DNA of 64,000 nt from Paludisphaera soli (GTDB lineage: Bacteria > Planctomycetota > Planctomycetia > Isosphaerales > Isosphaeraceae): positions 496,001 to 560,000 of the forward strand of contig NZ_JAALJI010000002.1 in NCBI RefSeq assembly GCF_011064595.1. The letters run 5' to 3'. Made by a program: the position numbers and the translations under genes. The notes beneath the pieces are model-generated. The model did not search any database. It worked only from the letters and a program-made list of their open reading frames with translations, and was not told the DNA's origin. This document shows, piece after piece, positions 1-64,000 of this stretch; the first letter of the stretch is position 1; each line of letters begins with the position of its first letter.

Positions 1-606
1 CCAGCCGACCCGATCTCCGGCCTGGAGGAGGCCGACGGCGAGCATCGTCCGATGGTCATCAGGACCGCCGCAGTTCCAGGCCTCGCGGAGGAAGGCGAGC
101 CGCTCCCCCTCGTCCAGCAGGACTCCGTTGGTCAGGCCGAAGAAAGCCACGTTGCGACGGCCCTGGTCGCCGTGCCGGAACCATTCGTGGAAGCGGGCGA
201 CGAGCGCCTCGTCCTTCGTCACGGCGAGGCGGACGGCGGCCGCCGACCAGCGGAACTCGTCCGGGTGGTCGAGCAGCGAACGCAGCTTCTCCCCAATCGC
301 CGCGACTTCGGCCGGCGCGTGGCGGATCGCGATCTCGGCCAGCTCGGGATCGGGGTCGTCGATCAGCGCGAGCAGGAGCGAGGAGTCTTCAAGCACCCGC
401 CGGCCGAGCGCGGCGATCAAAGCCATCCGACGCCCCTCGGCGGGGGCGGACGGGTCGCGGAGGGTCGCCAGCAGCGACGCGTCGTCGGCCCTCCTCGCCG
501 CTTCAAGCGCCCGATTCGCCCGGTCGCAGTCCTCCTGGCAGCGGCGACGGGACTCGGCCGCCTTCGCCAGCGTGATCTGCTCCTGCTCGGACAGGGGCGT
601 GGGCAT
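1..606 (-). CDS. HEAT-repeat-like hypothetical protein, C-terminus cut by window edge
   Basis: An open frame of 202 codons starts at the ATG whose complement lies at 604-606 and runs off the left edge. A ribosome binding site (CAGGAG) sits about 8 nt upstream. The protein begins MPTPLSEQEQITLAKAAES and is rich in Ala, Arg, Leu and Glu, with short alpha-helical segments such as ALIDDPDPELAEIAIRHAP that resemble HEAT-like repeats. Codon third positions are strongly GC, as in neighbouring genes. No catalytic motif is visible and I do not recognise a function. It reads away from the repeat at 838-1034. Confidence 0.7.
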   Translation of the reverse strand, partial: MPTPLSEQEQITLAKAAESRRRCQEDCDRANRALEAARRADDASLLATLRDPSAPAEGRRMALIAALGRRVLEDSSLLLALIDDPDPELAEIAIRHAPAEVAAIGEKLRSLLDHPDEFRWSAAAVRLAVTKDEALVARFHEWFRHGDQGRRNVAFFGLTNGVLLDEGERLAFLREAWNCGGPDDHRTMLAVGLLQAGDRVGW

Positions 607-837
607 GGGAGACTCCTGCAACCTTTGGGACGGCCGCTCGGACGCATTGGACGTTCGTAAGATGCCTTCGCGCGATCGTCGGGTCAATCCGCAGCCGGGA
701 CGAGCCGCCGGCCGATCGCGGAGCCTCCCAGGTTACGATGCACCCGGATGGCGGATTACGGACGCGCTGCGAGAGAATCAGGGGGCCCCTAGGAATTTCC
801 ACTGACCGTCACGGATTCTGAGTGGTCATCATGACGG

Positions 838-1034
838 CCTTCCCCCCTGGCGGGGGAAGGTGGCCCGAAGGGCCGGATGAGGGGGGGACGAGCGAGAAGA
901 CTATTGGAGATCCGACCGGTCTTCCCGAGCCCGTCGGCCGTGCGGGCCGAACTTCGAGATCCGCCGCTCCCCGCGAGCGTCCCCCCCTCATCTGACCGCT
1001 GCGCGGTCTGTCTTCCCCCGCCAGGGGGGAAGAC
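838..1034. repeat. MITE-like dispersed repeat with about 50-bp inverted ends (copy 1)
   Basis: The left end (838-890) is two adjacent hairpins, CCTTCCCCCCTGGCGGGGGAAGG and GGCCCGAAGGGCC-like, followed by GGATGAGGGGGGGACG. The right end (978-1034) is the same two-hairpin unit in inverted orientation, with the small hairpin changed to GACCGCTGCGCGGTC. The interior shares patches with copy 2 at 14443-14640. A further partial copy lies at 35655-35782. The rest of 607-1106 has no supported gene. The unit may be a non-autonomous mobile element or a family of bidirectional terminators. Confidence 0.8.
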
Positions 1035-1106
1035 CGTCTTCGTCCACGCCAACTCAAAATCCGCGAGGGTCGGAGTTGGAACAAGCCGAGCGGGAGGATC
1101 TCGATA

Positions 1107-2303
1107 TCAGCGCGGGACGATGCGCCGTTCGAGGCGGAAGACGGCCTGCTGGGCCTCGCGGTCCAGGGGGTTGTTCGCGAGGGCGAGGCGGGACCAGGCG
1201 ACGGCCTCGGGGACGCGGCCGGCGGCGGCGCAGGCGTCGGCGAGGCGGGCGGGGAGGGTCGGGTCGGTCCGCCCTTCCGGGGTGGCGGCGCGGAGGATCA
1301 GGGGGGTGATGGCGTCGTGGCGGTCGGCGGCCTCGAAGGCCCTCGCGGCCCCGTCCGGGTCGCCGGCGAGCCGGAGCGCCGTACCGAGTCCCTGGAGCGA
1401 GCCGCGATCGTGCGGGGCGGCCTCGACGGCCCGGCGATAGGCGCGCACGGCCCCCTCGACGTCGCCCCGCTTGAGGGCGAACCGGCCCCGGGCCGGGGCC
1501 AGGCTCGGCTCGTCGGGCGGGGCGGATCGCAGCAGGCGCTCGGCCTCGTCGTCGTCCTCGCCCTCCAGGGCGAGCATCACGCGGAGGGCGAGCGCCTCGG
1601 AGTCCGAGTCGGGGAGCGAGGCGAGGACCGTCTTCGCCTCCTGCACCTGGTTCATGCGCCTCAGGCCCTCCGCCAGCACCAGCCGCGAGGCGCGGTCGTC
1701 GGGGTCGGCCTCGACGCACTTCGCCAGCGTCAGGCAGTCCTCGCGGGGGCTCCAGGTGGCGTGACGGGCCTTGCCCCAGTGGAGGACCTTCTCGAAGGTC
1801 AGGCCGCCTCGATCCGAGACCGCCAGCATCGCGCGGTCGAATTCGTCCCAGCGATGCTGGAGGTTGAGGATGTAGGCGAGTTCCTCGTACGGCTGGGGCT
1901 CGCGGGGGAGCGCCTCGGCGGCCTTGCGGAAGTGGGCCTCGGCGGCGCGGAGTCGGTGGCGGGCCACCTCGACGCGGCCGGACAGGAGCCGGGCGAGTCC
2001 GCCGAGGTTCGGGTCGTCGAAGATCGCGGCGGCTTCGGCGAGCGCGTCGTCGGCCCGGCCCCGGGCCTCGGCGACCTGGGCCCGGGCCATGTGTTCCATC
2101 GGCGAGGGGGGGCGGACGGCCGCCAGGCGTTCGAGCGCGGCCGCCGCCTCGTCGAGCCGCCCGGCCTGGAAATCGGCCTGCGCCCGCGCCAGGAGGAGCG
2201 CCCGGTCGGGGGGGCGGGACGCCTTCCAGCCCAGGGCGACGGCCGCCGCGACAATCACCGCGACGGCCGCCCAGGCGAGCGACCGGGTCCGGCTCCGCCC
2301 CAT
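1107..2303 (-). CDS. Membrane-anchored tetratricopeptide-repeat protein
   Basis: About 398 residues. One hydrophobic helix near residues 8-25 should anchor the protein in the cytoplasmic membrane. The remainder is a chain of TPR-like helix pairs, for example QADFQAGRLDEAAAALERL and GDVEGAVRAYRRAVEAAP. I chose the ATG at 2303 because an AAGGGGG motif precedes it at good distance; a GTG at 2309 is possible but lies too close to that motif. It follows the small lipoprotein gene by 33 nt and lies downstream of the DUF1559 gene, so the three may be cotranscribed. Its role is probably protein-protein interaction in the cell envelope; the partner is unknown. Confidence 0.8.
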   Translation of the reverse strand: MGRSRTRSLAWAAVAVIVAAAVALGWKASRPPDRALLLARAQADFQAGRLDEAAAALERLAAVRPPSPMEHMARAQVAEARGRADDALAEAAAIFDDPNLGGLARLLSGRVEVARHRLRAAEAHFRKAAEALPREPQPYEELAYILNLQHRWDEFDRAMLAVSDRGGLTFEKVLHWGKARHATWSPREDCLTLAKCVEADPDDRASRLVLAEGLRRMNQVQEAKTVLASLPDSDSEALALRVMLALEGEDDDEAERLLRSAPPDEPSLAPARGRFALKRGDVEGAVRAYRRAVEAAPHDRGSLQGLGTALRLAGDPDGAARAFEAADRHDAITPLILRAATPEGRTDPTLPARLADACAAAGRVPEAVAWSRLALANNPLDREAQQAVFRLERRIVPR

Positions 2304-2336
2304 TTCCACGCCCCCTTCGCCCGTCGCCTCGCGGCC

Positions 2337-2516
2337 TCAGTCCGCCTTCTTGGGGGTCTTGACCTTGGCCGACTTGTTCATCATCTCTTTCATCGCGTCG
2401 AAATCGGCCTGGGTGGGCGCGTTCTCGGACTTGGGGATGTCCGAATCGTCGCCGCAGCCGGGCAGGGCCGCCGCGATCATCGCCGCCAGCAGCGCGGGGA
2501 TCAACTGCTTCCGCAT
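2337..2516 (-). CDS. Small lipoprotein (59 aa)
   Basis: Translation gives a signal peptide MRKQLIPALLAAMIAAALPG followed by Cys, a good lipobox (L-P-G-C), then a short charged tail ending KTPKKAD. The start is set by AAGGAG 7 nt upstream. Signal peptidase II would cleave before the Cys to leave a tail of about 39 residues tethered to the membrane. It lies between the DUF1559 protein and the TPR protein. From memory, small lipoproteins of this type often follow DUF1559 genes in planctomycetes. The function is unknown. Confidence 0.75.
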   Translation of the reverse strand: MRKQLIPALLAAMIAAALPGCGDDSDIPKSENAPTQADFDAMKEMMNKSAKVKTPKKAD

Positions 2517-2571
2517 CGAGAACTCCTTGGTCGGGAGGGTGGTTCGGGCGTCCGCATCCGGGGGGCGCGGC

Positions 2572-2600
2572 GAGGGCCCCGACGCCTCGTCGGGGCCCTC
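2572..2600 (-). terminator. Perfect 13-bp hairpin after the DUF1559 gene
   Basis: Arms at 2572-2584 and 2588-2600 are perfectly complementary with a 3-nt loop (GAGGGCCCCGACG / CGTCGGGGCCCTC). It begins 28 nt past the DUF1559 stop codon on the minus strand. There is no U tract, so it is either a factor-assisted terminator or an mRNA stabiliser that would let the upstream prepilin-like gene be expressed more than the lipoprotein and TPR genes. Confidence 0.6.
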
Positions 2601-2627
2601 GGTCGCGTCGGATGGGGGAGTCTGGGA

Positions 2628-3755
2628 TCAGAGGCTGTCGGAGCTGACGATCTCGCCGCCGGCCCGGGTGCCGATGGCCCACCAGGTGGGGACGCTGATC
2701 GTGTCCTTGATGAACTTGACCGAGCCGTCGGCGAAGGCGACGTTCACGCCGGCGGGGTGGTTGCTGCTGGGGGGCATGCCGTCGTTCGGGTTGCCCCAGC
2801 CCTCGGTATTGCCGTCGGCCTGGTTGTAGCAGCCGGCGGAGTTGGGCGTGAGCCAGTGGTTGTAGGCGTCGTAGATGTACGTCGAGCCGATGTGGCCGGA
2901 GATCCAGAAGTTCCCCTGGGCCGGGGCGAGGCCGCCGTACCCCGCCGTCGTGCCGGGGAGGGCGCGGCAGGTGGTGACGAACTGCAGGGCCGCCTGGGCC
3001 CCGTTCACCCCCTGGTTGGGCGCGAGGTTCAGCCCGCTGGGGAACAGGTAGGTGGACTTCCGCCGCGTGCTGGAGATCGTCACGTTCCGGCCGACCGGCC
3101 CGGTGCCGACGAGGGTCTCGCTGAACATGGCGGTGTTGGACGTGCCGTCCATGAACCCCTCGACGCCGAACGACGAGCAGTTGCTGTTCTGGAGGCCGTC
3201 GGCCGTGGTGAAGCCGGGACGGTCGCCGGGGTCGCTGCGCAGCGGCGTCAGGGCGCCGTCGAAGACGGCGACCGTGGCCGGTCCGCCCCCGTTGGCCACG
3301 TAGCTCTTCCAGCCCCACTGGTTGGTGGGGACCCGGATGTTCTCCGAGGGGCAGGTCATCGACCCGACCATCGTCCGCAGCACGGTGGTATTCGAGGCCG
3401 TGGTGCCGTTCCCCGCGCCGAACTGCCAGTTCAGGGCGTTGTACAGCGGCGCCTGCTCGATCTGCGACAGCAGCGACGCCGTCCAGTCCAGCGGCCAGTG
3501 GTCGGCCATCCCCAGGTCGAACGTGGCCCCGATGCGGTTCTGCACCAGCGGCGGGAAGCAGTTCTGCTGCGAGAGGTAGTTGTGGGCGGCCAGGCCGATC
3601 TGCTTCAGGTTGTTCACGCACTGGGCGCGGCGGGCGGCTTCGCGAGCCGACTGCACGGCGGGCAGGAGCAAGGCGATCAGCACGGCGATGATGGCGATGA
3701 CCACCAGCAGTTCGATCAGCGTGAAGCCGCGCGGCCGCGAGGCGATGGGACGCAT
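2628..3755 (-). CDS. DUF1559 domain protein with type IV prepilin-like N-terminus
   Basis: 375 residues. The N-terminus [19 protein letters not shown] carries the prepilin peptidase motif G-F-T-L-I-E-L followed by a hydrophobic helix (about residues 13-34). The next segment ([20 protein letters not shown]) and the C-terminal [17 protein letters not shown] are typical of the planctomycete-expanded DUF1559 (SBP_bac_10-type) family. The start is supported by GGAGGA 8 nt upstream. The product is presumably processed and displayed in the periplasm or as a pseudopilin; the exact role of the family is not established. A strong hairpin follows the gene, then a lipoprotein and a TPR protein. Confidence 0.93.
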
Positions 3756-4228
3756 GAAGTCTGTCCTCCGGGAGAGCAGAGATGAGACCTTCGGGCGATG
3801 ACGAGGCCTCAGCCTCATTTCGTAATCATGTGAGCCGGGATTCTATCTCATCGGCGGAAAGCCTGTCGAGCTTAAACAGCCCTTCGCCGACGTCGTCATT
3901 CCGACAGGATTTAGGCGTCGACGAGCCGCACGGTCGGCCCTGCATTCCCGCGACGACGCGGAAAATAGCGTATCTACTAATTTCTTAATTCATCAGACAA
4001 CATCCGATTCGATCATCAACCCATGCTCGACGGGCGTCCCGCGCGGCGGCGGTCGCAAGGTCGGCCGTCAGGGGCGATCGGGGCGCACGGGAGTCGAGGC
4101 GCCGGAGGAGTCGGGGCGGGGGCTGGCGGGAAGGGAGAGGCCGGGTCGCGGCCCCCGGCCGCACCGGGTACGAGCGCCCGGCGGTGCGGCGGGGGGCTGG
4201 CGATCGAAGAGGGGTGACGTGGGGCGGG
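3756..4228. other. Intergenic region, no gene seen
   Basis: 473 nt between the DUF1559 start and the Dps stop codon. The part at 3960-4020 is clearly AT-richer than the surroundings and could hold the DUF1559 promoter on the minus strand (a weak TTGTCT / TAGATA pair with 18-nt spacing). No open frame here has convincing coding character. Confidence 0.5.
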
Positions 4229-4846
4229 TCAGCTCGCGTGGGGGCCGAAGGGGGTGTCGACGAGGTGTTCGACGAGGAACCAGACCTGCAGCTCGCCGGT
4301 GCGGACGACGTCGGAGACGAGGAGGTCGTTGGTGCCGTCGTCCCCGTGGTCGGCGGCCTTGCGGGCGGCGTCGCGGGCGTCGGTCAGGATCAGCTCGTGG
4401 GCCTGGAGCAGGCGGGAGAGCATGGTCGGGACCTCCTCGCAACCGTCGGGCGGGCGGGGGATGCGGGTCAGCTCGGCGACGTGGCGGGGGTCGCCGACGG
4501 CGATCCCGCCCAGCGTCTGGATGCGCTCGGCGACCTCGTCGACGAGCTTGAGCTGCTCCTCGGCGTGCTTGTCCAGCAGCAGGTGGAGCTGATAGAAGGT
4601 GGGCCCGCGCATCAACCAGTGGTGCTTCTTGTAGAGCGAGAAGAGGATCTGGGTGTCGGCGAGCACCTGATTGAGGCGCCGGCAGGACTCCATGCGGGCG
4701 TCGTGGGAGAGGCCCAGCAGGAACTGGCGGACGGTCCCGAACTTCTGGATCTCGCCGCCGCCGACGTGGATCCGGGGCTGGCTGGGCTGCTGAGTCGACT
4801 TGTCCTGAGCCTGGACCTCGCCGGGCTTCTTCGTGGCGACTGACAT
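4229..4846 (-). CDS. dps: Dps-family ferritin-like DNA protection protein
   Basis: 205 residues. The motif around residues 75-114 (HHWLMRGPTFYQLHLLLDKH and following EEQLKLVDEVAERIQTLGG) is the Dps signature. His76, His88, Asp92, Asp103 and Glu107 have exactly the spacing of the intersubunit ferroxidase ligands in known Dps proteins. The protein should oxidise and store iron using peroxide and may bind DNA in the cytoplasm. The N-terminal 30 residues are polar, lysine- and glutamine-containing, as in DNA-binding Dps tails. It stands alone, 183 nt from the sigma-54 regulator downstream on the map. Confidence 0.93.
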   Translation of the reverse strand: MSVATKKPGEVQAQDKSTQQPSQPRIHVGGGEIQKFGTVRQFLLGLSHDARMESCRRLNQVLADTQILFSLYKKHHWLMRGPTFYQLHLLLDKHAEEQLKLVDEVAERIQTLGGIAVGDPRHVAELTRIPRPPDGCEEVPTMLSRLLQAHELILTDARDAARKAADHGDDGTNDLLVSDVVRTGELQVWFLVEHLVDTPFGPHAS

Positions 4847-5029
4847 GATGCGACCTCGCGTGAGGGCCGGCCGTCCCGACGGGGACGGTTCGAGGGGGGC
4901 CGTCGAAGGGACCGGCCCCGAAATCCCGATGAGGGATCTTTCGCGCGAGCCACGCGCCGATCAAGGCGCGGCCGGTCGAGGTGCCGCGAGGCTTCCCGGC
5001 GGGCGGGCAGCTTTGCCCGCGCCGACGGC

Positions 5030-6499
<1,470 letters not shown>

Positions 6500-6630
6500 G
6501 CTCCCCCCCTCGGCGGACTCCGTCGCCCCGCGCGGGCGTCTCGAATTGGTATTCTATTCGCAGGAGAGCCTCTCGATCCAGGAGGCCGGGGCCCGAGCCG
6601 GGCCCGGCCGACCGCCGCCGGGGCCGCGCC

Positions 6631-9087
6631 ATGACCCAGATCGACCCGGACCGAGCCGCCCGCAAACGCCGGCGCGCCGCGGAGGAGCTTCGCGAGAGCG
6701 AGGCGCGATTCCGCGGCACGTTCGAGAACGCGGCCGTCGGCCTCGCCCACACCGACCTCCGGGGCCGCTGGCTGCGCGTCAACCAGACCTTCTGCGCCAT
6801 CGTCGGCCGCGACCGCGACGAGCTGCTCGGCCGCCCCTTCAGCGACATCACCCACCCCGAGGACCAGGACCTCGGCCCGGCCGACTTCGGCCGCCTCGTC
6901 CGGGGCGAGCGGGGGCCGTACTCGGTCGAGAAGCGCTACGTCCGGGCCGACGGCGGCATCGTCTGGGTGAAGCTCTACATATCGCTCCAGCGCGACGAAC
7001 GGGGGGCCCCGGCGTACGTCATCGCCGTCCTGGAGGACGTCGGCGAGCGCAAGCGGCTGGAGGCCGAGCTGCGGCGGGCCAAGGAGGAGGCCGAGGCGGC
7101 CAATCGCGCCAAGGACGAGTTCCTGGCCAACGTCAGCCACGAGATCCGCACCCCGCTCAACGCCATCCTGGGGATGACCGAGCTGGCGCTGGAGACCCCC
7201 CTGACCGAGGACCAGCGGCAGTGCCTCAAGACGGTGCGGTCGGCGGCCGACGGCCTGGTCCGGATCGTCGACGACGTGCTCGACTACGCCAAGATCGCCG
7301 CCGGCAAGCTGGAGGTGGACGCCTCGGAGTTCTCGCTCCGCGCCGCCGTGGGGGACGTGCTGCGGTTCCTGGGCCCTCGGGCCCACGCCAAGCGGCTGGA
7401 CCTCGTCTCCCAGGTCCGCGAGGAGGTGCCCGACGCCCTGATCGGCGACGTGGGCCGGTTCCGCCAGGTGCTGCTGAACCTCGTCGCCAACGCCGTGAAG
7501 TTCACCGAGGAAGGCGAGGTCTTCGTCCTGGTCGAACGCGACGACGGCCCGGCCTCGGACGCCGACGTGGGGCTGCGGGTGAAGGTGAGCGACACCGGCA
7601 TCGGCATCCCGGCGAACGAGCAGGAGCGGATCTTCCGCGCGTTCGAGCAGGAGGACGCGTCGACGACCCGGCGGTTCGGCGGCACGGGCCTGGGGCTGAC
7701 GATCGCGGCGAGGCTGGCCGCGCTCATGGGGGGCGGGATCGCCGTGGAGAGCGAGCCGGGGCGGGGCAGCACGTTCACGCTGGCCGTCCGGTTCGCGGCC
7801 AAGCCCGGCCCCCCCCGGCTCGTCGGCGAGCCCCCCGCCCTGCCCCGAGGCCGGTCGGTCCTGGTGGTGGACGACAACGAGACGACCCGCCGCGTGCTGG
7901 AAGGCTGGCTGTCCGGCTGGGGCCTGGAGGTGGCGACGGCCGGCGACGGCATGGCGGCGCTCGACGCCCTCTGGCGCGGGGCCGCCCGGGGCCGCCGGCC
8001 CGACGTGGTGCTGCTCGACGCCCGCATGCCCGACGTCGACGGCCTCGACCTGGCGGCGAAGGTCCGCGCCAGCGACGAGCTGGCGGGCGTCCCGCTCGTC
8101 ATGATGACGACCGGCGACGAACCGGGGGACCAGGCCCGGGGCCGCGAGCTGCACGTCGCCGCCCGCCTGCTCAAGCCGATCCGCCAGGACGAGCTGCTGC
8201 AGGCCCTCCGCGCGGCGTTCGAATCCGGCCCTCCCGCCGCCCTGGCCCGGGCCGCCGGACCCGCGACGGCCGGCGAGCCCGCCGGGCCCCCTCGGCCCGG
8301 CGCGCGGCCGACGATCCTGATCGCCGAGGACGACGAGTTCAACTCCCGGTTCCTCGTCCGCCTGCTGGAGCGCCGGGGCTGCGCCGTCAGGCTGGCCGGC
8401 GACGGCCGCGAGGCGATCGCGCTGGCGCTCGACGCCTCGCGGCCGTTCGACCTGATGCTGCTGGACGTCCACATGCCCGAGGTCGACGGCTTCGGCGTGG
8501 TCCGGGCCATCCGCGAGGCCGAGGCCGCGCGCGGCGACGGCCGCCGGCTGCCGATCGCCGCCCTGACGGCCCGCTCCCGCCGGGGCGACCGCGAGCTTTG
8601 CCTGGCGGCCGGCATGGACGACTACCTGACCAAGCCGGTGCGCACCGACCGGCTGTTCGCCGCCGTCGACCGCCTGGCGAAGACGGCCGACGACCCGATC
8701 GACCCGGCCCCCCTGCTGGCCGCCTGCGGCGGCGACGCCGAACTGCTGGCCGGGCTCTGCCGCGACTTCCGAGCCCTGGCCCCCTCGCGGGTCGACGCCG
8801 CCCGCGCGGCGCTGCGGCGGGGCGACGCCCCCGGGCTGCGGTCGGCCGCGCACAAGCTCGCCGGGATGATCGCCGTCTTCTCCACCTCCGCCTGCGAGCT
8901 GGCCCTGGGCCTCGAAGCCGCCGCCGCCGACCGCCGGCTCGACGACGCCCGACCGGCCTTCGAACGACTCGAAGCCGCCGTCGCCGCCCTGACCGTTCGC
9001 GTCGACCGCGTGACCCTGGAGTCGCTGCGCGCCGTCGCGCCGCGTACTTCGACGGACCTCCCGCCCGCCCCAGCCCCCCGGAGCTGA
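6631..9087 (+). CDS. Soluble hybrid histidine kinase: PAS, HisKA, HATPase, two receivers, HPt
   Basis: 818 residues with no transmembrane segment, so it is probably cytoplasmic. Order: PAS with PAC motif (about 20-140), HisKA with phospho-His170 ([11 protein letters not shown]), HATPase with N-box Asn283/Asn287 and glycine boxes (DTGIGIP, GGTGLGL), receiver 1 (Asp463), receiver 2 (Asp612, Lys668) and a C-terminal HPt domain with His741 (SAAHKLAGM). This is the BarA/ArcB-like phosphorelay layout. The HPt would pass phosphate to a separate regulator; the divergent NtrC-type gene is the obvious candidate, but that is inference. The lipase gene follows after 4 nt. Confidence 0.94.
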
Positions 9088-9091
9088 CGCC

Positions 9092-10111
9092 TTGGCACTC
9101 CCGGACCGCCCGCCCCCGCGCGAGACCCTCGAAGGGCTCACCCCGCCGGCCGCCGACTTCCCCTATTTCGCCTTCGCCGACCGAGTCCGCTTCGAGCCCC
9201 ACGCGCGGGCCTCCGTCCGCTCGGACTCCGGCGGGTTCGTCGACGCCAACGCCTGGTGGCTCGCCGACGCAGCGATGCTCGCCTACGGCGACGCTGGGTG
9301 TATCGCCGAGCGGTTCGCCGAATCCCCCCTGCCCGGCCTGGGCTGGACGGTCCTCGCCCCCCGCGAGGACGACGACGCGGACTCCCGGGCCCTGGTCCTC
9401 GACGGCCCCGAGGCGCTCGTGGTGGTCTTCCGGGGGACGCGCGTGCCCGTGCCGGACCTGGACCCGAAGGAGCCGCTCGGCCTCGTCGACTGGATCCTGG
9501 GGAACGAGGACCTCAAGATCGACGGCCGCTTCCTGCCCGCCGCTCGCGACGCCGGGGGCCGGGTCCACGCCGGGTTCCTGGGCGCCTTCGAAGCGATCAG
9601 CGACCGTCTCGACGAGTTCGTCGCGGCGAGGCGTCCGGACCAGAGGCTCTGGCTGGCCGGCCACAGCCTGGGCGGGGCGCTCGCCGTGCTGGCGGCCTCG
9701 CACTTGCGCGAGCGGGCCGTCGAGGGGATCTACACCTACGGCGCGCCCCGCGTCGGCGACGCCGAGTTCGTCGCCACGGTGCCGACCTGCATCCACCGGC
9801 GATTCGTCCACCGCGACGACCTGATCCCCGCCATCCCCCCCGCCTGGCCGCTGGGGTATCGCGACGCCGGCGAGCGCATCCCCGTCCCCGGCGCGTCCCC
9901 TCGCCGGCTCCGGCGGGAGTGGAGCGAGAGCTTCCAGGCTCTCGCCGCCGCGGTCCGTCTCTCCATCCAGCAGGGCCGACCGGCCGTCGGCGAGGCCCCC
10001 CTGCTCGTCCGGGGCCTCGCCGACCACGCCCCGATCCACTACGCCACCCTGCTCTGGAACGCCGTGGCGGCGGGGCGCGCGGAGTCGTCGGATCACGCCG
10101 CCGGGGGTTGA
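9092..10111 (+). CDS. Class 3 lipase-like alpha/beta hydrolase
   Basis: 339 residues. The nucleophile elbow GHSLGG places the catalytic Ser at 192. VVVFRGT (about 110-116) is the usual oxyanion strand of lipase_3 proteins, and Asp242/243 (HRDDLIPAIPP) with His312 or His316 (DHAPIHY) complete a plausible triad. No signal peptide is visible, so it may act in the cytoplasm. The start is a TTG 4 nt after the kinase stop with GGAG about 9 nt upstream, which implies translational coupling. Its 3-prime end overlaps the convergent serine hydrolase gene by 19 nt. Substrate unknown. Confidence 0.88.
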   Translation: MALPDRPPPRETLEGLTPPAADFPYFAFADRVRFEPHARASVRSDSGGFVDANAWWLADAAMLAYGDAGCIAERFAESPLPGLGWTVLAPREDDDADSRALVLDGPEALVVVFRGTRVPVPDLDPKEPLGLVDWILGNEDLKIDGRFLPAARDAGGRVHAGFLGAFEAISDRLDEFVAARRPDQRLWLAGHSLGGALAVLAASHLRERAVEGIYTYGAPRVGDAEFVATVPTCIHRRFVHRDDLIPAIPPAWPLGYRDAGERIPVPGASPRRLRREWSESFQALAAAVRLSIQQGRPAVGEAPLLVRGLADHAPIHYATLLWNAVAAGRAESSDHAAGG

Positions 10112-11205
10112 TCCAGCTCGCCCAGCAGCCTCATGGCGAGGGTCATCACGTCGGCCCATTCGGAGTTGCTCATCACGGCGATCCCGCGGCGGCCGGCGGG
10201 GTCGAGGATGAGGGCGGTGCGGGCCTTCTGCTGGCTGCCGTCGTGGCCGACCCACTTCGTCCCGTCCGGCCGATCGATCACGAAGAAACCGGAGGCGTAG
10301 GGCTTCGCGCCGGCCGGGTCGGCGGGCTTCACGACGGTCCACATCGCCCGCTCGCTCGCCTCGGAGACCAGCTTGCGATCGATCAGGCCGACGCCGAACC
10401 GCGCGAGGTCGACGGCCGTCGACGTGAACCCGCCGCCGCCGAGCTTCCAGCTCACGTCCTGGACCTGGTCGTCTGGCCTCCGCTCGTGGGCGTCGGCCTT
10501 CCCCATGTAGCCGGCCGCGCGGTTCGGGATCTCCTCCCACTGATAGTCGGGGCGGAAGCTCGCCATGCCGAGCGGTTCGGCGATCCGCTCGCGGACCTGA
10601 TCCGCGTACCGCTGCTTCCCCGCCCGCTCGACCACGGCGCTCAGCAGGACGAACCCGTGGGTCGAGTACGCGTACCTCTCCCCCGGCCGGTTGACGAGGG
10701 GCGAGTCCTTGAAGTGGTCGAGAGCGACGATCACGTCGGCGAACGGGTGGGGGTCGGCATAGGACCGCTCGGTCTTCACGACGGGGCCGTTCGCGTAGTG
10801 GACGATCCCCCCCTGGTGCCGCAGCAGTTGGCGAGGGGTGATGACGACCCCCTTGTCGGGGAACTCGGGGACGTAGCTGCGGACTTCGGCGTCCAGGTCG
10901 AGCAGCCCCTTCTCGACGAGCTGGAAGGCGGCCACGGCCGTGACCGGCTTGGAGATGGACGCCCAGCGGAACTGGGTGACGGCCGGGTCGACGGCCACGC
11001 CCGCCTCGCGGTCGGCGAAGCCGTAGCCCTTCGACCACGCGACCTGCCCCCCGTCGATCGCCACGACCGCCGCGCCGACGAGCCGCTGCTTCGCGATCTC
11101 CGCCGTCGCGACGGAATCGACTTTCGCGAGCCGGGCGTCGATTGCGGCCTGGGCGGACGCGACTGCGGGGACGAGCAGGAACAGCAGGGCGAAGGAACGG
11201 CGCAT
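10093..11205 (-). CDS. Secreted serine hydrolase of the beta-lactamase / class C family
   Basis: 370 residues with a signal peptide (MRRSFALLFLLVPAVASAQA, cleavage after about residue 18-20). The catalytic SxxK motif is Ser83-Ile-Ser-Lys86, the second motif is Tyr180-Ser-Thr, and HDG in WVGHDGSQQ replaces the KTG box. This pattern matches the broad family of class C beta-lactamase-like esterases and D-aminopeptidases rather than a proven antibiotic-resistance enzyme. Expected location is the periplasm or outer surface. The start codon is followed by a typical export sequence and the upstream intergenic region is 155 nt. Confidence 0.9.
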   Translation of the reverse strand: MRRSFALLFLLVPAVASAQAAIDARLAKVDSVATAEIAKQRLVGAAVVAIDGGQVAWSKGYGFADREAGVAVDPAVTQFRWASISKPVTAVAAFQLVEKGLLDLDAEVRSYVPEFPDKGVVITPRQLLRHQGGIVHYANGPVVKTERSYADPHPFADVIVALDHFKDSPLVNRPGERYAYSTHGFVLLSAVVERAGKQRYADQVRERIAEPLGMASFRPDYQWEEIPNRAAGYMGKADAHERRPDDQVQDVSWKLGGGGFTSTAVDLARFGVGLIDRKLVSEASERAMWTVVKPADPAGAKPYASGFFVIDRPDGTKWVGHDGSQQKARTALILDPAGRRGIAVMSNSEWADVMTLAMRLLGELDQPPAA

Positions 11206-11292
11206 GGCGACTCCGCGAGAAGATCCGGACGGCTGGAACGGGACTCTCTGGAGTCAAGTTCGCCCGGTCGTCGCGAATCTTTAGCGGGGTGG

Positions 11293-11316
11293 CGGCCGCC
11301 GGCAAGTCGGCGGCCG
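11293..11316 (-). terminator. 9-bp perfect hairpin, possible terminator
   Basis: Arms CGGCCGCCG (11293-11301) and CGGCGGCCG (11308-11316) flank a 6-nt loop. It lies 45 nt past the stop of the small gene at 11361-11630 on the minus strand and upstream of the serine hydrolase start. No U tract. Confidence 0.4.
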
Positions 11317-11360
11317 TCTGCATGCCCGGCGAGGTAGGAGCATGGGGGGAAGGGCGAACC

Positions 11361-11630
11361 TCAGCCTTTCCTCCAAAGCAGCTCTCCGTCGAGCGTGTAG
11401 AAGGCCCGCAACTCTTCAAGGCGGACGCCCCGGCCGAACTGCCTGTTGCGCGGGTGCTTCTTCGGCAAGTCGGCCACGAAGTAGCTGGCCCCTGCCGGAT
11501 CATCCGCCGGCGAATCGATCCCGACGCCGACCCCGTCGCCGGGCAGGAGACGCTCGCGCGAGCCATCGTGATATTCGATGATGAACTCGCTCGGCCAGCG
11601 GATCGCCCGAGGTTCTTCGTCGATACCCAT
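11361..11630 (-). CDS. Small hypothetical protein (89 aa)
   Basis: The frame begins MGIDEEPRAIRWPSEFIIEY and ends TLDGELLWRKG. It is soluble, charged, and has no membrane helix or known motif. Codon third positions are GC-rich as in real genes here, and the amino acid composition is balanced. It lies between transaldolase and the serine hydrolase on the same strand, 93 nt from the transaldolase stop. Function not recognised. Confidence 0.65.
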   Translation of the reverse strand: MGIDEEPRAIRWPSEFIIEYHDGSRERLLPGDGVGVGIDSPADDPAGASYFVADLPKKHPRNRQFGRGVRLEELRAFYTLDGELLWRKG

Positions 11631-11723
11631 GCGACCGGCCTCGGGGCCGCATTCGGACCCGACGCCCCCCCTTCCTCGGCGGTTCGAGAAGGGGGAAGCG
11701 GCGGTTCGCTATCTCGTCTCCGC

Positions 11724-12701
11724 TCAGGCGACGGCGACCTGTTCGAGCAGCTCGGAGACGAGTTTCTCCAGGCTGACGATGTCGGCGGCGAAGTTGCGGA
11801 TGCCGCCGGAGAGCTTCTCGGTGGCCATCGGGTCCTCGTTGAGCATCCAGCGGAAGGACTTCTCGTCGAGGGGCGCGTCGGGCTTGGGGTCGGCGTCGGC
11901 GACGGCGTCGGGCGAGAGCTTGCGGACGAGCGGGCCGTCGGCCTCCTGGAGCGCCTTGAGGAGGTCGGGCGAGATGGTGAGCAGGTCGCAGCCGGCGAGT
12001 TCGACGATCTCGCCGATGTTGCGGAAGCTGGCGCCCATGACCTCGGTCTTGTAGCCGTGGGCCTTGAAGTAGCGGTAGATCCGCTGGACCGACTCCACGC
12101 CCGGGTCCTCGGCGGCGGGGATCGACTTCACGCCGCGATCCTTCAGGTGCCAGTCCAGGATCCGGCCGACGAACGGCGAGATCAACGTGACGCCGGCCTC
12201 GGCGCAGGCGACGGCCTGGGGGTAGCTGAACAGGAGGGTCAGGTTGCAGTGGATCCCCTCCTTCTCCAGCCGCTCGGCGGCGCGGATGCCTTCCCAGGTG
12301 GAGGCGATCTTGATGAGGATCCGGTCGGGGCCGATGCCTTCCTCGGCGTACAGGGCGATCAGGCCGCGGGCCTTGGCGACGGTGGCCTCCTCGTCGAACG
12401 AGAGGCGGGCGTCGACCTCGGTGGAGACGCGGCCGGGGACGATCTGGAGGATCTCCTTGCCGAAGCCGACGGCCAGCTTGTCCATGCAGGCTTCGAGCTT
12501 GGCCTTGCGGTCGCCGTCCACCGAGCGGGCGAACTCCACGGCGGATTCGACGATCCGCTTGTACTGCGGCATCTGGGCCGCCTTGTACAGCAGCGAGGGG
12601 TTCGTGGTCGTGTCCCGCGGCTTGTACCGGGCGATGGACTCGATGTCTCCCGTGTCGGCGACCACCACCGTCATCGCGCGCAACTGGTCAAGCAGGTTCA
12701 T
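11724..12701 (-). CDS. tal: Transaldolase
   Basis: 325 residues. Converts sedoheptulose-7-phosphate and glyceraldehyde-3-phosphate to erythrose-4-phosphate and fructose-6-phosphate in the non-oxidative pentose phosphate pathway. The Schiff-base Lys is Lys131 in [11 protein letters not shown], equal in position to Lys132 of E. coli TalB. Other family marks are TTTNPSLL near residue 31, NLTLLFS and the [11 protein letters not shown] segment. Full family length. The ATG at 12701 is chosen because GAGGA lies 8 nt upstream; an upstream in-frame start would add an unconserved tail. Monocistronic as far as can be seen. Confidence 0.96.
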
Positions 12702-12905
12702 TCCGCGGTCCTCGCTCGCTGGCTTCCGGGTTTCTTCATTTGGGGATTCGTCTCGTGTGCGGCTCCCGTATGCCTCCATTATAGCGGCCGCCCTGCCGGT
12801 GGAACATCCGAGGCGTCGGGCGGTTGGGGGCGGCGGCCCGGTCGTGGTAGACTGGCCGACTCGGGGAAAGTCGGGATCCGACCGAAATCACGGAGGGGCC
12901 GAGCC

Positions 12906-13724
12906 TTGACGAGCCTGCGCACGATCCGGGGATACGCGTTCGACCTCGACGGCACGATATGGGCCGGGCCGCACCTGCTCCCCGGGGCGGCGGAGCTGGT
13001 CGAGGACCTCCGCCGCGCGGGGCTCGCGGTCGTCTTCGCGTCGAACTCCTCGCGGCACGGCTCCGAGCGGCTCGCCCGCGAGCTGACCCGGCTGGGCATC
13101 GCCGCCGGGCCCCGCGAGGTGGTGGCCGCGTTCGACCTGACGGCGGCCGAGGTGCTGGAGCGGGTCGGCCCGGTGCCGCTGCTGGCGATCGGCACCGACG
13201 AGCTGGCCGGCTCGCTGGCCTTCGTCGGGCACGAGCCCCTGCCGCTCGACCGCTGGGGCGAGGCCCGCGCGGTCGTCGTCGGCAACGACCCGATGTTCGA
13301 CTTCGACCGGCTCCGCGCCGCGTCGCGAGCCGTGGCCGCCGGGGCCGCGTTCTTCGCGGTGAACCTGGACGCCCGCTACCCGGTGGCCGACGGCTTCGAC
13401 CCCGGCTGCGGCGCGCTGGCCGAGGCGGTGGCGACGGCCTCGCGGACCCGGCCGATCGTCGTCGGCAAGCCCCACCCCCGGCTGTTCGAAACGGCCGTCT
13501 CGCGGCTGGGATGCCCCCCGGCCCAGGCGGCGATGATCGGCGACAGCCAGGCGTCCGACATCGTGGGGGGCAAGGCCGCGGGCATGTTCACCATCTGGGT
13601 CGCCCCCCACGCCGACGTCCCGGCCGTCGTCGAGCCCGACCTGGCCGTCGCCGGCCTCCCCGAGCTTCACGACCTCTGGCGCGACGCCAACGGCCGGGCC
13701 GGATCCGCGGGCCTCTCGGCCTGA
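12906..13724 (+). CDS. HAD-IIA family sugar/nucleotide phosphatase (NagD-like)
   Basis: 272 residues. Motif I is DLDGT at 13-17 (Asp13 nucleophile, Asp15 acid/base), motif II ASNSS near 40-44, motif III Lys in VVGKPHP and motif IV GDSQASDI. The cap between motifs II and III is of the C2 (IIA) kind as in NagD and 4-nitrophenylphosphatases. Start is TTG with GGAGG about 9 nt upstream; the first in-frame ATG alternatives would cut into the fold. Divergent from transaldolase with 204 nt between. Substrate unknown. Confidence 0.9.
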   Translation: MTSLRTIRGYAFDLDGTIWAGPHLLPGAAELVEDLRRAGLAVVFASNSSRHGSERLARELTRLGIAAGPREVVAAFDLTAAEVLERVGPVPLLAIGTDELAGSLAFVGHEPLPLDRWGEARAVVVGNDPMFDFDRLRAASRAVAAGAAFFAVNLDARYPVADGFDPGCGALAEAVATASRTRPIVVGKPHPRLFETAVSRLGCPPAQAAMIGDSQASDIVGGKAAGMFTIWVAPHADVPAVVEPDLAVAGLPELHDLWRDANGRAGSAGLSA

Positions 13725-13727
13725 TCG

Positions 13728-13749
13728 GCCCCCGGGACTCGCGGGGGGC
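13728..13749 (+). terminator. GC hairpin after the HAD gene
   Basis: GCCCCC (13728-13733) can pair with GGGGGC (13744-13749), starting 4 nt after the HAD stop codon. No U run follows, so efficiency is uncertain. Confidence 0.35.
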
Positions 13750-13831
13750 TTCCGGCGCCCGGTAGAATCGTCGCGAGCAGGCGGCGTCGCGTCGACGCCC
13801 GCCGACCCCCCATCGCCACCGGAGTCGATCC

Positions 13832-14419
13832 ATGCGCGCCTTCGCCACGAACGCGAACCTGCTGGCCCCCGCCCTCGCCCTGACCCTCGCCGGGGCCGCC
13901 CTCTCCGCCCGGGCGGCCGACACCTACGCCGTGGACCCCGTGCACACCGCGGTCGTCTTCCGGATCGAGCACGGCGGGTTCAGCTGGACCTACGGACGGT
14001 TCAACGACGTCTCCGGCTCGTTCACCGTCGACGCGAACCACCCGGAGACCTCCCGGTTCGCGTTCACCGTCAAGGCCGACAGCCTGGACACCGGCAACGC
14101 CCAGCGCGAGGGGCACCTCAAGAGCCCGGACTTCTTCAACGTGAAGCAGTTCCCCGCCATCACCCTCAAGAGCACGTCCGTCTCCAAGGAGGCCGACGGC
14201 CTGAAGGTCACCGCCGACCTGACCCTCCACGGCGTCACGAAGCCCGTCACGTTCGTCCTCAAGGGGGGCAAGACCGGCGAATTCCCCAAGGGCGTCGCCC
14301 GCACCGGCTACTCCACCGAGCTGTCCATCAAGCGCTCCGAGTTCGGCATGGACAAGATGATCCCCGCCGCCGGCGACGAGGTGGACCTCATGATCAGCTT
14401 CGAGGGCACCAAGTCCTGA
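13832..14419 (+). CDS. Periplasmic YceI-family protein
   Basis: 195 residues. A Sec signal peptide covers about residues 1-29 (ends LSARAADTY). The mature part starts YAVDPVHTAVVFRIEH and continues through the conserved VTADLTLHGVTKPVTFVLK strand and the RSEFGMDK motif of the lipocalin-like YceI fold, which binds polyisoprenoids in known members. Length matches the family. Followed immediately by the MITE-like repeat, which may also serve as its terminator. Confidence 0.93.
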   Translation: MRAFATNANLLAPALALTLAGAALSARAADTYAVDPVHTAVVFRIEHGGFSWTYGRFNDVSGSFTVDANHPETSRFAFTVKADSLDTGNAQREGHLKSPDFFNVKQFPAITLKSTSVSKEADGLKVTADLTLHGVTKPVTFVLKGGKTGEFPKGVARTGYSTELSIKRSEFGMDKMIPAAGDEVDLMISFEGTKS

Positions 14420-14442
14420 GGCGAGGGGCGGAGCGCTAACTC

Positions 14443-14640
14443 CCTTCCCCCCCTGGCGGGGGAAGGTGGCCCGTCAGGGCCGGATGAGGGGGGGACGAGC
14501 GAGAGGGCCGACGGAGTTCCAGCAGGGCTCGCCGAGGCCGTCGGCCGCGCGGGCGTGGCTTCGAAATCCGAAGCCCTCGCGAGCGTCCCCCCCTCATCTG
14601 ACCGCTCCGCGATCTGTCTTCCCCCGCCAGGGGGGAAGAC
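14443..14640. repeat. MITE-like dispersed repeat (copy 2)
   Basis: 198 bp with the same inverted ends and partly similar interior as 838-1034. Both copies share GGATGAGGGGGGGACGAGCG at the left and CGAGCGTCCCCCCCTCATC at the right. The small hairpin at the left is GGCCCGTCAGGGCC here, against GGCCCGAAGGGCC in copy 1, so the loop differs while the stem is kept. Confidence 0.8.
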
Positions 14641-14682
14641 CTGGAATCGCCCTCGCTTCCTCGCGCCGTCCGCCTTGATGGT

Positions 14683-14730
14683 CCCCCTCATCCGGCCCTT
14701 CGGGCCACCTTCCCCCACCAGGGGGGAAGG
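14683..14730. repeat. Half unit of the dispersed repeat
   Basis: CCCCCTCATCCGGCCCTTCG followed by GGCCACCTTCCCCCACCAGG and GGGGAAGG: the two-hairpin end unit alone, in the orientation of the right end. It lies 30 nt upstream of the likely start of the membrane protein at 14760. Confidence 0.75.
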
Positions 14731-14759
14731 CATGTTCACAATTGCTCGTGAGCCTACCC

Positions 14760-15674
14760 ATGCCCGACCCGATCCTGATGCTGGGAGCGACGGCGGCGGC
14801 CCTGATCGCGGCGGCCCTGGCGGCGGCGCTCGGGCGATGGGTTGCGAGGGGGAGGGCGTCGGGCTTGGTGGGGACGCTCGCGTTCGCGATCGGAGCGTAC
14901 CTGGGCCTGGCGGTGCTGGGGGTGCGCCCGCGATGGCCCCTGAGCGAGGATCAGGACCGCTTCCTGGGCCTGGTCCTGCCGGGGGTCCTGCTTGTCGAGG
15001 CGATCGGCCCGGTCGCGAAGGTCCCGCGATGGGCGGGCGTCGGGCTGCGGTTCGCCGGGTCGATGGCGGTCGCGCCGACGCTCCTGTACGGGTCGAGCTA
15101 CCTGGCGGACCTGGCCGGCCCCGGCTCGGCCCTCTGGCCGCCGGCCGTGCGATACCCGATCCTCGTCGGGCTGGGGTTGGCGCTGTTCGGCGTCTGGGCG
15201 GCGCTGGAGTGGACGACGCGGCGGTCGGGCTCGGCGGTCCGGGTCCCGCTCGCGACGGCGGGGGCGGTCGCCGGGGCGGGCCTGTGCGTGATGCTGTCGG
15301 GATACGCCTCCGGCGGGATGAACGGGCTGCCGCTCGCCGGGGCGATCGCGGGAGCCGCGGTCGCCCGCCACGCCCTCCCCGGGGCGGGGGCGGTTCTCCT
15401 GTTCGGCCTGCTGCTGGCGGGCTACGCCTTCGGGGAGTTGAAGCCGGACGTCGCCGCGGCGCTGTTCCTGACGCCCCTGCTGGCGGCCGTCCCGGAGATC
15501 GGCCCCCTGTCCCGATTCCGGCCGTGGGCCCGGACCGCGCTCGCCCTAGCCCTCGTCGCCGCGGCGACGGGCCTGGCCGTCGGCCTGACGGCCGTCCGGT
15601 TCCAGGCCGTCGCGGCCGGGACGGGGCGCGAGGCGGGCGGGATCTCGGCCGACGATTACCAGCAATTCCCCTAG
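14760..15674 (+). CDS. Polytopic membrane protein of unknown function
   Basis: About 304 residues, made almost wholly of hydrophobic helices: roughly eight to nine membrane segments, beginning ILMLGATAAALIAAALAAAL. Short cytoplasmic or periplasmic loops carry Arg-rich stretches (GRWVARGRAS, EWTTRRSGS). I chose ATG 14760; GTG at 14748 and TTG at 14742 are also in frame and none has a clear ribosome binding site. The C-terminus GGISADDYQQFP is soluble. Eleven nt separate it from the DUF1801 gene, suggesting cotranscription. No transport or enzyme motif is recognisable. Confidence 0.75.
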   Translation: MPDPILMLGATAAALIAAALAAALGRWVARGRASGLVGTLAFAIGAYLGLAVLGVRPRWPLSEDQDRFLGLVLPGVLLVEAIGPVAKVPRWAGVGLRFAGSMAVAPTLLYGSSYLADLAGPGSALWPPAVRYPILVGLGLALFGVWAALEWTTRRSGSAVRVPLATAGAVAGAGLCVMLSGYASGGMNGLPLAGAIAGAAVARHALPGAGAVLLFGLLLAGYAFGELKPDVAAALFLTPLLAAVPEIGPLSRFRPWARTALALALVAAATGLAVGLTAVRFQAVAAGTGREAGGISADDYQQFP

Positions 15675-15684
15675 GAGTCGCGCC

Positions 15685-16134
15685 ATGGCCCGGAGCCGCG
15701 CCGCCACCGTGGAAGCCTATCTCGCCGAGCTGCCCGAGTCGCGAAGGGCGGTCGTCGCGGCGATCCGCGACCTGATCCTCGAGAATCTGCCGGACGGTTA
15801 TCGCGAGGCGATGAACTGGGGGATGATCTCCTACGAGGTCCCCCTGGAGCGCTATCCGGACACCTACAACAAGCAGCCCCTGAGCTTCGCCGCCCTCGCC
15901 GCGCAGAAGTCGCACTATGCGATTTATCTGAACGCGATCGACGTCGGGGGCGAATCGGAGGCGTCCCTGCGAGCCGCGTTCGCGGAGGCCGGGAAGAAGC
16001 TCGACATGGGCAAGTCGTGCGTGCGATTCCAGGGCGTCGACGACCTCGCGCTCGACGCGATCGCTCGGGTGATCGCCGGGACCCCGGTCGAGACCTTCAT
16101 CGCCCGCTACGAGGCGTCGCGCCGGGGCCGCTGA
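15685..16134 (+). CDS. DUF1801 (YdhG-like) domain protein
   Basis: 149 residues. The pattern VEAYLAELPESRRAVVAAIR, MNWGMISYEVP and a closing region with KKLDMGKSCVRF is that of the DUF1801/YdhG family, a small cytoplasmic fold of unknown biochemical role. AGGAG precedes the ATG at good distance. It is convergent with the PQQ quinoprotein gene, 9 nt apart. Confidence 0.88.
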   Translation: MARSRAATVEAYLAELPESRRAVVAAIRDLILENLPDGYREAMNWGMISYEVPLERYPDTYNKQPLSFAALAAQKSHYAIYLNAIDVGGESEASLRAAFAEAGKKLDMGKSCVRFQGVDDLALDAIARVIAGTPVETFIARYEASRRGR

Positions 16135-16143
16135 CGGCCCCCC

Positions 16144-18027
16144 TCACTCCGGCAGGCTGAACGCGACGAAGGCGTCGCCGGCCCTGGTCCTCAGCTTGCC
16201 GGCGCCTCCGGCGGCGATGACGACGAACTGGCGGCCCTTCGCGCGATAGGTGGAGGGCGTGGCGTAGCCGCCGGCGGGGAGCGGGTGCTCCCAGAGCAGC
16301 CGGCCGTCGTCCTTGTCGAAGGCGTGCATCCGCTCGTCCTTGGTGCCGGCGATGAAGACGAGCCCGCCGGCGGTGACGATCGAGCCGCCGAAGGTCTCGG
16401 TGCCGGTCCTCGGGACGCCCCGGGCGGTCAGCTCCGGGTGCTCGCCCAGCGGGACTTGCCAGGCGATATCGCCTCGGTTCAGGTCGATGGCGTTGAGCAC
16501 GCCCCACGGCGGCTTGACGGCCGGATAGCCCTCGTGGTCGAGGAACTGGTGGTAGCCCGTGAAGCCGTAAGGGCCGTTCTTGAGCACGTCCTCGGCCTTG
16601 GATTCGGTCATCGTCAGGATGTTCGGCACGTTGTTCGAGTTCACGTAGAGCCGGCCGGTCGTCGGGTCGAACGACGCCCCCGACCAGTTCGCCCCGCCGT
16701 GGTAGCCGGGCATGACGACCGTCCCCTGCGGGCTCGGCGGCAGGAACGGCGCGCCGGTCTTGAGCGTCGCCAGCTTCTCCAGCACGAACGCCCGGTTGGC
16801 CTCGCCAATGTCGGTCGCATTCGACTCGTCGAGCGCCTGGACGGCGAACGGCGGCGGCTTGACGGGCACCGGCTGCGTCGCGGCGGCCCGCTCGCCGTGA
16901 ATCTCCGATGCGGGCGCGGGCTGGTCACGCACCTCGAACAGGGGCTTGCCCGTCTCGCGGTCGAACAGGAAGACGTAGCCGGTCTTGGTCACCTGGGCGA
17001 CGGCGTCGAGCTTCTTGCCGTCGTGCTCGACCGTGATGAGGTTGGGATACGTCGGCAGGTCGTGGTCCCAGAGGTCGTGGCGGAGCGTCTGGAAGTGCCA
17101 GGCGCGACGGCCGGTGGCGGCGTCGAGGGCGAGCGTGCAGTTGGCGAACAGGTTGTCGCCGGGGCGGTCGCCGCCGTAGAAGTCGAACGCGGCCGAGCCC
17201 GTACCGGCGAAGATGAGCCCGCGCCTCGCGTCGACGCTCAGGCCCCCCCAGGCGTTGGCGGCGCCTCGGCCCTTCCACGACTCGCCTTCCCATGTGTCGT
17301 TACCGAACTCGCCCGGGACCGGCACGGTGCGGAAGCTCCAGAGCTGAGCCCCGGTGCGGACGTCGAACGCCCTCACGTCGCCCGGCGCGGCGATCCCCGG
17401 CCCTTCGCCGCACGAGAAGCCCAGGACGACCGTATCCTTCCAGACCACCGGCGCGGAGGTCGGCCCGTAGGCGAGGCTCGCCACTTTCGGGGCCAGCTCC
17501 TTGCGGAGGTCGCGGATCCCCCCCTCGCCGAAGCTCGGGTCGAGCTTCCCCGTCGCCGCGTCGAGCGAGAAGAGCCGACCGTCCGACGCGCCGTGCAGGA
17601 TCCGCCGCGCCCCGCCGGGCTGGCCGTCGGACCAGTACGCGCAGCCGCGATTGACGCCGCCCGACGCGAGCGAGTGCGCGGGCGGGTGGTCCTTGAGCGG
17701 GTCGAACTTCCAGATCTCCGCGCCCGTCGCCGCGTCCAGCGCCACGACCTTCAGCAGGGCCGTCGTGACGTACATCACGCCGTCGATCACGATCGGCGTG
17801 CACTCGATCGTCTTGCCGCCCCCTTCTTCGTCCAGCTCGCCGGTGTGATACGTCCACGCCGGCTTGAGCCGCGCGACGTTCGCCCGATCGATCTGGTCGA
17901 GCGTCGAATACCGCATGCAGCCGGGATCGTTCCCCACTCCCGGCCAGTCGTCGGCCGGTGCGGGCTGGGCCTTCAAGGGACCGACGAGGACGAGCGAACA
18001 AGCAAGGCCGATGAAGCAGCGACGCAT
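16144..18027 (-). CDS. PQQ-dependent quinoprotein dehydrogenase, glucose-dehydrogenase type
   Basis: 627 residues with an export signal (MRRCFIGLACSLVLVGPLKA). The mature protein is an eight-bladed beta-propeller typical of quinoproteins: repeats such as VVALDAATGAEIWKFDP, LFSLDAATGK and TLALDAATGRRAWHFQ, plus the HDLWDHDLPTYPNL segment and the C-terminal GGSIVTAGGLVFIAGTKDE blade found in membrane glucose dehydrogenase relatives. No N-terminal membrane helices or cytochrome c CxxCH motif are present, so it should be a soluble periplasmic enzyme. GGGAGGG lies about 8 nt upstream of the chosen ATG. Electron acceptor and exact sugar or alcohol substrate are unknown; no PQQ synthesis gene is in this window. 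Confidence 0.9.
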   Translation of the reverse strand: MRRCFIGLACSLVLVGPLKAQPAPADDWPGVGNDPGCMRYSTLDQIDRANVARLKPAWTYHTGELDEEGGGKTIECTPIVIDGVMYVTTALLKVVALDAATGAEIWKFDPLKDHPPAHSLASGGVNRGCAYWSDGQPGGARRILHGASDGRLFSLDAATGKLDPSFGEGGIRDLRKELAPKVASLAYGPTSAPVVWKDTVVLGFSCGEGPGIAAPGDVRAFDVRTGAQLWSFRTVPVPGEFGNDTWEGESWKGRGAANAWGGLSVDARRGLIFAGTGSAAFDFYGGDRPGDNLFANCTLALDAATGRRAWHFQTLRHDLWDHDLPTYPNLITVEHDGKKLDAVAQVTKTGYVFLFDRETGKPLFEVRDQPAPASEIHGERAAATQPVPVKPPPFAVQALDESNATDIGEANRAFVLEKLATLKTGAPFLPPSPQGTVVMPGYHGGANWSGASFDPTTGRLYVNSNNVPNILTMTESKAEDVLKNGPYGFTGYHQFLDHEGYPAVKPPWGVLNAIDLNRGDIAWQVPLGEHPELTARGVPRTGTETFGGSIVTAGGLVFIAGTKDERMHAFDKDDGRLLWEHPLPAGGYATPSTYRAKGRQFVVIAAGGAGKLRTRAGDAFVAFSLPE

Positions 18028-18464
18028 CCGGGGGCCCTCCCACGCGATTTCGGCGGGCGCACCGGACGCCCTCGCACGGCCGATGATAGGCAGGCGCGGG
18101 GGCCAAGTCGACGCCCCTGTGGGCCGAGCGGGGATCCCCGAGAGAGATCCGACGCGGAACCAAATCGGCGGGAGGGCATCCAATCACACGGGAGACGAAT
18201 CGATGCCCGAAAGGAGGGTGGACTTTGCCGCGTCCCCGAGGGACCCTCCCCCCGCGCCCCGGGCGCCATCGGCGGTCCTCGGACGCCGGGGCCAAGGCGA
18301 GAAGCTTCCCATCCGGCGCGGCGCGGGAACGCCTCCAGAGGCTGATCTGGCCGTCGCCGATCGAGCTTGCCATCCTCCGTTGGGTGATCGTCGAGGTCGT
18401 CGCCCCCCCCGACCCGGAGGCGACGCGATGAGCCCAGGCGGGCCGATGGAGTACCTCCGGCCGA
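18028..18464. other. Intergenic region, no gene seen
   Basis: 437 nt between the quinoprotein start and the stop of the small gene at 18465. No frame has convincing codon bias and no tRNA or clear hairpin was found. It should contain the quinoprotein promoter. Confidence 0.4.
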
Positions 18465-18716
18465 TCAGCCGTCGCCCTCTTCGCGGGCCTGTCCGGCTGT
18501 GGCCTCGTTGTCGGACTCGATGCCGGCCAGCAGCGCCACGTCGAACACCCTGACCCCGCCGTCGCCGCGCGGGTAGAGCGTCACGGAACGCTTGCCGGGC
18601 GGCAGCGCGGCGAACTCCGGGTGGTGCAGGTGCATCCGCTCGCCGCTCGGCAGGATCACGCGGAACGGCCGGAACGGCGTCGCATGGATCGCGTCGTACA
18701 GGTCCTCGGGCTTCAC
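18465..18716 (-). CDS. Small conserved hypothetical protein (83 aa)
   Basis: Begins MKPEDLYDAIHATPFRPFRV and contains LPSGERMHLHHPEFAALPPG, a pattern I have seen repeatedly in small planctomycete proteins of unknown function (an F-R-V-x-L-x-[SD]-G-x-x-x-x-V/L-x-H-P-[ED]-F core). The acidic C-terminus (EATAGQAREEGDG) is probably disordered. Standing alone; no known partner. Confidence 0.75.
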   Translation of the reverse strand: MKPEDLYDAIHATPFRPFRVILPSGERMHLHHPEFAALPPGKRSVTLYPRGDGGVRVFDVALLAGIESDNEATAGQAREEGDG

Positions 18717-18847
18717 GCCTCGGCTCCTTTCTCGGCCTCGTCGAGCGATCCCGGCCGCCCTCCCAGGATTCTAGATCGCTCCCTGCATAAGGGAAAGTGA
18801 ACGCGGTCGCCGAAAGCAGCCTGGGCGAGGATGGCACCAGCAGCAAG

Positions 18848-19138
18848 TCACGCCTCGCCCTTGACGTCCTCGAAGAACCACACCGAGCTGGGCAGGTCGA
18901 TCTCCGCTGCTGCGATAATCCTCGTCTCGAGCCCCTCGACGCTGCCGTCCGGCGGTCTCCAGAGTTCCTCCATCCGTTCGACGCACTCCCAGGGAGGCCG
19001 CCCGCTCCAGAACAGGTCATCGACCTCGTCCGAGTCGGCGTGCAGGGCTATGAAGCCGCCCCCCGACGCTCGAGCGATCGTCCGGAAGGCGAGGAGGCGG
19101 GCTCTTCGCAGCGGTTCGATGGCCAGGAAGCCCACCAT
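18848..19138 (-). CDS. Small hypothetical protein (96 aa)
   Basis: Begins MVGFLAIEPLRRARLLAFRT and contains FIALHADSDEVDDLFWSG and ETRIIAAAEIDLPSSVWFFE. It is soluble with no recognised motif. Its start codon lies 1 nt after the stop of the TIGR02996-like gene on the same strand, so the two form a translationally coupled pair. Function unknown. Confidence 0.65.
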   Translation of the reverse strand: MVGFLAIEPLRRARLLAFRTIARASGGGFIALHADSDEVDDLFWSGRPPWECVERMEELWRPPDGSVEGLETRIIAAAEIDLPSSVWFFEDVKGEA

Positions 19139-19139
19139 C

Positions 19140-20156
19140 CTACGCCGGGCCGAGGCGGGTTTGCATGTCCCGCGAAAGAATCAGTTGAACCCTCGGAAAG
19201 ACCGCGCGAAATTCGGCGAGATCGGAACGCGTCAAGGTTTCCGAATCGAGGCCTAGCCATCTCAGGGCCTTGCTGAGCCCGAGTGCGAACAGATCGGTCC
19301 GAGTCAGATGCCGCGAATGCAGACCGAGCGTCGCGAGACGCGGGCCTGCCACGATCGCGGCCAGGTCCCTGTTGGTCGGTCTCAGGGGACCGAGGAGGGC
19401 GAGGAACCGGAGGGCCGGGAAGCGGGGAAGGCCCTGGATGACATCGTCGACCATCCTGGTTCGGCGCTCGAACTCCAGGCTCAGGAACTGGAGCTCGGGA
19501 GCCAGTTCGGGCAACTCGGCGGCCACGGCCGGCGGGAACGACCCCAGGGTCAGGTAGAGTCCGATGAGGGAAGGCCACGAGAAGAGTCGTCTCGACAGCT
19601 CCCGCGTGAATCCGCCTCCGCCCGCGCGTGCCGCGTTGAGCAAGAACGGGAGCTTGCGGATCGCCTCGGGCAGCTCGAGCGCCCACTCCGCCGTCTCCGG
19701 CCTCCCCAGGTTGAACTCGATGACCTCGAGAAGTCCGTCGTCCCGCAAGTCTTCGAGCCAGGTCATCGTTGCGAGTTCGTCGACCTGCTCCCGATTGCTC
19801 GGCGAATTCACGGCCCAGCAGGAGACGGCGATTCGACCGTAATAGTCGTGGAAGCAGCAGTGTTCCGGGGTCTTCCAGTAACCTGGACAGACGCGTGCAA
19901 ACTGCTCGAGCCGTTGCAGGAGAGTGGGCTCGCAAGGGCAGGCGTACGACGAGTACCGCACGCTGCCCCACACTGAGCCGGTGGGAAACGTGGAGCCGAT
20001 GGGGTTGATCGCGCTATGGACCGCCAAGCCCTCGCGCATCCATCGAGCGAGCTGGGGCTTCCGATGCTGCTGGAGGAGGTCGGCCAGGTCGAGCCTGAGA
20101 GACAGTTCCCCGGGGTGCTGCGCGATCCGCCGGACGCATTCCGCAATGGATTTCAT
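19140..20156 (-). CDS. TIGR02996-like leucine-rich hypothetical protein
   Basis: 338 residues. The N-terminal part (ECVRRIAQHPGELSLRLDLA, then DLLQQHRKPQLARWMREGL) resembles the planctomycete TIGR02996 repeat-companion domain. The remainder has leucine-rich segments such as PELAPELQFLSLEFERR, FPALRFLALLGPLRP and GPRLATLGLHSRHL. Such proteins are common in Gemmata- and Isosphaera-type genomes and have no known function. A coupled 96-aa gene follows. Cysteines cluster near residues 73-100 (ACPCEP, CPGYWKTPEHCCF), which is unusual for the window. Confidence 0.75.
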   Translation of the reverse strand: MKSIAECVRRIAQHPGELSLRLDLADLLQQHRKPQLARWMREGLAVHSAINPIGSTFPTGSVWGSVRYSSYACPCEPTLLQRLEQFARVCPGYWKTPEHCCFHDYYGRIAVSCWAVNSPSNREQVDELATMTWLEDLRDDGLLEVIEFNLGRPETAEWALELPEAIRKLPFLLNAARAGGGGFTRELSRRLFSWPSLIGLYLTLGSFPPAVAAELPELAPELQFLSLEFERRTRMVDDVIQGLPRFPALRFLALLGPLRPTNRDLAAIVAGPRLATLGLHSRHLTRTDLFALGLSKALRWLGLDSETLTRSDLAEFRAVFPRVQLILSRDMQTRLGPA

Positions 20157-20203
20157 CGGTCGGTCTGCTCGAAACTGCGAAGGTCGATGATGGTGGCCTG
20201 AGC

Positions 20204-20340
20204 GTCTTCGGTGGGGACGACTTGACTATATCGTCGGCTTCACCAGCACGCCACGGAGGGATCCAAAGGTGATATTACTTTCGGTGTTGACGAGGCTCGC
20301 CAGATTTTGGCATCGAACTCGAGTCGGCCCCACCGAAGAC
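20204..20340. repeat. 137-bp segment bounded by 13-bp inverted repeats
   Basis: The ends are exact reverse complements (GTCTTCGGTGGGG and CCCCACCGAAGAC). The inside is less GC-rich than the flanks. This may be a very small mobile remnant or a regulatory hairpin. Confidence 0.5.
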
Positions 20341-20463
20341 ACCTCTCCGCGGTTCTGTGCACGCTAACCCCCCTTCATCCTCCGCCGCGCCTGGCGAGGG
20401 CGGGTCGTGGTTCGGCAGACAGGAAGTGGGTGGGAAAGGGCCAACCCTCGGCCGAACCCTAGG

Positions 20464-20506
20464 GTGCCGATTAGCTCTGAAGAGAATGTGCCGGCCAGCT
20501 CTGAAG
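20464..20506. repeat. Two 19-nt direct repeats with 24-nt period upstream of rsmD
   Basis: GTGCCG-NNN-AGCTCTGAAG occurs at 20464-20482 and 20488-20506. Sixteen of 19 positions agree; only the central three differ. Spacing slightly over two helical turns fits tandem binding sites for a regulator, about 125 nt before the rsmD start. No regulator is identified. Confidence 0.5.
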
Positions 20507-20630
20507 TTAACAGCATGGCCCGAGCGAACTTCGCGCGGCCCGGATTGCCCGGAACCTCGAGCGGACCCTATGATGTGGGTTCGGCCCTGGCCCCGACGGG
20601 CGTCCGGGCGGTCGTGCAGGGGGAGTCGAG

Positions 20631-21269
20631 ATGCGGATCATCGCGGGGCAGAAGCGTGGGCACAAGATTGAGGGCCCCCGCGCGACGGCGGCCACGCGGC
20701 CGACGAGCGACCTGGTGCGCGAGTCGCTGTTCAACATCGTCGGCCCGCTGATGCCGGGCAAGGCGGTGGTGGACCTGTTCGCGGGCACGGGCGCGATCGG
20801 CCTGGAGGCGCTCAGCCGGGGGGCCGAGTCGGCCGTCTTCGTCGAGAAGGACCGCGAGGCCGTCGCCCTGATCCACGGAAACGTCGCCAAGCTCCGCTAT
20901 CAGGACCGCGCGCAGATCCGCCTGGCCGACGCCTACCGCTGGGTCCGGTCGCACGCCGCCGAGCTGGAAGGGCCGACGGCCGTCTTCCTCGACCCCCCCT
21001 ATCGCGAGTACGAGACCGGCGTCAAGCGCATCCGCGCGACACTCGACCTGCTCGTCGAGGGCCTGCCCGCCGGGTCGCTGATCGTGCTCGAAGCCGGCCG
21101 AGTCCTCGACGACCAGATCCTCCCACTCTTCGACGCCTGGGACGTCCGCCGCTACGGCGACACCCAGGTCGCCTTCTGGCTGCGCGACGAGCCGGAGGCG
21201 GAAACGGAGACGGTGACCGAGCAGGCCGAGATCGAGGCGGAGCCGGGCGAGGAGCACGGCGATGCCTGA
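20631..21269 (+). CDS. rsmD: 16S rRNA (guanine(966)-N2)-methyltransferase
   Basis: 212 residues. Methylates G966 of 16S rRNA during 30S assembly using S-adenosylmethionine. Seen: N-terminal MRIIAGQKRGHKI and RPTSDLVRESLFNI, SAM motif I VVDLFAGTGAIGLEA (about 46-60), acidic EKDREA after strand 2, and catalytic DPPY at 121-124. The C-terminal tail from residue 190 is acidic and unconserved. The last 8 nt overlap the start of the CCA-adding enzyme gene, so the two RNA-processing genes are coupled. Confidence 0.96.
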   Translation: MRIIAGQKRGHKIEGPRATAATRPTSDLVRESLFNIVGPLMPGKAVVDLFAGTGAIGLEALSRGAESAVFVEKDREAVALIHGNVAKLRYQDRAQIRLADAYRWVRSHAAELEGPTAVFLDPPYREYETGVKRIRATLDLLVEGLPAGSLIVLEAGRVLDDQILPLFDAWDVRRYGDTQVAFWLRDEPEAETETVTEQAEIEAEPGEEHGDA

Positions 21270-22644
21270 GGCCCGGGCCCGTCGGGCCTTCGCCGAGGAG
21301 GTCGTCGTCCGGCTGCGCCAGGCCGGGTTCCAGGCCTACTGGGCCGGCGGCTGCGTGCGCGACATCCTCCTGGGCCTGAGCCCGGCCGACTACGACGTGG
21401 CGACCGACGCGACGCCCGACCAGGTGATGCTCACCCTGCCCTACCGCTCGCTGACGATGGGGGCGTCGTTCGGCGTGGTCCGGGTGCGTCACCCCCGGCA
21501 GAAGGGGAACGAGGTCGAGATCGCCACGTTCCGCAGCGACCTGGCGTACGTCGACGGCCGCCGGCCCACGGGCGTCGTCTACAGCACGCCCCGCGAGGAC
21601 GCCGAGCGCCGGGATTTCACGATCAACGGCATGTTCATGGACCCCCTGAACGGCGAGATCGTCGACTTCGTCGGCGGCCGGGCCGACCTCGACGCGCGCG
21701 TCCTGCGCGCCATCGGCGACCCCGCCGCGCGGTTCGAGGAGGACAAGCTGCGGCTCCTCCGCGCCCTGCGGTTCGCCTGCCGGTTCGACCTGAAAGTCGA
21801 GCCCCGGACGCTGGCGGCGGTCAAGGCGATGGCGGCCGAGGTCACGGTGGTCTCCCCCGAGCGGATCGCCCAGGAGATGCGGCGGATGCTCGCCCACGGG
21901 TCGCGGGCCAGAGCGATGGACGCGCTGATGGCCTGCGGCTTGATCGCGGCGGTGCTCCCCCCGCTGGTCGAGACCGTGGGGCTGTTCCAGGGCAAGCCGG
22001 TGCAGCCCGAGGGGGACCTCTGGGGGCACCTGCTGCTGACCTTGCAGCTCCTGCCGGCCTCGGCGAGCTTCCCGCTGGCGTTCGCCGCCCTGCTGCACGA
22101 CGCGGGCAAGCCCGCCACGCGCCAGGCCCACGGCGGCCTCGGCCGGGCGAGCTATCACAACCACGAGGTCGTCGGCGCGCGGATCGCCGACGACCTGTGC
22201 CGCCGGCTGAAGCTCTCGAACACGGAGCGCGAGCGGGTGGTCTGGCTGGTGGCCAACCACCAGTATCTGGGCGAGGCCAAGAAGCTGCGCGAGGCCAAGC
22301 TCAAGCGGATGCTCGCCCGGCCGGGCATCGACGAGCTGCTGGCCCTCCACCGGGCCGACGCCCTGGCGACGACCGGGAACGCCGAGCACGTCGACTATTG
22401 CGAGTACTACCTCGAACACCAGCCGACCGGCCCGATCGACCCGCCGCCGCTCCTGACCGGCCACGACCTCGTCCGCCACGGCCTGAAGCCGGGCGCGAGC
22501 TTCGCCGCGATCCTGGAGCAGGTCCGCGAGGCCCAGCTCGAACGACGGATCCAGAACAAGCGCGAGGCCCTCGAACTCGTCGACCGCGAGTTGGCGGGCG
22601 GCGAGGCGAGGCCCGCCGAGGCGAGCCCGTCGGCCGCCGAGTGA
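21262..22644 (+). CDS. cca: CCA tRNA nucleotidyltransferase
   Basis: 460 residues. Adds or repairs the 3-prime CCA of tRNAs. The class II nucleotidyltransferase head has GGCVRD (29-34), DYDVATDA with metal ligands Asp43 and Asp45, RRDFTING (116-123) and the RNA-binding motif RLLRALRFA (164-172). An HD domain follows (LLHDAGK, His279-Asp280), as in many bacterial enzymes. A poly(A) polymerase activity cannot be ruled out from sequence. The two tRNA genes at 58010 and 58124 lack an encoded CCA, consistent with need for this enzyme. Confidence 0.94.
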   Translation: MPEARARRAFAEEVVVRLRQAGFQAYWAGGCVRDILLGLSPADYDVATDATPDQVMLTLPYRSLTMGASFGVVRVRHPRQKGNEVEIATFRSDLAYVDGRRPTGVVYSTPREDAERRDFTINGMFMDPLNGEIVDFVGGRADLDARVLRAIGDPAARFEEDKLRLLRALRFACRFDLKVEPRTLAAVKAMAAEVTVVSPERIAQEMRRMLAHGSRARAMDALMACGLIAAVLPPLVETVGLFQGKPVQPEGDLWGHLLLTLQLLPASASFPLAFAALLHDAGKPATRQAHGGLGRASYHNHEVVGARIADDLCRRLKLSNTERERVVWLVANHQYLGEAKKLREAKLKRMLARPGIDELLALHRADALATTGNAEHVDYCEYYLEHQPTGPIDPPPLLTGHDLVRHGLKPGASFAAILEQVREAQLERRIQNKREALELVDRELAGGEARPAEASPSAAE

Positions 22645-22692
22645 CCCCGCGGACCCGCCCTCCTCCCCCCGCCAACGCCGGGTGCCGCCTTG

Positions 22693-24383
22693 ATGAAATC
22701 GATGACGACGGTGGTGAGCCAGCTCGCGACCCGCAAGGGGCGGCGGAACATCCTGGTCCTCTTCCGCCTGACCGGGGCCTTCGTGCTGCTGACCCTGGTC
22801 TTCACCATCCTCTTCCACTACATCATGGCCCTGGAGGGGCGGCACTACAGCTGGGTCACCGGCCTGTACTGGACGATGGTGGTGATGTCCACGCTGGGCT
22901 TCGGCGACATCACCTTCTTCGGCGACCTGGGGCGGTTCTTCTCGTTCGTGGTGCTCCTCTCGGGCACGATCTTCATGCTGATCCTGCTGCCGTTCACGTT
23001 TATCCAGTTCTTCTTCCTCCCCTGGATGGAGGCCCAGGCGGCCGCGCGGGCGCCCCGGTCGCTCCCGCCGACGACCAAGGGCCACGTCGTGCTCACGGGC
23101 CTGGGGCCGATCGAGACGTCCTTGATCCGCAAGCTGAAGCAGTCGCAGGTGCCGTACGTCCTGGTCGTCCCCGAGCTGCCCGACGCCCTGCAGCTCCACG
23201 ATCAGGGCTATCAGGTGATGCTCGGCCAACTCGACGATCCAGAGACCTACCGCCAGGCCCGCGCCGACCAGGCCGCGCTGGTGGCGACGACGCTCGCCGA
23301 CACCACGAACACGAACGTCGCGTTCACCGTGCGCGAGATCTCCGAGACCGTGCCGATCGTCGCCACAGCCTCGCGGTCGGCCTCGGTCGACATCCTCGAG
23401 CTGGCCGGCTGCAACCGCGTGATCCAGTTGGCGCAGATGCTCGGTGAGCTGCTGGCCCGCCGGGTCCTGGGGCGCGACGCCAAGAGCCACGTCGTCGGCG
23501 AGTTCGGCGACCTGTTGATCGCTTAGGCCGTCGCCGCCGGCACACCGCTGGTCGGTCGCACCCTGCGCGAGATCCGCCTCCGCGAGCACGCCAACGCCAG
23601 CGTCATCGGCGTCTGGAACCGCGGCCGGTTCGAAAGCGCCGGGCCGGAGACGAAGATCCAGGCCGCCACGATACTGCTCCTGGCCGGCTCGCGCGCCCAG
23701 CTCGACGACTACGACGCCCTGTTCTGCATCCATCGGAGCAGCGACAAGCCGGTGGTGATCATCGGCGGCGGCCGGGTCGGCCGGTCCGTCGCCCGGGCCT
23801 TGAAGGAACAGGGCATGGACTCCCGGATCGTCGAGCGGAACTCGAACGAGGTCCGGGAGTCGGCGACGTACGTCGTGGGGGGGATGCGGCCGAATACGCC
23901 GTGCTGGAGGGGGCGGGCATCGAGGAGGCGTCCTCCGTCGTCGTCACCACCAGCGACGACGACATGAACGTGTATCTCACCATCTACTGCCGCAAGCTCC
24001 GGCCCGACGTCCAGATCCTCGCCCGGTCCACCCAGGAGCGGAACATCTCGACCCTCCACCGCGCGGGGGCCGACTTCGTCCTCTCTTACGCCTCGACGGG
24101 CGCCAACGTGGTGTTCAACCTGCTCAAGCGGATCGACACCCTGCTGCTGGCCGAGGGCCTAAACGTCTTCCGCCTCCCCATGCCCCCCGCGATGGCCGGC
24201 CGCTCGCTCCTGAACCTGGCGATCCGCCAGGCGACCGGCTGCAACGTCATCGCCGTGTCGCGAGACGGCGAGCTGGAGGTCAACCCCGACGCCTCCCGCC
24301 CCCTGCCGCCCGCCGGCGAGATCTACGTCGTCGGCGACGCCGAGTCCGAGGCGCGCTTCCTCGACCGCTTCCCGCCGAGCTGA
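22693..24383 (+). pseudogene. Broken two-TM potassium channel with two RCK/TrkA-N domains
   Basis: Read as one gene it encodes two membrane helices around a K+ pore with filter TLGFGD (about 67-72), a first RCK domain (GHVVLTGLGPIETSLIRKLK) and a second one (KPVVIIGGGRVGRSVARALK) ending at 24383, about 563 residues in all. A TAG stop at 23524-23526 (codon 278) interrupts it after GDLLIA, yet the same frame continues with conserved-looking protein (VAAGTPLVGRTLREIRLREH). A second lesion lies at the 7-G run 23877-23883: one base must be added (or two removed) to join VIIGGGRVG...TYVVGG to EYAVLEGAGIEEASSVVV. Two independent lesions favour a true pseudogene, although the G-run could be a sequencing error. 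The intact pore and first RCK domain could still form a short channel. Confidence 0.8.
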
Positions 24384-24429
24384 CGGGCGGGTAGGCCGTG
24401 ATCGATTGAGGAGGCTCGGGGTAGTCGCA

Positions 24430-24780
24430 TCAAGGGACAGGAGGCGGATCGGGAGCGACCGGTTCCCGAGGATTCTCGGCGGCGTACCGATACTTCCTCT
24501 TCAATCCCTCGAGATACGGGATCATCCTCCGGTTCCACTCCGGCTCGATGAGGAAGGGGTTGTCCATCTCCGCCTCTGACTCCTTGGCCCTGGTCGCCGG
24601 GTCCATGGCGTCGATCTCCCGACTTCGTCGTTCCATCCTCTCGGCCCATTCCGCCTTGCGGCGATATCTCGCGGCCTTATTGCTGAGCTTCACCGCGTCG
24701 ACGATCCAGATGGATAGCGACACGATCGCGATCACGAACACCACACGACGAACGCTCAGCCTTGTATGGGCCAGTCGCAT
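24430..24780 (-). CDS. Small membrane protein with long charged helix (116 aa)
   Basis: Starting at ATG 24780, the protein begins MRLAHTRLSVRRVVFVIAIV with one membrane helix (about residues 11-28), then a charged, probably coiled-coil stretch (SNKAARYRRKAEWAERMERR) and a proline-rich tail. This layout matches the many small planctomycete proteins with a basic N-terminus and a single helix; function unknown. A longer upstream frame exists but its extra residues look non-coding. It is convergent with the broken channel gene. Confidence 0.65.
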   Translation of the reverse strand: MRLAHTRLSVRRVVFVIAIVSLSIWIVDAVKLSNKAARYRRKAEWAERMERRSREIDAMDPATRAKESEAEMDNPFLIEPEWNRRMIPYLEGLKRKYRYAAENPREPVAPDPPPVP

Positions 24781-25001
24781 GGTTCGCCCCCGCAAGATTC
24801 CCCGAAAGTCGCCTGGCGGCGACCGGAGAACGTCGTCGACCTTCACGTCAAGTGACCCAGCGTCCCGCGGGTCCAGCCCTGCTCCCGCAGGCCATTCCGA
24901 CGGTCGAACCATCCCCAAGCCAAACAACGGCTCGTCAAGGCAAGGATCGCGACAGCCTACCTCATGCGTCGATCAAACCCGAAGCGGAAGATGAGGTAAG
25001 G

Positions 25002-26117
25002 TCAGAGGAACAGCGCCCCCTCCGCCGCCAGGCCGGGGCCGAAGCCCAGGGCGACGCAGGGCCGGGGGGCGTCGCGGCGCATCAGCTCGTCGAGGATGAA
25101 CAGGATCGTCGCCGACGACATGTTGCCGCGGCTGGCGAGGATCGTCCGCGAGACCTCCACCGCTTCGGGCGCCAGGCCGAGCGCCTCCTGGACGCTGGAG
25201 AGGACGCGAGGCCCGCCGGGGTGCACGGCCCACGACGCGACGTCCGAAGGCGCGAGCCCCTTCGTCGCCAGCCAGCTCTCCAGCCAGGGGCCGATGTTCT
25301 GCTGGATCAGGCCCGGCACCTTGGTGGAGAGGACCATCTCGAAGCCGTGGTCGCGGACGTGCCAGGACATCGCCTGCTCGGAGTTCGGGAACAGCCGCGC
25401 CCCGTTGGCCGCCAGCCGCCAGCGACTGCGATCACGCGGCTCATCATAAGGCGCCGCCCCCAGCACGGCGGCCGCGGAGCCGTCGGCGAAGAGGGCGTTC
25501 CCCACCATCTTCTTGGGGTTCCAGCCGTACCAGAGGTGCAGGCTGCACAGCTCGACCGAGCAGAGCAGGACGCGCGAGGCGGGCTCGGCGGCGATCAGCC
25601 CGCGGGCCACCCGCAGGCCGTTGAGCGAGCCGTGGCAGCCCATGAAGCCGACGTGCGTCCGCTCCACGTCCGGCGAGAGCCCCAGCCGCTTGATCAGCCC
25701 CAGGTCGAACCCCGGCGCGGCCAGGCCGGTGCACGAGACCGTCACCAGGTGGGTGATCGTCGCCGGGTCGACCCCCGACTTCGCCAGCGCGTCCCCGCTC
25801 GACTCGACGGCCATCGGCAGGGCCTCGGCCTCAAACCGCTCCATCCGGACGGCCGTCGACGGGCCCCGGTCGCCGACGGTCCGGGGGGCGAACGGCGTCT
25901 CCATCGCCCCCTCGGCGTAGACGATGCGGCGGAACTCCGGCTCGCCGAAGAGGATCCCCCGAGCCTCGATCCCCGACTGGCGATAGAGCGTCGCCAGCAG
26001 GTCGGCGTGGTCGTCGTCCTCCTCGGCGCAGAGGGCCCTGGCGGCGTCGATGGACTGATCCCGGGTGATGCTGAGCGGGGGCGCCGCCGTTCCGATTCCG
26101 AGCAGTTCGACTTGCAT
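25002..26117 (-). CDS. Type III polyketide synthase (chalcone/stilbene synthase family)
   Basis: 371 residues. The catalytic triad is complete: Cys161 (VGFMGCHGSLNGLR), His299 (WAVHPGGP) and Asn332 (SRGNMSS), matching Cys164/His303/Asn336 of chalcone synthase, and GFGPG appears near the C-terminus. The enzyme should extend a starter acyl-CoA with malonyl-CoA and cyclise the product to an alkylpyrone or alkylresorcinol; the starter cannot be told from sequence. It is the last gene of a three-gene unit (methyltransferase 27300-28025, flavoprotein 26176-27303, this gene), with 58 nt after the flavoprotein stop. Confidence 0.94.
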   Translation of the reverse strand: MQVELLGIGTAAPPLSITRDQSIDAARALCAEEDDDHADLLATLYRQSGIEARGILFGEPEFRRIVYAEGAMETPFAPRTVGDRGPSTAVRMERFEAEALPMAVESSGDALAKSGVDPATITHLVTVSCTGLAAPGFDLGLIKRLGLSPDVERTHVGFMGCHGSLNGLRVARGLIAAEPASRVLLCSVELCSLHLWYGWNPKKMVGNALFADGSAAAVLGAAPYDEPRDRSRWRLAANGARLFPNSEQAMSWHVRDHGFEMVLSTKVPGLIQQNIGPWLESWLATKGLAPSDVASWAVHPGGPRVLSSVQEALGLAPEAVEVSRTILASRGNMSSATILFILDELMRRDAPRPCVALGFGPGLAAEGALFL

Positions 26118-26175
26118 GGGGCGGCCTCGGTCTCGTCGATCGTCCGACGCGGGATGGTTGGACCAGGGAGCAGGT

Positions 26176-27303
26176 TCAGGTGGCCTTGTGCATGATCGCA
26201 AGGAAAGGCCGTGCCAGCGAAGGGCGGACCTCCAGGACGCGGACCAGGGAACGGGTCATCCAGGGGGTCCGCAGGACCTTCGCGACGGCCCGGCAGGTGA
26301 GCTGCCGACGCGCGATCCGGCTGCGGTACGCGAGGGCCCAGCGGCGCTCAGGCCTCGGCTCGGCGCCCGCCAGCGCGTCCGCCAGGATCGCGCCCAGGGC
26401 CTCGCCGCCGGCGAGCGCCCAGGCCATCCCCTCGCCCGTGAACGGCTCGACGTAGCCGGCCGAGTCCCCCACCCGAAACGCCCCGCGGCCGTCGAGCCGC
26501 GCCGGCCTCCGCGTCAGCAGCGGGGTCCCCTTCCAGGGCAGCGCCTCCACGCCGTGCACGGCGGGCAGGGCCGAGGCTTCGAGGATGGACCGGGCGAGCC
26601 GGCCGATCCCGCCGGCCTGGCGCACGGCCTCGGGATCGAGGGCCGCCGCCAGGTCGAGCCGGCCGTCCTCCAGCACGACCAGGCCGACGTAGCCCCCCTC
26701 GCCGCACGCCATGAAGATCCGCCCCGGCTCGTAGCCCGCCGGGGCGAAGGCCGCGATCGCACCGGCACCCAGCTTCGCCCCCGGGGCGGGCGTCGCCCGG
26801 TCCGCGACCGGGAAGAGGCCGTCGCTCAGGCCCGTCGCCGAGACGACGAAGCGGCCGCTCACGTCCCACGCGCGATCCCCGCGCTGGAGCCGCAGGCCGG
26901 GCCGGTCGGGGGGGCCTTCGCGGAGCGCGGCCGTCGTCCCCGGCAGGAACTCGGCCCCCGCCTCCCGCGCGGCGTCGATCAGGGCGGAGTCGAGGGCGTC
27001 GCGCGACAGCGCCACTCCCAGGGGCCGGGCGATCGAGGCCCGTCGGCCTTCCGTCGCCAGCTCCATCGCGGTCAGCTCCACCGCGCCCAGGCGAGTCGCC
27101 AGGCGTCCCAGGCCGGCCCGATCCAGGGTCGCCAGGGCGCGAGGGTTGAGGCAGCAGCCGCAGACCTTGGGGCGCGGGAACTCGGCCCGGTCGACGAGCA
27201 GCACGCGGGCCCCCCGCCGCGCCAGCTCGCGGGCGGACATCGAACCGGCCGGCCCCGCGCCGACGACGAGCACGTCGTACGACCCCGCCTCGCCCTCGGT
27301 CAT
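26176..27303 (-). CDS. FAD-dependent oxidoreductase, geranylgeranyl-reductase / aromatic hydroxylase type
   Basis: 375 residues. The Rossmann motif VLVVGAGPAGSMSARELARR (about 11-30) binds FAD, RAEFPRPKVCGCCLNPRAL is the loop typical of the geranylgeranyl reductase-like group, and FRVGDSAGYVEPFTGEGMAW is the second FAD motif (GD box). Cys48, Cys50 and Cys51 lie in the loop. Start ATG overlaps the methyltransferase stop by 4 nt (ATGA), so the two are coupled. With a type III PKS next to it, hydroxylation or oxidation of a phenolic lipid is the likely role; this is inference. Confidence 0.88.
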   Translation of the reverse strand: MTEGEAGSYDVLVVGAGPAGSMSARELARRGARVLLVDRAEFPRPKVCGCCLNPRALATLDRAGLGRLATRLGAVELTAMELATEGRRASIARPLGVALSRDALDSALIDAAREAGAEFLPGTTAALREGPPDRPGLRLQRGDRAWDVSGRFVVSATGLSDGLFPVADRATPAPGAKLGAGAIAAFAPAGYEPGRIFMACGEGGYVGLVVLEDGRLDLAAALDPEAVRQAGGIGRLARSILEASALPAVHGVEALPWKGTPLLTRRPARLDGRGAFRVGDSAGYVEPFTGEGMAWALAGGEALGAILADALAGAEPRPERRWALAYRSRIARRQLTCRAVAKVLRTPWMTRSLVRVLEVRPSLARPFLAIMHKAT

Positions 27304-28025
27304 GCCCCTCCTCCCGACAGCAGGAAGCGGCAGGGGAAGCGCGGGACGACCTCGGGGCGGGGCCAGCCGGCCTTCCGGGCCAGCTCGCGCGCCTCGTCGC
27401 GGGTGAAGGCGCCCTCGACGGAGAGCGGGCCGTCGACGTGCGCCACCGACGACCGCGAGAGGATCCGGATGCCTGCATAGGCGAGCGCGTAACCGAGCCG
27501 CCCGCGCTCCAGGTCGTCGATCAGGACGAGGCGGGCCGCGTCGCGCATCGCGGCGAGCAGGGCGACGGCCTCGGGCTCGTCGAGGTGGTGGAGGAACAGC
27601 GAGCAGGTCACGACGTCGTAGCCCTCGGGGAACGGATCCGCGAGCACGTCGGCCCGGAAGAACCGCACGTCGACCCCCGAGCGCCGGGCGTGCTCCGACG
27701 CGTGCCCCACGGCGAACTCGCTCACGTCGCAGCCGGCGATCTCCAGGTCGAGCCCCTCGCGGCGGGCCAGGCGGGCGAGCCGGACGGGAAAGTCGCCGCC
27801 GCCGCTGGCGACGTCTAGGAGCCGCGTCGGCCGCGACGGATCCTCGCGGAGCCGGCCCTGGTGGAACGCACGGATGCGGGGCCAGACGGCCCGCGCACCG
27901 ACGCTGAACAGGTTGACGCGGCGCAGGGCGTCGAGCGCGCGGCGGTGCTCGGCCGGGTCGAGCCCCGGTTGGTCCATCAGCTCGGGGCGACGGCGTCGCT
28001 CCCGCAGGTCGGGCAATAGTCTCAT
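27300..28025 (-). CDS. Class I SAM-dependent methyltransferase of the PKS operon
   Basis: 241 residues from ATG 28025. Motif I is RLLDVASGGGDFPVRLARLA, followed by GCDVSEFAVG and the post-motif GYDVVTCSLFLHHL. The N-terminal segment (ERRRRPELMDQPGLDPAEHR) and the core fit UbiE/Coq5-like methyltransferases found next to type III PKS genes. The final TGA overlaps the start of the flavoprotein gene. Upstream in-frame residues exist up to 28268 but overlap the divergent queC promoter region and look non-coding. Predicted substrate: a phenolic or quinone ring made by the PKS. Confidence 0.85.
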   Translation of the reverse strand: MRLLPDLRERRRRPELMDQPGLDPAEHRRALDALRRVNLFSVGARAVWPRIRAFHQGRLREDPSRPTRLLDVASGGGDFPVRLARLARREGLDLEIAGCDVSEFAVGHASEHARRSGVDVRFFRADVLADPFPEGYDVVTCSLFLHHLDEPEAVALLAAMRDAARLVLIDDLERGRLGYALAYAGIRILSRSSVAHVDGPLSVEGAFTRDEARELARKAGWPRPEVVPRFPCRFLLSGGGA

Positions 28026-28266
28026 GAGGGCGTTTGCGATCCCGAGGCGCGGCCCGAAGGTCGCCGAAGCCGCGACCGCGACCCGGCCGCCCACTCGGCC
28101 CATTCTACACGAGAGCCCCCGCGAAAGGGCGAATCGGGGCCCGGCCGCCGGCCGATTCCCGCCCCAGGCCGGCCGTCGCGCGGCGCGATCCTGGCCTTGC
28201 AGGGCGCAGGTCCCTAAGATGGTCGTGCGGGCGCAGCAACCCCTCCCTCGGACCATCAGGCGCGGC

Positions 28267-28938
28267 ATGCGAGAGGACGAAACGCGGACGGCCGCCGTGC
28301 TGATGAGCGGCGGGATCGAGAGCGCCGTCCTCTGCGCGACGATGCTCGCCGAGCACCGGCGGGTGCAGCCGATCTACATCCGCTGCGGCCTGCGCTGGGA
28401 GGAGGTCGAGCTGGCCTCGGTCCGGTCGTTCCTCGCGGCGATCGCGGCGGACGGCCTGGCCCCGCTGGTGGTCCTCGACGAGCCGATCCGCGAGGTCTAT
28501 GGGGCGCACTGGAGCACCGACGGCCCGGAGGTCCCCGGTGCCGAGACGCCCGACGAGGCGGTCTACCTGCCGGGCCGGAACTTGCTCCTGACGGTCAAGT
28601 CCGCCGTCTGGTGCCGGCTCCGCGAGGTGCCGACCCTGGCCCTGGGCTCCCTGGGGTCGAACCCCTTCCCGGACAGCACCGACGACTTCTTCCGGGACCT
28701 GGAATCGGTCGTCGGCCGGGCGCTCTCGAGGGGGCCTCGGCTCGTCCGGCCGTTCGCCCGGCTGCACAAGGCCGACGTGATCCGTCGCGGCGAGGGGCTG
28801 CCCCTGCACCTGACGTTCTCGTGCATCCGGCCGGTCGCCGGGATGCACTGCGGCCGCTGCAACAAGTGCGCGGAACGCCGCAAGGGGTTCCGGGACGCGC
28901 ACGCCCTCGACCGGACCCGCTACGCCGAGCCCGAATGA
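28267..28938 (+). CDS. queC: 7-cyano-7-deazaguanine synthase
   Basis: 223 residues. Converts 7-carboxy-7-deazaguanine to preQ0 in queuosine synthesis with ATP and ammonia. The PP-loop is SGGIES (14-19); the usual sequence is SGGxDS, so Glu replaces Asp. The four zinc-binding Cys 186, 195, 198 and 201 (HCGRCNKCAER) match those of E. coli QueC (188, 197, 200, 203). Overlaps queD potential start by 4 nt and is divergent from the PKS operon. queE and tgt are not in the window. Confidence 0.9.
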   Translation: MREDETRTAAVLMSGGIESAVLCATMLAEHRRVQPIYIRCGLRWEEVELASVRSFLAAIAADGLAPLVVLDEPIREVYGAHWSTDGPEVPGAETPDEAVYLPGRNLLLTVKSAVWCRLREVPTLALGSLGSNPFPDSTDDFFRDLESVVGRALSRGPRLVRPFARLHKADVIRRGEGLPLHLTFSCIRPVAGMHCGRCNKCAERRKGFRDAHALDRTRYAEPE

Positions 28939-28973
28939 ACGAACACGCCCCCTCTCCCCGGGAGCCCGACGCC

Positions 28974-29381
28974 ATGTTCCGAGTCACGCGCCAGATCGAG
29001 TTCTGCTACGGCCACCGGCTCTTGAACTACGCCGGCAAGTGCCGCCACCTGCACGGCCACAACGGCCTGGCCGTGGTCACGCTGGAGGGGCCGGAGCTGG
29101 ACGACCGCGGCATGCTCGTGGACTTCGGCGAGATCAAGAAGACGCTCCAGCGATGGATCGACGACGAGCTGGACCACAACATGATCCTGCATCGCGACGA
29201 CCCGCTGCTGCCGATCCTCCAGGAACGCGGCGAGCGCGTCTTCGTCACGGAGACGAACCCCACCGCCGAGAACATCGCCCGGCTCATCTTCGAACAGGGG
29301 AAGTCGGCCGGCCTGCCGATCGTCGAGGTCGTCCTGTGGGAGACGCCGAACTGCTTCGCGACCTACACCGGCGGGCTCTGA
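28974..29381 (+). CDS. queD: 6-carboxy-5,6,7,8-tetrahydropterin synthase
   Basis: 135 residues from ATG 28974. Makes 6-carboxytetrahydropterin from dihydroneopterin triphosphate, the first committed step to queuosine. Zinc ligands His14, His27 and His29 and catalytic Cys23 (GKCRHLHGHNG) match E. coli QueD (Cys27, His31, His33). I prefer this start because GGGAG lies 9 nt upstream and length fits the family; an ATG at 28935 that overlaps the queC stop (ATGA) is an alternative adding 13 residues. Coupled to queC. Confidence 0.93.
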   Translation: MFRVTRQIEFCYGHRLLNYAGKCRHLHGHNGLAVVTLEGPELDDRGMLVDFGEIKKTLQRWIDDELDHNMILHRDDPLLPILQERGERVFVTETNPTAENIARLIFEQGKSAGLPIVEVVLWETPNCFATYTGGL

Positions 29382-29412
29382 GGGCGGCCCGCCGGGTCGT
29401 CGGCGAAGGGGC

Positions 29413-30282
29413 TCAGTGGGCGTGGCCGTGGCCGTCGTCGGTCCCCTTCTTGGGGGCCTCGGGCAGGGCGGCGGTCTTGGGGACGTACGGGTAGGTGACG
29501 TCGTCGACCCACCATTCGTAGGCGCTCTTGCCCTCGGGGACCATGCCCTTGATGACGGCCATGGCGTGCGAATCCTGGGGCCCCTGGGGCTCCTCGGCGT
29601 GGTCGTGCTCCTCGCCCTCCTTGTGCTCGTGGGGGGCGGGGGCGGACTTGACGTCGTAGAGGGCGAGGGCGACGAGGACGAGGTCCTCGTGGCCGACGTC
29701 CTCGATGCCGCTGAACGTGATGGAGCCGCCGCCCCCGCCCTGCACGGCCTGGACGAGGTTGCGGAGGCCGCCGAACTTCATCTCGGTCATCGGCGCCTCG
29801 TTCGTCTGGGCCTGCATCTGCTTGAGGTTCTCCTCGGGCGTGATGCTGGCTCGGGAGGGGGGCGCGAGGTTGATCCAGTAGAGGTCGGCGAGCGTGCCGG
29901 TCTTCACCATCTTGGCGTACTCGGTGGCGAACGCTCCGGCCTCGCGGCGGGCGAGGAACGCCTGGACGCTCGTGATCGTGAAGATCGAGAGGCCGAAGAC
30001 CAGGCCCATGGCGACCCCCGCCCGGGCCAGCCCCTGGCCGGTGAGGACGTCCGGATAGCGCTGGATCGACCTATCGGCCCAGAAGCCCAGGACCACCGCC
30101 GCCAGGGCGAACAGGTAGAAGGCCGGGTGGGCGAAGCTGAGCGCGGCCATCAGGCCGCAGAGCACGGCGAACACGGCGGGGGTGCTGACCGCCCGATACG
30201 TCGGGATCTCGTTCTCGATGGCGGACCTGCGGAGCAGCTTCAGGTCGGCCTCGCCGGGGGAGGACTCTTGATCGATGGCCAC
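29413..30282 (-). CDS. Membrane protein with DUF4190-like helices and His-rich tail
   Basis: 289 residues from a GTG with AGGAG 7 nt upstream. Three membrane helices near residues 35-105 (AVFAVLCGLMAALSFAHPAF, LFALAAVVLGFWADRSI, GVAMGLVFGLSIFTITSV) have the GQGLARAGVAMGLVFG signature of DUF4190-type proteins. The C-terminal domain (about 110-289) is soluble, probably periplasmic, with Gly-rich GGGGGSITFSG and two His-rich stretches (PHEHKEGEEHDHAEEP and the terminal DDGHGHAH) that could bind metal. Function unknown. Convergent with queD. Confidence 0.8.
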   Translation of the reverse strand: MAIDQESSPGEADLKLLRRSAIENEIPTYRAVSTPAVFAVLCGLMAALSFAHPAFYLFALAAVVLGFWADRSIQRYPDVLTGQGLARAGVAMGLVFGLSIFTITSVQAFLARREAGAFATEYAKMVKTGTLADLYWINLAPPSRASITPEENLKQMQAQTNEAPMTEMKFGGLRNLVQAVQGGGGGSITFSGIEDVGHEDLVLVALALYDVKSAPAPHEHKEGEEHDHAEEPQGPQDSHAMAVIKGMVPEGKSAYEWWVDDVTYPYVPKTAALPEAPKKGTDDGHGHAH

Positions 30283-30426
30283 GAAGGAACTCCTCAAGGC
30301 GCCCGACCCGGACGGGGATGAGCCGATGCGACGAGTCAAGTCAGGTCTACGGGGGGGGCGATGAGCCGGGGCTCGGGCGCGCGTCGTGCCTCTGAGGCTA
30401 ATCGCTCGCGCGGCGAGCGTCAAGGA

Positions 30427-30957
30427 TCAGCGCAGGGCCAGCCCCGAGCCCAGCCCCGGGCCGGGGGCGAAGATCCAGGTGGCGAGGGCCAGGCCGACCC
30501 AGAACAGCCCCAGCGCCCAGCCCGTGACGTTCGTCCAGGACCAGTCGCGGCCGGCCAGCCCCGAGCGGAGCCCGGCCAGGAGCACCGCCAGGATGATCAG
30601 GCCCATCGCGCGCGGGCCCAGGGGGGTGGCCCAGTCGATCGACCTCAGCTCGCCGTTGGCCACGCCGACCAGGTTGAAGATCCAGATCAGCAGGCCCCCC
30701 GTCATCCAGACGAGCTCGCCCAGGCTCCCGCCCCCTTTGCCGGAGCGGGCCAGGATGATCGGGCCGACGAGGGCGAGGCAGCCGGCGATCGTCGCCAGGC
30801 TCGCGAGCAGCCGGACCGGGGGCCATGCCAGCATCCCCTTATGGACGAGCAGGCCGATCGCCCAGCCGAGCGCGCCGAGGAGCAACAGGGTCGTGACGAC
30901 GGGGTGCGGCGACGCGCCCGAGGCGGAGGGGGCGCCGTTGGATCGTTTGGGGGGCAT
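30427..30957 (-). CDS. Polytopic small membrane protein (176 aa)
   Basis: Four to five hydrophobic helices, such as VVTTLLLLGALGWAIGLLVH, LLASLATIAGCLALVGPIIL and GLLIWIFNLVGVANG. No transporter signature is visible. The N-terminus is polar (MPPKRSNGAPSASGASPH). Same strand as the HlyD adaptor upstream (181 nt gap) and the His-rich membrane protein downstream. Confidence 0.7.
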   Translation of the reverse strand: MPPKRSNGAPSASGASPHPVVTTLLLLGALGWAIGLLVHKGMLAWPPVRLLASLATIAGCLALVGPIILARSGKGGGSLGELVWMTGGLLIWIFNLVGVANGELRSIDWATPLGPRAMGLIILAVLLAGLRSGLAGRDWSWTNVTGWALGLFWVGLALATWIFAPGPGLGSGLALR

Positions 30958-31138
30958 GGGTTCGTCGCGGCGGGCTCTCGGGTGAGGATCGATCGAGGGT
31001 CGGGCTCGCGACGGCGGCCGAGCCGGGTGCGACGGGCCTCGATTCGATCCTTCCTTCGGCCGGCGGCGAGCCCCGGCGTGAGCCGTCCCGACGCGCCGGC
31101 GGGCCGTTTCGGGCCCGACCCCGGCGCGTCCGTCGCGA

Positions 31139-32635
31139 TCAGCGCAACGCGGCGATCGGGCCGGTCGGGGGCTCGACCGCGACCGGGGCCGGGTCGGACT
31201 CGGGGCGGACGTCCACGTCGTCCCCCATCTCGTCGGCCCGGGGGTTGAGGACCACCCGCTCCCCCTCCGCCAGCCCCTCGGCGACTTCCAGCATGTCGTG
31301 GGTGGCCTCGCCCAGGGCGATCCGCCGCCTCTCCAGCCCCTCGCCGTCCTCGCGGGCGACGTAGCAGTAGTCCTCCCCCTCCTCGCTCGTCACCGCCTCG
31401 ACGGGGACGGCCAGGACGTTGCTCTTGGGGGGCGTGCTGAGGTCGACCCGCGCCGTCATGCCGGGCATCAGGTCGCGGCGGTCCGCTTCCGCGTCGATCG
31501 TCACGATCGCCTCGAAGTTGCGGACGTCCGAGCGATCGTCGAAGATCGGGATCGGAGCGACCGAGCGGACCCGGCCGGTCAGCTCCACCCCCGGCGCCCC
31601 TTCGAGCACGACGCGGGCCTTCATGCCGCGGGTGACCCGGTCCACGATCGACTCGTGGAGCATGGCCACGACCTCCATCTTCTTCAGGTCGGGCAGGTAG
31701 AATAGGTCCTGCTTCTGGCGGACCTCCGTGCCCGGCTCGATCACGACGTTGCGTCGGTTGTCGTTGGCGTAGATGACGTAGCCGTCGTGCGGGGCTCGGA
31801 TGGTGCACAGCTCGACCTGCTTCTCCAGCTTGGCGAGCCGTTCGAGGTTCCGCTTGAGCCGGATGTCCTGGTAGGTCAGGTTCGCCCGCTTCGCCAGGAC
31901 GGCCCCCTCCAGCAGCCGGATCCGCTTGGGGGAGGTGTAGCGCTCGAACAGGTCGCGGGCGCCCCGGGCCTTCGCCAGGGCGACCTCGGCCTTGTCGTGG
32001 GTCTGCTGCTCGGTCTTCAGGACGCTGGTCGAGACGTAGCCCTTGGCGTTCATGCGGCCCGCCCAGTCGAGCCGGTCCTGGCTCCGGGACATCTCGGCCT
32101 CGGCCAGGGCGATGAGCCGCCGGTGGTCCTGGATCGTCTCGGCCATCACCCCTTCCTGATACTCGGTGATGGCCATCTCGGCCACTTCCAGCTCGAGCTG
32201 CCCCTGGTGGTGGTCGGCCCGCGACCGCTCGACGGTCATCCGCTGCTGCCGCAGGAGCTCCTCATAGGCCGAGGAATCGAGGGTCGCCAGCACGTCGCCG
32301 GCCTTCACCCGGCTGCCGTCGGGGATGATCGACAGGAGCGTCGAGGCCCCCCCCGCCGACATCGACCGCCCCTGGATGCCGATCGAGATGCTCTCCAGCT
32401 CGCACTCGATCACCGTCCGCTTGGAGCTCTCCAGCCGCCCGTGGGTGGTCAGCGAGCCCTCCAGGACGGTCCGGCTCACCGGGGCGAACTGATACTTCTC
32501 GGCGACCTTCCTGCGACCGCCCCGGCCGGGTAGGAGGCCCTGAGGCCCCGCGAGATAGGCCCAGCTGGAGGCCACGGCCGCGACGGCGATCGCGATCATC
32601 ATCGTCGACGATCGGATTCTCTTGGGAGCGGGCAT
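31139..32635 (-). CDS. HlyD/RND-type periplasmic adaptor
   Basis: 498 residues. One N-terminal membrane helix (about 11-28), then a biotinyl-lipoyl-like half (GSRVKAGDVLATLDSSAYEE), a long alpha-helical hairpin (about 140-290), the second lipoyl half (LCTIRAPHDGYVIYA) and beta-barrel domains (VVLEGAPGVELTGRVRSVAP, LMPGMTARVDLS). It should bridge an inner-membrane transporter to the outer membrane. No transporter or outer-membrane channel gene is adjacent, so the partner is encoded elsewhere. GAGGAG lies 8 nt before the ATG. Confidence 0.9.
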   Translation of the reverse strand: MPAPKRIRSSTMMIAIAVAAVASSWAYLAGPQGLLPGRGGRRKVAEKYQFAPVSRTVLEGSLTTHGRLESSKRTVIECELESISIGIQGRSMSAGGASTLLSIIPDGSRVKAGDVLATLDSSAYEELLRQQRMTVERSRADHHQGQLELEVAEMAITEYQEGVMAETIQDHRRLIALAEAEMSRSQDRLDWAGRMNAKGYVSTSVLKTEQQTHDKAEVALAKARGARDLFERYTSPKRIRLLEGAVLAKRANLTYQDIRLKRNLERLAKLEKQVELCTIRAPHDGYVIYANDNRRNVVIEPGTEVRQKQDLFYLPDLKKMEVVAMLHESIVDRVTRGMKARVVLEGAPGVELTGRVRSVAPIPIFDDRSDVRNFEAIVTIDAEADRRDLMPGMTARVDLSTPPKSNVLAVPVEAVTSEEGEDYCYVAREDGEGLERRRIALGEATHDMLEVAEGLAEGERVVLNPRADEMGDDVDVRPESDPAPVAVEPPTGPIAALR

Positions 32636-33082
32636 GGAAGGACTCCTCGTCTTCTCTCGTGTTCGATCCGCGGGCCGTCGGCGTGGGGCGCCGGGGCTGG
32701 CGATGGGGAGGCGGGTCGGTCGGATCAGCGTCGGGTCGGCCCCACGCCTCGGGTTCCTCGCTCCGCGAGGCCGAGCACGCCGGGGGGATCGCCGCCGTCC
32801 GGGAGGGAGGCGGGTGCTTGCAATCTATTCGATAGATACTATCGGATCGGGAGGTGGAAGCCAAGAGTCCGGCCCGCCGGCCGCCCCTCCACCCATCCCC
32901 GACCGGTCGAATTGTAGAACAAAAATTCGACAGGATCAACCCCATCCGCCCCGCCGCCTCGACCTCGACCCCCGCGACGTCCCTTGTGGGAACCGCGGCC
33001 GACGCGATAATGGTTAGTTGAGGACGAAGCGCCGGGCGACGAGCCTGGATCGGCACGGTCGACGACATCGGGAATCTGGGAC
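32636..33082. other. Divergent intergenic region
   Basis: 447 nt between the HlyD adaptor and the U32 peptidase gene. No gene is supported. It holds the short palindrome at 32823-32837 and the AT-rich stretch 32900-32940, likely promoters for both genes. Confidence 0.5.
32823..32837. promoter_or_regulatory. Palindrome ATCTAT-N3-ATAGAT, operator candidate
   Basis: Perfect 6-bp arms with a 3-nt centre in otherwise GC-rich DNA, followed by the related half-site ACTATCGGA. It sits 188 nt upstream of the HlyD adaptor start and 246 nt upstream of the U32 gene. It could bind a dimeric repressor; no regulator gene adjoins. Confidence 0.4.
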
Positions 33083-35629
33083 GTGAGCGGAGCGGCGATC
33101 GACATCAAGACGAGCATGACGACGGATCCGGCCTTGGAGGGCGCGCGGCCGGCGGGCACCAAGCCCGAGCTGCTGGCCCCGGCCGGCGACCGGGACTGCG
33201 TCCGCGCGGCGGTCGCCAACGGGGCGGACGCGGTCTACTTCGGCCTAAAGCGGCACAATGCGCGGATCCGCGCGGCCAACTTCGACGGCCTGGACCTGTC
33301 CGAGACGATGGCCTTCCTGCATCGCCACGGCGTCAAGGGGTACGTCACGCTCAACACCCTGATCTTCCCCGCCGAGCTGCCGGACGTCGAGGCGACGATC
33401 CGCGAGCTGAACGACGCCGGGGTCGACGCGGTCATCGTCCAGGACCTGGGCCTGACCCGCCTGATCCGCGAAGTCGCGCCCGGCCTGGAAATCCACGGCT
33501 CGACCCAGATGTCGATCACCAGCGAGGAGGGGGTCCGCCTGGCGGCCGAGCTGGGCTGCACGCGGGTGATCCTGGCCCGCGAGCTGTCGCTGGACGAGGT
33601 CCGCCGGGTCCGCGCGGAGTCCTCGATCCCGGTCGAGGTCTTCGTCCACGGCGCGCTCTGCGTGGCGTACTCCGGCCAGTGCCTGACCAGCGAGGCCCTC
33701 GGCGGCCGGTCGGCGAACCGGGGCGAGTGCGCTCAGGCCTGCCGGATGCCCTATCAGATCGTCTGCGACGGCGAGGACGTGGACCTGGGCAAGACCCAGT
33801 TCCTCCTCAGCCCGCAAGACCTGGCCGCCTTCGACTTGATCCCCGACTTGATCCGCGCCGGGATCGCCAGCCTGAAGATCGAGGGGCGGCTGAAGACGCC
33901 CGAGTACGTCGCCAACATCACCCGGCACTACCGGCGGGCGATCGACGAGGCCTGGGCCGGCCGGCCGGTCGCGTTCACGCCGGTCGAGGTCGAGGAGATG
34001 GAGATGTCCTTCTCCCGGGGCTTCAGCCACGGCTTCCTCGACGGCACCGACCACAAGATCCTGGTGCGCGGCGACTACGCCAAGAAGCGCGGCGTGCCGC
34101 TCGGCGCGATCGAGTCCGTGGGCCGCGCGGGGGTCCGCATGACGCTCGCCACCGGCCTCAAGCCGGGCGACGGCCTGGTCTTCGACGGCGACGACGAGGC
34201 CGGCGTCCCCGAGCAAGGAGGGCGGGTCTACGAGGTCCGCGCGGTCGACGACCGCGAGCCGGCCCGCGTCGAGCTGCGGTTCGGCCGCGACGACCTCGAC
34301 CTCGCCCGGCTCCGCCCCGGCCAGAAGGCCTGGAAGACCGACGACCCCGGCCTGACGGCGAAACTCCGGCGCTCGTTCGAGGGGCCGATCGACCGCGTCG
34401 TCGGCGTCGACGTCCGCGTCCGCGCGGCGGTCGGCGAGCCGCTCCGGGCCGAGGCCCGCACGACGACGGGCCACGTCGCCGTCGCGACCGGCGACGCCCC
34501 GCTGGCCCCCGCGCAGTCGCGGCCCGCCGACGAGGCCCTGCTCCGCGAGCAGCTCGGCCGGCTCGGCGGGACGACGTATCGGCTCGACGCGCTCGTCGCC
34601 GAGATCGAAGGCGCGCCGATGGTCCCCAAGAGCGTCCTCAACCAGCTCCGCCGCGAGCTGGCCGCCGCGCTCGACGCCTCCGCCGACGCCCCCCCCGCCC
34701 GGCCCACGGCCCCCGCCCCGGTCTTGCCGACCCTGCTGGCGCCGATCAAGGCCGAGGCCGACCGCCAGGCCCGCGAGCGTGGCGACGAGCCAGCTCGGCT
34801 CGCCGTCCTCTGCCGACGCACCGACCAGATCGCCGCCGCCGCGAGCGCCGGCGCAACCAGCATCTACGCCGACTACCAGGACGTGAAGGGCTACAAGGAG
34901 GCCGTCGCCGAGGCCCGCCGCCTGGGCCTGCTGATCCACGTCGCCACGCCCCGGATCGAGAAGCCGGCCGAGCGGAACCTGTTCAAGTTCCTGGCCAGGT
35001 CCGGGGCCGACGGCCTCCTCGTCCGCAACGCCGGGGGCCTGGCCTTCTGCGCCGAGGAGGGCGTGCCGTTCGTCGCCGACTTCTCGCTCAACGCCGCCAA
35101 CCCGCTGACCGTCGCCCTCTTCCGCGGGCGCGGGGCCGAGCGGGTCGCGGCCTCTTACGACCTGGACGCCACCCAGCTCTTCCAGCTGATCGACGCCACG
35201 CCGGCCGACTGGCTGGAGGTGGTCATCCATCAGCAGATCCCGATGTTCCACATGGAGCATTGCGTCTACTGCGCGTTCCTCTCGCCGGGGACCGACCACA
35301 CCAACTGCGGCCGGCCGTGCGACCACCACGACGTGAAGCTGCGGGACCGCGTGGGCAAGGAGCACCCGCTGAAGGCCGACGTCGGCTGCCGGAACACGCT
35401 GTTCAACGCCGTGCCCCAGACGGCGGCCGAGTTCCTCCCCCGGCTGATCGCGCGCGGCGTCCGCAACCTCCGCATCGAGTTCCTCGACGACGCCCCGGCG
35501 ACCGTCGGCCGCACCGTGACCCTCTACCGCGAGACCGCCGCCGGCCTCCGCGACGGCAAGACCCTCTGGCGCGAGCTGAAGGCCTCGAACCAGTACGGCG
35601 TCACCCGCGGCCCGCTGGCGGTGCTCTGA
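33083..35629 (+). CDS. U32 family peptidase / RlhA-like tRNA-rRNA hydroxylation protein
   Basis: Up to 848 residues. The N-terminal domain starts KPELLAPAGDRDCVRAAVAN and includes GALCVAYSGQCLTSEALGGR with RGECAQACRMPY, the cysteine-rich signature of U32 proteins. A DUF3656-like middle part (about 370-530) and a C-terminal domain with further cysteines (HMEHCVYCAFLS, NCGRPCDHHD) resemble RlhA, which is needed for hydroxylation of cytidine in 23S rRNA. Annotation as peptidase is historical. GTG 33083 and ATG 33117 are both possible starts; neither has a strong ribosome binding site. Confidence 0.88.
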   Translation: MSGAAIDIKTSMTTDPALEGARPAGTKPELLAPAGDRDCVRAAVANGADAVYFGLKRHNARIRAANFDGLDLSETMAFLHRHGVKGYVTLNTLIFPAELPDVEATIRELNDAGVDAVIVQDLGLTRLIREVAPGLEIHGSTQMSITSEEGVRLAAELGCTRVILARELSLDEVRRVRAESSIPVEVFVHGALCVAYSGQCLTSEALGGRSANRGECAQACRMPYQIVCDGEDVDLGKTQFLLSPQDLAAFDLIPDLIRAGIASLKIEGRLKTPEYVANITRHYRRAIDEAWAGRPVAFTPVEVEEMEMSFSRGFSHGFLDGTDHKILVRGDYAKKRGVPLGAIESVGRAGVRMTLATGLKPGDGLVFDGDDEAGVPEQGGRVYEVRAVDDREPARVELRFGRDDLDLARLRPGQKAWKTDDPGLTAKLRRSFEGPIDRVVGVDVRVRAAVGEPLRAEARTTTGHVAVATGDAPLAPAQSRPADEALLREQLGRLGGTTYRLDALVAEIEGAPMVPKSVLNQLRRELAAALDASADAPPARPTAPAPVLPTLLAPIKAEADRQARERGDEPARLAVLCRRTDQIAAAASAGATSIYADYQDVKGYKEAVAEARRLGLLIHVATPRIEKPAERNLFKFLARSGADGLLVRNAGGLAFCAEEGVPFVADFSLNAANPLTVALFRGRGAERVAASYDLDATQLFQLIDATPADWLEVVIHQQIPMFHMEHCVYCAFLSPGTDHTNCGRPCDHHDVKLRDRVGKEHPLKADVGCRNTLFNAVPQTAAEFLPRLIARGVRNLRIEFLDDAPATVGRTVTLYRETAAGLRDGKTLWRELKASNQYGVTRGPLAVL

Positions 35630-35654
35630 GCGACGGACCGGAAATCTCCCCTTC

Positions 35655-35782
35655 CCTTCCCACCTGGTGGGGGAAGGACGATCCGCGATGGCTGTCGTGA
35701 CAGGTACTCCGAACCGTTTCCGTGCTGGTCTTCCCCCTCATCCGGCCCTTCGGGCCACCTTCCCCCGCCAGGGGGGAAGGAC
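35655..35782. repeat. Dispersed repeat, short copy (copy 3)
   Basis: Left hairpin CCTTCCCACCTGGTGGGGGAAGG (35655-35677) and a right two-hairpin unit (35728-35782) with CCTCATCCGGCCCTTCGGG and CCGCCAGGGGGGAAGGAC. The interior is only about 50 nt and unrelated to copies 1 and 2, so this looks like a deletion derivative or two adjacent end units. It lies between the U32 gene and the CobA-HemD gene. Confidence 0.7.
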
Positions 35783-35818
35783 GTTATCGGAAACGACATT
35801 CGACCGCGAGCCCCCGCC

Positions 35819-37399
35819 TTGGCCACCACGCCGCACCCTCGCCCCGACACATCGACCGGCTTCGTCCACCTCGTCGGCGCAGGCCCCGGCGACCCGGGCC
35901 TGCTCACGCTCCGGGGCGCGGAGGCCCTGGCCCGCGCCGAGGTCGTCGTCTTCGACCATCTGGCCAACGAGCGACTGCTGGACCTGGCCCCGGCCGAGGC
36001 CCTGCGAGTGCGCGCGGGGAAGTCCGTCGGCCACTGCACACTGAACCAGGACCAGATCAACGCCACGCTGGCCGAGCACGCCGAGGCCGGCCGGCGGGTG
36101 GTCCGGCTCAAGGGGGGCGACCCGTTGGTGTTCGGCCGGGGCTCCGAGGAGGCCGCCTATCTCCGCGAGCGGGGGATCCCCTTCGAGTTCGTGCCCGGGG
36201 TGACGGCCGGCGTGGGGGCGACGGCCTACGCCGGGATCCCGGCGACGAGCCGGGGGATCGCCTCGGCCGTCGCGTTCATCACCGGTCATCAGGCGCCCGA
36301 GGTCTCGCAGGCCTCGGCCCCGTCGCGGCTCGACTGGAACGCGCTCGCGAAGTTCCCCGGGACCCTGGTCTTCTACATGGGCGTGACCCACCTGGCGAAC
36401 ATCGCCCGGGCGCTCGTCCGCGAGGGCAAGCCCGCCGACACGCCGGCCGCGACCATCGAGTCGGGGACGACCCCGTCCCAGCGCGTGACGACGGCGACCC
36501 TCGGCACGATCGCCGACGTGGCGAAGGAGCGAAACGTCCGCCCCCCCGCCCTGCTCGTCGTCGGCGAGGTCGTCGCCCACCGCGAGCAGCTCGCCTGGTT
36601 CGAGGACCGCCCGCTGTTCGGACTGAGCCTCGTGGTCGCGCGGCCTCGCGAGGATGCCGAGGCGTCGGCCGTCGCGCTGGAGGCGATGGGGGCGGAGGTC
36701 CTCGTCGCGCCGACGGTGGAGATCCTGCCCCCCGACGACTTCGGCCCGCTCGACGCCGCGATCGACCGGATCGGCGAGTACGACTGGCTGGTCTTCACGT
36801 CGAGCAACGGCGTGCGCGGGTTCCTTGATCGGCTCCTGGCGCGAGGCCGGGACCTGCGGGCGCTCGGGGGCGTGCGGCTGGCGGCCATCGGGCCGAGCAC
36901 GGCCGAGGCCCTGGGCCGCTATCACCTGCGGGCCGACCTGATCCCGCCGTCGTTCCGCTCGGAATCGCTGGCGGAGGCGCTCAAGGAGGCCGCCGCCGGC
37001 AAGCGGATCCTGCTGGCTCGGGCCGACCGGGGCCGGACGGTGCTCCAGGACGAGCTGGGCGCGACGGCCGAGGTCCATCAGGTGGCCGTCTACCGCAACG
37101 CCGACGTCGCGGCCCTGCCGCCGGTCGTGCTGGATCGCCTCGAACGGGGCGAGGTCGACTGGATCGCCCTGACCAGCCCCGCCATCGTGGCGAGGCTGCA
37201 CGCCCTGCTCTCCCCCGAGGGGCGAGGCCGACTGGGGGCCGCCGTCAAGATCGCGACGATCAGCCCCATCACCACGGCCGCCGCGACCGCGCTCGGGTGG
37301 GCCGTCGCCGTCGAGGCCCCCGTCCACACCTGGGATGGGCTGGTGGAGGCCCTCGTCGCCCACGTCGCGTCATCGCGGCCCGGTCCGGCGTCGGATTGA
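35819..37399 (+). CDS. Fused uroporphyrinogen-III C-methyltransferase and uroporphyrinogen-III synthase
   Basis: 526 residues. Residues about 14-260 are a SUMT (CobA) domain: HLVGAGPGDPGLLTLRGAEA, VRLKGGDPLVFGRGSEE, FVPGVTAG and GIPATSRG. Residues about 265-510 are a HemD domain: VVARPREDAEASA, DWLVFTSSNGVRGF, AIGPSTAEAL and a closing DWIALTSPAIVARL. The fusion would cyclise hydroxymethylbilane and methylate the product toward precorrin-2 for siroheme or cobalamin. Start is TTG after a weak ribosome binding site; downstream starts would cut the core. Such fusions are known in other bacteria. Confidence 0.93.
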   Translation: MATTPHPRPDTSTGFVHLVGAGPGDPGLLTLRGAEALARAEVVVFDHLANERLLDLAPAEALRVRAGKSVGHCTLNQDQINATLAEHAEAGRRVVRLKGGDPLVFGRGSEEAAYLRERGIPFEFVPGVTAGVGATAYAGIPATSRGIASAVAFITGHQAPEVSQASAPSRLDWNALAKFPGTLVFYMGVTHLANIARALVREGKPADTPAATIESGTTPSQRVTTATLGTIADVAKERNVRPPALLVVGEVVAHREQLAWFEDRPLFGLSLVVARPREDAEASAVALEAMGAEVLVAPTVEILPPDDFGPLDAAIDRIGEYDWLVFTSSNGVRGFLDRLLARGRDLRALGGVRLAAIGPSTAEALGRYHLRADLIPPSFRSESLAEALKEAAAGKRILLARADRGRTVLQDELGATAEVHQVAVYRNADVAALPPVVLDRLERGEVDWIALTSPAIVARLHALLSPEGRGRLGAAVKIATISPITTAAATALGWAVAVEAPVHTWDGLVEALVAHVASSRPGPASD

Positions 37400-37437
37400 G
37401 GCGGGAAGGATCGTCCGCGGGGCCCAGGCCTCGCGGC

Positions 37438-37620
37438 CTAGCGCAGCTCCAGGATCGTCTCCACCCCTTGCCAGAGCAGGAACGCGCCGCCGAGGATGAA
37501 GAGGACGTCCATGGCGATGTACTGCCCGAAGATCCCGGCCACCAGATCGAGCGAGAAGATCAGGACGATGATCGCGGCGACTCCGATCGCCGAATAGGTG
37601 ATGACCTTTTCGGTCTCCAT
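37438..37620 (-). CDS. Small two-helix membrane protein (60 aa)
   Basis: Begins METEKVITYSAIGVAAIIVL; two membrane helices at about 8-27 and 35-53 (AMDVLFILGGAFLLWQGVET). GGAG lies about 9 nt before the ATG. It is convergent with the CobA-HemD gene. No function is known. Confidence 0.7.
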   Translation of the reverse strand: METEKVITYSAIGVAAIIVLIFSLDLVAGIFGQYIAMDVLFILGGAFLLWQGVETILELR

Positions 37621-37789
37621 GACGCAAGGCTCCGCTCGAATCGAAGGTGGTGACAGTCCTCAACGAGTCCAACTTACCACAATTCTCGCGCCGAGCGAGG
37701 GCGATGGGGTCGCCGCGGGGATTCCGACGCCGGATCGCAACGACGAGACGCCCGCGGCCCGCGCCGGCCGATCGCGAGGAGGCGCATCC

Positions 37790-38686
37790 ATGTCCCACCG
37801 ACGCCATTCGGACGAGAACCGCGCGGGCCGAGGCTCTACGCCTCCTGAGACGTGGCGGGATCTCGAATGGTTCCGTCGCCGGGCCACCCGCCGCAAGCTC
37901 GTCCTCCTGGAATGCGCGATCGTCCGCCACGCCCCCTTCGCCGACTGCGGACGGCCCCTCTGGGAACTGATGGAGGACCTGCCCTGGTTCCGGCAGCTCA
38001 TGCTCCCGGCGGAGTGGTATCGGCTCCGCGACCTAATGATGCCGGCCGAATGGTCGCGACACCTTCGCGGCCTCCCTCCGTCGACGCACGTCGGGGGTGC
38101 CGGTCGCTCGTGGCCGAACTCCTGGGTGACCGGCCACGAGGCGATCGAATGGCTGGAGGATCACGCGGACGGCGGGGACGCCGACGGCCTGATCGTCGCG
38201 CGGGAATACTTCCGGGACGTCGAGTACGCCGCCGAGGCCGACTTTCTCGGACCATCCACTGAGCTTCGCGACGATTTCGAGGTCTCCTACGCGGCGGCCG
38301 ACTGGCTCAAAGAACTCTGCGAGTTCGACGAGACCTGGCGAAACGTCCTGGACTATTACCTGGCGAGCTTCCCCGGGACCTTCTGCCGCTGGGCTTCCTT
38401 GCGGCCCATCCATCCCGAGCATCACCCGGTCGCGCTCGAGCTGATCGACGACCTCTTCGGACATCCGTCGCATAACATCCAGTTCGGCGCGGCCTGGCGG
38501 ACGCCGGAAGCTGTCGCGCTCGCCTCCAGGATGGACGCCACGCGCGACTTCACCGACGCCCCGCTCCTAGCCGATCTCCTGGAAGCCGCCAGCTGCGACA
38601 ACCGCGACGTCCTGTCCCACTGCCGGGCCGACCGCCGCCACATCCGAGGCTGCTGGGTGGTCGACCGCCTCCTGCGACGCGATTGA
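37790..38686 (+). CDS. Planctomycete-specific hypothetical protein
   Basis: 298 residues from ATG 37790, which has an excellent AGGAGG 8 nt upstream. The C-terminal 80 residues (AAWRTPEAVALASRM, LADLLEAASCDNRDVLSHCR, RRHIRGCWVVDRLLRRD) match a domain I recall at the ends of many planctomycete proteins, in which an aspartate-cysteine loop and the final GCWVVD are the most constant parts. The N-terminal half (LPWFRQLMLPAEWYRLRDL) is probably specific to this protein. No enzymatic motif is visible. It stands alone, convergent with the Hsp20 genes. Confidence 0.8.
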   Translation: MSHRRHSDENRAGRGSTPPETWRDLEWFRRRATRRKLVLLECAIVRHAPFADCGRPLWELMEDLPWFRQLMLPAEWYRLRDLMMPAEWSRHLRGLPPSTHVGGAGRSWPNSWVTGHEAIEWLEDHADGGDADGLIVAREYFRDVEYAAEADFLGPSTELRDDFEVSYAAADWLKELCEFDETWRNVLDYYLASFPGTFCRWASLRPIHPEHHPVALELIDDLFGHPSHNIQFGAAWRTPEAVALASRMDATRDFTDAPLLADLLEAASCDNRDVLSHCRADRRHIRGCWVVDRLLRRD

Positions 38687-38905
38687 TGGACGGAGCGTCG
38701 CGGCGCCTTGGGGCTCCGCATTCTCCGAGCCCCCGGCATCCCCGATCCGAGGCTCCTGGACGGAGGCCGATCCGTGTTGCTTCTTCGCCCCACGCCGTCG
38801 CGATCGCGGATCGCGGGACATCGTCGACGTAAGGACCGGTACGCCCAGGGCGAGCGGCCGATGGCCCGGATTCGGACTTCACGACGACGAAAACGAGGAG
38901 AACAT

Positions 38906-39015
38906 GGCCGAACGAACCCAATCCCTGAGGCCGAAAACGGCATCCAAACCGTTTCGGCCTATCGACTTGCGTCGATTGGGTTCGTTTCCGGCCGGCGCGA
39001 ACGAACCCAATCGCG
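38906..39015. repeat. Nested and competing hairpins between convergent genes
   Basis: Outer arms GGCCGAACGAACCCAATC (38906-38923) and GATTGGGTTCGTTTCCGGCC (38974-38993) enclose an inner hairpin GGCCGAAAACGG / CCGTTTCGGCC (38929-38940 / 38949-38959). A third copy GCGAACGAACCCAATCGCG follows at 38997-39015 and can also pair with the right arm, so two exclusive folds are possible. The rest of 38687-39019 holds no gene. Probably the shared terminator of both convergent transcripts. Confidence 0.6.
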
Positions 39016-39019
39016 CGGA

Positions 39020-39463
39020 TCAGCCGGTGCGGATGGGGATGGTCCGGGGCTGGCGGGCGGGGGGCCTGGGGAGTCGGATGGTGAGGACGCCGTCGCGGCC
39101 CTCGGCGCGGGCGGCGTCGAGGTCGACCTCGCGGGTCAGCGGCACCTGGCGGACGAACGGGCCGGTCGGGCGTTCGCGGTGCCGCCGCGAAGGGTCGGCG
39201 GGGCCGTCGGCGGGCCTCGTCCCCTTGATGGTCAGGACGCCCCCCTCGGCGGTGATCTCGACGCGGGAGGCGTCGACGCCGGGGAGGTCGACGAGGATGA
39301 GGGTCCCCTCGGGGGTCTCGAAGACGTCGACCGGCGGGGCGAACGGCTCGTCGGCGGGGGTCAGGGCGGGCTCGGCCGGGGCCTGGAAGACGTCCTTGAT
39401 AAGGCGGAAGAACTCGCGTTCCAGCGCCTGGAACGGGATCGCGCCTTCGTGCGGGCGGTTCAT
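39020..39463 (-). CDS. Hsp20 / alpha-crystallin small heat shock protein (third of three)
   Basis: 147 residues. The alpha-crystallin domain (about 43-140) starts PPVDVFETPEGTLILVDLPG and has the conserved GVL triplet in EGRDGVLTIRLPRPP; the C-terminal IPI motif can dock into neighbouring subunits. It is an ATP-independent holdase chaperone of the cytoplasm. It is the last gene of a three-gene array; 34 nt separate it from the middle gene. Confidence 0.92.
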   Translation of the reverse strand: MNRPHEGAIPFQALEREFFRLIKDVFQAPAEPALTPADEPFAPPVDVFETPEGTLILVDLPGVDASRVEITAEGGVLTIKGTRPADGPADPSRRHRERPTGPFVRQVPLTREVDLDAARAEGRDGVLTIRLPRPPARQPRTIPIRTG

Positions 39464-39497
39464 CGGCGGGCTCCTGGGCTCGCGCCCCGGGGGTCGT

Positions 39498-39929
39498 TCA
39501 GGACTTGATCTCGATTCGGCGGGCGCGGGCGCGGTCGGCCTTGGGGAGGAAGACCTTCAGGACGCCGTTCTTCAGCTCGGCCGTGATCCGCTCGCGGTCG
39601 ACGTCGTCGCTGAGGATGAACGAGCGGTGGTAGTCGCCCAGGGGAAACTCCTGGTGGATCGGCCGGGCGCCCTCGGGCGCGGGGGCGACGAGCCGGGCGT
39701 CCAGGCTCAGGACGTTGTGCTCGAGCTGGATGATCAGGTTCTCCTCGGTGGCACCGGGGAGGTCGGCCTCCAGGGTGAGGCCTTCGGGGCCGTCGTGGAT
39801 GTCGATGGGCGGCGTGATGGTGGGCCGCGCGAGCGGGGGGACCTCCCCCGCCGCGGCGTCTCCGGAGGGCGCGGGGGGCGTCGAGGACGGCCCCAGCGGG
39901 ACCCGGATCGAAGGATGGGCTTCGCTCAT
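39498..39929 (-). CDS. Hsp20 / alpha-crystallin small heat shock protein (second of three)
   Basis: 143 residues. A proline-rich N-terminus (LGPSSTPPAPSGDAAAGEVP) replaces the aromatic oligomerisation arm of the first paralogue. The alpha-crystallin domain has DIHDGPEGLTLEADLPGATE, GVL in LKNGVLKVFLPK and a terminal IEI motif. Divergence from its neighbours suggests an old duplication and possibly hetero-oligomers. Confidence 0.92.
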   Translation of the reverse strand: MSEAHPSIRVPLGPSSTPPAPSGDAAAGEVPPLARPTITPPIDIHDGPEGLTLEADLPGATEENLIIQLEHNVLSLDARLVAPAPEGARPIHQEFPLGDYHRSFILSDDVDRERITAELKNGVLKVFLPKADRARARRIEIKS

Positions 39930-39989
39930 GTTCGGTCGATCCCCTTCGTCTTCGTCGGCTTGCTCGACGGGCCGCCCCGTCCGGTCGGT

Positions 39990-40430
39990 TCAGGACGGGG
40001 ACGAGACGGCGATGTGCCGGGGCCTGGCCCCCTCGGCCCGGGGGAGCCGGACCGTGAGCACGCCGTCCACGAACTGCGCCGAGACCTTCGACTCGTCCAC
40101 CCGGTCCGGGAGCGTGATCGTCCGCGACCAGCGCCCCATGAACCGCTCCTGGCGGCGGTACGAGTCGTCCTTGATCCCCTCGGGCCGCTTTCGCTCGCCA
40201 CGGAGCGTGACCGTCTCGGAGGTCACCGTCAATTCGACCTCGTCCGGGGCCAGGCCAGGGATCTGCGCCGCGAGCAGGAACTCGTCGCCGGCGACGTAAA
40301 TGTTGATCGGCGGGAAGGTCCGGATGTGCCGCAGCGACTGGAAGGGATCGAACGACTGGAACAGCCGCCCCATCTCGCGCTGGAATTCGTGGAACGGGTC
40401 CCACCCGCCTCGCCAGTCCGGCCCGGTCAT
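39990..40430 (-). CDS. Hsp20 / alpha-crystallin small heat shock protein (first of three)
   Basis: 146 residues. The N-terminal arm is rich in Phe and Trp (WDPFHEFQREMGRLFQSFDP), as in oligomerising Hsp20 proteins. The alpha-crystallin domain runs PPINIYVAGDEFLLAAQIPG to DGVLTVRLPRAEG; the C-terminal motif is IAV. It would be the first gene of the transcript. A GGGGG element 5 nt before the ATG is the likely ribosome binding site and lies next to a short GC hairpin (40446-40469). Confidence 0.92.
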   Translation of the reverse strand: MTGPDWRGGWDPFHEFQREMGRLFQSFDPFQSLRHIRTFPPINIYVAGDEFLLAAQIPGLAPDEVELTVTSETVTLRGERKRPEGIKDDSYRRQERFMGRWSRTITLPDRVDESKVSAQFVDGVLTVRLPRAEGARPRHIAVSSPS

Positions 40431-40485
40431 GTTTCACCCCCGAGTCCCCTAGGATGCGTCTACCAGGGGACCAAAGCAGAGGCCG

Positions 40486-40626
40486 TGCCAGAATGGCCGA
40501 AAATCGGCGGGCGACCCTTTCGATCGCCTGAAAATATTAACAGGATACACTTTACGAACACAGGCAATGCATCGACCTGAACGCGATCGAGAACGGTCCT
40601 GCCCCGCTCCTCATGCCATTCTGGCA
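40486..40626. repeat. 141-bp segment bounded by 12-bp inverted repeats upstream of the Hsp20 genes
   Basis: TGCCAGAATGGC at 40486-40497 and its exact complement GCCATTCTGGCA at 40615-40626. The inside is AT-richer (AAAATATTAACAGG region at 40532-40545) and probably contains the Hsp20 promoter on the minus strand (a TAATAT-like -10 element). No gene lies between 40431 and 40689. Confidence 0.5.
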
Positions 40627-40689
40627 GCCAGGGCTCCACGGCGGTGCGATCCAGACGCCACACGCCGAAATGGCAGCCGAGCGAGCGGG

Positions 40690-42237
40690 TCACCAGTTGA
40701 CGAGGAGCTTGCGGATGGTCGCGGTGTCGTCGGCGGCGGGGGTGATGGTGAGCCAGTGGGAGTCGGCCAGGATCTTGGGGTCGAGGTCGAATTCCCGGCC
40801 GTCGAGCCCGGCCTTGAGGTTGCGATACTCGCGGCGGAGGGTGTAGACGTGGCGGGAAGGCTCGACGGCTTTCGAGGCGGGGTCGGCCAGGATCGCGAGG
40901 GCCTCGGCCTCGGGGAGGAGCGGGCAGCCGGCGATCCGGATCTGGGCGAGGGCCCGCGGCGAGGCCTCGATCTCGGCCTGGAGGCTGAACGCCGCCGGCA
41001 GCGGCAGGAGGAGGGAGTAGGAGGAGTCGGGGCCCCCCTCGCCCGGCCGGGCCGGCTCGACGACGAACTCGGGGACCTGGAAGGTGCGAACGAGCGGGTC
41101 GCGCGGTTGGGCCTCGTGGATCAGGACCGAGGGGTCGACCGGGGCGAGGATCCGGAAGGTGGAGAGCGCGACGGCGGCGAGCATGAAGGCCGTCGGCACG
41201 CCCGTCGCGAACCATCGCGGGGGGCGGGGCTCGACGACGAACGGGCAGTAGAGCAGCATGGCGATCCGCTGGAGCATCGGGGTGTCGAAGCTGCGGCCGG
41301 ACCAGGGCCGCGCCGTCGCCGCCGCGCCGGGGTCGAGCCTGCGGGTCGCGAGGGCCCGGCTGGCGCGGCCGCTGGAGAGGCCCACGAGCCATCGGGCGTA
41401 GTGCGTCGTCTCGCCCAGGGGCCCGGCCGCCTTGCGGTCCGCCAGGAACTCCTGGTCGATCCGGAGCTGGGCGCGGAGCCACCAGAGGTGGGGGAGGAAG
41501 AACCAGAAAATCTGCGCGAGCGCCGCCAGGGCGTTGAACCAGGCGTCGCCGCGGTCGGCGTGGGCCAGCTCGTGCAGGAGGATCAGGCGGAGGGCGTCGC
41601 GGTCGACGTCCGGCTCCTCGACCTCGGCCGGGATGACGATGGTGGGCCGCGTCACGCCGCCGAGCACCGGGCTCCGCAGCCAGGCCGAGACCCGCAGGTC
41701 GGGCTGGGGGGGCGAACGCTCCAGGTCGGCGATCAACTCGTCGAAGACCCGACGGGTCTCCGGGCTGGCCTCGGACGAGCGGCCCAGCAGCCGGCGGAAG
41801 CCCCAGAGCCCCAGCCCGAACCAGGCGAGGCCGGTCGCCGCCCCGGCCAGGTAGAGCAGGGTCGCCACCCGGACCAGACGCTCGCCCGAGGGCCACTCGG
41901 CCTGCGACGCGGGGGGGCGGCCCCGGGGGGCGGGCCGGCCCGTCGAGCCGGGCAAGAGCGGGCCGACCAGGTCGAACTCGTCCGGTTCGGGCGTCAGCGG
42001 GGGCGGGACCAGGCCGGTGCGGAGGAACCAGTCCACCGGGTAGACCCGCAGCGACGTGTTGAACGTCACCAGCGGGAACATCACGAGCGCGGCGTAGACG
42101 CCCGTCTGGGCCAGGACCACGCGACGGGCCGGCTGTCGGGTGAAGACGACGGCGACCACCACGACGCTCAGCAGGATCGCATTCGCGAACCCGGCGTCGA
42201 TCAGGGTGCGGCTGAAGTGGTCCAGGACGAGCCACAT
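40690..42237 (-). CDS. M56 family (BlaR1-like) membrane metallopeptidase
   Basis: 515 residues. Membrane helices at about 14-32, 43-60, 122-143 and 332-350; the zinc motif HELAH is at 222-226 with the third ligand probably Glu263 (RIDQEFLADR). It lacks a penicillin-binding sensor domain, so the C-terminal 150 residues probably sense another signal. BlaR1-type proteins cleave or trigger cleavage of the cognate BlaI repressor; the BlaI gene lies 220 nt upstream on the same strand. The signal is unknown. Confidence 0.88.
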   Translation of the reverse strand: MWLVLDHFSRTLIDAGFANAILLSVVVVAVVFTRQPARRVVLAQTGVYAALVMFPLVTFNTSLRVYPVDWFLRTGLVPPPLTPEPDEFDLVGPLLPGSTGRPAPRGRPPASQAEWPSGERLVRVATLLYLAGAATGLAWFGLGLWGFRRLLGRSSEASPETRRVFDELIADLERSPPQPDLRVSAWLRSPVLGGVTRPTIVIPAEVEEPDVDRDALRLILLHELAHADRGDAWFNALAALAQIFWFFLPHLWWLRAQLRIDQEFLADRKAAGPLGETTHYARWLVGLSSGRASRALATRRLDPGAAATARPWSGRSFDTPMLQRIAMLLYCPFVVEPRPPRWFATGVPTAFMLAAVALSTFRILAPVDPSVLIHEAQPRDPLVRTFQVPEFVVEPARPGEGGPDSSYSLLLPLPAAFSLQAEIEASPRALAQIRIAGCPLLPEAEALAILADPASKAVEPSRHVYTLRREYRNLKAGLDGREFDLDPKILADSHWLTITPAADDTATIRKLLVNW

Positions 42238-42457
42238 CGCGGTGTCGTCGACCTCCGGGGCCGCCCCCGCGGGCGCGGCCGTTCCTCTCGCTTCGGGGCG
42301 ATTCGACGAATCGCATCAGGTCGAAGAGCGACGTCGCCGCGCGCCTCGGCCCGGAAAAGGAAACGAGCCAGGAAGACTCCGCCGGTTGCGACGGGGCTCC
42401 TGGCCCGATGGGACTGCATCGACCTGTCGGCGTCGGCGACGCCCTCGGGACGGCGGC

Positions 42458-42889
42458 TCAGGCCTCCTCGGGCGTCTCTTCGGCGTGGCCGGCGGCGACC
42501 AGCGAAGACTGCCGCTGGGCGTCGTCGATCATGGTCCGGAGCCGGTCCAGGTCCTCCGGCGTGGGGGGCTTGGAGTCGAACAGAGCCACCATCACCCGGT
42601 CGAGTGCGCCGTCGAAGACGCGGTCCACGAACTTGCGGGTCAGCTCGCGGATCGTCCGCTCGGACGACTTCTTGGGGTGGTAGATGAACGTCCGCCCTTC
42701 GACGACGTGGCGCACCAGCCCCTTCTTGTCCTCCATGATGTTCAGCAGGGTCTGCACGGTGCTGTACGCGACGGGCCCGGAGTCCTTGTTCAGGTCTTCC
42801 TGAACGTCGCGGACGCTCGCCTGGCCCCGAGCCCACAGGATCTTCATGATTTCGAGCTCGCGATCGGTCACCATCTGAGTCTTACGCAC
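42458..42889 (-). CDS. BlaI/MecI/CopY family repressor
   Basis: 143 residues. The winged helix (MVTDRELEIMKILWARGQAS to STVQTLLNIMEDKKGLVRHV) and C-terminal dimerisation helices (RTIRELTRKFVDRVFDGALD) are typical. Start is GTG with AAGGGG about 8 nt upstream. It pairs with the M56 peptidase gene downstream. A near-perfect 20-bp palindrome at 42917-42936, 28 nt before the start codon, is the likely operator, so autorepression is expected. Confidence 0.92.
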   Translation of the reverse strand: MRKTQMVTDRELEIMKILWARGQASVRDVQEDLNKDSGPVAYSTVQTLLNIMEDKKGLVRHVVEGRTFIYHPKKSSERTIRELTRKFVDRVFDGALDRVMVALFDSKPPTPEDLDRLRTMIDDAQRQSSLVAAGHAEETPEEA

Positions 42890-42916
42890 GAGATTCCCCT
42901 TCGAATGACGGGTAAA

Positions 42917-42936
42917 ACGAAAATGATCATTCTCGT
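42917..42936. promoter_or_regulatory. 20-bp palindrome, BlaI operator candidate
   Basis: ACGAAAATGA at 42917-42926 and TCATTCTCGT at 42927-42936; nine of ten arm positions are complementary. It is just upstream of the BlaI-type gene in locally AT-rich DNA. It differs from the TACTACA/TGTAGTA-like site of classical BlaI but has the same overall form. Confidence 0.6.
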
Positions 42937-43008
42937 AACGTACCCCGCGTCATCGGCCTACGCAAGCCTAAGCAACTCGGAATCGGCATGCCTGCAAACA
43001 CCTTGTTG

Positions 43009-43031
43009 AAAAAACGACGTCGGCGTCGTTT
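43009..43031 (-). terminator. Intrinsic terminator of the glycosylase gene
   Basis: On the minus strand AAACGACG, a 4-nt loop and CGTCGTTT are followed by four more T residues (plus-strand A run 43009-43014). It begins 23 nt past the stop at 43054. This is the clearest rho-independent terminator in the window. Confidence 0.8.
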
Positions 43032-43053
43032 CAGGTTCCGCCGATCCGAGTCC

Positions 43054-43716
43054 TCAGCCCCCCGGACCGGCCTCGGCCAGCCGCCGATCCAGCATCTCCG
43101 GAAACCTCGCGTACCACCGCCGATTGAGCGGCGACGGGTGCGGCAGCGGCCGGATCAGGACGAGCTTTTCCGCCCCTCCCGAGACCGGCAGCCGGCACTC
43201 GTAGGCCTCGTCGAACCGCGCGTCGGTCGCCGCCGACGCCGGGAAAGCCCCCCCTTCCGCGTAGGGTTCGAACCAACGGAAGGCCTCGGTCCCCAGCGTC
43301 AGGACCTGCGAGCCCGACCAGAACCGCGCCAGCAGCTCGGCGACGAACGGACGGAACCGGGCGCGCACGGACTCGGCGTAGGCCTTGTTTCCCGGCGGCT
43401 TGAAAGGGACCGTGTTGGTCAGGAGGGCGAACCGCAGGGCCTGCTCCAGCTCGCTGGCGTCGTGAGCCCGGACGATCCCGGCCCGGACGAGCTTCCCCCC
43501 CGCCCCGATCAGGGGCTGGCCGGCGGCCACCTCGTCGCGGCCCAGGTCGCGCGCCAGCACCGCGACCGGGGCGTCGAGGGCCCCGGCGTACAGGATCGGC
43601 CGCAGCGGATCCTTGCCCGCCTTCTGGTAGACCGGCTCGTCGACCGGGAAGGCTTCGCGACGGGCCTCGGCCCCGGCCGCCTCGATCAGGCCTTCGATAG
43701 TCCCGGCTTTCGCCAC
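43054..43716 (-). CDS. Uracil-DNA glycosylase-like protein
   Basis: 220 residues. APVAVLARDLGRDEVAAGQP followed by LIGAGGKLVRAGI resembles motif 1 of family 4/5 uracil-DNA glycosylases, and LPHPSPLNRRWYARFP resembles motif 2 (HPSPLN). The iron-sulfur cysteines of classic family 4 enzymes are absent, so this is a divergent branch. Expected role is removal of uracil or other deaminated bases from DNA. A strong terminator follows. Neighbours do not help with function. Confidence 0.75.
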   Translation of the reverse strand: MAKAGTIEGLIEAAGAEARREAFPVDEPVYQKAGKDPLRPILYAGALDAPVAVLARDLGRDEVAAGQPLIGAGGKLVRAGIVRAHDASELEQALRFALLTNTVPFKPPGNKAYAESVRARFRPFVAELLARFWSGSQVLTLGTEAFRWFEPYAEGGAFPASAATDARFDEAYECRLPVSGGAEKLVLIRPLPHPSPLNRRWYARFPEMLDRRLAEAGPGG

Positions 43717-43749
43717 GGCCCCGCTCCTTCCCGAACCACGGACGGACCC

Positions 43750-44097
43750 TCAGGTCCCGAAGACAAGGGCCGCCATCAGGAGCATGGCGACCGCCTCGTC
43801 ATAGTTTATCGCGCGGACCGGGAAAAGCGACGCGACGAGTCTCCCCCAGAACTCCCGGAGGAAGGCCGCCGAGATCAGGACGACCGCCAGGAACCGCGCC
43901 GCGTCCAGCAGGGCGGACAGCGCGATTCCCGCGAACGCCGCCTCCCGGGCGACCGACGCCGTCAGAAGGAATCGGCCGAGGCCCATCAAGGCCAGGAAGG
44001 CGAACAGGGCGACGTTGAACCGGGCCGTGAGCCCGCGATGGTAGACGACCGGGGGCTTGGAGGCGGGCTCGAAATCGAGGTCAATGGCGCGGCTCAT
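43750..44097 (-). CDS. Small hypothetical membrane protein (115 aa)
   Basis: From ATG 44097 with GGAGGAG 8 nt upstream. Begins MSRAIDLDFEPASKPPVVYH; about three hydrophobic helices follow (ARFNVALFAFLALMGLGRFL, LLDAARFLAVVLISAAFL, YDEAVAMLLMAALVFGT). Lies between gluconokinase and the glycosylase on the same strand. Function unknown. Confidence 0.7.
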   Translation of the reverse strand: MSRAIDLDFEPASKPPVVYHRGLTARFNVALFAFLALMGLGRFLLTASVAREAAFAGIALSALLDAARFLAVVLISAAFLREFWGRLVASLFPVRAINYDEAVAMLLMAALVFGT

Positions 44098-44213
44098 GGC
44101 GAAGCTCCTCCGGGATCGCGGCACGGGGCCGCCGGCCGGCGATGCGCCGCGCCGGGGCGACCCGGGGTATTCGTCCTGCAGGCGATGGTATTGAAGGACA
44201 GGAGGTCGCCGCC

Positions 44214-44702
44214 TCAAAGCCCCAGCCCCTCGCGGGCCTTCGCCACGACCTCGTCGGGCGTGGGCGAGACGTCCACGCGGAGGGCGTCCTCAGGAGGTTC
44301 GAGGGCCGCGTACTGGCTGTGGAGGAGGCTGGGGTTCATGAAGTGGCCGCGACGCTTCGCCAGGCGGGCGGCGATCAGCGGCTCCGGGCCGGTCAGGAAG
44401 ACGTACTGCAGGGCCTCGGGGTCGATCGCCTCCAGGTATTGCTGATACGCGTGCTTCAGGGCCGAGCAGGCCAGGACGACGTCCTCGCCTGCGTCGCGCG
44501 CATTTTCCAAACGGCGGCGGATGGCCTCCAGCCAGGGGCGGCGGTCGGCGTCGTCCAGGGGGATCCCGGCGTGCATCTTGGCGACGTTCGCCTCCGGGTG
44601 CAGGTCGTCGGCGTCGACGAACGTCCAGCCGAGCGACCGGGCCAGCAGCCGGCCGATCGTCGTCTTCCCCGAGCCCGAGACCCCCATCACGACCACGATC
44701 AT
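44214..44702 (-). CDS. gntK: Gluconokinase
   Basis: 162 residues. Phosphorylates D-gluconate to 6-phosphogluconate. The P-loop is GVSGSGKTT at 7-15, followed by FVDADDLHPEANVAKMHAGI, PLDDADRRPWL, CSALKHAYQ and RRGHFMNPSLLHSQ, all typical of the GntK/IdnK family. Length is standard. It follows the 2-hydroxyacid dehydrogenase gene by 24 nt on the same strand, and idnO lies divergent beyond that, giving a gluconate gene group. Confidence 0.95.
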   Translation of the reverse strand: MIVVVMGVSGSGKTTIGRLLARSLGWTFVDADDLHPEANVAKMHAGIPLDDADRRPWLEAIRRRLENARDAGEDVVLACSALKHAYQQYLEAIDPEALQYVFLTGPEPLIAARLAKRRGHFMNPSLLHSQYAALEPPEDALRVDVSPTPDEVVAKAREGLGL

Positions 44703-44726
44703 GCGACATCCTCGATGTTGTTGCGA

Positions 44727-45671
44727 TCAGCCCAGGTCGACGCCCGTCGGCATCAGGCGGCCGGCGAAGTGGGCCTCCAGGTTGCGGACGACCAGGTCGG
44801 CCATCGCCTCGCGGGCGTCGACCGTCGCACTCCCCTGATGAGGCTGGAGCACGACGTTCGGCAGATTCCGAAGGGCCTCCGGGACGCGCGGCTCGTCCTC
44901 GAAGACGTCCAGGCCGGCCGCCGCCAATCGGCCTTCGCGGAGGGCCTCGACCAAGGCGGCCTGGTCGACGACCGAGCCCCGCGCGACGTTCACGAGGATG
45001 CCGTCGGGCCCCAGGGCGTCGATCACGTCGCGGTCGACGAGCTTCCGGCTCCCCGCGCCGCCGGCGGCGGTGACGATCAGGAAGTCGACGGCCCGGGCGA
45101 GCGAGACCGGGTCCGCGTGGTAGTCATAGGCGGACTCGATCGGCCGGCGGTTGTGGTAGGCGACCTGGACCTTGAGGGCCTCCAGCCGACGCGCCACGGC
45201 GCGGCCGATCCGGCCCAGGCCGAGGATCCCCGCCCGCTTGCCGTGGACCCGTCGCGAAAGCGGCCGGTTCCCTTCGCGCTCCCACGCCCCCGACCGGACG
45301 TGGGCGTCGCCGAGGACCGCCTCGCGGGCTGCGGCCAGGAGCAGCAAAAGCGCCATGTCGGCCACGTCCTCGGTCAGCACGTCCGGGGTGTTGGCGACGA
45401 CGATCCCGCGCCTCCGGGCGTGGTCCAGGTCCACGGCGTCGACGCCGACCCCGTTGACGGCCACGATCTCCAGGTTCGGCATGGCGTCCATCAGACCGGC
45501 CGACGCGCCGGCGCCGCCGTCGGTGGCGACCCCTCGGATCCTCGGGCCGATCTCCCGCAAGAACGTCGCGGGGTCCTCCGCCTCCCAGAGTTTGTGAACC
45601 GTGAACGACCGCGTCAGGGCCCCGGCCAGGTCGGTCGCGGCGGGCCTCGTCATCAGGACATCCGGCTTCAT
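44727..45671 (-). CDS. D-2-hydroxyacid dehydrogenase, possibly 2-ketogluconate reductase
   Basis: 314 residues. NAD(P)-binding motif GLGRIG at 151-156, with catalytic Arg231, Glu260 and His278 (LQPHQGSAT). The dinucleotide loop ends HNRRP, and basic residues after the second strand favour NADPH. Between gluconokinase and divergent idnO, the most likely substrates are 2-ketogluconate or a related sugar acid (compare GhrB-type enzymes); hydroxypyruvate/glyoxylate reduction is possible too. Complete family length. Confidence 0.9.
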   Translation of the reverse strand: MKPDVLMTRPAATDLAGALTRSFTVHKLWEAEDPATFLREIGPRIRGVATDGGAGASAGLMDAMPNLEIVAVNGVGVDAVDLDHARRRGIVVANTPDVLTEDVADMALLLLLAAAREAVLGDAHVRSGAWEREGNRPLSRRVHGKRAGILGLGRIGRAVARRLEALKVQVAYHNRRPIESAYDYHADPVSLARAVDFLIVTAAGGAGSRKLVDRDVIDALGPDGILVNVARGSVVDQAALVEALREGRLAAAGLDVFEDEPRVPEALRNLPNVVLQPHQGSATVDAREAMADLVVRNLEAHFAGRLMPTGVDLG

Positions 45672-45806
45672 GCTCGGCCCCCCCCTTCGCGCCCCCCGCG
45701 CCCGGCGGGCGGCGTCTTGAGCGAAGGGCCATCCTGGGGGATCTTAGGATCGTCGTAAAGGCCGTGCGGGCGAACCCGCACCGGAATACACCGGGAGTGG
45801 TGACGC

Positions 45807-46571
45807 ATGGGCGAGCGGCTGTTCGACCTGTCGGGGCGGCGGATCCTGATCACGGGCTCCAACGGCGGCCTGGGCCTGGGGATGGCTCGCGGGCTGGCCG
45901 GGCTGGGGGCGACGGTGATCCTCAACGGCCGCGACGAGGCCAAGCTGCGCGCGGCGGCCGACCTCCTGCGGGGGGACGGGCTGGCCGTGGAGGAGGCCCG
46001 GTTCGACGTGACCGACGAGGCCGGCGTGGTCGCCGCGATCGACCGGCTGGAGGCCGAAGGTCCGATCGACGTCCTCATCAACAACGCCGGCGTCCAGCGC
46101 CGGTATCGGCTGGACGAGATCCCCACCGAGGCCTGGGACGAGGTCCTGCGGACGAACCTGACCAGCGCGATGCTGGCGTCGCGGCAGGCCTCGAGGGGGA
46201 TGATCGCCCGGGGGAGGGGGAAGATCATCCACATCGGCTCAGTGATGAGCGACCTGGCCCGGACCTCCACGGGCGCCTACGCGGCGGCCAAGGGGGGCCT
46301 CAAGATGCTGACCAAGGCCATGTGCGCGGACTGGGCGCCGCTGGGGCTCCAGGTCAACGCCATCGGCCCCGGCTACTTCGCCTCCGACATGACCCGGGCC
46401 CTGATGGAGGATCCGGAGTTCAACGCCTGGGTCGTCGCCCGAACCCCCGCTCGCCGCTGGGGGCGTCCCGAGGATCTCGTCGGCGCGGCGGCGTTCCTCA
46501 GCTCGTCCGCATCGGACTTCGTCAACGGCCAGATGCTCTTCGTGGACGGCGGCCTGACGGCCGTGATCTGA
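45807..46571 (+). CDS. idnO: Gluconate 5-dehydrogenase (SDR family)
   Basis: 254 residues. Interconverts gluconate and 5-ketogluconate. SDR motifs: TGSNGGLG near 16-23, NNAGVQRR at 92-99, and Ser145, Tyr158 and Lys162 as the catalytic set. NNAGVQRRY, LKMLTKAMCADWAPL, GPGYFASDMTRALMEDPEF, TPARRWG and SASDFVNGQMLFVDGG closely follow the E. coli IdnO sequence as I remember it. Divergent from the hydroxyacid dehydrogenase and gluconokinase genes, with 135 nt between. Confidence 0.94.
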   Translation: MGERLFDLSGRRILITGSNGGLGLGMARGLAGLGATVILNGRDEAKLRAAADLLRGDGLAVEEARFDVTDEAGVVAAIDRLEAEGPIDVLINNAGVQRRYRLDEIPTEAWDEVLRTNLTSAMLASRQASRGMIARGRGKIIHIGSVMSDLARTSTGAYAAAKGGLKMLTKAMCADWAPLGLQVNAIGPGYFASDMTRALMEDPEFNAWVVARTPARRWGRPEDLVGAAAFLSSSASDFVNGQMLFVDGGLTAVI

Positions 46572-46744
46572 CGGGGGCGTCCGGGACGACGGACATGGCC
46601 CCAAAAGATCGGCCTCGGCCCCGGAGATGCATGTCTTCCGCCCCGGGCCGAGTCGGTTCATGATGGAGGGAGTGATCCCGCCAAGGGCCGCCGTCGCGAG
46701 CGTCGTTCGGGCCGATCACGAAGGGAACTCGGAGGAATCGAGGC

Positions 46745-49516
46745 GTGCCCGAAGGACAGAACGAGGTCGACCTCACGAATTGCGACCGGGAGCCCATCCG
46801 CATCCCGGGGGCGGTCCAGCCGCACGGCGCGCTGATCGCGGTCTGCTCTTCCCGGCTGTGCGTGACGCACGCCAGCGCCAACCTGGCGCGGTTCTACGGG
46901 ATCGGGGCGGAGGAGGCGCTGGGGAGGCCGCTCTCGGACCTCTTCGAGCCGTCGGACTTCGCCAAGCTGGAGGAGACGATCTCGCGGCTGGCCGACGAGG
47001 ACGTGCCGGGATACCTCTTCACGCTCCGCCCGAGGCTGGCCGGCGAGGCCTTCGACGCCATCGTCCACCGCGCCGGCGGCTGCCTGATCCTGGAGGTCGA
47101 GCCGGCCGTCCGTGCGGACGGCCGGGGGGTGATGGACCTCTACCGGGCGACCCAGAACTCCTTCATGGCCCTCGCCAGGGCCGGGTCGCTGGCGGAGATG
47201 TACCAGGTCTGCGCCCGGCGGGTCCGCGAGCTGTCCGGCTTCGACCGCGTGATGGTCTATCGATTCGACGACGAGTGGAACGGCGTCGTCGTGGCCGAGG
47301 AGAGGCGGGGGGACCTGGAGTCGTTCGTCGGCCACCACTACCCGGCCTCGGACATCCCGAGCCAGGCCCGCGAGCTGTACGCCCGGAACTGGCTCCGGTT
47401 CATCGCCGACCGGGACTACGCCCCCGTGCCGATCCTCCCCCCCTCCGGGCCCGGCTCGCCGGAGCCGCTGGACCTGGGCCACGCGGTGCTGAGGAGCGTC
47501 TCGCCGATCCACGTCGAATACCTGAGGAACATGGGAGTCGGCGCCTCGATGTCGATCTCGCTCCTGAAGGAGGGGCGGCTCTGGGGTCTGGTCGCCTGCC
47601 ATCACTATTCGCCCCGCTACGTCCCGTACGACGTGCGCACGGCCTGCGAGATCCTGGGCCAGGTCATGTCGATGCAGTTCGTCTCGCGGGAGGCGGAGGA
47701 GGAGAAGGGCTACGGCGAGCGGATGCGGGCCGTCCGGCGGTCGCTGGCCGATCGGGCCTCGCGCGCCCAGGACGTGGGGCTGGCCCTGACGGAGATGGAC
47801 CCGACGCTGCTCGACTTCATCGAGGCGGGGGGGGCGGCCGTGGTCCTCGGGGGGAGCGTGAGCCGGGTGGGGCTGACGCCCGCCTCGGAGGACGTCCTGC
47901 ACATCCGAGACCGGCTGGGGGCGACGGTGGCGGACGACGTCTTCGCCACCGACCGCCTCGGGCCGACGATGGGACTCGACGCCCAGGGGGCGGTGGCCGC
48001 CGGGCTCCTGGCCGTGCGGCTGGCGAAGGACGACTGGGTCATGTGGTTCCGCCCCGAGCAGGTCCGGGAGGTGGACTGGGCCGGCGACCCGAGGAAGAGC
48101 GTGACCAAGGGGGAGGGGGAGGCCCGCCTCAGCCCCCGCGGCTCGTTCGCCCTCTGGAAGGAGGTGGTCCGGGGCCGCGGCCGGCCCTGGGCCGCGAACG
48201 AGGCCGCCGCCGCGGCCGACCTGAGGCGGGATTTGGTCGACGTCCTGCTCTCGCGGGCGAGCCTCCACTCGCGGGAGAACCAGGAGCTGCGCCGGGGCGA
48301 CGTGGAGAAGGAGGCGACGATCGCGAGCGAGCGGGCGGCGCGCTCGGCCGCCGAGCGGATGAGCCGCCTGAAGGACGAGTTCGTGGCCACCCTCTCCCAC
48401 GAGCTGCGGACGCCGCTGAACGCCATCGTCGGCTGGACCCAGATCCTCCGTCGCACCAAGGACGCCGAAACCGTCGGCAAGGCCGGCGAGGTCATCGAGC
48501 GGAACGCCCGGGCCCAGGTCAACATGATCGAGGACCTGCTGGACGTCTCCCGGATCGCCTCCGGCAAGCTGCGCCTCGACGTCCAGCCCCTGGACCTGGG
48601 GGGGGTCCTGGCCGCCGCCGTGGACACGATCGCCCCGGCGGCCGAGGCGAAGGGGGTCCGGATCGACCGCCTGTTCGACTCGCTCGCCGACGTCGCCGTC
48701 TCCGGAGACGCGGTCCGCCTCCAGCAGGTCTTCTGGAACCTCCTCTCCAACGCCGTGAAGTTCACCCCGCGCGACGGCCGGATCCAGGTCCTGCTGGAGC
48801 GGGTGAATTCGCACGTCGAGGTGAGCGTCTCGGACTCGGGCCAGGGGATCGAGCCCGAGTTCCTCCCCCACCTCTTCGACCGCTTCCGCCAGGAGGACGC
48901 CTCGTCCAACCGCCGCCACGGCGGCCTCGGCCTGGGGCTCTCGATCGTCCGCCACGTCGTCGAGCTGCACGGCGGGACCGTCTACGCGCGGAGCGAGGGG
49001 GCCGGCAAGGGCTCGGTGTTCGTCGTCTCGCTCCCCGTCCGGGCGGTGTCCCGGGCCTCGCGGCCCGGCGCCGTGCACCCCACCCGGTCGGACGGCTCCG
49101 GCCCCGACCCCGAGCCCGGGGACATGCTCGACCTCTCGGGGGTCCGGCTGCTCATCCTCGACGACGAGGAGGACGCCCGCGGCATGATGCGCCGCGTCTT
49201 CGAAGACTGCCGGGCGGAGGTCGAGACCGCCGGCTCGGCCGAGGAGGCCATCGAGGCCTACCGGCTCGGCGAGTTCGACGTGGTCGTGAGCGACATCGGC
49301 ATGCCCGGCGTCGACGGCTTCGAGTTCATGAAGCGCCTCCGCAAGCTGGAGGTCGACTCCGGCCGCCCCCGCACCCCGGCCGTCGCCCTGACCGCCTACG
49401 CCCGCCCCGAGGATCGCCGCCGCGTCCTCCTCTCCGGCTACCAGATCCACGTCGCCAAGCCCGTCGAGCCCGCCGAGATCGTCGCCGTCGCGGCCAACCT
49501 GGCGGGGAGGATCTAG
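46745..49516 (+). CDS. Bacteriophytochrome hybrid histidine kinase
   Basis: 923 residues. Photosensory core PAS-GAF-PHY: chromophore Cys13 in DLTNCDREPI, PASDIP at 200-205, His256 in SPIHVEYLRNMGV, and PRGSF (464-468) of the PHY tongue. Output: HisKA with His552 (LSHELRTPLN), HATPase (N665/N669, DSGQGIEPE, GGLGLGL) and a C-terminal receiver with Asp850. It should bind biliverdin at Cys13 and switch between red and far-red forms. GTG start with GGAGG 9 nt upstream. No heme oxygenase gene adjoins, so biliverdin must come from elsewhere. Confidence 0.95.
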   Translation: MPEGQNEVDLTNCDREPIRIPGAVQPHGALIAVCSSRLCVTHASANLARFYGIGAEEALGRPLSDLFEPSDFAKLEETISRLADEDVPGYLFTLRPRLAGEAFDAIVHRAGGCLILEVEPAVRADGRGVMDLYRATQNSFMALARAGSLAEMYQVCARRVRELSGFDRVMVYRFDDEWNGVVVAEERRGDLESFVGHHYPASDIPSQARELYARNWLRFIADRDYAPVPILPPSGPGSPEPLDLGHAVLRSVSPIHVEYLRNMGVGASMSISLLKEGRLWGLVACHHYSPRYVPYDVRTACEILGQVMSMQFVSREAEEEKGYGERMRAVRRSLADRASRAQDVGLALTEMDPTLLDFIEAGGAAVVLGGSVSRVGLTPASEDVLHIRDRLGATVADDVFATDRLGPTMGLDAQGAVAAGLLAVRLAKDDWVMWFRPEQVREVDWAGDPRKSVTKGEGEARLSPRGSFALWKEVVRGRGRPWAANEAAAAADLRRDLVDVLLSRASLHSRENQELRRGDVEKEATIASERAARSAAERMSRLKDEFVATLSHELRTPLNAIVGWTQILRRTKDAETVGKAGEVIERNARAQVNMIEDLLDVSRIASGKLRLDVQPLDLGGVLAAAVDTIAPAAEAKGVRIDRLFDSLADVAVSGDAVRLQQVFWNLLSNAVKFTPRDGRIQVLLERVNSHVEVSVSDSGQGIEPEFLPHLFDRFRQEDASSNRRHGGLGLGLSIVRHVVELHGGTVYARSEGAGKGSVFVVSLPVRAVSRASRPGAVHPTRSDGSGPDPEPGDMLDLSGVRLLILDDEEDARGMMRRVFEDCRAEVETAGSAEEAIEAYRLGEFDVVVSDIGMPGVDGFEFMKRLRKLEVDSGRPRTPAVALTAYARPEDRRRVLLSGYQIHVAKPVEPAEIVAVAANLAGRI

Positions 49517-49699
49517 AGGAGGCCGCCGCGTCCCGAATGGGCGCGGGGCCCGGCCCCTCGAACCCGCATCGCGGCCCGGCCGTCCGTATGTCCGGCCCGG
49601 CGGGGGTTGTGCTAGAATGCCTTGCTTGGGTTTTGGGCATCCCGCAGGCGGCGTCTCCACTCCCCGCCACACCTCTGGGAACGAAGCGAACGGACGGCG

Positions 49700-51301
49700 A
49701 TGACGCGAATTGCGATCTACGACACGACCTTGCGCGACGGCAGCCAGGGCGAGGGGGTGAACTTCTCGCTCCAGGACAAGCTGCTGATCACGGCCAAGCT
49801 GGACGAACTGGGGGTCGACTACGTCGAGGGGGGGTATCCCCTCTCCAACCCCAAGGACGCCGCGTACTTCCGCGCCGTGCGCGACCTGCCGCTGGAGCAC
49901 GCCCGGGTGGCGGCCTTCGGGATGACCCGCCGGCGCGACATCGCGGCCGAGGACGACACGGGGATGAAGGCCCTGGTCGCCGCCGGGACGCCGGTCGTCA
50001 CGGTCGTCGGCAAGACGTGGGACCTGCACGCCCGCGAGGTCCTGGGCGTGTCGCTGGAGGAGAACCTCCGGATGATCGGCGACTCGGTCGCGTTCCTCGT
50101 CGCCAACGTCTCCGAGGTCGTCTACGACGCCGAGCACTTCTTCGACGGCTACCGCCGCAACCCCGACTACGCGCTGGAGACGATCCGCAAGGCGGCCGAC
50201 GCCGGCGCGGCCTGGATCGCCCTGTGCGACACCAACGGCGGCTCGCTGCCCGAGGAGGTCGCCGAGGCCGTGGCGGCCGTCGCGAGAGAAGTCAGCGTCC
50301 CGCTGGGGATCCACACCCATAACGACGGCGAGCTGGCCGTCGCCAACGCGCTGGCCGCCGTCCGCCTGGGGGCGAGGCAGGTGCAGGGGACGATCAACGG
50401 CCTGGGCGAGCGCTGCGGCAACGCCGACCTGTGCAGCGTGATCGCCAACCTGTCGCTGAAGTACCCGGAGTTCTCGGCCCTCGCCCCGGGGAAGCTCGCC
50501 CGGCTGACGGAGGTCTCGCGGTACGTCTACGAGACGGCCAACATGAACTTCCGGCCCGGCCAGGCGTTCGTGGGCTCCAGCGCGTTCGCCCACAAGGGGG
50601 GGATGCACGTCCACGGCGTCCGCAAGATCGCTTCGAGCTACGAGCACGTCGACCCGACGACCGTGGGCAACGAGCGCCGGATCCTCGTGAGCGAGCTGTC
50701 CGGCAAGTCGAACATCGCCGAGAAGCTCGCCGAGCACGACCTGGACCAGGACCAGGAGCTGCTCTCCCGGGTGCTCGACCGGGTGCAGGACCTGGAAAAC
50801 GAGGGCTACCAGTTCGAGGCGGCCGAGGCGTCGTTCGTCCTGCTGGTGGAGAAGCTGGCCGGGCGGCACCGCGAGGCCTTCCAGAGCCGGGGCTTCCGCG
50901 TCAGCGTGGCGGGCGTCGGCGACGGCGCGTCGCTCACCGAGGCGACCGCCAAGCTGCAGGTCGGCGAGGCCCTGGAGCACACCGTCGGCGAGGGGGACGG
51001 CCCGGTCGACGCGCTGGACAACGCCCTGCGGAAGGCCCTGGAGCACCACTTCCCGGGCCTGCGGTCGATGCACTTGGTCGACTACAAGGTCCGGGTCATC
51101 AACGCCCGCGCCGGCACCGCCGCGCGGGTCCGCGTGGTCATCGAAAGCTCGGACGAGGACGCCGTCTGGGGCACCATCGGCGTCTCCGAGAACGTCATCG
51201 AGGCGAGTTGGCTGGCCCTCCTGGATGCCTTCGAGTACAAGCTCTCCAAGGACGCCCGCCAGCCCCGCCCCGCCCGGCCCGAGCCGGCCGCGGCCCGCTG
51301 A
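49700..51301 (+). CDS. cimA: Citramalate synthase
   Basis: 533 residues. Condenses acetyl-CoA with pyruvate to (R)-citramalate for isoleucine synthesis. The TIM-barrel start IYDTTLRDGSQGEGVNFSL, VEGGYPLSNPKD, KTWDLH, IHTHNDGELAVAN and SAFAHKGGMHVHGV match the CimA branch rather than LeuA. The C-terminal LeuA-dimer domain (from about 400) is the allosteric region bound by isoleucine in known enzymes. Start ATG 49700 gives the standard N-terminus. Uma2 and valS follow on the same strand, a grouping of branched-chain functions that may be chance. Confidence 0.93.
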   Translation: MTRIAIYDTTLRDGSQGEGVNFSLQDKLLITAKLDELGVDYVEGGYPLSNPKDAAYFRAVRDLPLEHARVAAFGMTRRRDIAAEDDTGMKALVAAGTPVVTVVGKTWDLHAREVLGVSLEENLRMIGDSVAFLVANVSEVVYDAEHFFDGYRRNPDYALETIRKAADAGAAWIALCDTNGGSLPEEVAEAVAAVAREVSVPLGIHTHNDGELAVANALAAVRLGARQVQGTINGLGERCGNADLCSVIANLSLKYPEFSALAPGKLARLTEVSRYVYETANMNFRPGQAFVGSSAFAHKGGMHVHGVRKIASSYEHVDPTTVGNERRILVSELSGKSNIAEKLAEHDLDQDQELLSRVLDRVQDLENEGYQFEAAEASFVLLVEKLAGRHREAFQSRGFRVSVAGVGDGASLTEATAKLQVGEALEHTVGEGDGPVDALDNALRKALEHHFPGLRSMHLVDYKVRVINARAGTAARVRVVIESSDEDAVWGTIGVSENVIEASWLALLDAFEYKLSKDARQPRPARPEPAAAR

Positions 51302-51316
51302 CCGAGGGAGACCTCC

Positions 51317-51949
51317 ATGGCGACCGACATCCAGGCCGAAGCCAAGACCCTCGACGCGGACCGCCGCCCGTATCGGTTCACGGCCGACCAACTGTGGCGG
51401 ATGCTCAAGGCTGGGATCATCCCCGACGAGGTGGACGTCGAGCTGCTGCGAGGGCGGATCTATCGCATGACCAAACGCGAGCCGCATTGCTTCGCCGTGG
51501 GCGAACTCGCCGACCGGCTCCGCGGCATGCTCCCCGACGGCTTCCACGTCCGCGAGGAGAAGCCATTGAGTCATGATCAGCGGTCGATCCCCGAGCCCGA
51601 CGTGGCCGTCGTCCGGGGCGCCCGCGCCGATTATCGGCTCGAGCCGCCGTCCACCGCCCGGGCGGCCTTGCTCGTCGAGGTCTGCGCCAGCACCCGCACG
51701 GGCGACTACCGCGACAAGGTCCGCCTGTACGCCTCGGCCGGCGTGCCGACTTACTGGGTCGTCGACGTCGACGGCCGCAAGCTCGACGTCTACTCCGAGC
51801 CGCAGGGCTCGGGACGCGACGCCTCCTACGCCAGGCACGCCGCCTTCCCCGAAGGCGAGGCCGCCCCGGTGATCCTGGACGGCCGCGAGGTCGGCCGGGT
51901 CGCCGCCAGGGACCTGCTCCCCCCGCTTGAACAACCCTCCAAATCTTGA
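51317..51949 (+). CDS. Uma2 family endonuclease-like protein
   Basis: 210 residues. The PD-(D/E)XK-like core has IPEPDVAVV, LLVEVCASTRTGDYRDKVRL and GVPTYWVVDVD, the Uma2 signature. Members are extremely numerous in planctomycetes and cyanobacteria; no cellular role is proven. Lies 15 nt after cimA and 10 nt before valS, so probably cotranscribed. Confidence 0.92.
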   Translation: MATDIQAEAKTLDADRRPYRFTADQLWRMLKAGIIPDEVDVELLRGRIYRMTKREPHCFAVGELADRLRGMLPDGFHVREEKPLSHDQRSIPEPDVAVVRGARADYRLEPPSTARAALLVEVCASTRTGDYRDKVRLYASAGVPTYWVVDVDGRKLDVYSEPQGSGRDASYARHAAFPEGEAAPVILDGREVGRVAARDLLPPLEQPSKS

Positions 51950-51959
51950 CAGCGACGGC

Positions 51960-54764
51960 ATGAACATCAACGACATCCCCAAGCAGTACGATCCCAAGGA
52001 CGCCCAGGACCGCTGGTACCAGATCTGGCTGGAGCGAGGGTACTTCCACGCCGACCCGGCGGGCGAGAAGCCGCCCTACTGCATCGTCATCCCGCCGCCG
52101 AACGTGACCGGGGCGCTCCACCTCGGCCACGCGCTCAACAACACGCTGCAAGACGTGCTCATCCGCTGGCGGCGGATGCAGGGCTACGACTGCCTCTGGA
52201 TGCCCGGCACCGACCACGCCGGCATCGCCACCCAGGCGGTCGTCGAGCGCCGGCTGCTGGAGGAGCAGAAGCTCACCCGCCACGACGTCGGCCGCGAGGC
52301 GCTCGTCGAGAAGATCTGGGCCTGGAAGGACGAGTACGAGAAGCGGATTTTGGGCCAGCTCCGCCTGATGGGCTGCTCGTGCGACTGGGAGCGCACCCGG
52401 TTCACGCTCGACGAGGTCTGCTCGCGGGCCGTCCGCCGGACGTTCTTCAACCTGTTCCGGGCCGGCAAGATCTTCCGGGGCAAGCGGCTGGTCAACTGGG
52501 ACGTCCAGCTCCGCACGGCCGTCGCCGACGACGAGATCTACTACGAGGACAAGCCCGGCAAGCTCTGGACGATCAAGTACCCCGTCGCCGGGTCCGAGAC
52601 GGGCGAGGCGCTCCACGTCGCCACGACCCGCCCGGAGACCATGCTGGGCGACACGGCCGTCGCCGTCCACCCCGAGGACCCGCGCTACAAGCACCTCATC
52701 GGCCGCGAGCTGGAGCTGCCGCTGACGGGGCGTCGGATCCCGATCGTCGGCGACGCGATCCTCGTCGACCCCAAGTTCGGCACGGGCTGCGTGAAGGTCA
52801 CCCCCGCGCACGACCCGAACGACTACCAGACGGGCCAGCGCCACGGCCTGCCGATGATCAACCTGCTGAACCCGGACGGCACCTACAACGAGAACGCCGG
52901 GCCGAAGTACGCCGGTCTCGACCGCGTGGTGGTCCGCAAGCGGGTCGTCGCCGACCTGGAAGCCGCCGGCCTGCTGGTCAAGGACGAGCCCTACAACGTC
53001 CGGCTCAACTACTCCGACCGCAGCAAGACCCCCATCGAGCCCTACCTCTCGGACCAGTGGTTCGTCCGCATGGCCGACGACCCCGACGGCGCGCCCGGCT
53101 TCGCCCAGAAGGCGATCGACGCGGTGGCTTCCGGCGAGGTGAGGATCACCCCCGAGCGCTACGCCAAGAGCTACGCCGACTGGCTGGGCGAGAAGCGCGA
53201 TTGGTGCATCAGCCGGCAGCTCTGGTGGGGCCACCGCATCCCCATCTGGTACTGCTCCACCTGCACGGCCGAGGACCTGGAGCTGGCTTTCGGCGGCCGA
53301 TCCGACGTGGCCTGGACCGAGGCCGAGTCCGGCGGCTGGCTCGTGTGCGCCGAGCGCGACCTGCAAGCCGACGCCCTGCCCGGCCACGCGCTGACGCAGG
53401 ACGCGGACGTGCTCGACACCTGGTTCAGCTCAGCCCTCTGGCCGCACTCGACCCTGGGCTGGCCCGAGGCGACGCCCGAGCTGGCGAAGTTCTACCCGAC
53501 GAGCGTCCTCTCCACGGCGCGCGACATCATCACGCTCTGGGTCGCCCGGATGGTGATCTTCGGCCAGTTCAACATGCGTCAGGTCCCCTTCCGCGACGTC
53601 TACATCCACCCCGTGATCCAGGACGGCCAGGGCAAGCGGATGTCCAAGTCGGCCGGCAACGGCGTGGACCCGGTCGACATCATCGAGATCTACGGGGCCG
53701 ACGCCCTCCGCTACACCCTGGCCGCCGGCGCGACCGAGACGCAGGACCTGCGGATGCCCGTCGAGAAGCTCAAGCTCCCCGACGGCCGCGAGATCAACAC
53801 GTCCGACCGCTTCGAGCAGGGCCGGAACTTCGGCAACAAGATCTGGAACGTCGCCCGCCTGGTCATGATGAACCTGGAAGGCTACGAGCCCGCCCCGGTG
53901 GACGTCGCCGCGCTGCCAGTGGAGGACCGCTGGATCCTCGCCGAGCTGGACGCGACGGTCGCCGCGACGACCGCCGACCTCGACGCCTTCCGGTTCGCCG
54001 AGGCCGCCAAGCGGCTCCGCGAATTCTCCTGGGGCGAGTTCTGCGACTGGTACGTCGAGTTCGTCAAGGGCCGGCTCCGCGACCCCGAGTCCCGGCCGGT
54101 CGCCCAGCGCACGGCGGCGGCGGTGCTCGACGCCCTCTGCCGGCTCCTGCACCCCTTCATGCCGTTCCTGACCGAGCAGATCTGGGCCCCGCTCGGCGAG
54201 CTGGCCCCCGTCCGCGGCGTCCCCCTCCCCTCCCCCGCCGAGCCGCACGCCTGCGTCGCCGCCTGGCCGGCGCCGAAGGGCCTGGAGGACGCCGAGGCCC
54301 GCGCCACGGTCGACCAGTGGAAGGAGAAGATCCAGGCGATCCGCAACCTGAGGGCCGAGCGGAACGTCCCCAAGGACGCCAAGATCGCCCCCCGGATCGT
54401 CGCCGAGGGAGCCGTCGCCGACCGGCTCCGCCTGGGCGAGGAGTTCATCAAGTCGCTGACGGGGGCCGGGTCCGTGGCCGTCGGCCCCGACCAGGCCCGG
54501 CCGGCCGACTCCGCCGTGGCCGTCCTAGCCGACGCCGAGGTCGTCCTGCCTCTGGAAGGGCTGATCGACAAGGAGGCCGAGCGGGCCAAGCTCGCCAAGA
54601 GCCTGGCCGACCTCGACAAGCAGATCAACCCGCTCCGGGGCAAGCTCTCCAACGAGGGCTTCACCTCCCGCGCCCCGGCCGAGGTCGTGGCCTCCTCGCG
54701 GGCCAAGCTCGCCGAGCTGGAGGCCCAGCGGGCCTCGGTCGCGAGCCTGCTGGAAACCACCTGA
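51960..54764 (+). CDS. valS: Valyl-tRNA synthetase
   Basis: 934 residues. Class Ia synthetase with HLGH at 54-57 (PPPNVTGALHLGHALN), CP1 editing domain (GDTAVAVHPEDPRY and HDPNDYQTGQRHG) and MSKS at 561-564 (GKRMSKSAGNG). The C-terminal coiled-coil (about 860-934, LAKSLADLDKQINPLRGKLS) binds the tRNA. I use ATG 51960; an upstream TTG at 51927 would overlap Uma2. A 14-bp hairpin follows. Confidence 0.97.
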   Translation: MNINDIPKQYDPKDAQDRWYQIWLERGYFHADPAGEKPPYCIVIPPPNVTGALHLGHALNNTLQDVLIRWRRMQGYDCLWMPGTDHAGIATQAVVERRLLEEQKLTRHDVGREALVEKIWAWKDEYEKRILGQLRLMGCSCDWERTRFTLDEVCSRAVRRTFFNLFRAGKIFRGKRLVNWDVQLRTAVADDEIYYEDKPGKLWTIKYPVAGSETGEALHVATTRPETMLGDTAVAVHPEDPRYKHLIGRELELPLTGRRIPIVGDAILVDPKFGTGCVKVTPAHDPNDYQTGQRHGLPMINLLNPDGTYNENAGPKYAGLDRVVVRKRVVADLEAAGLLVKDEPYNVRLNYSDRSKTPIEPYLSDQWFVRMADDPDGAPGFAQKAIDAVASGEVRITPERYAKSYADWLGEKRDWCISRQLWWGHRIPIWYCSTCTAEDLELAFGGRSDVAWTEAESGGWLVCAERDLQADALPGHALTQDADVLDTWFSSALWPHSTLGWPEATPELAKFYPTSVLSTARDIITLWVARMVIFGQFNMRQVPFRDVYIHPVIQDGQGKRMSKSAGNGVDPVDIIEIYGADALRYTLAAGATETQDLRMPVEKLKLPDGREINTSDRFEQGRNFGNKIWNVARLVMMNLEGYEPAPVDVAALPVEDRWILAELDATVAATTADLDAFRFAEAAKRLREFSWGEFCDWYVEFVKGRLRDPESRPVAQRTAAAVLDALCRLLHPFMPFLTEQIWAPLGELAPVRGVPLPSPAEPHACVAAWPAPKGLEDAEARATVDQWKEKIQAIRNLRAERNVPKDAKIAPRIVAEGAVADRLRLGEEFIKSLTGAGSVAVGPDQARPADSAVAVLADAEVVLPLEGLIDKEAERAKLAKSLADLDKQINPLRGKLSNEGFTSRAPAEVVASSRAKLAELEAQRASVASLLETT

Positions 54765-54770
54765 CGCGCG

Positions 54771-54805
54771 GGCCCCGCCGCGCGTTGACGACGCGCGGCG
54801 GGGCC
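54771..54805 (+). terminator. 14-bp perfect hairpin after valS
   Basis: Arms GGCCCCGCCGCGCG (54771-54784) and CGCGCGGCGGGGCC (54792-54805), 7-nt loop, starting 6 nt past the valS stop. No U run follows. Confidence 0.6.
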
Positions 54806-54907
54806 GATACGATCAGATCAGCCCGCCGCGGACGTCGCCGCGGGGGGCGGGGGCCGGGACGCGACGGGACGTCGCGTCGGGCGAGGCGAGAGGAAAGGGT
54901 GGGTGCC

Positions 54908-55303
54908 GTGCCGGTCCAGATGGATCTCATGCGGATCATCATCAACGAGAACAGCGATCAGCATATCATCTTCCTCAAGGAAGTGGACGGCGAGCGCATG
55001 TTCCCGATCGTGATCGGCATCTTCGAGGCCACGAGCATCGACCGCCGGGTCAAGAACCAGCCGACCGTGCGCCCCCTGACGCACGACCTGCTGGCCAGCA
55101 CGATCGAGTCCCTGGGGGGCGAGCTCCAGGACATCTACATCAGCGAGCTTCGCAACCACACCTACTTCGCCAAGCTTCGGATCCGCCACGAAGGCGAGAC
55201 GATCGAGGTCGACTCCCGCCCGAGCGACGCCATCGCCCTGGCCGTCGCGGTCGACGTCCCTATCTACGTCGCCGAGGACATCATCGACGAGGCCAGCCAG
55301 TAA
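54908..55303 (+). CDS. Bifunctional nuclease family (DUF151) protein
   Basis: 131 residues from GTG 54908; ATG 54920 is an alternative. Conserved parts are IFLKEVDGERMFPIVIGIFE, RPLTHDLLASTIESLGG and DSRPSDAIALAVAVDVPIYV. Plant members were reported to have DNase and RNase activity; bacterial roles are unclear. AGGAAAGG lies upstream. The last 23 nt overlap the convergent CPxC membrane protein gene. Confidence 0.92.
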   Translation: MPVQMDLMRIIINENSDQHIIFLKEVDGERMFPIVIGIFEATSIDRRVKNQPTVRPLTHDLLASTIESLGGELQDIYISELRNHTYFAKLRIRHEGETIEVDSRPSDAIALAVAVDVPIYVAEDIIDEASQ

Positions 55304-55577
55304 GGCCCCCCCGCCGGCGGCCCCCGAACGCGAGCCGTCGCAGCCGTCGAGCCGCCAGCCAGCCCAGCGACGCCAGGCAGCCGACGACCAGCCCGGACCT
55401 CAGCCAGGCCGCGACCGGGGCCGAGAGCGCGACCCCCGTCCCGACGGCGACGTAGGCGGCCAGGCAGGCCGGGCACTTCGGCAGGAGAGTCAGGACGGCC
55501 CCGGGGACGAGCCACCCAAGGACCTCCGCGAAGGTCCGTCGCGCCGGCCGTTCCCCGCAGCAGCGGCCCGCGCTCAA
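55281..55577 (-). CDS. Small membrane protein with CPxC motif (98 aa)
   Basis: TTG start overlaps the DUF899 stop by 4 nt. The motif LLPKCPACLAAYVAVGTGVA places CPAC at the start of a membrane helix; a second helix follows (SGLVVGCLASLGWLAA). A further Cys pair (CC) lies at residues 6-7. CPxC at a helix end suggests metal or thiol chemistry, as in Mer-type proteins, but that is inference. Last gene of the ArsR-led operon. Confidence 0.7.
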   Translation of the reverse strand: MSAGRCCGERPARRTFAEVLGWLVPGAVLTLLPKCPACLAAYVAVGTGVALSAPVAAWLRSGLVVGCLASLGWLAARRLRRLAFGGRRRGGLTGWPRR

Positions 55578-56347
55578 CTTTCAGCCCCGTCCGCGCCCCG
55601 TGTTGGCCGGTACAGGCTCATGCCGTCGACGAACCCGTCGAAGCCGTAGCGGTCATGGTGCCGCACCCAGTCCATCAGGTTGCGGTGCGGCCCGTTCTCG
55701 TCCCGGCCCTTGGGCGTCAGATCCAGGTAGAAGTAGGCCCCGATCGAACCCTCCCCGCCCCTCGCGTAGCAGGAGTAGGTGTGGAAGACGTCGCCGGCCG
55801 CGTCTTTCGCGAACACGCTGATCCCGGACAGGTCCTCGATCGGAACCGGGGTGGTGCGGTAGTTGTACAACGGCTCGCCGCTCGCCAGGTCCTCCTTGGT
55901 GAACGACGCGCCGTAGTCGTAGTTGAAGGTGCTCCCGGCCGACGAGACCCACTTCGCCGTCCAGCCCATGCGGCGGTTGAAGGCCTGGATCTTGGCCAGC
56001 GGCGCCCGCGAGACCCGGACGAAGCTCACGTCGTGGTTCGCCAGGTGGACGAGCGAGCCCTCGACGTGATCGGCCTGGAACGAGCAGCCGACGCACCCCT
56101 CCTCCCACTCCGGGCTGAACATGAAATGCTGGACGACGAGCTGGCTCCTCCCGGCGAACAGGTCCCCGAGCGATCCCCGGCCGTCCGGCCCGTCGAACAC
56201 ATACGGCGTCTCCACCCTGACCCAGGGGAGTTCGCGACGCCTTCGGCCCAGCTCGTCGGAGAGCCGCGTCAGCTCCTTCTCCCTCCTCAGCAGCTCCATG
56301 CGAGCGGCGAGCCATTCCTCGCGCGAAGCGACGGCGTGATCGGCCAT
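55574..56347 (-). CDS. DUF899 thioredoxin-like family protein
   Basis: 257 residues from ATG 56347 (GGAG 7 nt upstream). Typical blocks: EEWLAARMELLRREKELTRL, LPWVRVETPYVFDGPDG, LVVQHFMFSPEWEEGCVGCS with CVGC, and GWTAKWVSSAGSTFNYDYGA. The fold is predicted to be thioredoxin-like; enzymatic role unknown. Follows DinB by 74 nt and is coupled to the CPxC membrane gene. Confidence 0.92.
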   Translation of the reverse strand: MADHAVASREEWLAARMELLRREKELTRLSDELGRRRRELPWVRVETPYVFDGPDGRGSLGDLFAGRSQLVVQHFMFSPEWEEGCVGCSFQADHVEGSLVHLANHDVSFVRVSRAPLAKIQAFNRRMGWTAKWVSSAGSTFNYDYGASFTKEDLASGEPLYNYRTTPVPIEDLSGISVFAKDAAGDVFHTYSCYARGGEGSIGAYFYLDLTPKGRDENGPHRNLMDWVRHHDRYGFDGFVDGMSLYRPTRGADGAES

Positions 56348-56421
56348 GATCTTCTCCCAGAGGATCGCGGATCGGACGGGAAAGTAGGGACGAAGACGGC
56401 CCGCGTCCCTCAAAGGGCGGT

Positions 56422-56916
56422 TCAGACGAACGGTTCCTTGCCCGCGGTGCGGCGGGCGTCGGCGACTTGGCCGAGGTGGAACATCTGGTGCAGGGCGATC
56501 AGGTGGAAGGTCCTCCCGATCGTCTTCATCTCATTCTCGAAGCCGGCGGGGATCGACCGGGGCTCGCGGCCCAGGCCCTCCTCGCCGATCTCTTCGAGCC
56601 GCGCGAGGTTCTTCGCCCGCAGGTCGCGATAGGTCGCCAGCACCTCGTCGAACGGCGGATACGAGGCGGCGTCGTCGGACGGCCGCGAGCCGGTGCCGAA
56701 CAGCGGCCACCAGTGCTGGACGGGGTTCGGCTCGCCGAAGACGACGTGCGGCACCATCCCCTCGACCACGGCCAGGTGGCCGACGACCCACAGGGGGTGG
56801 TTGCCGCCGTTCGGGGTCGGCCGGGTCAGGGGCGCGTCGCGAAGGTCCCCGACGAGCCGTGTCGTCGACTCGTCGACCAGGCCGAGCGCCCAGCGGATCT
56901 GCTCGATTGCGGACAT
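56422..56916 (-). CDS. DinB superfamily protein
   Basis: 164 residues. Four-helix bundle with the three-His metal pattern: His in NHPLWVVGHLAVVEG and His-x3-His in FHLIALHQMFHLGQV. DinB proteins bind a divalent metal and include thiol transferases. ATG 56916 overlaps the SRPBCC stop (TGATG); GTG 56919 is an alternative. Part of the ArsR-led operon. Confidence 0.9.
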   Translation of the reverse strand: MSAIEQIRWALGLVDESTTRLVGDLRDAPLTRPTPNGGNHPLWVVGHLAVVEGMVPHVVFGEPNPVQHWWPLFGTGSRPSDDAASYPPFDEVLATYRDLRAKNLARLEEIGEEGLGREPRSIPAGFENEMKTIGRTFHLIALHQMFHLGQVADARRTAGKEPFV

Positions 56917-57395
56917 CACCGCGCCCCCTTTCGCTCGCCCATCAGGCGTGCGGCGATGACGGCGATCCGAGGGAGGCAGTAGTCCCAGCCGGTCCCCATG
57001 TCCTCGCGCATCCCCTCGGGGAACGGCCCCATCGACCGATGGCTGAACAGCAGGCGCGTTCGATCGCCCTCGGCGACCAGGCGATACTGGACGTGGTTGA
57101 TCGCCGGGAACGACATGAACATCGGCCCGGTCAGTTCCAGGAGCGCCGGCGGCTTGATGACCTGCACGTGCCCCCAGAGATGCCCGGAGTCCTCGCCCAG
57201 GTCGCGAAACCAGCGACCCCCCGGGCGCGGCTCGACCACCATGGGGAACGGCTTGCCCCCCGGCATCTCCCCCCCCGGGCCGATCTCTTCGAGGATCGCC
57301 TCGAACGCGATCTCGATCGGCGCGGCGATCTCGACCTCCCGAGTGATGGTGACGGTCTGGACGTCCATCGCGACATCAGTCATCGACATGCTCAT
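56916..57395 (-). CDS. SRPBCC / AHSA1-like protein
   Basis: 159 residues. Starts with several Met and reaches VTITREVEIAAPIEIAFEAI, then EPRPGGRWFRD and TRLLFSHRSMGPFPEGM, a START-like hydrophobic ligand fold found next to ArsR regulators in many bacteria. ATG overlaps the ArsR stop by 4 nt (ATGA). Confidence 0.9.
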   Translation of the reverse strand: MSMSMTDVAMDVQTVTITREVEIAAPIEIAFEAILEEIGPGGEMPGGKPFPMVVEPRPGGRWFRDLGEDSGHLWGHVQVIKPPALLELTGPMFMSFPAINHVQYRLVAEGDRTRLLFSHRSMGPFPEGMREDMGTGWDYCLPRIAVIAARLMGERKGAR

Positions 57396-57757
57396 TCCCC
57401 CTTATCGGTCCCTTCGGGCTCAGCGGCCCGCTCCCGGGCCAGGCGCTCGGCGCGATCCTTGATCCGGTCGATCTGGTGATCCCAGAACGGTTCGAAAGTC
57501 TTCACCCAGTCGTGGATCGCCTTCAGGCGTTCGGCGTTCAGCGTATAAAGCCGCCGCCGGCCCTCGTCGCGGACGCGGACGAGCCCCACCTCCCGCAAGA
57601 CCCGAAGGTGCTTGGAGACCTGCGGCTGCCCCAGCCCGAGCGCGTCGACCAGGTCGTTCACCGGCCTCTCGCCCCGAGCCAGGAGATCGAGGATCTGTCG
57701 CCGTCGCGGCTCCGCGACCGCGTTGAATGCGTCCGACGTCGTGGGTGATCGTGCCAT
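57392..57757 (-). CDS. ArsR family transcriptional regulator
   Basis: 121 residues. Winged helix with FNAVAEPRRRQILDLLARGE, VNDLVDALGLGQPQVSKHLR (recognition helix) and VGLVRVRDEGRRRLYTL. It has no metal-binding Cys, so it belongs to the group paired with SRPBCC proteins. Start ATG 57757 has no ribosome binding site; the promoter just upstream would put the transcript start at or next to the ATG. First of five genes. Confidence 0.93.
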   Translation of the reverse strand: MARSPTTSDAFNAVAEPRRRQILDLLARGERPVNDLVDALGLGQPQVSKHLRVLREVGLVRVRDEGRRRLYTLNAERLKAIHDWVKTFEPFWDHQIDRIKDRAERLARERAAEPEGTDKGE

Positions 57758-57763
57758 GCCGAG

Positions 57764-57791
57764 ATCGTATACCCTAATGGGAATATTTCAA
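57764..57791 (-). promoter_or_regulatory. Sigma-70-like promoter of the ArsR operon with operator palindrome
   Basis: On the minus strand TTGAAA (57791-57786), 16-nt spacer, TACGAT (57769-57764). The spacer and -10 contain an imperfect palindrome ATTCCC-ATTA-GGGTAT (57769-57784), a likely ArsR site. Only 6 nt separate the -10 from the ATG at 57757. Confidence 0.6.
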
Positions 57792-58009
57792 GCGGAGTTC
57801 CGGGGAATATCCCGAAGCCCCTCCCAAGCCTGGAGAAGCGTCTTGCCCTCGGCGCCGCCCCGAGCGTCTCGCCGGAAGATCACGCCGGCCGCCCCCCTGG
57901 TTCTTCCACGGGGCGACGGCCGACGGGCGAGGAGAGGCCTGGTCCGGGCGGTTTTTCCGCCCCGTCCAGGTGACGCAACGCCCACGATTTGCTAGTCTCG
58001 ACGAAGTCG

Positions 58010-58096
58010 GGAGGGGTGCCAGAGTGGTCGATTGGGACGGTCTTGAAAACCGTAGAAGGGTCACACCTTCCGTGGGTTCGAATCCCACCCCCTCCG
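58010..58096 (+). tRNA. tRNA-Ser (anticodon UGA)
   Basis: 87 nt with acceptor GGAGGGG / CCCCTCC, anticodon loop CTTGAAA, a long variable arm and T arm GTGGG-TTCGAAT-CCCAC. Discriminator G58096; CCA not encoded. Confidence 0.95.
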
Positions 58097-58123
58097 CTTC
58101 CGACAGGCCTTCGACCCCCGCCC

Positions 58124-58208
58124 GCCGGCGTGGCGGAACGGCAGACGCTGGGGACTTAAAATCCTCTGGGCGGGAACGCCCGTGTGGGTTCGAATCCCAC
58201 CGCCGGCA
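58124..58208 (+). tRNA. tRNA-Leu (anticodon UAA)
   Basis: 85 nt with acceptor GCCGGCG / CGCCGGC, anticodon loop CTTAAAA, long variable arm (GGGCGGGAACGCCC) and T arm GTGGG-TTCGAAT-CCCAC. Discriminator A58208; CCA not encoded. It starts 27 nt after tRNA-Ser. Its 3-prime end is the probable attachment site of the integrase element. Confidence 0.95.
58183..58208 (+). other. Probable attachment site (tRNA-Leu 3-prime end)
   Basis: The T arm and acceptor end of tRNA-Leu lie 96 nt before an integrase that reads away from the tRNA, the standard layout of a tRNA-integrated element. No second copy of this sequence was found in the remaining 5.8 kb, so the far att site would lie beyond the window. Confidence 0.4.
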
Positions 58209-58304
58209 TTAGAGTTACGCCAAATCCCAGCAACGGATTATGCCTGGCTTGCTGCAATTTCGCTGCACTCGCTTGGGTGACGGGGACGTGGCGTTGGAGG
58301 GCCG

Positions 58305-59630
58305 ATGGCTTCGCTGCAAGAACGCGACGGACGCTGGCAGTGCCAGTTCCTCTATCGGGGCAAGCGTCGCACCTTCGCCCTCGGCCGCGTCACCGAGGCC
58401 GAGGCGAAGGCCAAGGCCGACCAGGTCGACTACCTGCTGATGCGGGTGGGCCAGGGGCTGATCGCCCTGCCGCCCGGCGTCGACGTCGTGGCCTTCGTCA
58501 AGCACGACGGCTCCGTCCCGAAGGCGGATCACGCCCCGCCGGAACGTGACGAGCCGACGCTGGCCGACCTGCGCGACCGGTACCTGGAGACCCACGGCAA
58601 TGGCACGCTCGAGGCTAACACGCTGCGGGGCGTCCGGCGGCACTTCAAGCACCTGACCTCGGCCCTCGGAGAACGGTTCCCCATCCGCAAACTGACCCTG
58701 CTCGAGCTGCAAGGCTACGTCGACCGGCGATCGAAGGCGAAAGGGAGGCGGGGCCAACCGCTCAACCCCGCCACGATCAAGAAGGAGATCGTGACGCTCC
58801 GCACCGCCTGGAACTGGGGCGTCCGTATGAAAATCGTTTCGGGCCGCTACCCCTACGAAGGCCTGCGGTATCCCAAGACGGACGAGAAGCCGCCGTTCCA
58901 GAACCGCGATGAGATCCTTCGCCAGCTACCCGGCCTGTCTGCCGCAAAGGCCGACGAGCTGTGGGAATCGCTCTACCTCACGCTGCCCGAGATCGAACGC
59001 CTGCTGGCTTACGTCGAATCGCACGCCGCCCATCTCTGGATCCACCCGCTGGTCGCCGCCGCCGCCCACACCGGGGCGAGGAAGGGCGAGTTGCTCAAGA
59101 TGCGGGTCGGCGACGTGGATCTCGTCGCCGGCACGATCAGCATCCAGGAGCGGAAACGCGCCCACGGACGTCGGACGACCCGGCGTGTGCCGCTGTCGAC
59201 CGCGCTGGCCGCGATCCTGAGGGGCTGGCTGGCCGTCCATCCCGGCGGCACGCAGCTCTTCGCCCATGCCGAGGAGGTTCGGGGGAGCAAGAAACGCAGC
59301 CCAACCACCGGGCACTTGTGGAAGGACCGGCCGGGCCCGATGGGTGAGCGGCTGGCGGGCGTCCGGGGAAGGGAGAGGCCCGGCATCCTGCCGCTGACCG
59401 AGTTCGAGGTGCACCACCACGTCAAGCGGACGCTGAAGGGCTCGGAATGGGAGGTGGTCCGGGGGCTGCACTGCCTGCGGCACAGCTTCATCTCGGCTAT
59501 GGCGTCGAAGGGTGTAGACCAGCGGATCATCGACGAGGTGGTCGGCCATCAATCGGAGGAGCAGCGGCGGAGGTATAGACACCTGTATCCAGCGACGATC
59601 AGGGAGGCGGTCAGGGGGGTGTTCGGTTGA
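58305..59630 (+). CDS. Tyrosine site-specific recombinase (integrase)
   Basis: 441 residues. N-terminal arm domain (QCQFLYRGKRRTFALGRVT), SAM-like core-binding domain (about 85-200) and catalytic domain with Arg259 (HTGARKGELLKMR), His389-x-x-Arg392 (LHCLRHSF), His415 and Tyr424 (GHQSEEQRRRYRH). All catalytic residues are present. GGAGG precedes the ATG closely. It should integrate or excise the element at tRNA-Leu together with the Xis-like protein at 60548. Confidence 0.95.
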   Translation: MASLQERDGRWQCQFLYRGKRRTFALGRVTEAEAKAKADQVDYLLMRVGQGLIALPPGVDVVAFVKHDGSVPKADHAPPERDEPTLADLRDRYLETHGNGTLEANTLRGVRRHFKHLTSALGERFPIRKLTLLELQGYVDRRSKAKGRRGQPLNPATIKKEIVTLRTAWNWGVRMKIVSGRYPYEGLRYPKTDEKPPFQNRDEILRQLPGLSAAKADELWESLYLTLPEIERLLAYVESHAAHLWIHPLVAAAAHTGARKGELLKMRVGDVDLVAGTISIQERKRAHGRRTTRRVPLSTALAAILRGWLAVHPGGTQLFAHAEEVRGSKKRSPTTGHLWKDRPGPMGERLAGVRGRERPGILPLTEFEVHHHVKRTLKGSEWEVVRGLHCLRHSFISAMASKGVDQRIIDEVVGHQSEEQRRRYRHLYPATIREAVRGVFG

Positions 59631-60547
59631 CCGGTCCGAAGGGATTCACGGCTTCACGAACAGTCGAGCCGCTGCCGAGGGGGGCAACGGAGGGGCCCAC
59701 CCCCCGCCCGGCAGGTGCCCGGTCGACACCTCGCAGCCCTGACGGCTCGACTAATCGGGACCGATCTCCTGGTGACGGCGCGTTCGGCACTCAGGCCACC
59801 TCGTCGGCCGCCCCGCAGCCGAGGGACGCCGGGCCGCGGCTAGGCCCCGTCGGGCGAGGCACCGACCAGGTCGCGCCGATGCGTCCTCGTGGGCTGCACT
59901 TTCCTATACATCGCCGGCACTACGAACACGCCGACCCAAGCGGTGGAGTCGTTGGGAACCTACTTCAACGTCCGGCAGGCGTTGCGCCGGACGACACGCC
60001 GGATGTCGAGCGTGCGTGCTGGCCGGCTGCAAACTGGAACATCAGGCGTCATCTCGCCGAGTTTGTTGCCCAGCCAGTCAGGATCGCCGTTGCGGCCCGT
60101 GCTCCGGTCGTCCCCATGGCGGCTCGTCGCCAGGTCTCGGCCGGTAACGTGGAGTCCCCATGGGAACGCCACGCGGGCCTCTTCAGCTGCGCGACGACCT
60201 CTCGGCGAGCGGACGCGAGGACGTGACGCTTGGCTTGATGCGCAGTCTCTCGAGCACGAGCACCTCGCCGGCTCCCAACACGGCCGCCATGAGCAGTCCC
60301 GACAAGATCAAGCGGCCTTCAGGTCAGGCCCACCTCACCCTATCTTCCCATCGGCCGCATGACGTGGAACATGCTTCGAAAAAGTGGCGAGCCTGCCGTA
60401 GGAAACAGGCCCCACCCAGCGTCGCCTGTCGACGCCGCGCGAGTCGACGCCTCCAAGCGTACGACGGCGCCGCCCCACTGAGCGGCCTCGCGGTCGAATT
60501 CGTCGGCTACGCTCCCGGAGCCGCCTGAGGCCGACTTCATGAAGCGG
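59631..60547. other. Gene-poor part of the island
   Basis: 917 nt after the integrase. Frames are open in places but none has the codon bias or motifs of a real gene. A 66-codon frame at 60340-60540 on the minus strand starts 7 nt after the Xis-like stop but looks non-coding. Confidence 0.45.
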
Positions 60548-60817
60548 TCAGGCCGACCTCGGGGAAGGGAGGAGCCCTTCCCTGCGATAGCGCAACAACT
60601 CCTGGTGGCTCAGGACCCAAGCCGGATGCGCCCCCCTGCCCGACCGCCGCTTCTGGGCCTCGAGGCGGCCCAGGCGGCAATGCTCCCTCACGGTGAACTC
60701 GGCCTTGCCGATCAGCCTGCCGAACTCGCCGGTGGAGTACCAATCCTTGATCGTCTCCCGCTGGAGGATCATGTCCAACTTCTGTTCGATCCGCTCCAGC
60801 CGCTCGTCCCCGGTCAT
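60548..60817 (-). CDS. Xis-like helix-turn-helix protein (89 aa)
   Basis: N-terminal short coil (DERLERIEQKLDMILQRE), then a MerR/Xis-type winged helix: WYSTGEFGRLIGKAEFTVRE, HCRLGRLEAQKR, and the closing WVLSHQELLRYRREGLLP. GGAG precedes the ATG by 8 nt. As a small HTH protein next to an integrase it is probably the excisionase or a regulator of the element. It points back toward the integrase. Confidence 0.85.
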   Translation of the reverse strand: MTGDERLERIEQKLDMILQRETIKDWYSTGEFGRLIGKAEFTVREHCRLGRLEAQKRRSGRGAHPAWVLSHQELLRYRREGLLPSPRSA

Positions 60818-62783
60818 GGCTCGCTCCGTTCATGTCGCATATCTCGGGACGCCCCCCGCCCCTTCGCCCGGCGGCCCGTCGGCGCCCCCGATCTCGATCA
60901 CCTTTATCCCCGGAGGCCGCACGCCGCACCAAGGGCGATTTCGGGCTGAACGAGGCCAGATCGGTCGTAGGCTCGGTCGCACGATGGATCAACGGCCGTC
61001 GCGGCCGCCCGTGGCCGCGTTGCCTATCGGGATGACGCACGTGCCGGGCTGCCCCTCACGCCCCCCGACGCCCCGCCGCTCGGCCCAGGAGCGTACGTCC
61101 GTCGGCGACGCCGAAGTTTCGCTCGAGCGCCGCCGCGGGTTCCGCCGAACGGCTCGCCATGTCGAAGCCTCTCGACCCGCCTCGAGTCGCCCGCTCGCCC
61201 GAGCCTCCGCCGCCGAGATACGTGGAGCCGGAGCGGTCTCGCCGGCCGTCTCCGCACGCGGACCTCCCGTCCGGCGGAGCCCGGGGGCGAGCGGATCGTC
61301 CAACGCTGGACCAAGGTCCCGATTGATGAGCCCTGACGGAGAGGTCGGCCGGTCCTGCCGTCCACCTCGACCTCTCCGCCCCTCGGCCTCAAACCTCCGT
61401 CGTCGGGCACGCCCGACTCTCTCCCCGATGAATCACGTAATTCACGAGTTGAGAGTCGTGCAACGAGGCTGGGAAGAGGTAGGGCTGGTAGGTGGACCAA
61501 TCGCGATACGTCTTGGTCATGCCACCCTCGGACCGGGCTGGTACCTATCGGGGGACGGGCCTCGGCATTCTTCGAAAGTCATCGGCCAAAGGCGATACTC
61601 GGACCGTCTCCTAGGCGACGGCCGACCCGTCCCGGTTCCGCCACACGAATTCCGAGCGTCCCGACTATGGGCAGGCGTGGGACTGGAGGTCCAACCGTCC
61701 GTCATCGTGTCGCCCCGTTAAGTCGCAGCGGGATGTCGCGTTTCCGCGTCCGCATGGCCCGCTCCCCTGGGAGCGAGGGTGCGCCTCCGTTCGGCTGCTC
61801 ACGTCCGGGGACGGGGCCGCCGCGGCGATGGGGCCGTCTCGGCGAAGGGTGGCGTCCCGGAGGAGGATGCGTCCGCAGCCGTGCCCGGCGACGACGTCAT
61901 TCGCTCCCATCGGAAGGCAGGCGAGCTGGCCGAGGCCCAGAATGCCAGGGGCGGACGACGCTCCCCTTCCGGTCGAGGGAGGACCGGTTCGGCGAGGAGC
62001 AGCATCGATTCCAGCGTAGCCGACCCGGTCCGGCCGATCGCTCTTCGGCTTCACACGCCAGCCGTGCGACTCCGCAGGACGCGAGAGGAGGTGTCGCATG
62101 AGCTGGACCTGAGCGGGGCCGTGGTCGGTTCGGCCCGCGACGCCTGCACTCGACCTCGCAAACGTGCCCGAACTTCGGATCCGGACGATCCGAGAGGGGG
62201 GCCCGCCCCGAAGATCGGGGAGGTCGGTGGAGAGTCGGAGGAATTTATCCCGCCCGAGCGGCCCCTCGGGCCGCCCCCCCTCCTCGTCTCCGCTTAATCC
62301 GCGGTGGAATCGCGTCATCGGGAAACGGGGCCGTTAGACCCTCCACTTGCTTCGCGACGGCATCCGCGGCCCGAACGCCGCGTGGTGGGGGCAAATCGCC
62401 GACCATGGACTCGGCAGGAAAGGGAGCTCCGGGCCGAGGTCCCTCCTTCCCCCGTCGGAATGGCCGAGGGGCCGGGCGTCCCCGGCCGGGGCTCGCGGCT
62501 CGGGCGGGCCGGCCCCTCTTCGCGGCGTTCCCCGCCGCCTGGGGCCGCGTGCGTCCGGGGGCCGCTCGGCGTGGCGGTCGGCCCCTCCCCGCCTTCGCGA
62601 AGGCCGCCCGGCGTTGCCCCGCGACGCGACGTCCGCACGCCCGAGCCGCTCTGGCGAGGGCTCGCCGGCCGGCATCTCGGCCCCGGCGAGTGCTCGCCTG
62701 TCACCGACAGACCCGCACGAGCCCGGACGCTCGCCGGGCCGCCGGCCCGGGACCGGACCGGGCCGACTTCCAGGAGCCGCCCC
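60818..62783. other. About 2 kb without a supported gene
   Basis: No frame longer than 60 codons on either strand has recognisable motifs, a clear ribosome binding site or the codon bias of this genome, although long stop-free frames exist because of the GC content. No tRNA, CRISPR array or transposase was found. It may hold decayed genes, a replication or transfer region, or a non-coding RNA. Confidence 0.45.
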
Positions 62784-63521
62784 ATGTCGAATCGCCTCGA
62801 AATCCTGGCGTCCGCCCCCGGCCCCGCCGCCGCCCGCCCCCCGCTGCTCTGCCGGGGGAATGCGAAACTGGGGCGGGAGCTGATCTGGAGCTTCTCGATC
62901 CCCGCGGTCGCCTCCTGCCCCGGGTCCACCCCGGCCTGCCGGGCGGCCTGCTACGCCCGCTCGGGCCGCTTCGCGTTCCCGTCCGTGAAGGGCCGCCACG
63001 CCCGGAACCTGGCCCGGGCCGAGCGCCCCGGCTTCGTCGCCGACCTGGTCGATCAGGTCCGCCGCGACTTCGTCCGCGTGGTCCGCGTGCACGGCTCGGG
63101 CGACTTCCACTCGGCGGGCTACGTCGGCCGCTGGGCCGAGGCCGCGCGGATCTGCCGCTCGACCGTCTTCTACGCCTACACGCGGTCCTGGAGGGTCCCG
63201 GAGATCCGCGGGGCGTTGGCGGACTTCGCCGGCCTGCCCAACGTGCGGCTGTGGTACTCCGGCGACCGCGACTCCGGCCCCCCGCCCCGCGACCCGGGCG
63301 TCCGGACGGCCTGGATGATCGGGCCGGGCGAGCCGACCGGCTCGGTCCCGGCGACGGCCGACCTGGCCTTCCGCGTCCGCCGGTCGGGGCCGCTCAAGCG
63401 GGCCAACGGAGTGCTCGTCTGCCCGTACGAGCAGGCGGTCCCGAGGTCCTGCCCGCCGATCACCTGCGAACGCTGCCGCATCTGCTTCGACAGGCCGCCG
63501 CGCCCGCCGGCCCGGCCCTGA
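62784..63521 (+). CDS. GP88 family phage-like protein
   Basis: 245 residues from ATG with AGGAG 8 nt upstream. The signature includes KLGRELIWSFSIPAVASCPG, TPACRAACYARSGRF, VVRVHGSGDFHSAGYVGRWA, FYAYTRSWRVPEIR and CPYEQAVPRSCPPITC with CERCRICF. These conserved Cys and the HGSGDFHS and YTRSWR motifs match the GP88 family named from an actinobacteriophage gene; its function is unknown. Presence supports the mobile nature of the island. Confidence 0.88.
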   Translation: MSNRLEILASAPGPAAARPPLLCRGNAKLGRELIWSFSIPAVASCPGSTPACRAACYARSGRFAFPSVKGRHARNLARAERPGFVADLVDQVRRDFVRVVRVHGSGDFHSAGYVGRWAEAARICRSTVFYAYTRSWRVPEIRGALADFAGLPNVRLWYSGDRDSGPPPRDPGVRTAWMIGPGEPTGSVPATADLAFRVRRSGPLKRANGVLVCPYEQAVPRSCPPITCERCRICFDRPPRPPARP

Positions 63522-63556
63522 CCCGCCGAGATCTTCCATAGTCGTCCGGCGGGGTT
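63522..63556 (+). terminator. Weak hairpin terminator of the GP88-like gene
   Basis: CCCGCCG (63522-63528) pairs with CGGCGGG (63547-63553), followed by a short TTT. It starts directly after the stop codon. Confidence 0.4.
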
Positions 63557-64000
63557 TCGGCCCGCGGCGGCCGGATCCTTCCCAGCCCCACCGCCCCCCT
63601 GGAGTTCGACGGCCTGACGTCGACGACGCCGACCGTCGGGCGGCGGCCGGGGGGGACGGCGGGCTCGGGAGCACTGCACGGCGGTCGTTTTTTTAGCTCC
63701 CGCGAGATGAAGGGGCGGATCCCTCTCGACGCGGACGCCGCTTGGGACTTCGCCGGCGAGCTCCGACGCGAGCGGCCCGGGCCGCTCGGAATCGAGCGGC
63801 GGCGGGCCGTCCCGGAGAGGGCGCGACATGGACGGTCGCGGCGTCCTACGCCGGCTCGGGCGCCGGACGAGCGGCCCGAGTTTCGTGAATCTCGGGATTC
63901 ACTCCAGGGCATGTCAGTCATCATTTTCAGATCATCACATCGAGGCTGGACTCGCTCGAAGAGGGCAGGTCAGCGACGGTCGGCCCCCGTCGCCGGCCAG
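63557..64000. other. Right edge of window, no supported gene
   Basis: Contains a T7 run at about 63689-63695 and an open frame from 63706 to the window end that lacks a ribosome binding site. The GC content falls slightly toward the end (63890-63960). Confidence 0.35.

Follow-up and report, generated by a model that had tools for sequence, protein, structure and literature searches.

The bacterial repeats closest in layout to the element described here are the REP, BIME and REPIN sequences. BIMEs are described in PMC6006769 as pairs of inverted REPs, the hairpin having a guide tetranucleotide on its 5' side, and REP-type repeats as species-specific and tied to Y1 transposases. CGTC-tagged REPs, in the text of Di Nocera et al. 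2013 (PMC3733652), have one stem of 8-9 bp, a loop of 4-5 nt and mostly a CCA tail. The doublets found in Paludisphaera soli work like REP, BIME and REPIN sequences, yet they fall outside that family on the tests made, namely those of the tag and of the transposase, and their sequence is common to several phyla. No published description of the unit was found in the literature on MITE, REP and RIME elements or on repeats of Planctomycetes, Isosphaeraceae and Faecalibacterium, nor with the unit strings as queries, subscription literature lying mostly outside the scope of this search.

The window is the whole 64,000-nucleotide stretch of the Paludisphaera soli genome that was analysed (contig C110, 496001-560000). 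The first-pass annotation of its sequence had described a dispersed MITE-like element with two near-complete copies (838-1034 and 14443-14640), two partial copies (14683-14730 and 35655-35782) and two-hairpin ends in inverted orientation. All four are present: two full copies, each with its units found in '- +' order by a hidden Markov model (HMM), one single unit on the + strand (14683-14730), and one worn copy (35655-35780) that retains a left outer hairpin and an intact right unit.

The full element is a doublet of 197 bp, in which two-hairpin units of 48-52 nt lie at both ends in inverted orientation, with a core between them. The order within a unit is the tag CCCCCTCATC, the small hairpin and then the larger CTTCCCC/GGGGAAG hairpin. 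Read 5' to 3', each unit has 11 unpaired nt (CCCCCTCATCN) followed by a small hairpin with a stem of 5-6 bp, which a single linker base separates from the outer hairpin CTTCCCCC-loop-GGGGGGAAG. In the full window copies the tags of both units point inwards to the core of 96-97 nt, and the small hairpin is GGCCC/GGGCC in the left unit and GACCGC/GCGGTC in the right unit.

The left unit of the first copy (838-885, - strand; HMM E-value 2.1e-14) is of type C, having a C after CATC, and combines a GGCCC/GGGCC small hairpin with an outer hairpin CCTTCCCCC/GGGGGAAGG. It is separated by a 97-nt core (886-982) from the right unit (983-1034, + strand; E-value 2.9e-10), which is of type T and has a GACCGC/GCGGTC small hairpin and an outer hairpin GTCTTCCCCC/GGGGGAAGAC. 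The two units fold with -15.9 and -18.0 kcal/mol, respectively, and none of 200 shuffles of either folded as well. The second full copy consists of a type C left unit (14443-14492, - strand), a 96-nt core (14493-14588) and a type T right unit (14589-14640, + strand), both units having been found by the HMM. The small hairpin of this right unit is broken by a mismatch, so that only 3 bp of it fold, and 2 of 200 shuffles fold equally well. The two small-hairpin types reported earlier are real, but the pairing of the second type is disrupted in this copy. In the third element the left unit is reduced to its outer hairpin and lacks the small one (35655-35677, - strand; read by eye and missed by the HMM), and the right unit (35733-35780, + strand, type C; E-value 2.1e-14) is intact.

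The single unit at 14683-14730 is of type C and was also found by the HMM. When the 44 nt before it are included, it resembles the right half of an element from a second subfamily. A full element followed by 44 nt and then by another unit, with the common lead GTCCGCCTTGATGRT, occurs at three sites (14443-14730, C130:39363-39647 and C101:68024-68303); this recurrence would be explained by a composite element or, in the second subfamily, by insertion at a fixed point.

The entire 197-nt strand can also form one long stem, from which the two small hairpins project as side arms. Folded as DNA it reaches -74.8 kcal/mol, whereas 200 dinucleotide-shuffled sequences average -44.7 (sd 3.5), giving a z of -8.6; folded as RNA it has a z of -8.2, and in both cases none of the 200 shuffles was as good. 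At the Rfam gathering score the element has no match in the window. The sole Rfam matches there are two adjacent tRNA genes on the + strand, at 58010-58096 and 58124-58208.

The element is dispersed through the genome, as had been proposed. The exact unit pattern occurs 155 times in 7.97 Mb and not once in a backwards-read control, two looser patterns give 187 and 191 matches, and at least 34 near-full copies were recorded by BLAST among the 40 scored of 268 candidates. A search of 822,822 bases with the HMM yielded 87 units, and the reversed sequence yielded none; these bases are the window plus five contigs picked for holding copies, and the unit density in them is not the genome average. 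The 87 units form 41 clusters, comprising 22 plain '- +' doublets, 11 larger groups and 8 single units, so that 33 of the 41 clusters hold two units or more. According to our own gene calls, no gene lies between the units of the doublets in these 822,822 bases. The clusters are mosaic and partly interleaved; nested insertions, examined as a route to the exact ends, were not decisive. At one site (C13:164590-164955) two elements seem to be interleaved in the order left A, left B, right A, right B, judged from core complementarity read by eye, an order which is not the product of simple insertion.

The likeness to REP, BIME and REPIN sequences is extensive. A single-stranded tag precedes the hairpin unit, the units are joined into inverted doublets, and the copies are numerous, non-coding, intergenic and placed 3' of genes. 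The doublets also combine two end types, a feature reminiscent of E. coli REPs of types Y and Z. Unlike those repeats, however, the unit carries two hairpins, and its tag is CCCTCATC instead of GTAG; neither GTAG nor CGTC stands at the 5' foot, where CCCCCTCATCN precedes the hairpin. With the CGTC-tagged REPs, as described in the text of PMC3733652, the elements share head-to-head dimers, searches that found no dedicated transposase, and alphaproteobacteria among their hosts. In addition, 28 of 69 units here have CGT no more than 6 nt beyond the outer hairpin; at positions slightly further away the count is 6 of 69. The two hairpins and the CCCTCATC tag set the present unit apart from them, and CCCTCATC at a word start does not occur in the text of that paper; the two groups may overlap, the comparison having been made with the text of the paper.

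The elements resemble bacterial MITEs (Nezha, RUP and others) in being about 200 bp long, non-coding and intergenic with inverted ends, but no target duplication was seen and no parent insertion sequence was found in the part of the genome covered by the search. The terminal inverted repeats enclose no coding capacity. In layout the elements correspond to a REP doublet (BIME or REPIN) rather than to an insertion sequence with an internal deletion.

To assess the constraint on the hairpins, 246 units were parsed, taken from this genome and from 112 named stretches. These units contain 131 distinct small-hairpin segments, whose best stem has a mean length of 5.2 bp, compared with 3.7 bp after shuffling of the letters. 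A stem of at least 5 bp is formed by 73% of the distinct segments and by 18% of the shuffled ones, leaving 27% of the segments without such a stem. There are 46 different stem strands. Pairing in the small hairpin is therefore mostly retained as its sequence changes, in agreement with the first-pass annotation, with one window copy broken.

The elements are probably non-autonomous mobile palindromic doublets, which an enzyme acting in trans would copy to new intergenic sites by reading a folded single strand. The doublet would be inserted between genes, where the visible copies lie mostly just downstream of stop codons, and the copying would be done by an enzyme supplied from elsewhere. This enzyme is proposed to recognise the unit in folded, single-stranded form because the small hairpin keeps its pairing and not its sequence, while the unpaired tag and the outer stem keep their sequence.

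The doublets might instead be MITEs belonging to a DDE-type insertion sequence not yet discovered, which would recognise the inverted ends in double-stranded form. Their terminal inverted repeats of about 50 bp, their length of about 200 bp, their lack of coding sequence and their dispersal all suit this explanation, but a reader of double-stranded DNA would give the small hairpin no reason to remain paired while its sequence changes, and 8 of the 41 clusters are single units. No target-site duplication was seen by eye in the 17 of 22 plain doublets with printable flanks, where the ends are fuzzy enough for a 2-bp duplication to be possible. Seven wider unit pairs at the named loci, 300-3500 bp apart, might have held an autonomous partner. 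In the five that were opened (all but L128, at 364 bp, and L130, at 420 bp) inspection by eye revealed ordinary genes or nothing convincing and no transposase; the wide pair in contig C79 has no predicted gene inside. This explanation is accordingly considered improbable. The name MITE is not supported in its strict sense, the more so as no tested transposase family is present in all of the 22 unit-bearing genomes discussed below, and the target duplications sought in following up the annotation were not seen.

The outer hairpin and the tag vary together. The base pair that closes the outer hairpin is C-G in 179, G-C in 32 and T-A in 22 of the 246 units (mutual information 0.87, compared with at most 0.08 in 500 shuffles), and tracks the unpaired base after CATC, which is C, A or T, respectively. 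Set against the base after GAAG, the same tag base gives the combinations C-G in 176, A-C in 31 and T-A in 21 of the 246 units. The A type occurs in the loci grouped as 'Clostridia and other' and the T type in planctomycetes, so the coupling may reflect few independent events. Among 42 close '- +' pairs at named loci, many of them from the same few genomes, 27 combine a C type with another type and 15 consist of two C types; pairs of two non-C types are absent (P 0.0012 if pairing were random).

Genes were predicted with a codon model built for this analysis on the 822,822 bases. The three window elements lie after stop codons, as the claim that copies sit at gene ends had implied. The first copy is 72 nt from the stop codon of a TPR protein gene (1107-2303, - strand), the second begins 23 nt after that of a YceI-like gene (13832-14419, + strand), and the third begins 25 nt after that of a peptidase U32 gene (33083-35629, + strand). 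Three of the 41 clusters are at a sequence edge, with no called gene on one side. None of the remaining 38 has its midpoint inside a predicted gene. The outcomes named in the annotation as refuting it, namely a lack of further copies or copies confined to coding or vertically inherited segments, did not arise. The 38 clusters occupy 22 tandem, 13 convergent and 3 divergent gaps, where 21.7, 4.7 and 11.5 are expected from gap length; convergent gaps are over-represented (P 0.0002) and divergent gaps under-represented (P 0.0012). In tandem gaps 18 of 22 clusters start within 60 bp past the upstream stop codon (P 0.003). Gene 3' ends would thus be favoured either by insertion or by selection.

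The location after stop codons and in convergent gaps is also what would be expected if the elements were bidirectional terminators or stabilisers of mRNA 3' ends that selection maintains and gene conversion or transfer spreads. A T-rich stretch follows 32% of 130 'Clostridia and other' units, compared with 10% of random places, and an ordinary-looking hairpin, judged by eye, stands at the orthologous site of a rhizobial doublet in Rhizobium leguminosarum plasmids. In this genome, however, a T-rich stretch follows only 2% of 57 units (1% at random), in Planctomycetales bacterium 71-10 it follows none of 26, and orthologous genes manage without any element. This explanation has little probability. 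A terminator role is plausible in some Clostridia and unlikely in this genome, where the element is probably near neutral to its host and at most a transcript-end hairpin.

Evidence for mobility of the doublets comes from the 14443 and 35655 sites, which were compared with those of five congeners (G001-G005). The intergene holding the 14443 copy is 340 bp long here and about 7, 19 and 13 bp long in G005, G004 and G003. In G001 the same site has a 124-bp gap with tag remnants only, which could mean that an old element was lost, and in G002 it carries another unit. The 35655 site is a short intergene without units in G001, G002 and G004, and in G005 and G003 the same junction holds different elements that are their own. 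Each of the two window sites thus lacks the element in three congeners, in line with what the annotation had proposed looking for in sister strains, although the flanks of the congeners are too diverged for an empty site at base resolution.

The cores differ in length between species. In this genome (G000) 21 of 33 are 95-100 nt long; in other species, whose cores were chosen from BLAST listings, they measure 82-84 nt in G004, 54-59 nt in G005, 19-45 nt in G003, 70-106 nt in G001 and 69-96 nt in G002. Of 69 cores measuring 30 nt or more, 62 have their nearest neighbour among the cores of their own genome, compared with 39-49 of 69 when the letters were shuffled and the lengths kept, which shows that core length explains much of this similarity. 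When candidates were limited to those within 3 nt in length, the figures were 51 of 52 and 35-38 of 52, respectively; cores resemble those of the same genome beyond the effect of length alone. The cores of G003, G004 and G005 are clearly closer within their own genomes, with mean identities of 0.71, 0.80 and 0.68. Mean identity within G000 is 0.63, no higher than that between G000 and G002 (0.64) or G004 (0.62), which indicates that G000 holds several partly shared subfamilies and speaks against a simple one-burst picture.

If the doublets were classic REP or BIME elements, a resident Y1 HUH transposase (RAYT, or TnpA-REP) would mobilise them. The hairpin unit with its 5' single-stranded tag, the inverted doublets with two end types and the position 3' of genes conform to such a layout, and Y1 (PF01797) genes are present in 16 of 22 unit-bearing genomes. 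In the other six no Y1 match was found, despite the number of their units (G002, 106; G441, 59; G444, 65; G445, 18; G446, 148; G448, 44). Moreover, 28 of 61 Y1 places were inspected over up to 1.5 kb per side, 14 of them in the genus and 14 from the 22 unit-bearing genomes. In none is the Y1 gene flanked by units, as it is in REP systems; 27 lack units altogether, and at the remaining one a unit lies at a distance of more than 1.2 kb. The CCCTCATC tag, which is not GTAG, argues in the same direction. Y1 was consequently rejected as the general mobiliser, and the classic REP explanation is given a low probability.

Two other transposase families were rejected in the same role, IS91-like Y2 being present in only 2 and IS110 in only 10 of the 22 genomes. 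Five unit-bearing genomes (G002, G441, G445, G446 and G448) lack all three families, to which the transposase test was confined. The Pfam scan of genes next to units covered 79 places. Once repeats and genes crossing a stretch boundary were set aside, 71 distinct genes remained, each contained in a single stretch; no transposase is among the 25 most frequent of the 135 families, a cut-off that a rare one may fall below.

That the unit is shared with other phyla lay beyond what the window sequence alone could reveal. Within Planctomycetota the exact pattern is patchy, being found in 10 of 392 genomes, four of which have more than one unit. A degenerate pattern of the unit matched at least 112 stretches in a collection of species genomes, including many Clostridia (Gemmiger, Pseudoflavonifractor, Pseudobutyrivibrio, Butyrivibrio) as well as Rhizobiales, Xanthomonadales and Planctomycetales bacterium 71-10; a few of these matches look like chance (for example L088 and L134). 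The unit sequence is common to Planctomycetota, Clostridia, Rhizobiales and Xanthomonadales. The densest of the 22 counted genomes is that of Clostridia bacterium C.B3_4 (G449), with 118 exact units in 1.8 Mb and a single Y1 match. Planctomyces sp. SH-PL62 and Gemmiger formicilis are likewise rich in units. In another genus of the family (G016, L036/C97 and C40) unit-like matches recur every ~135 or 264 bp as tandem arrays.

BLAST of the 48-nt unit against plasmids gave 266 records, 243 of them at 80-90% identity, mostly from Rhizobium, Sinorhizobium, Azospirillum and Shinella. The rhizobial form of the unit may be RIME (rhizobial intergenic mosaic element; Osteras et al. 1995), the unit matching many plasmids of Rhizobium, Sinorhizobium and Shinella. 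A doublet of ~120 bp (L222) is found in Rhizobium phaseoli at a sugar-transport operon, between the gene of a sugar-binding protein and that of its permease; its tags point outwards, whereas those of the planctomycete doublets point inwards. It is missing from the orthologous site in the R. leguminosarum plasmids examined. In plasmids of R. leguminosarum and R. ruizarguesonis (L226-L228 and L233, at ~528-628) a seemingly plain G+C-rich hairpin, read by eye, replaces the doublet. The flanks diverge inside the intergene, and these plasmids gave no empty site at base resolution.

It is conceivable, though on balance doubtful, that a single phylum-crossing system is responsible, in which one unrecognised enzyme, other than Y1, Y2 and IS110, mobilises the unit in Planctomycetota, Pseudomonadota and Clostridia through the folded, single-stranded form of that unit. 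The ends of the doublet would then be distinguished by a three-way code, comparable to the guide and cleavage bases of IS200/IS605, in which an unpaired C, A or T following CATC goes with C-G, G-C or T-A, respectively, as the pair that closes the outer hairpin. A unit much of whose primary sequence is conserved between Clostridia and planctomycetes, and which occurs in genomes without Y1, points to a missing mobilising enzyme. The conserved tag, the small hairpin that is kept in its pairing only and the coupled bases predict what that enzyme would require for binding.
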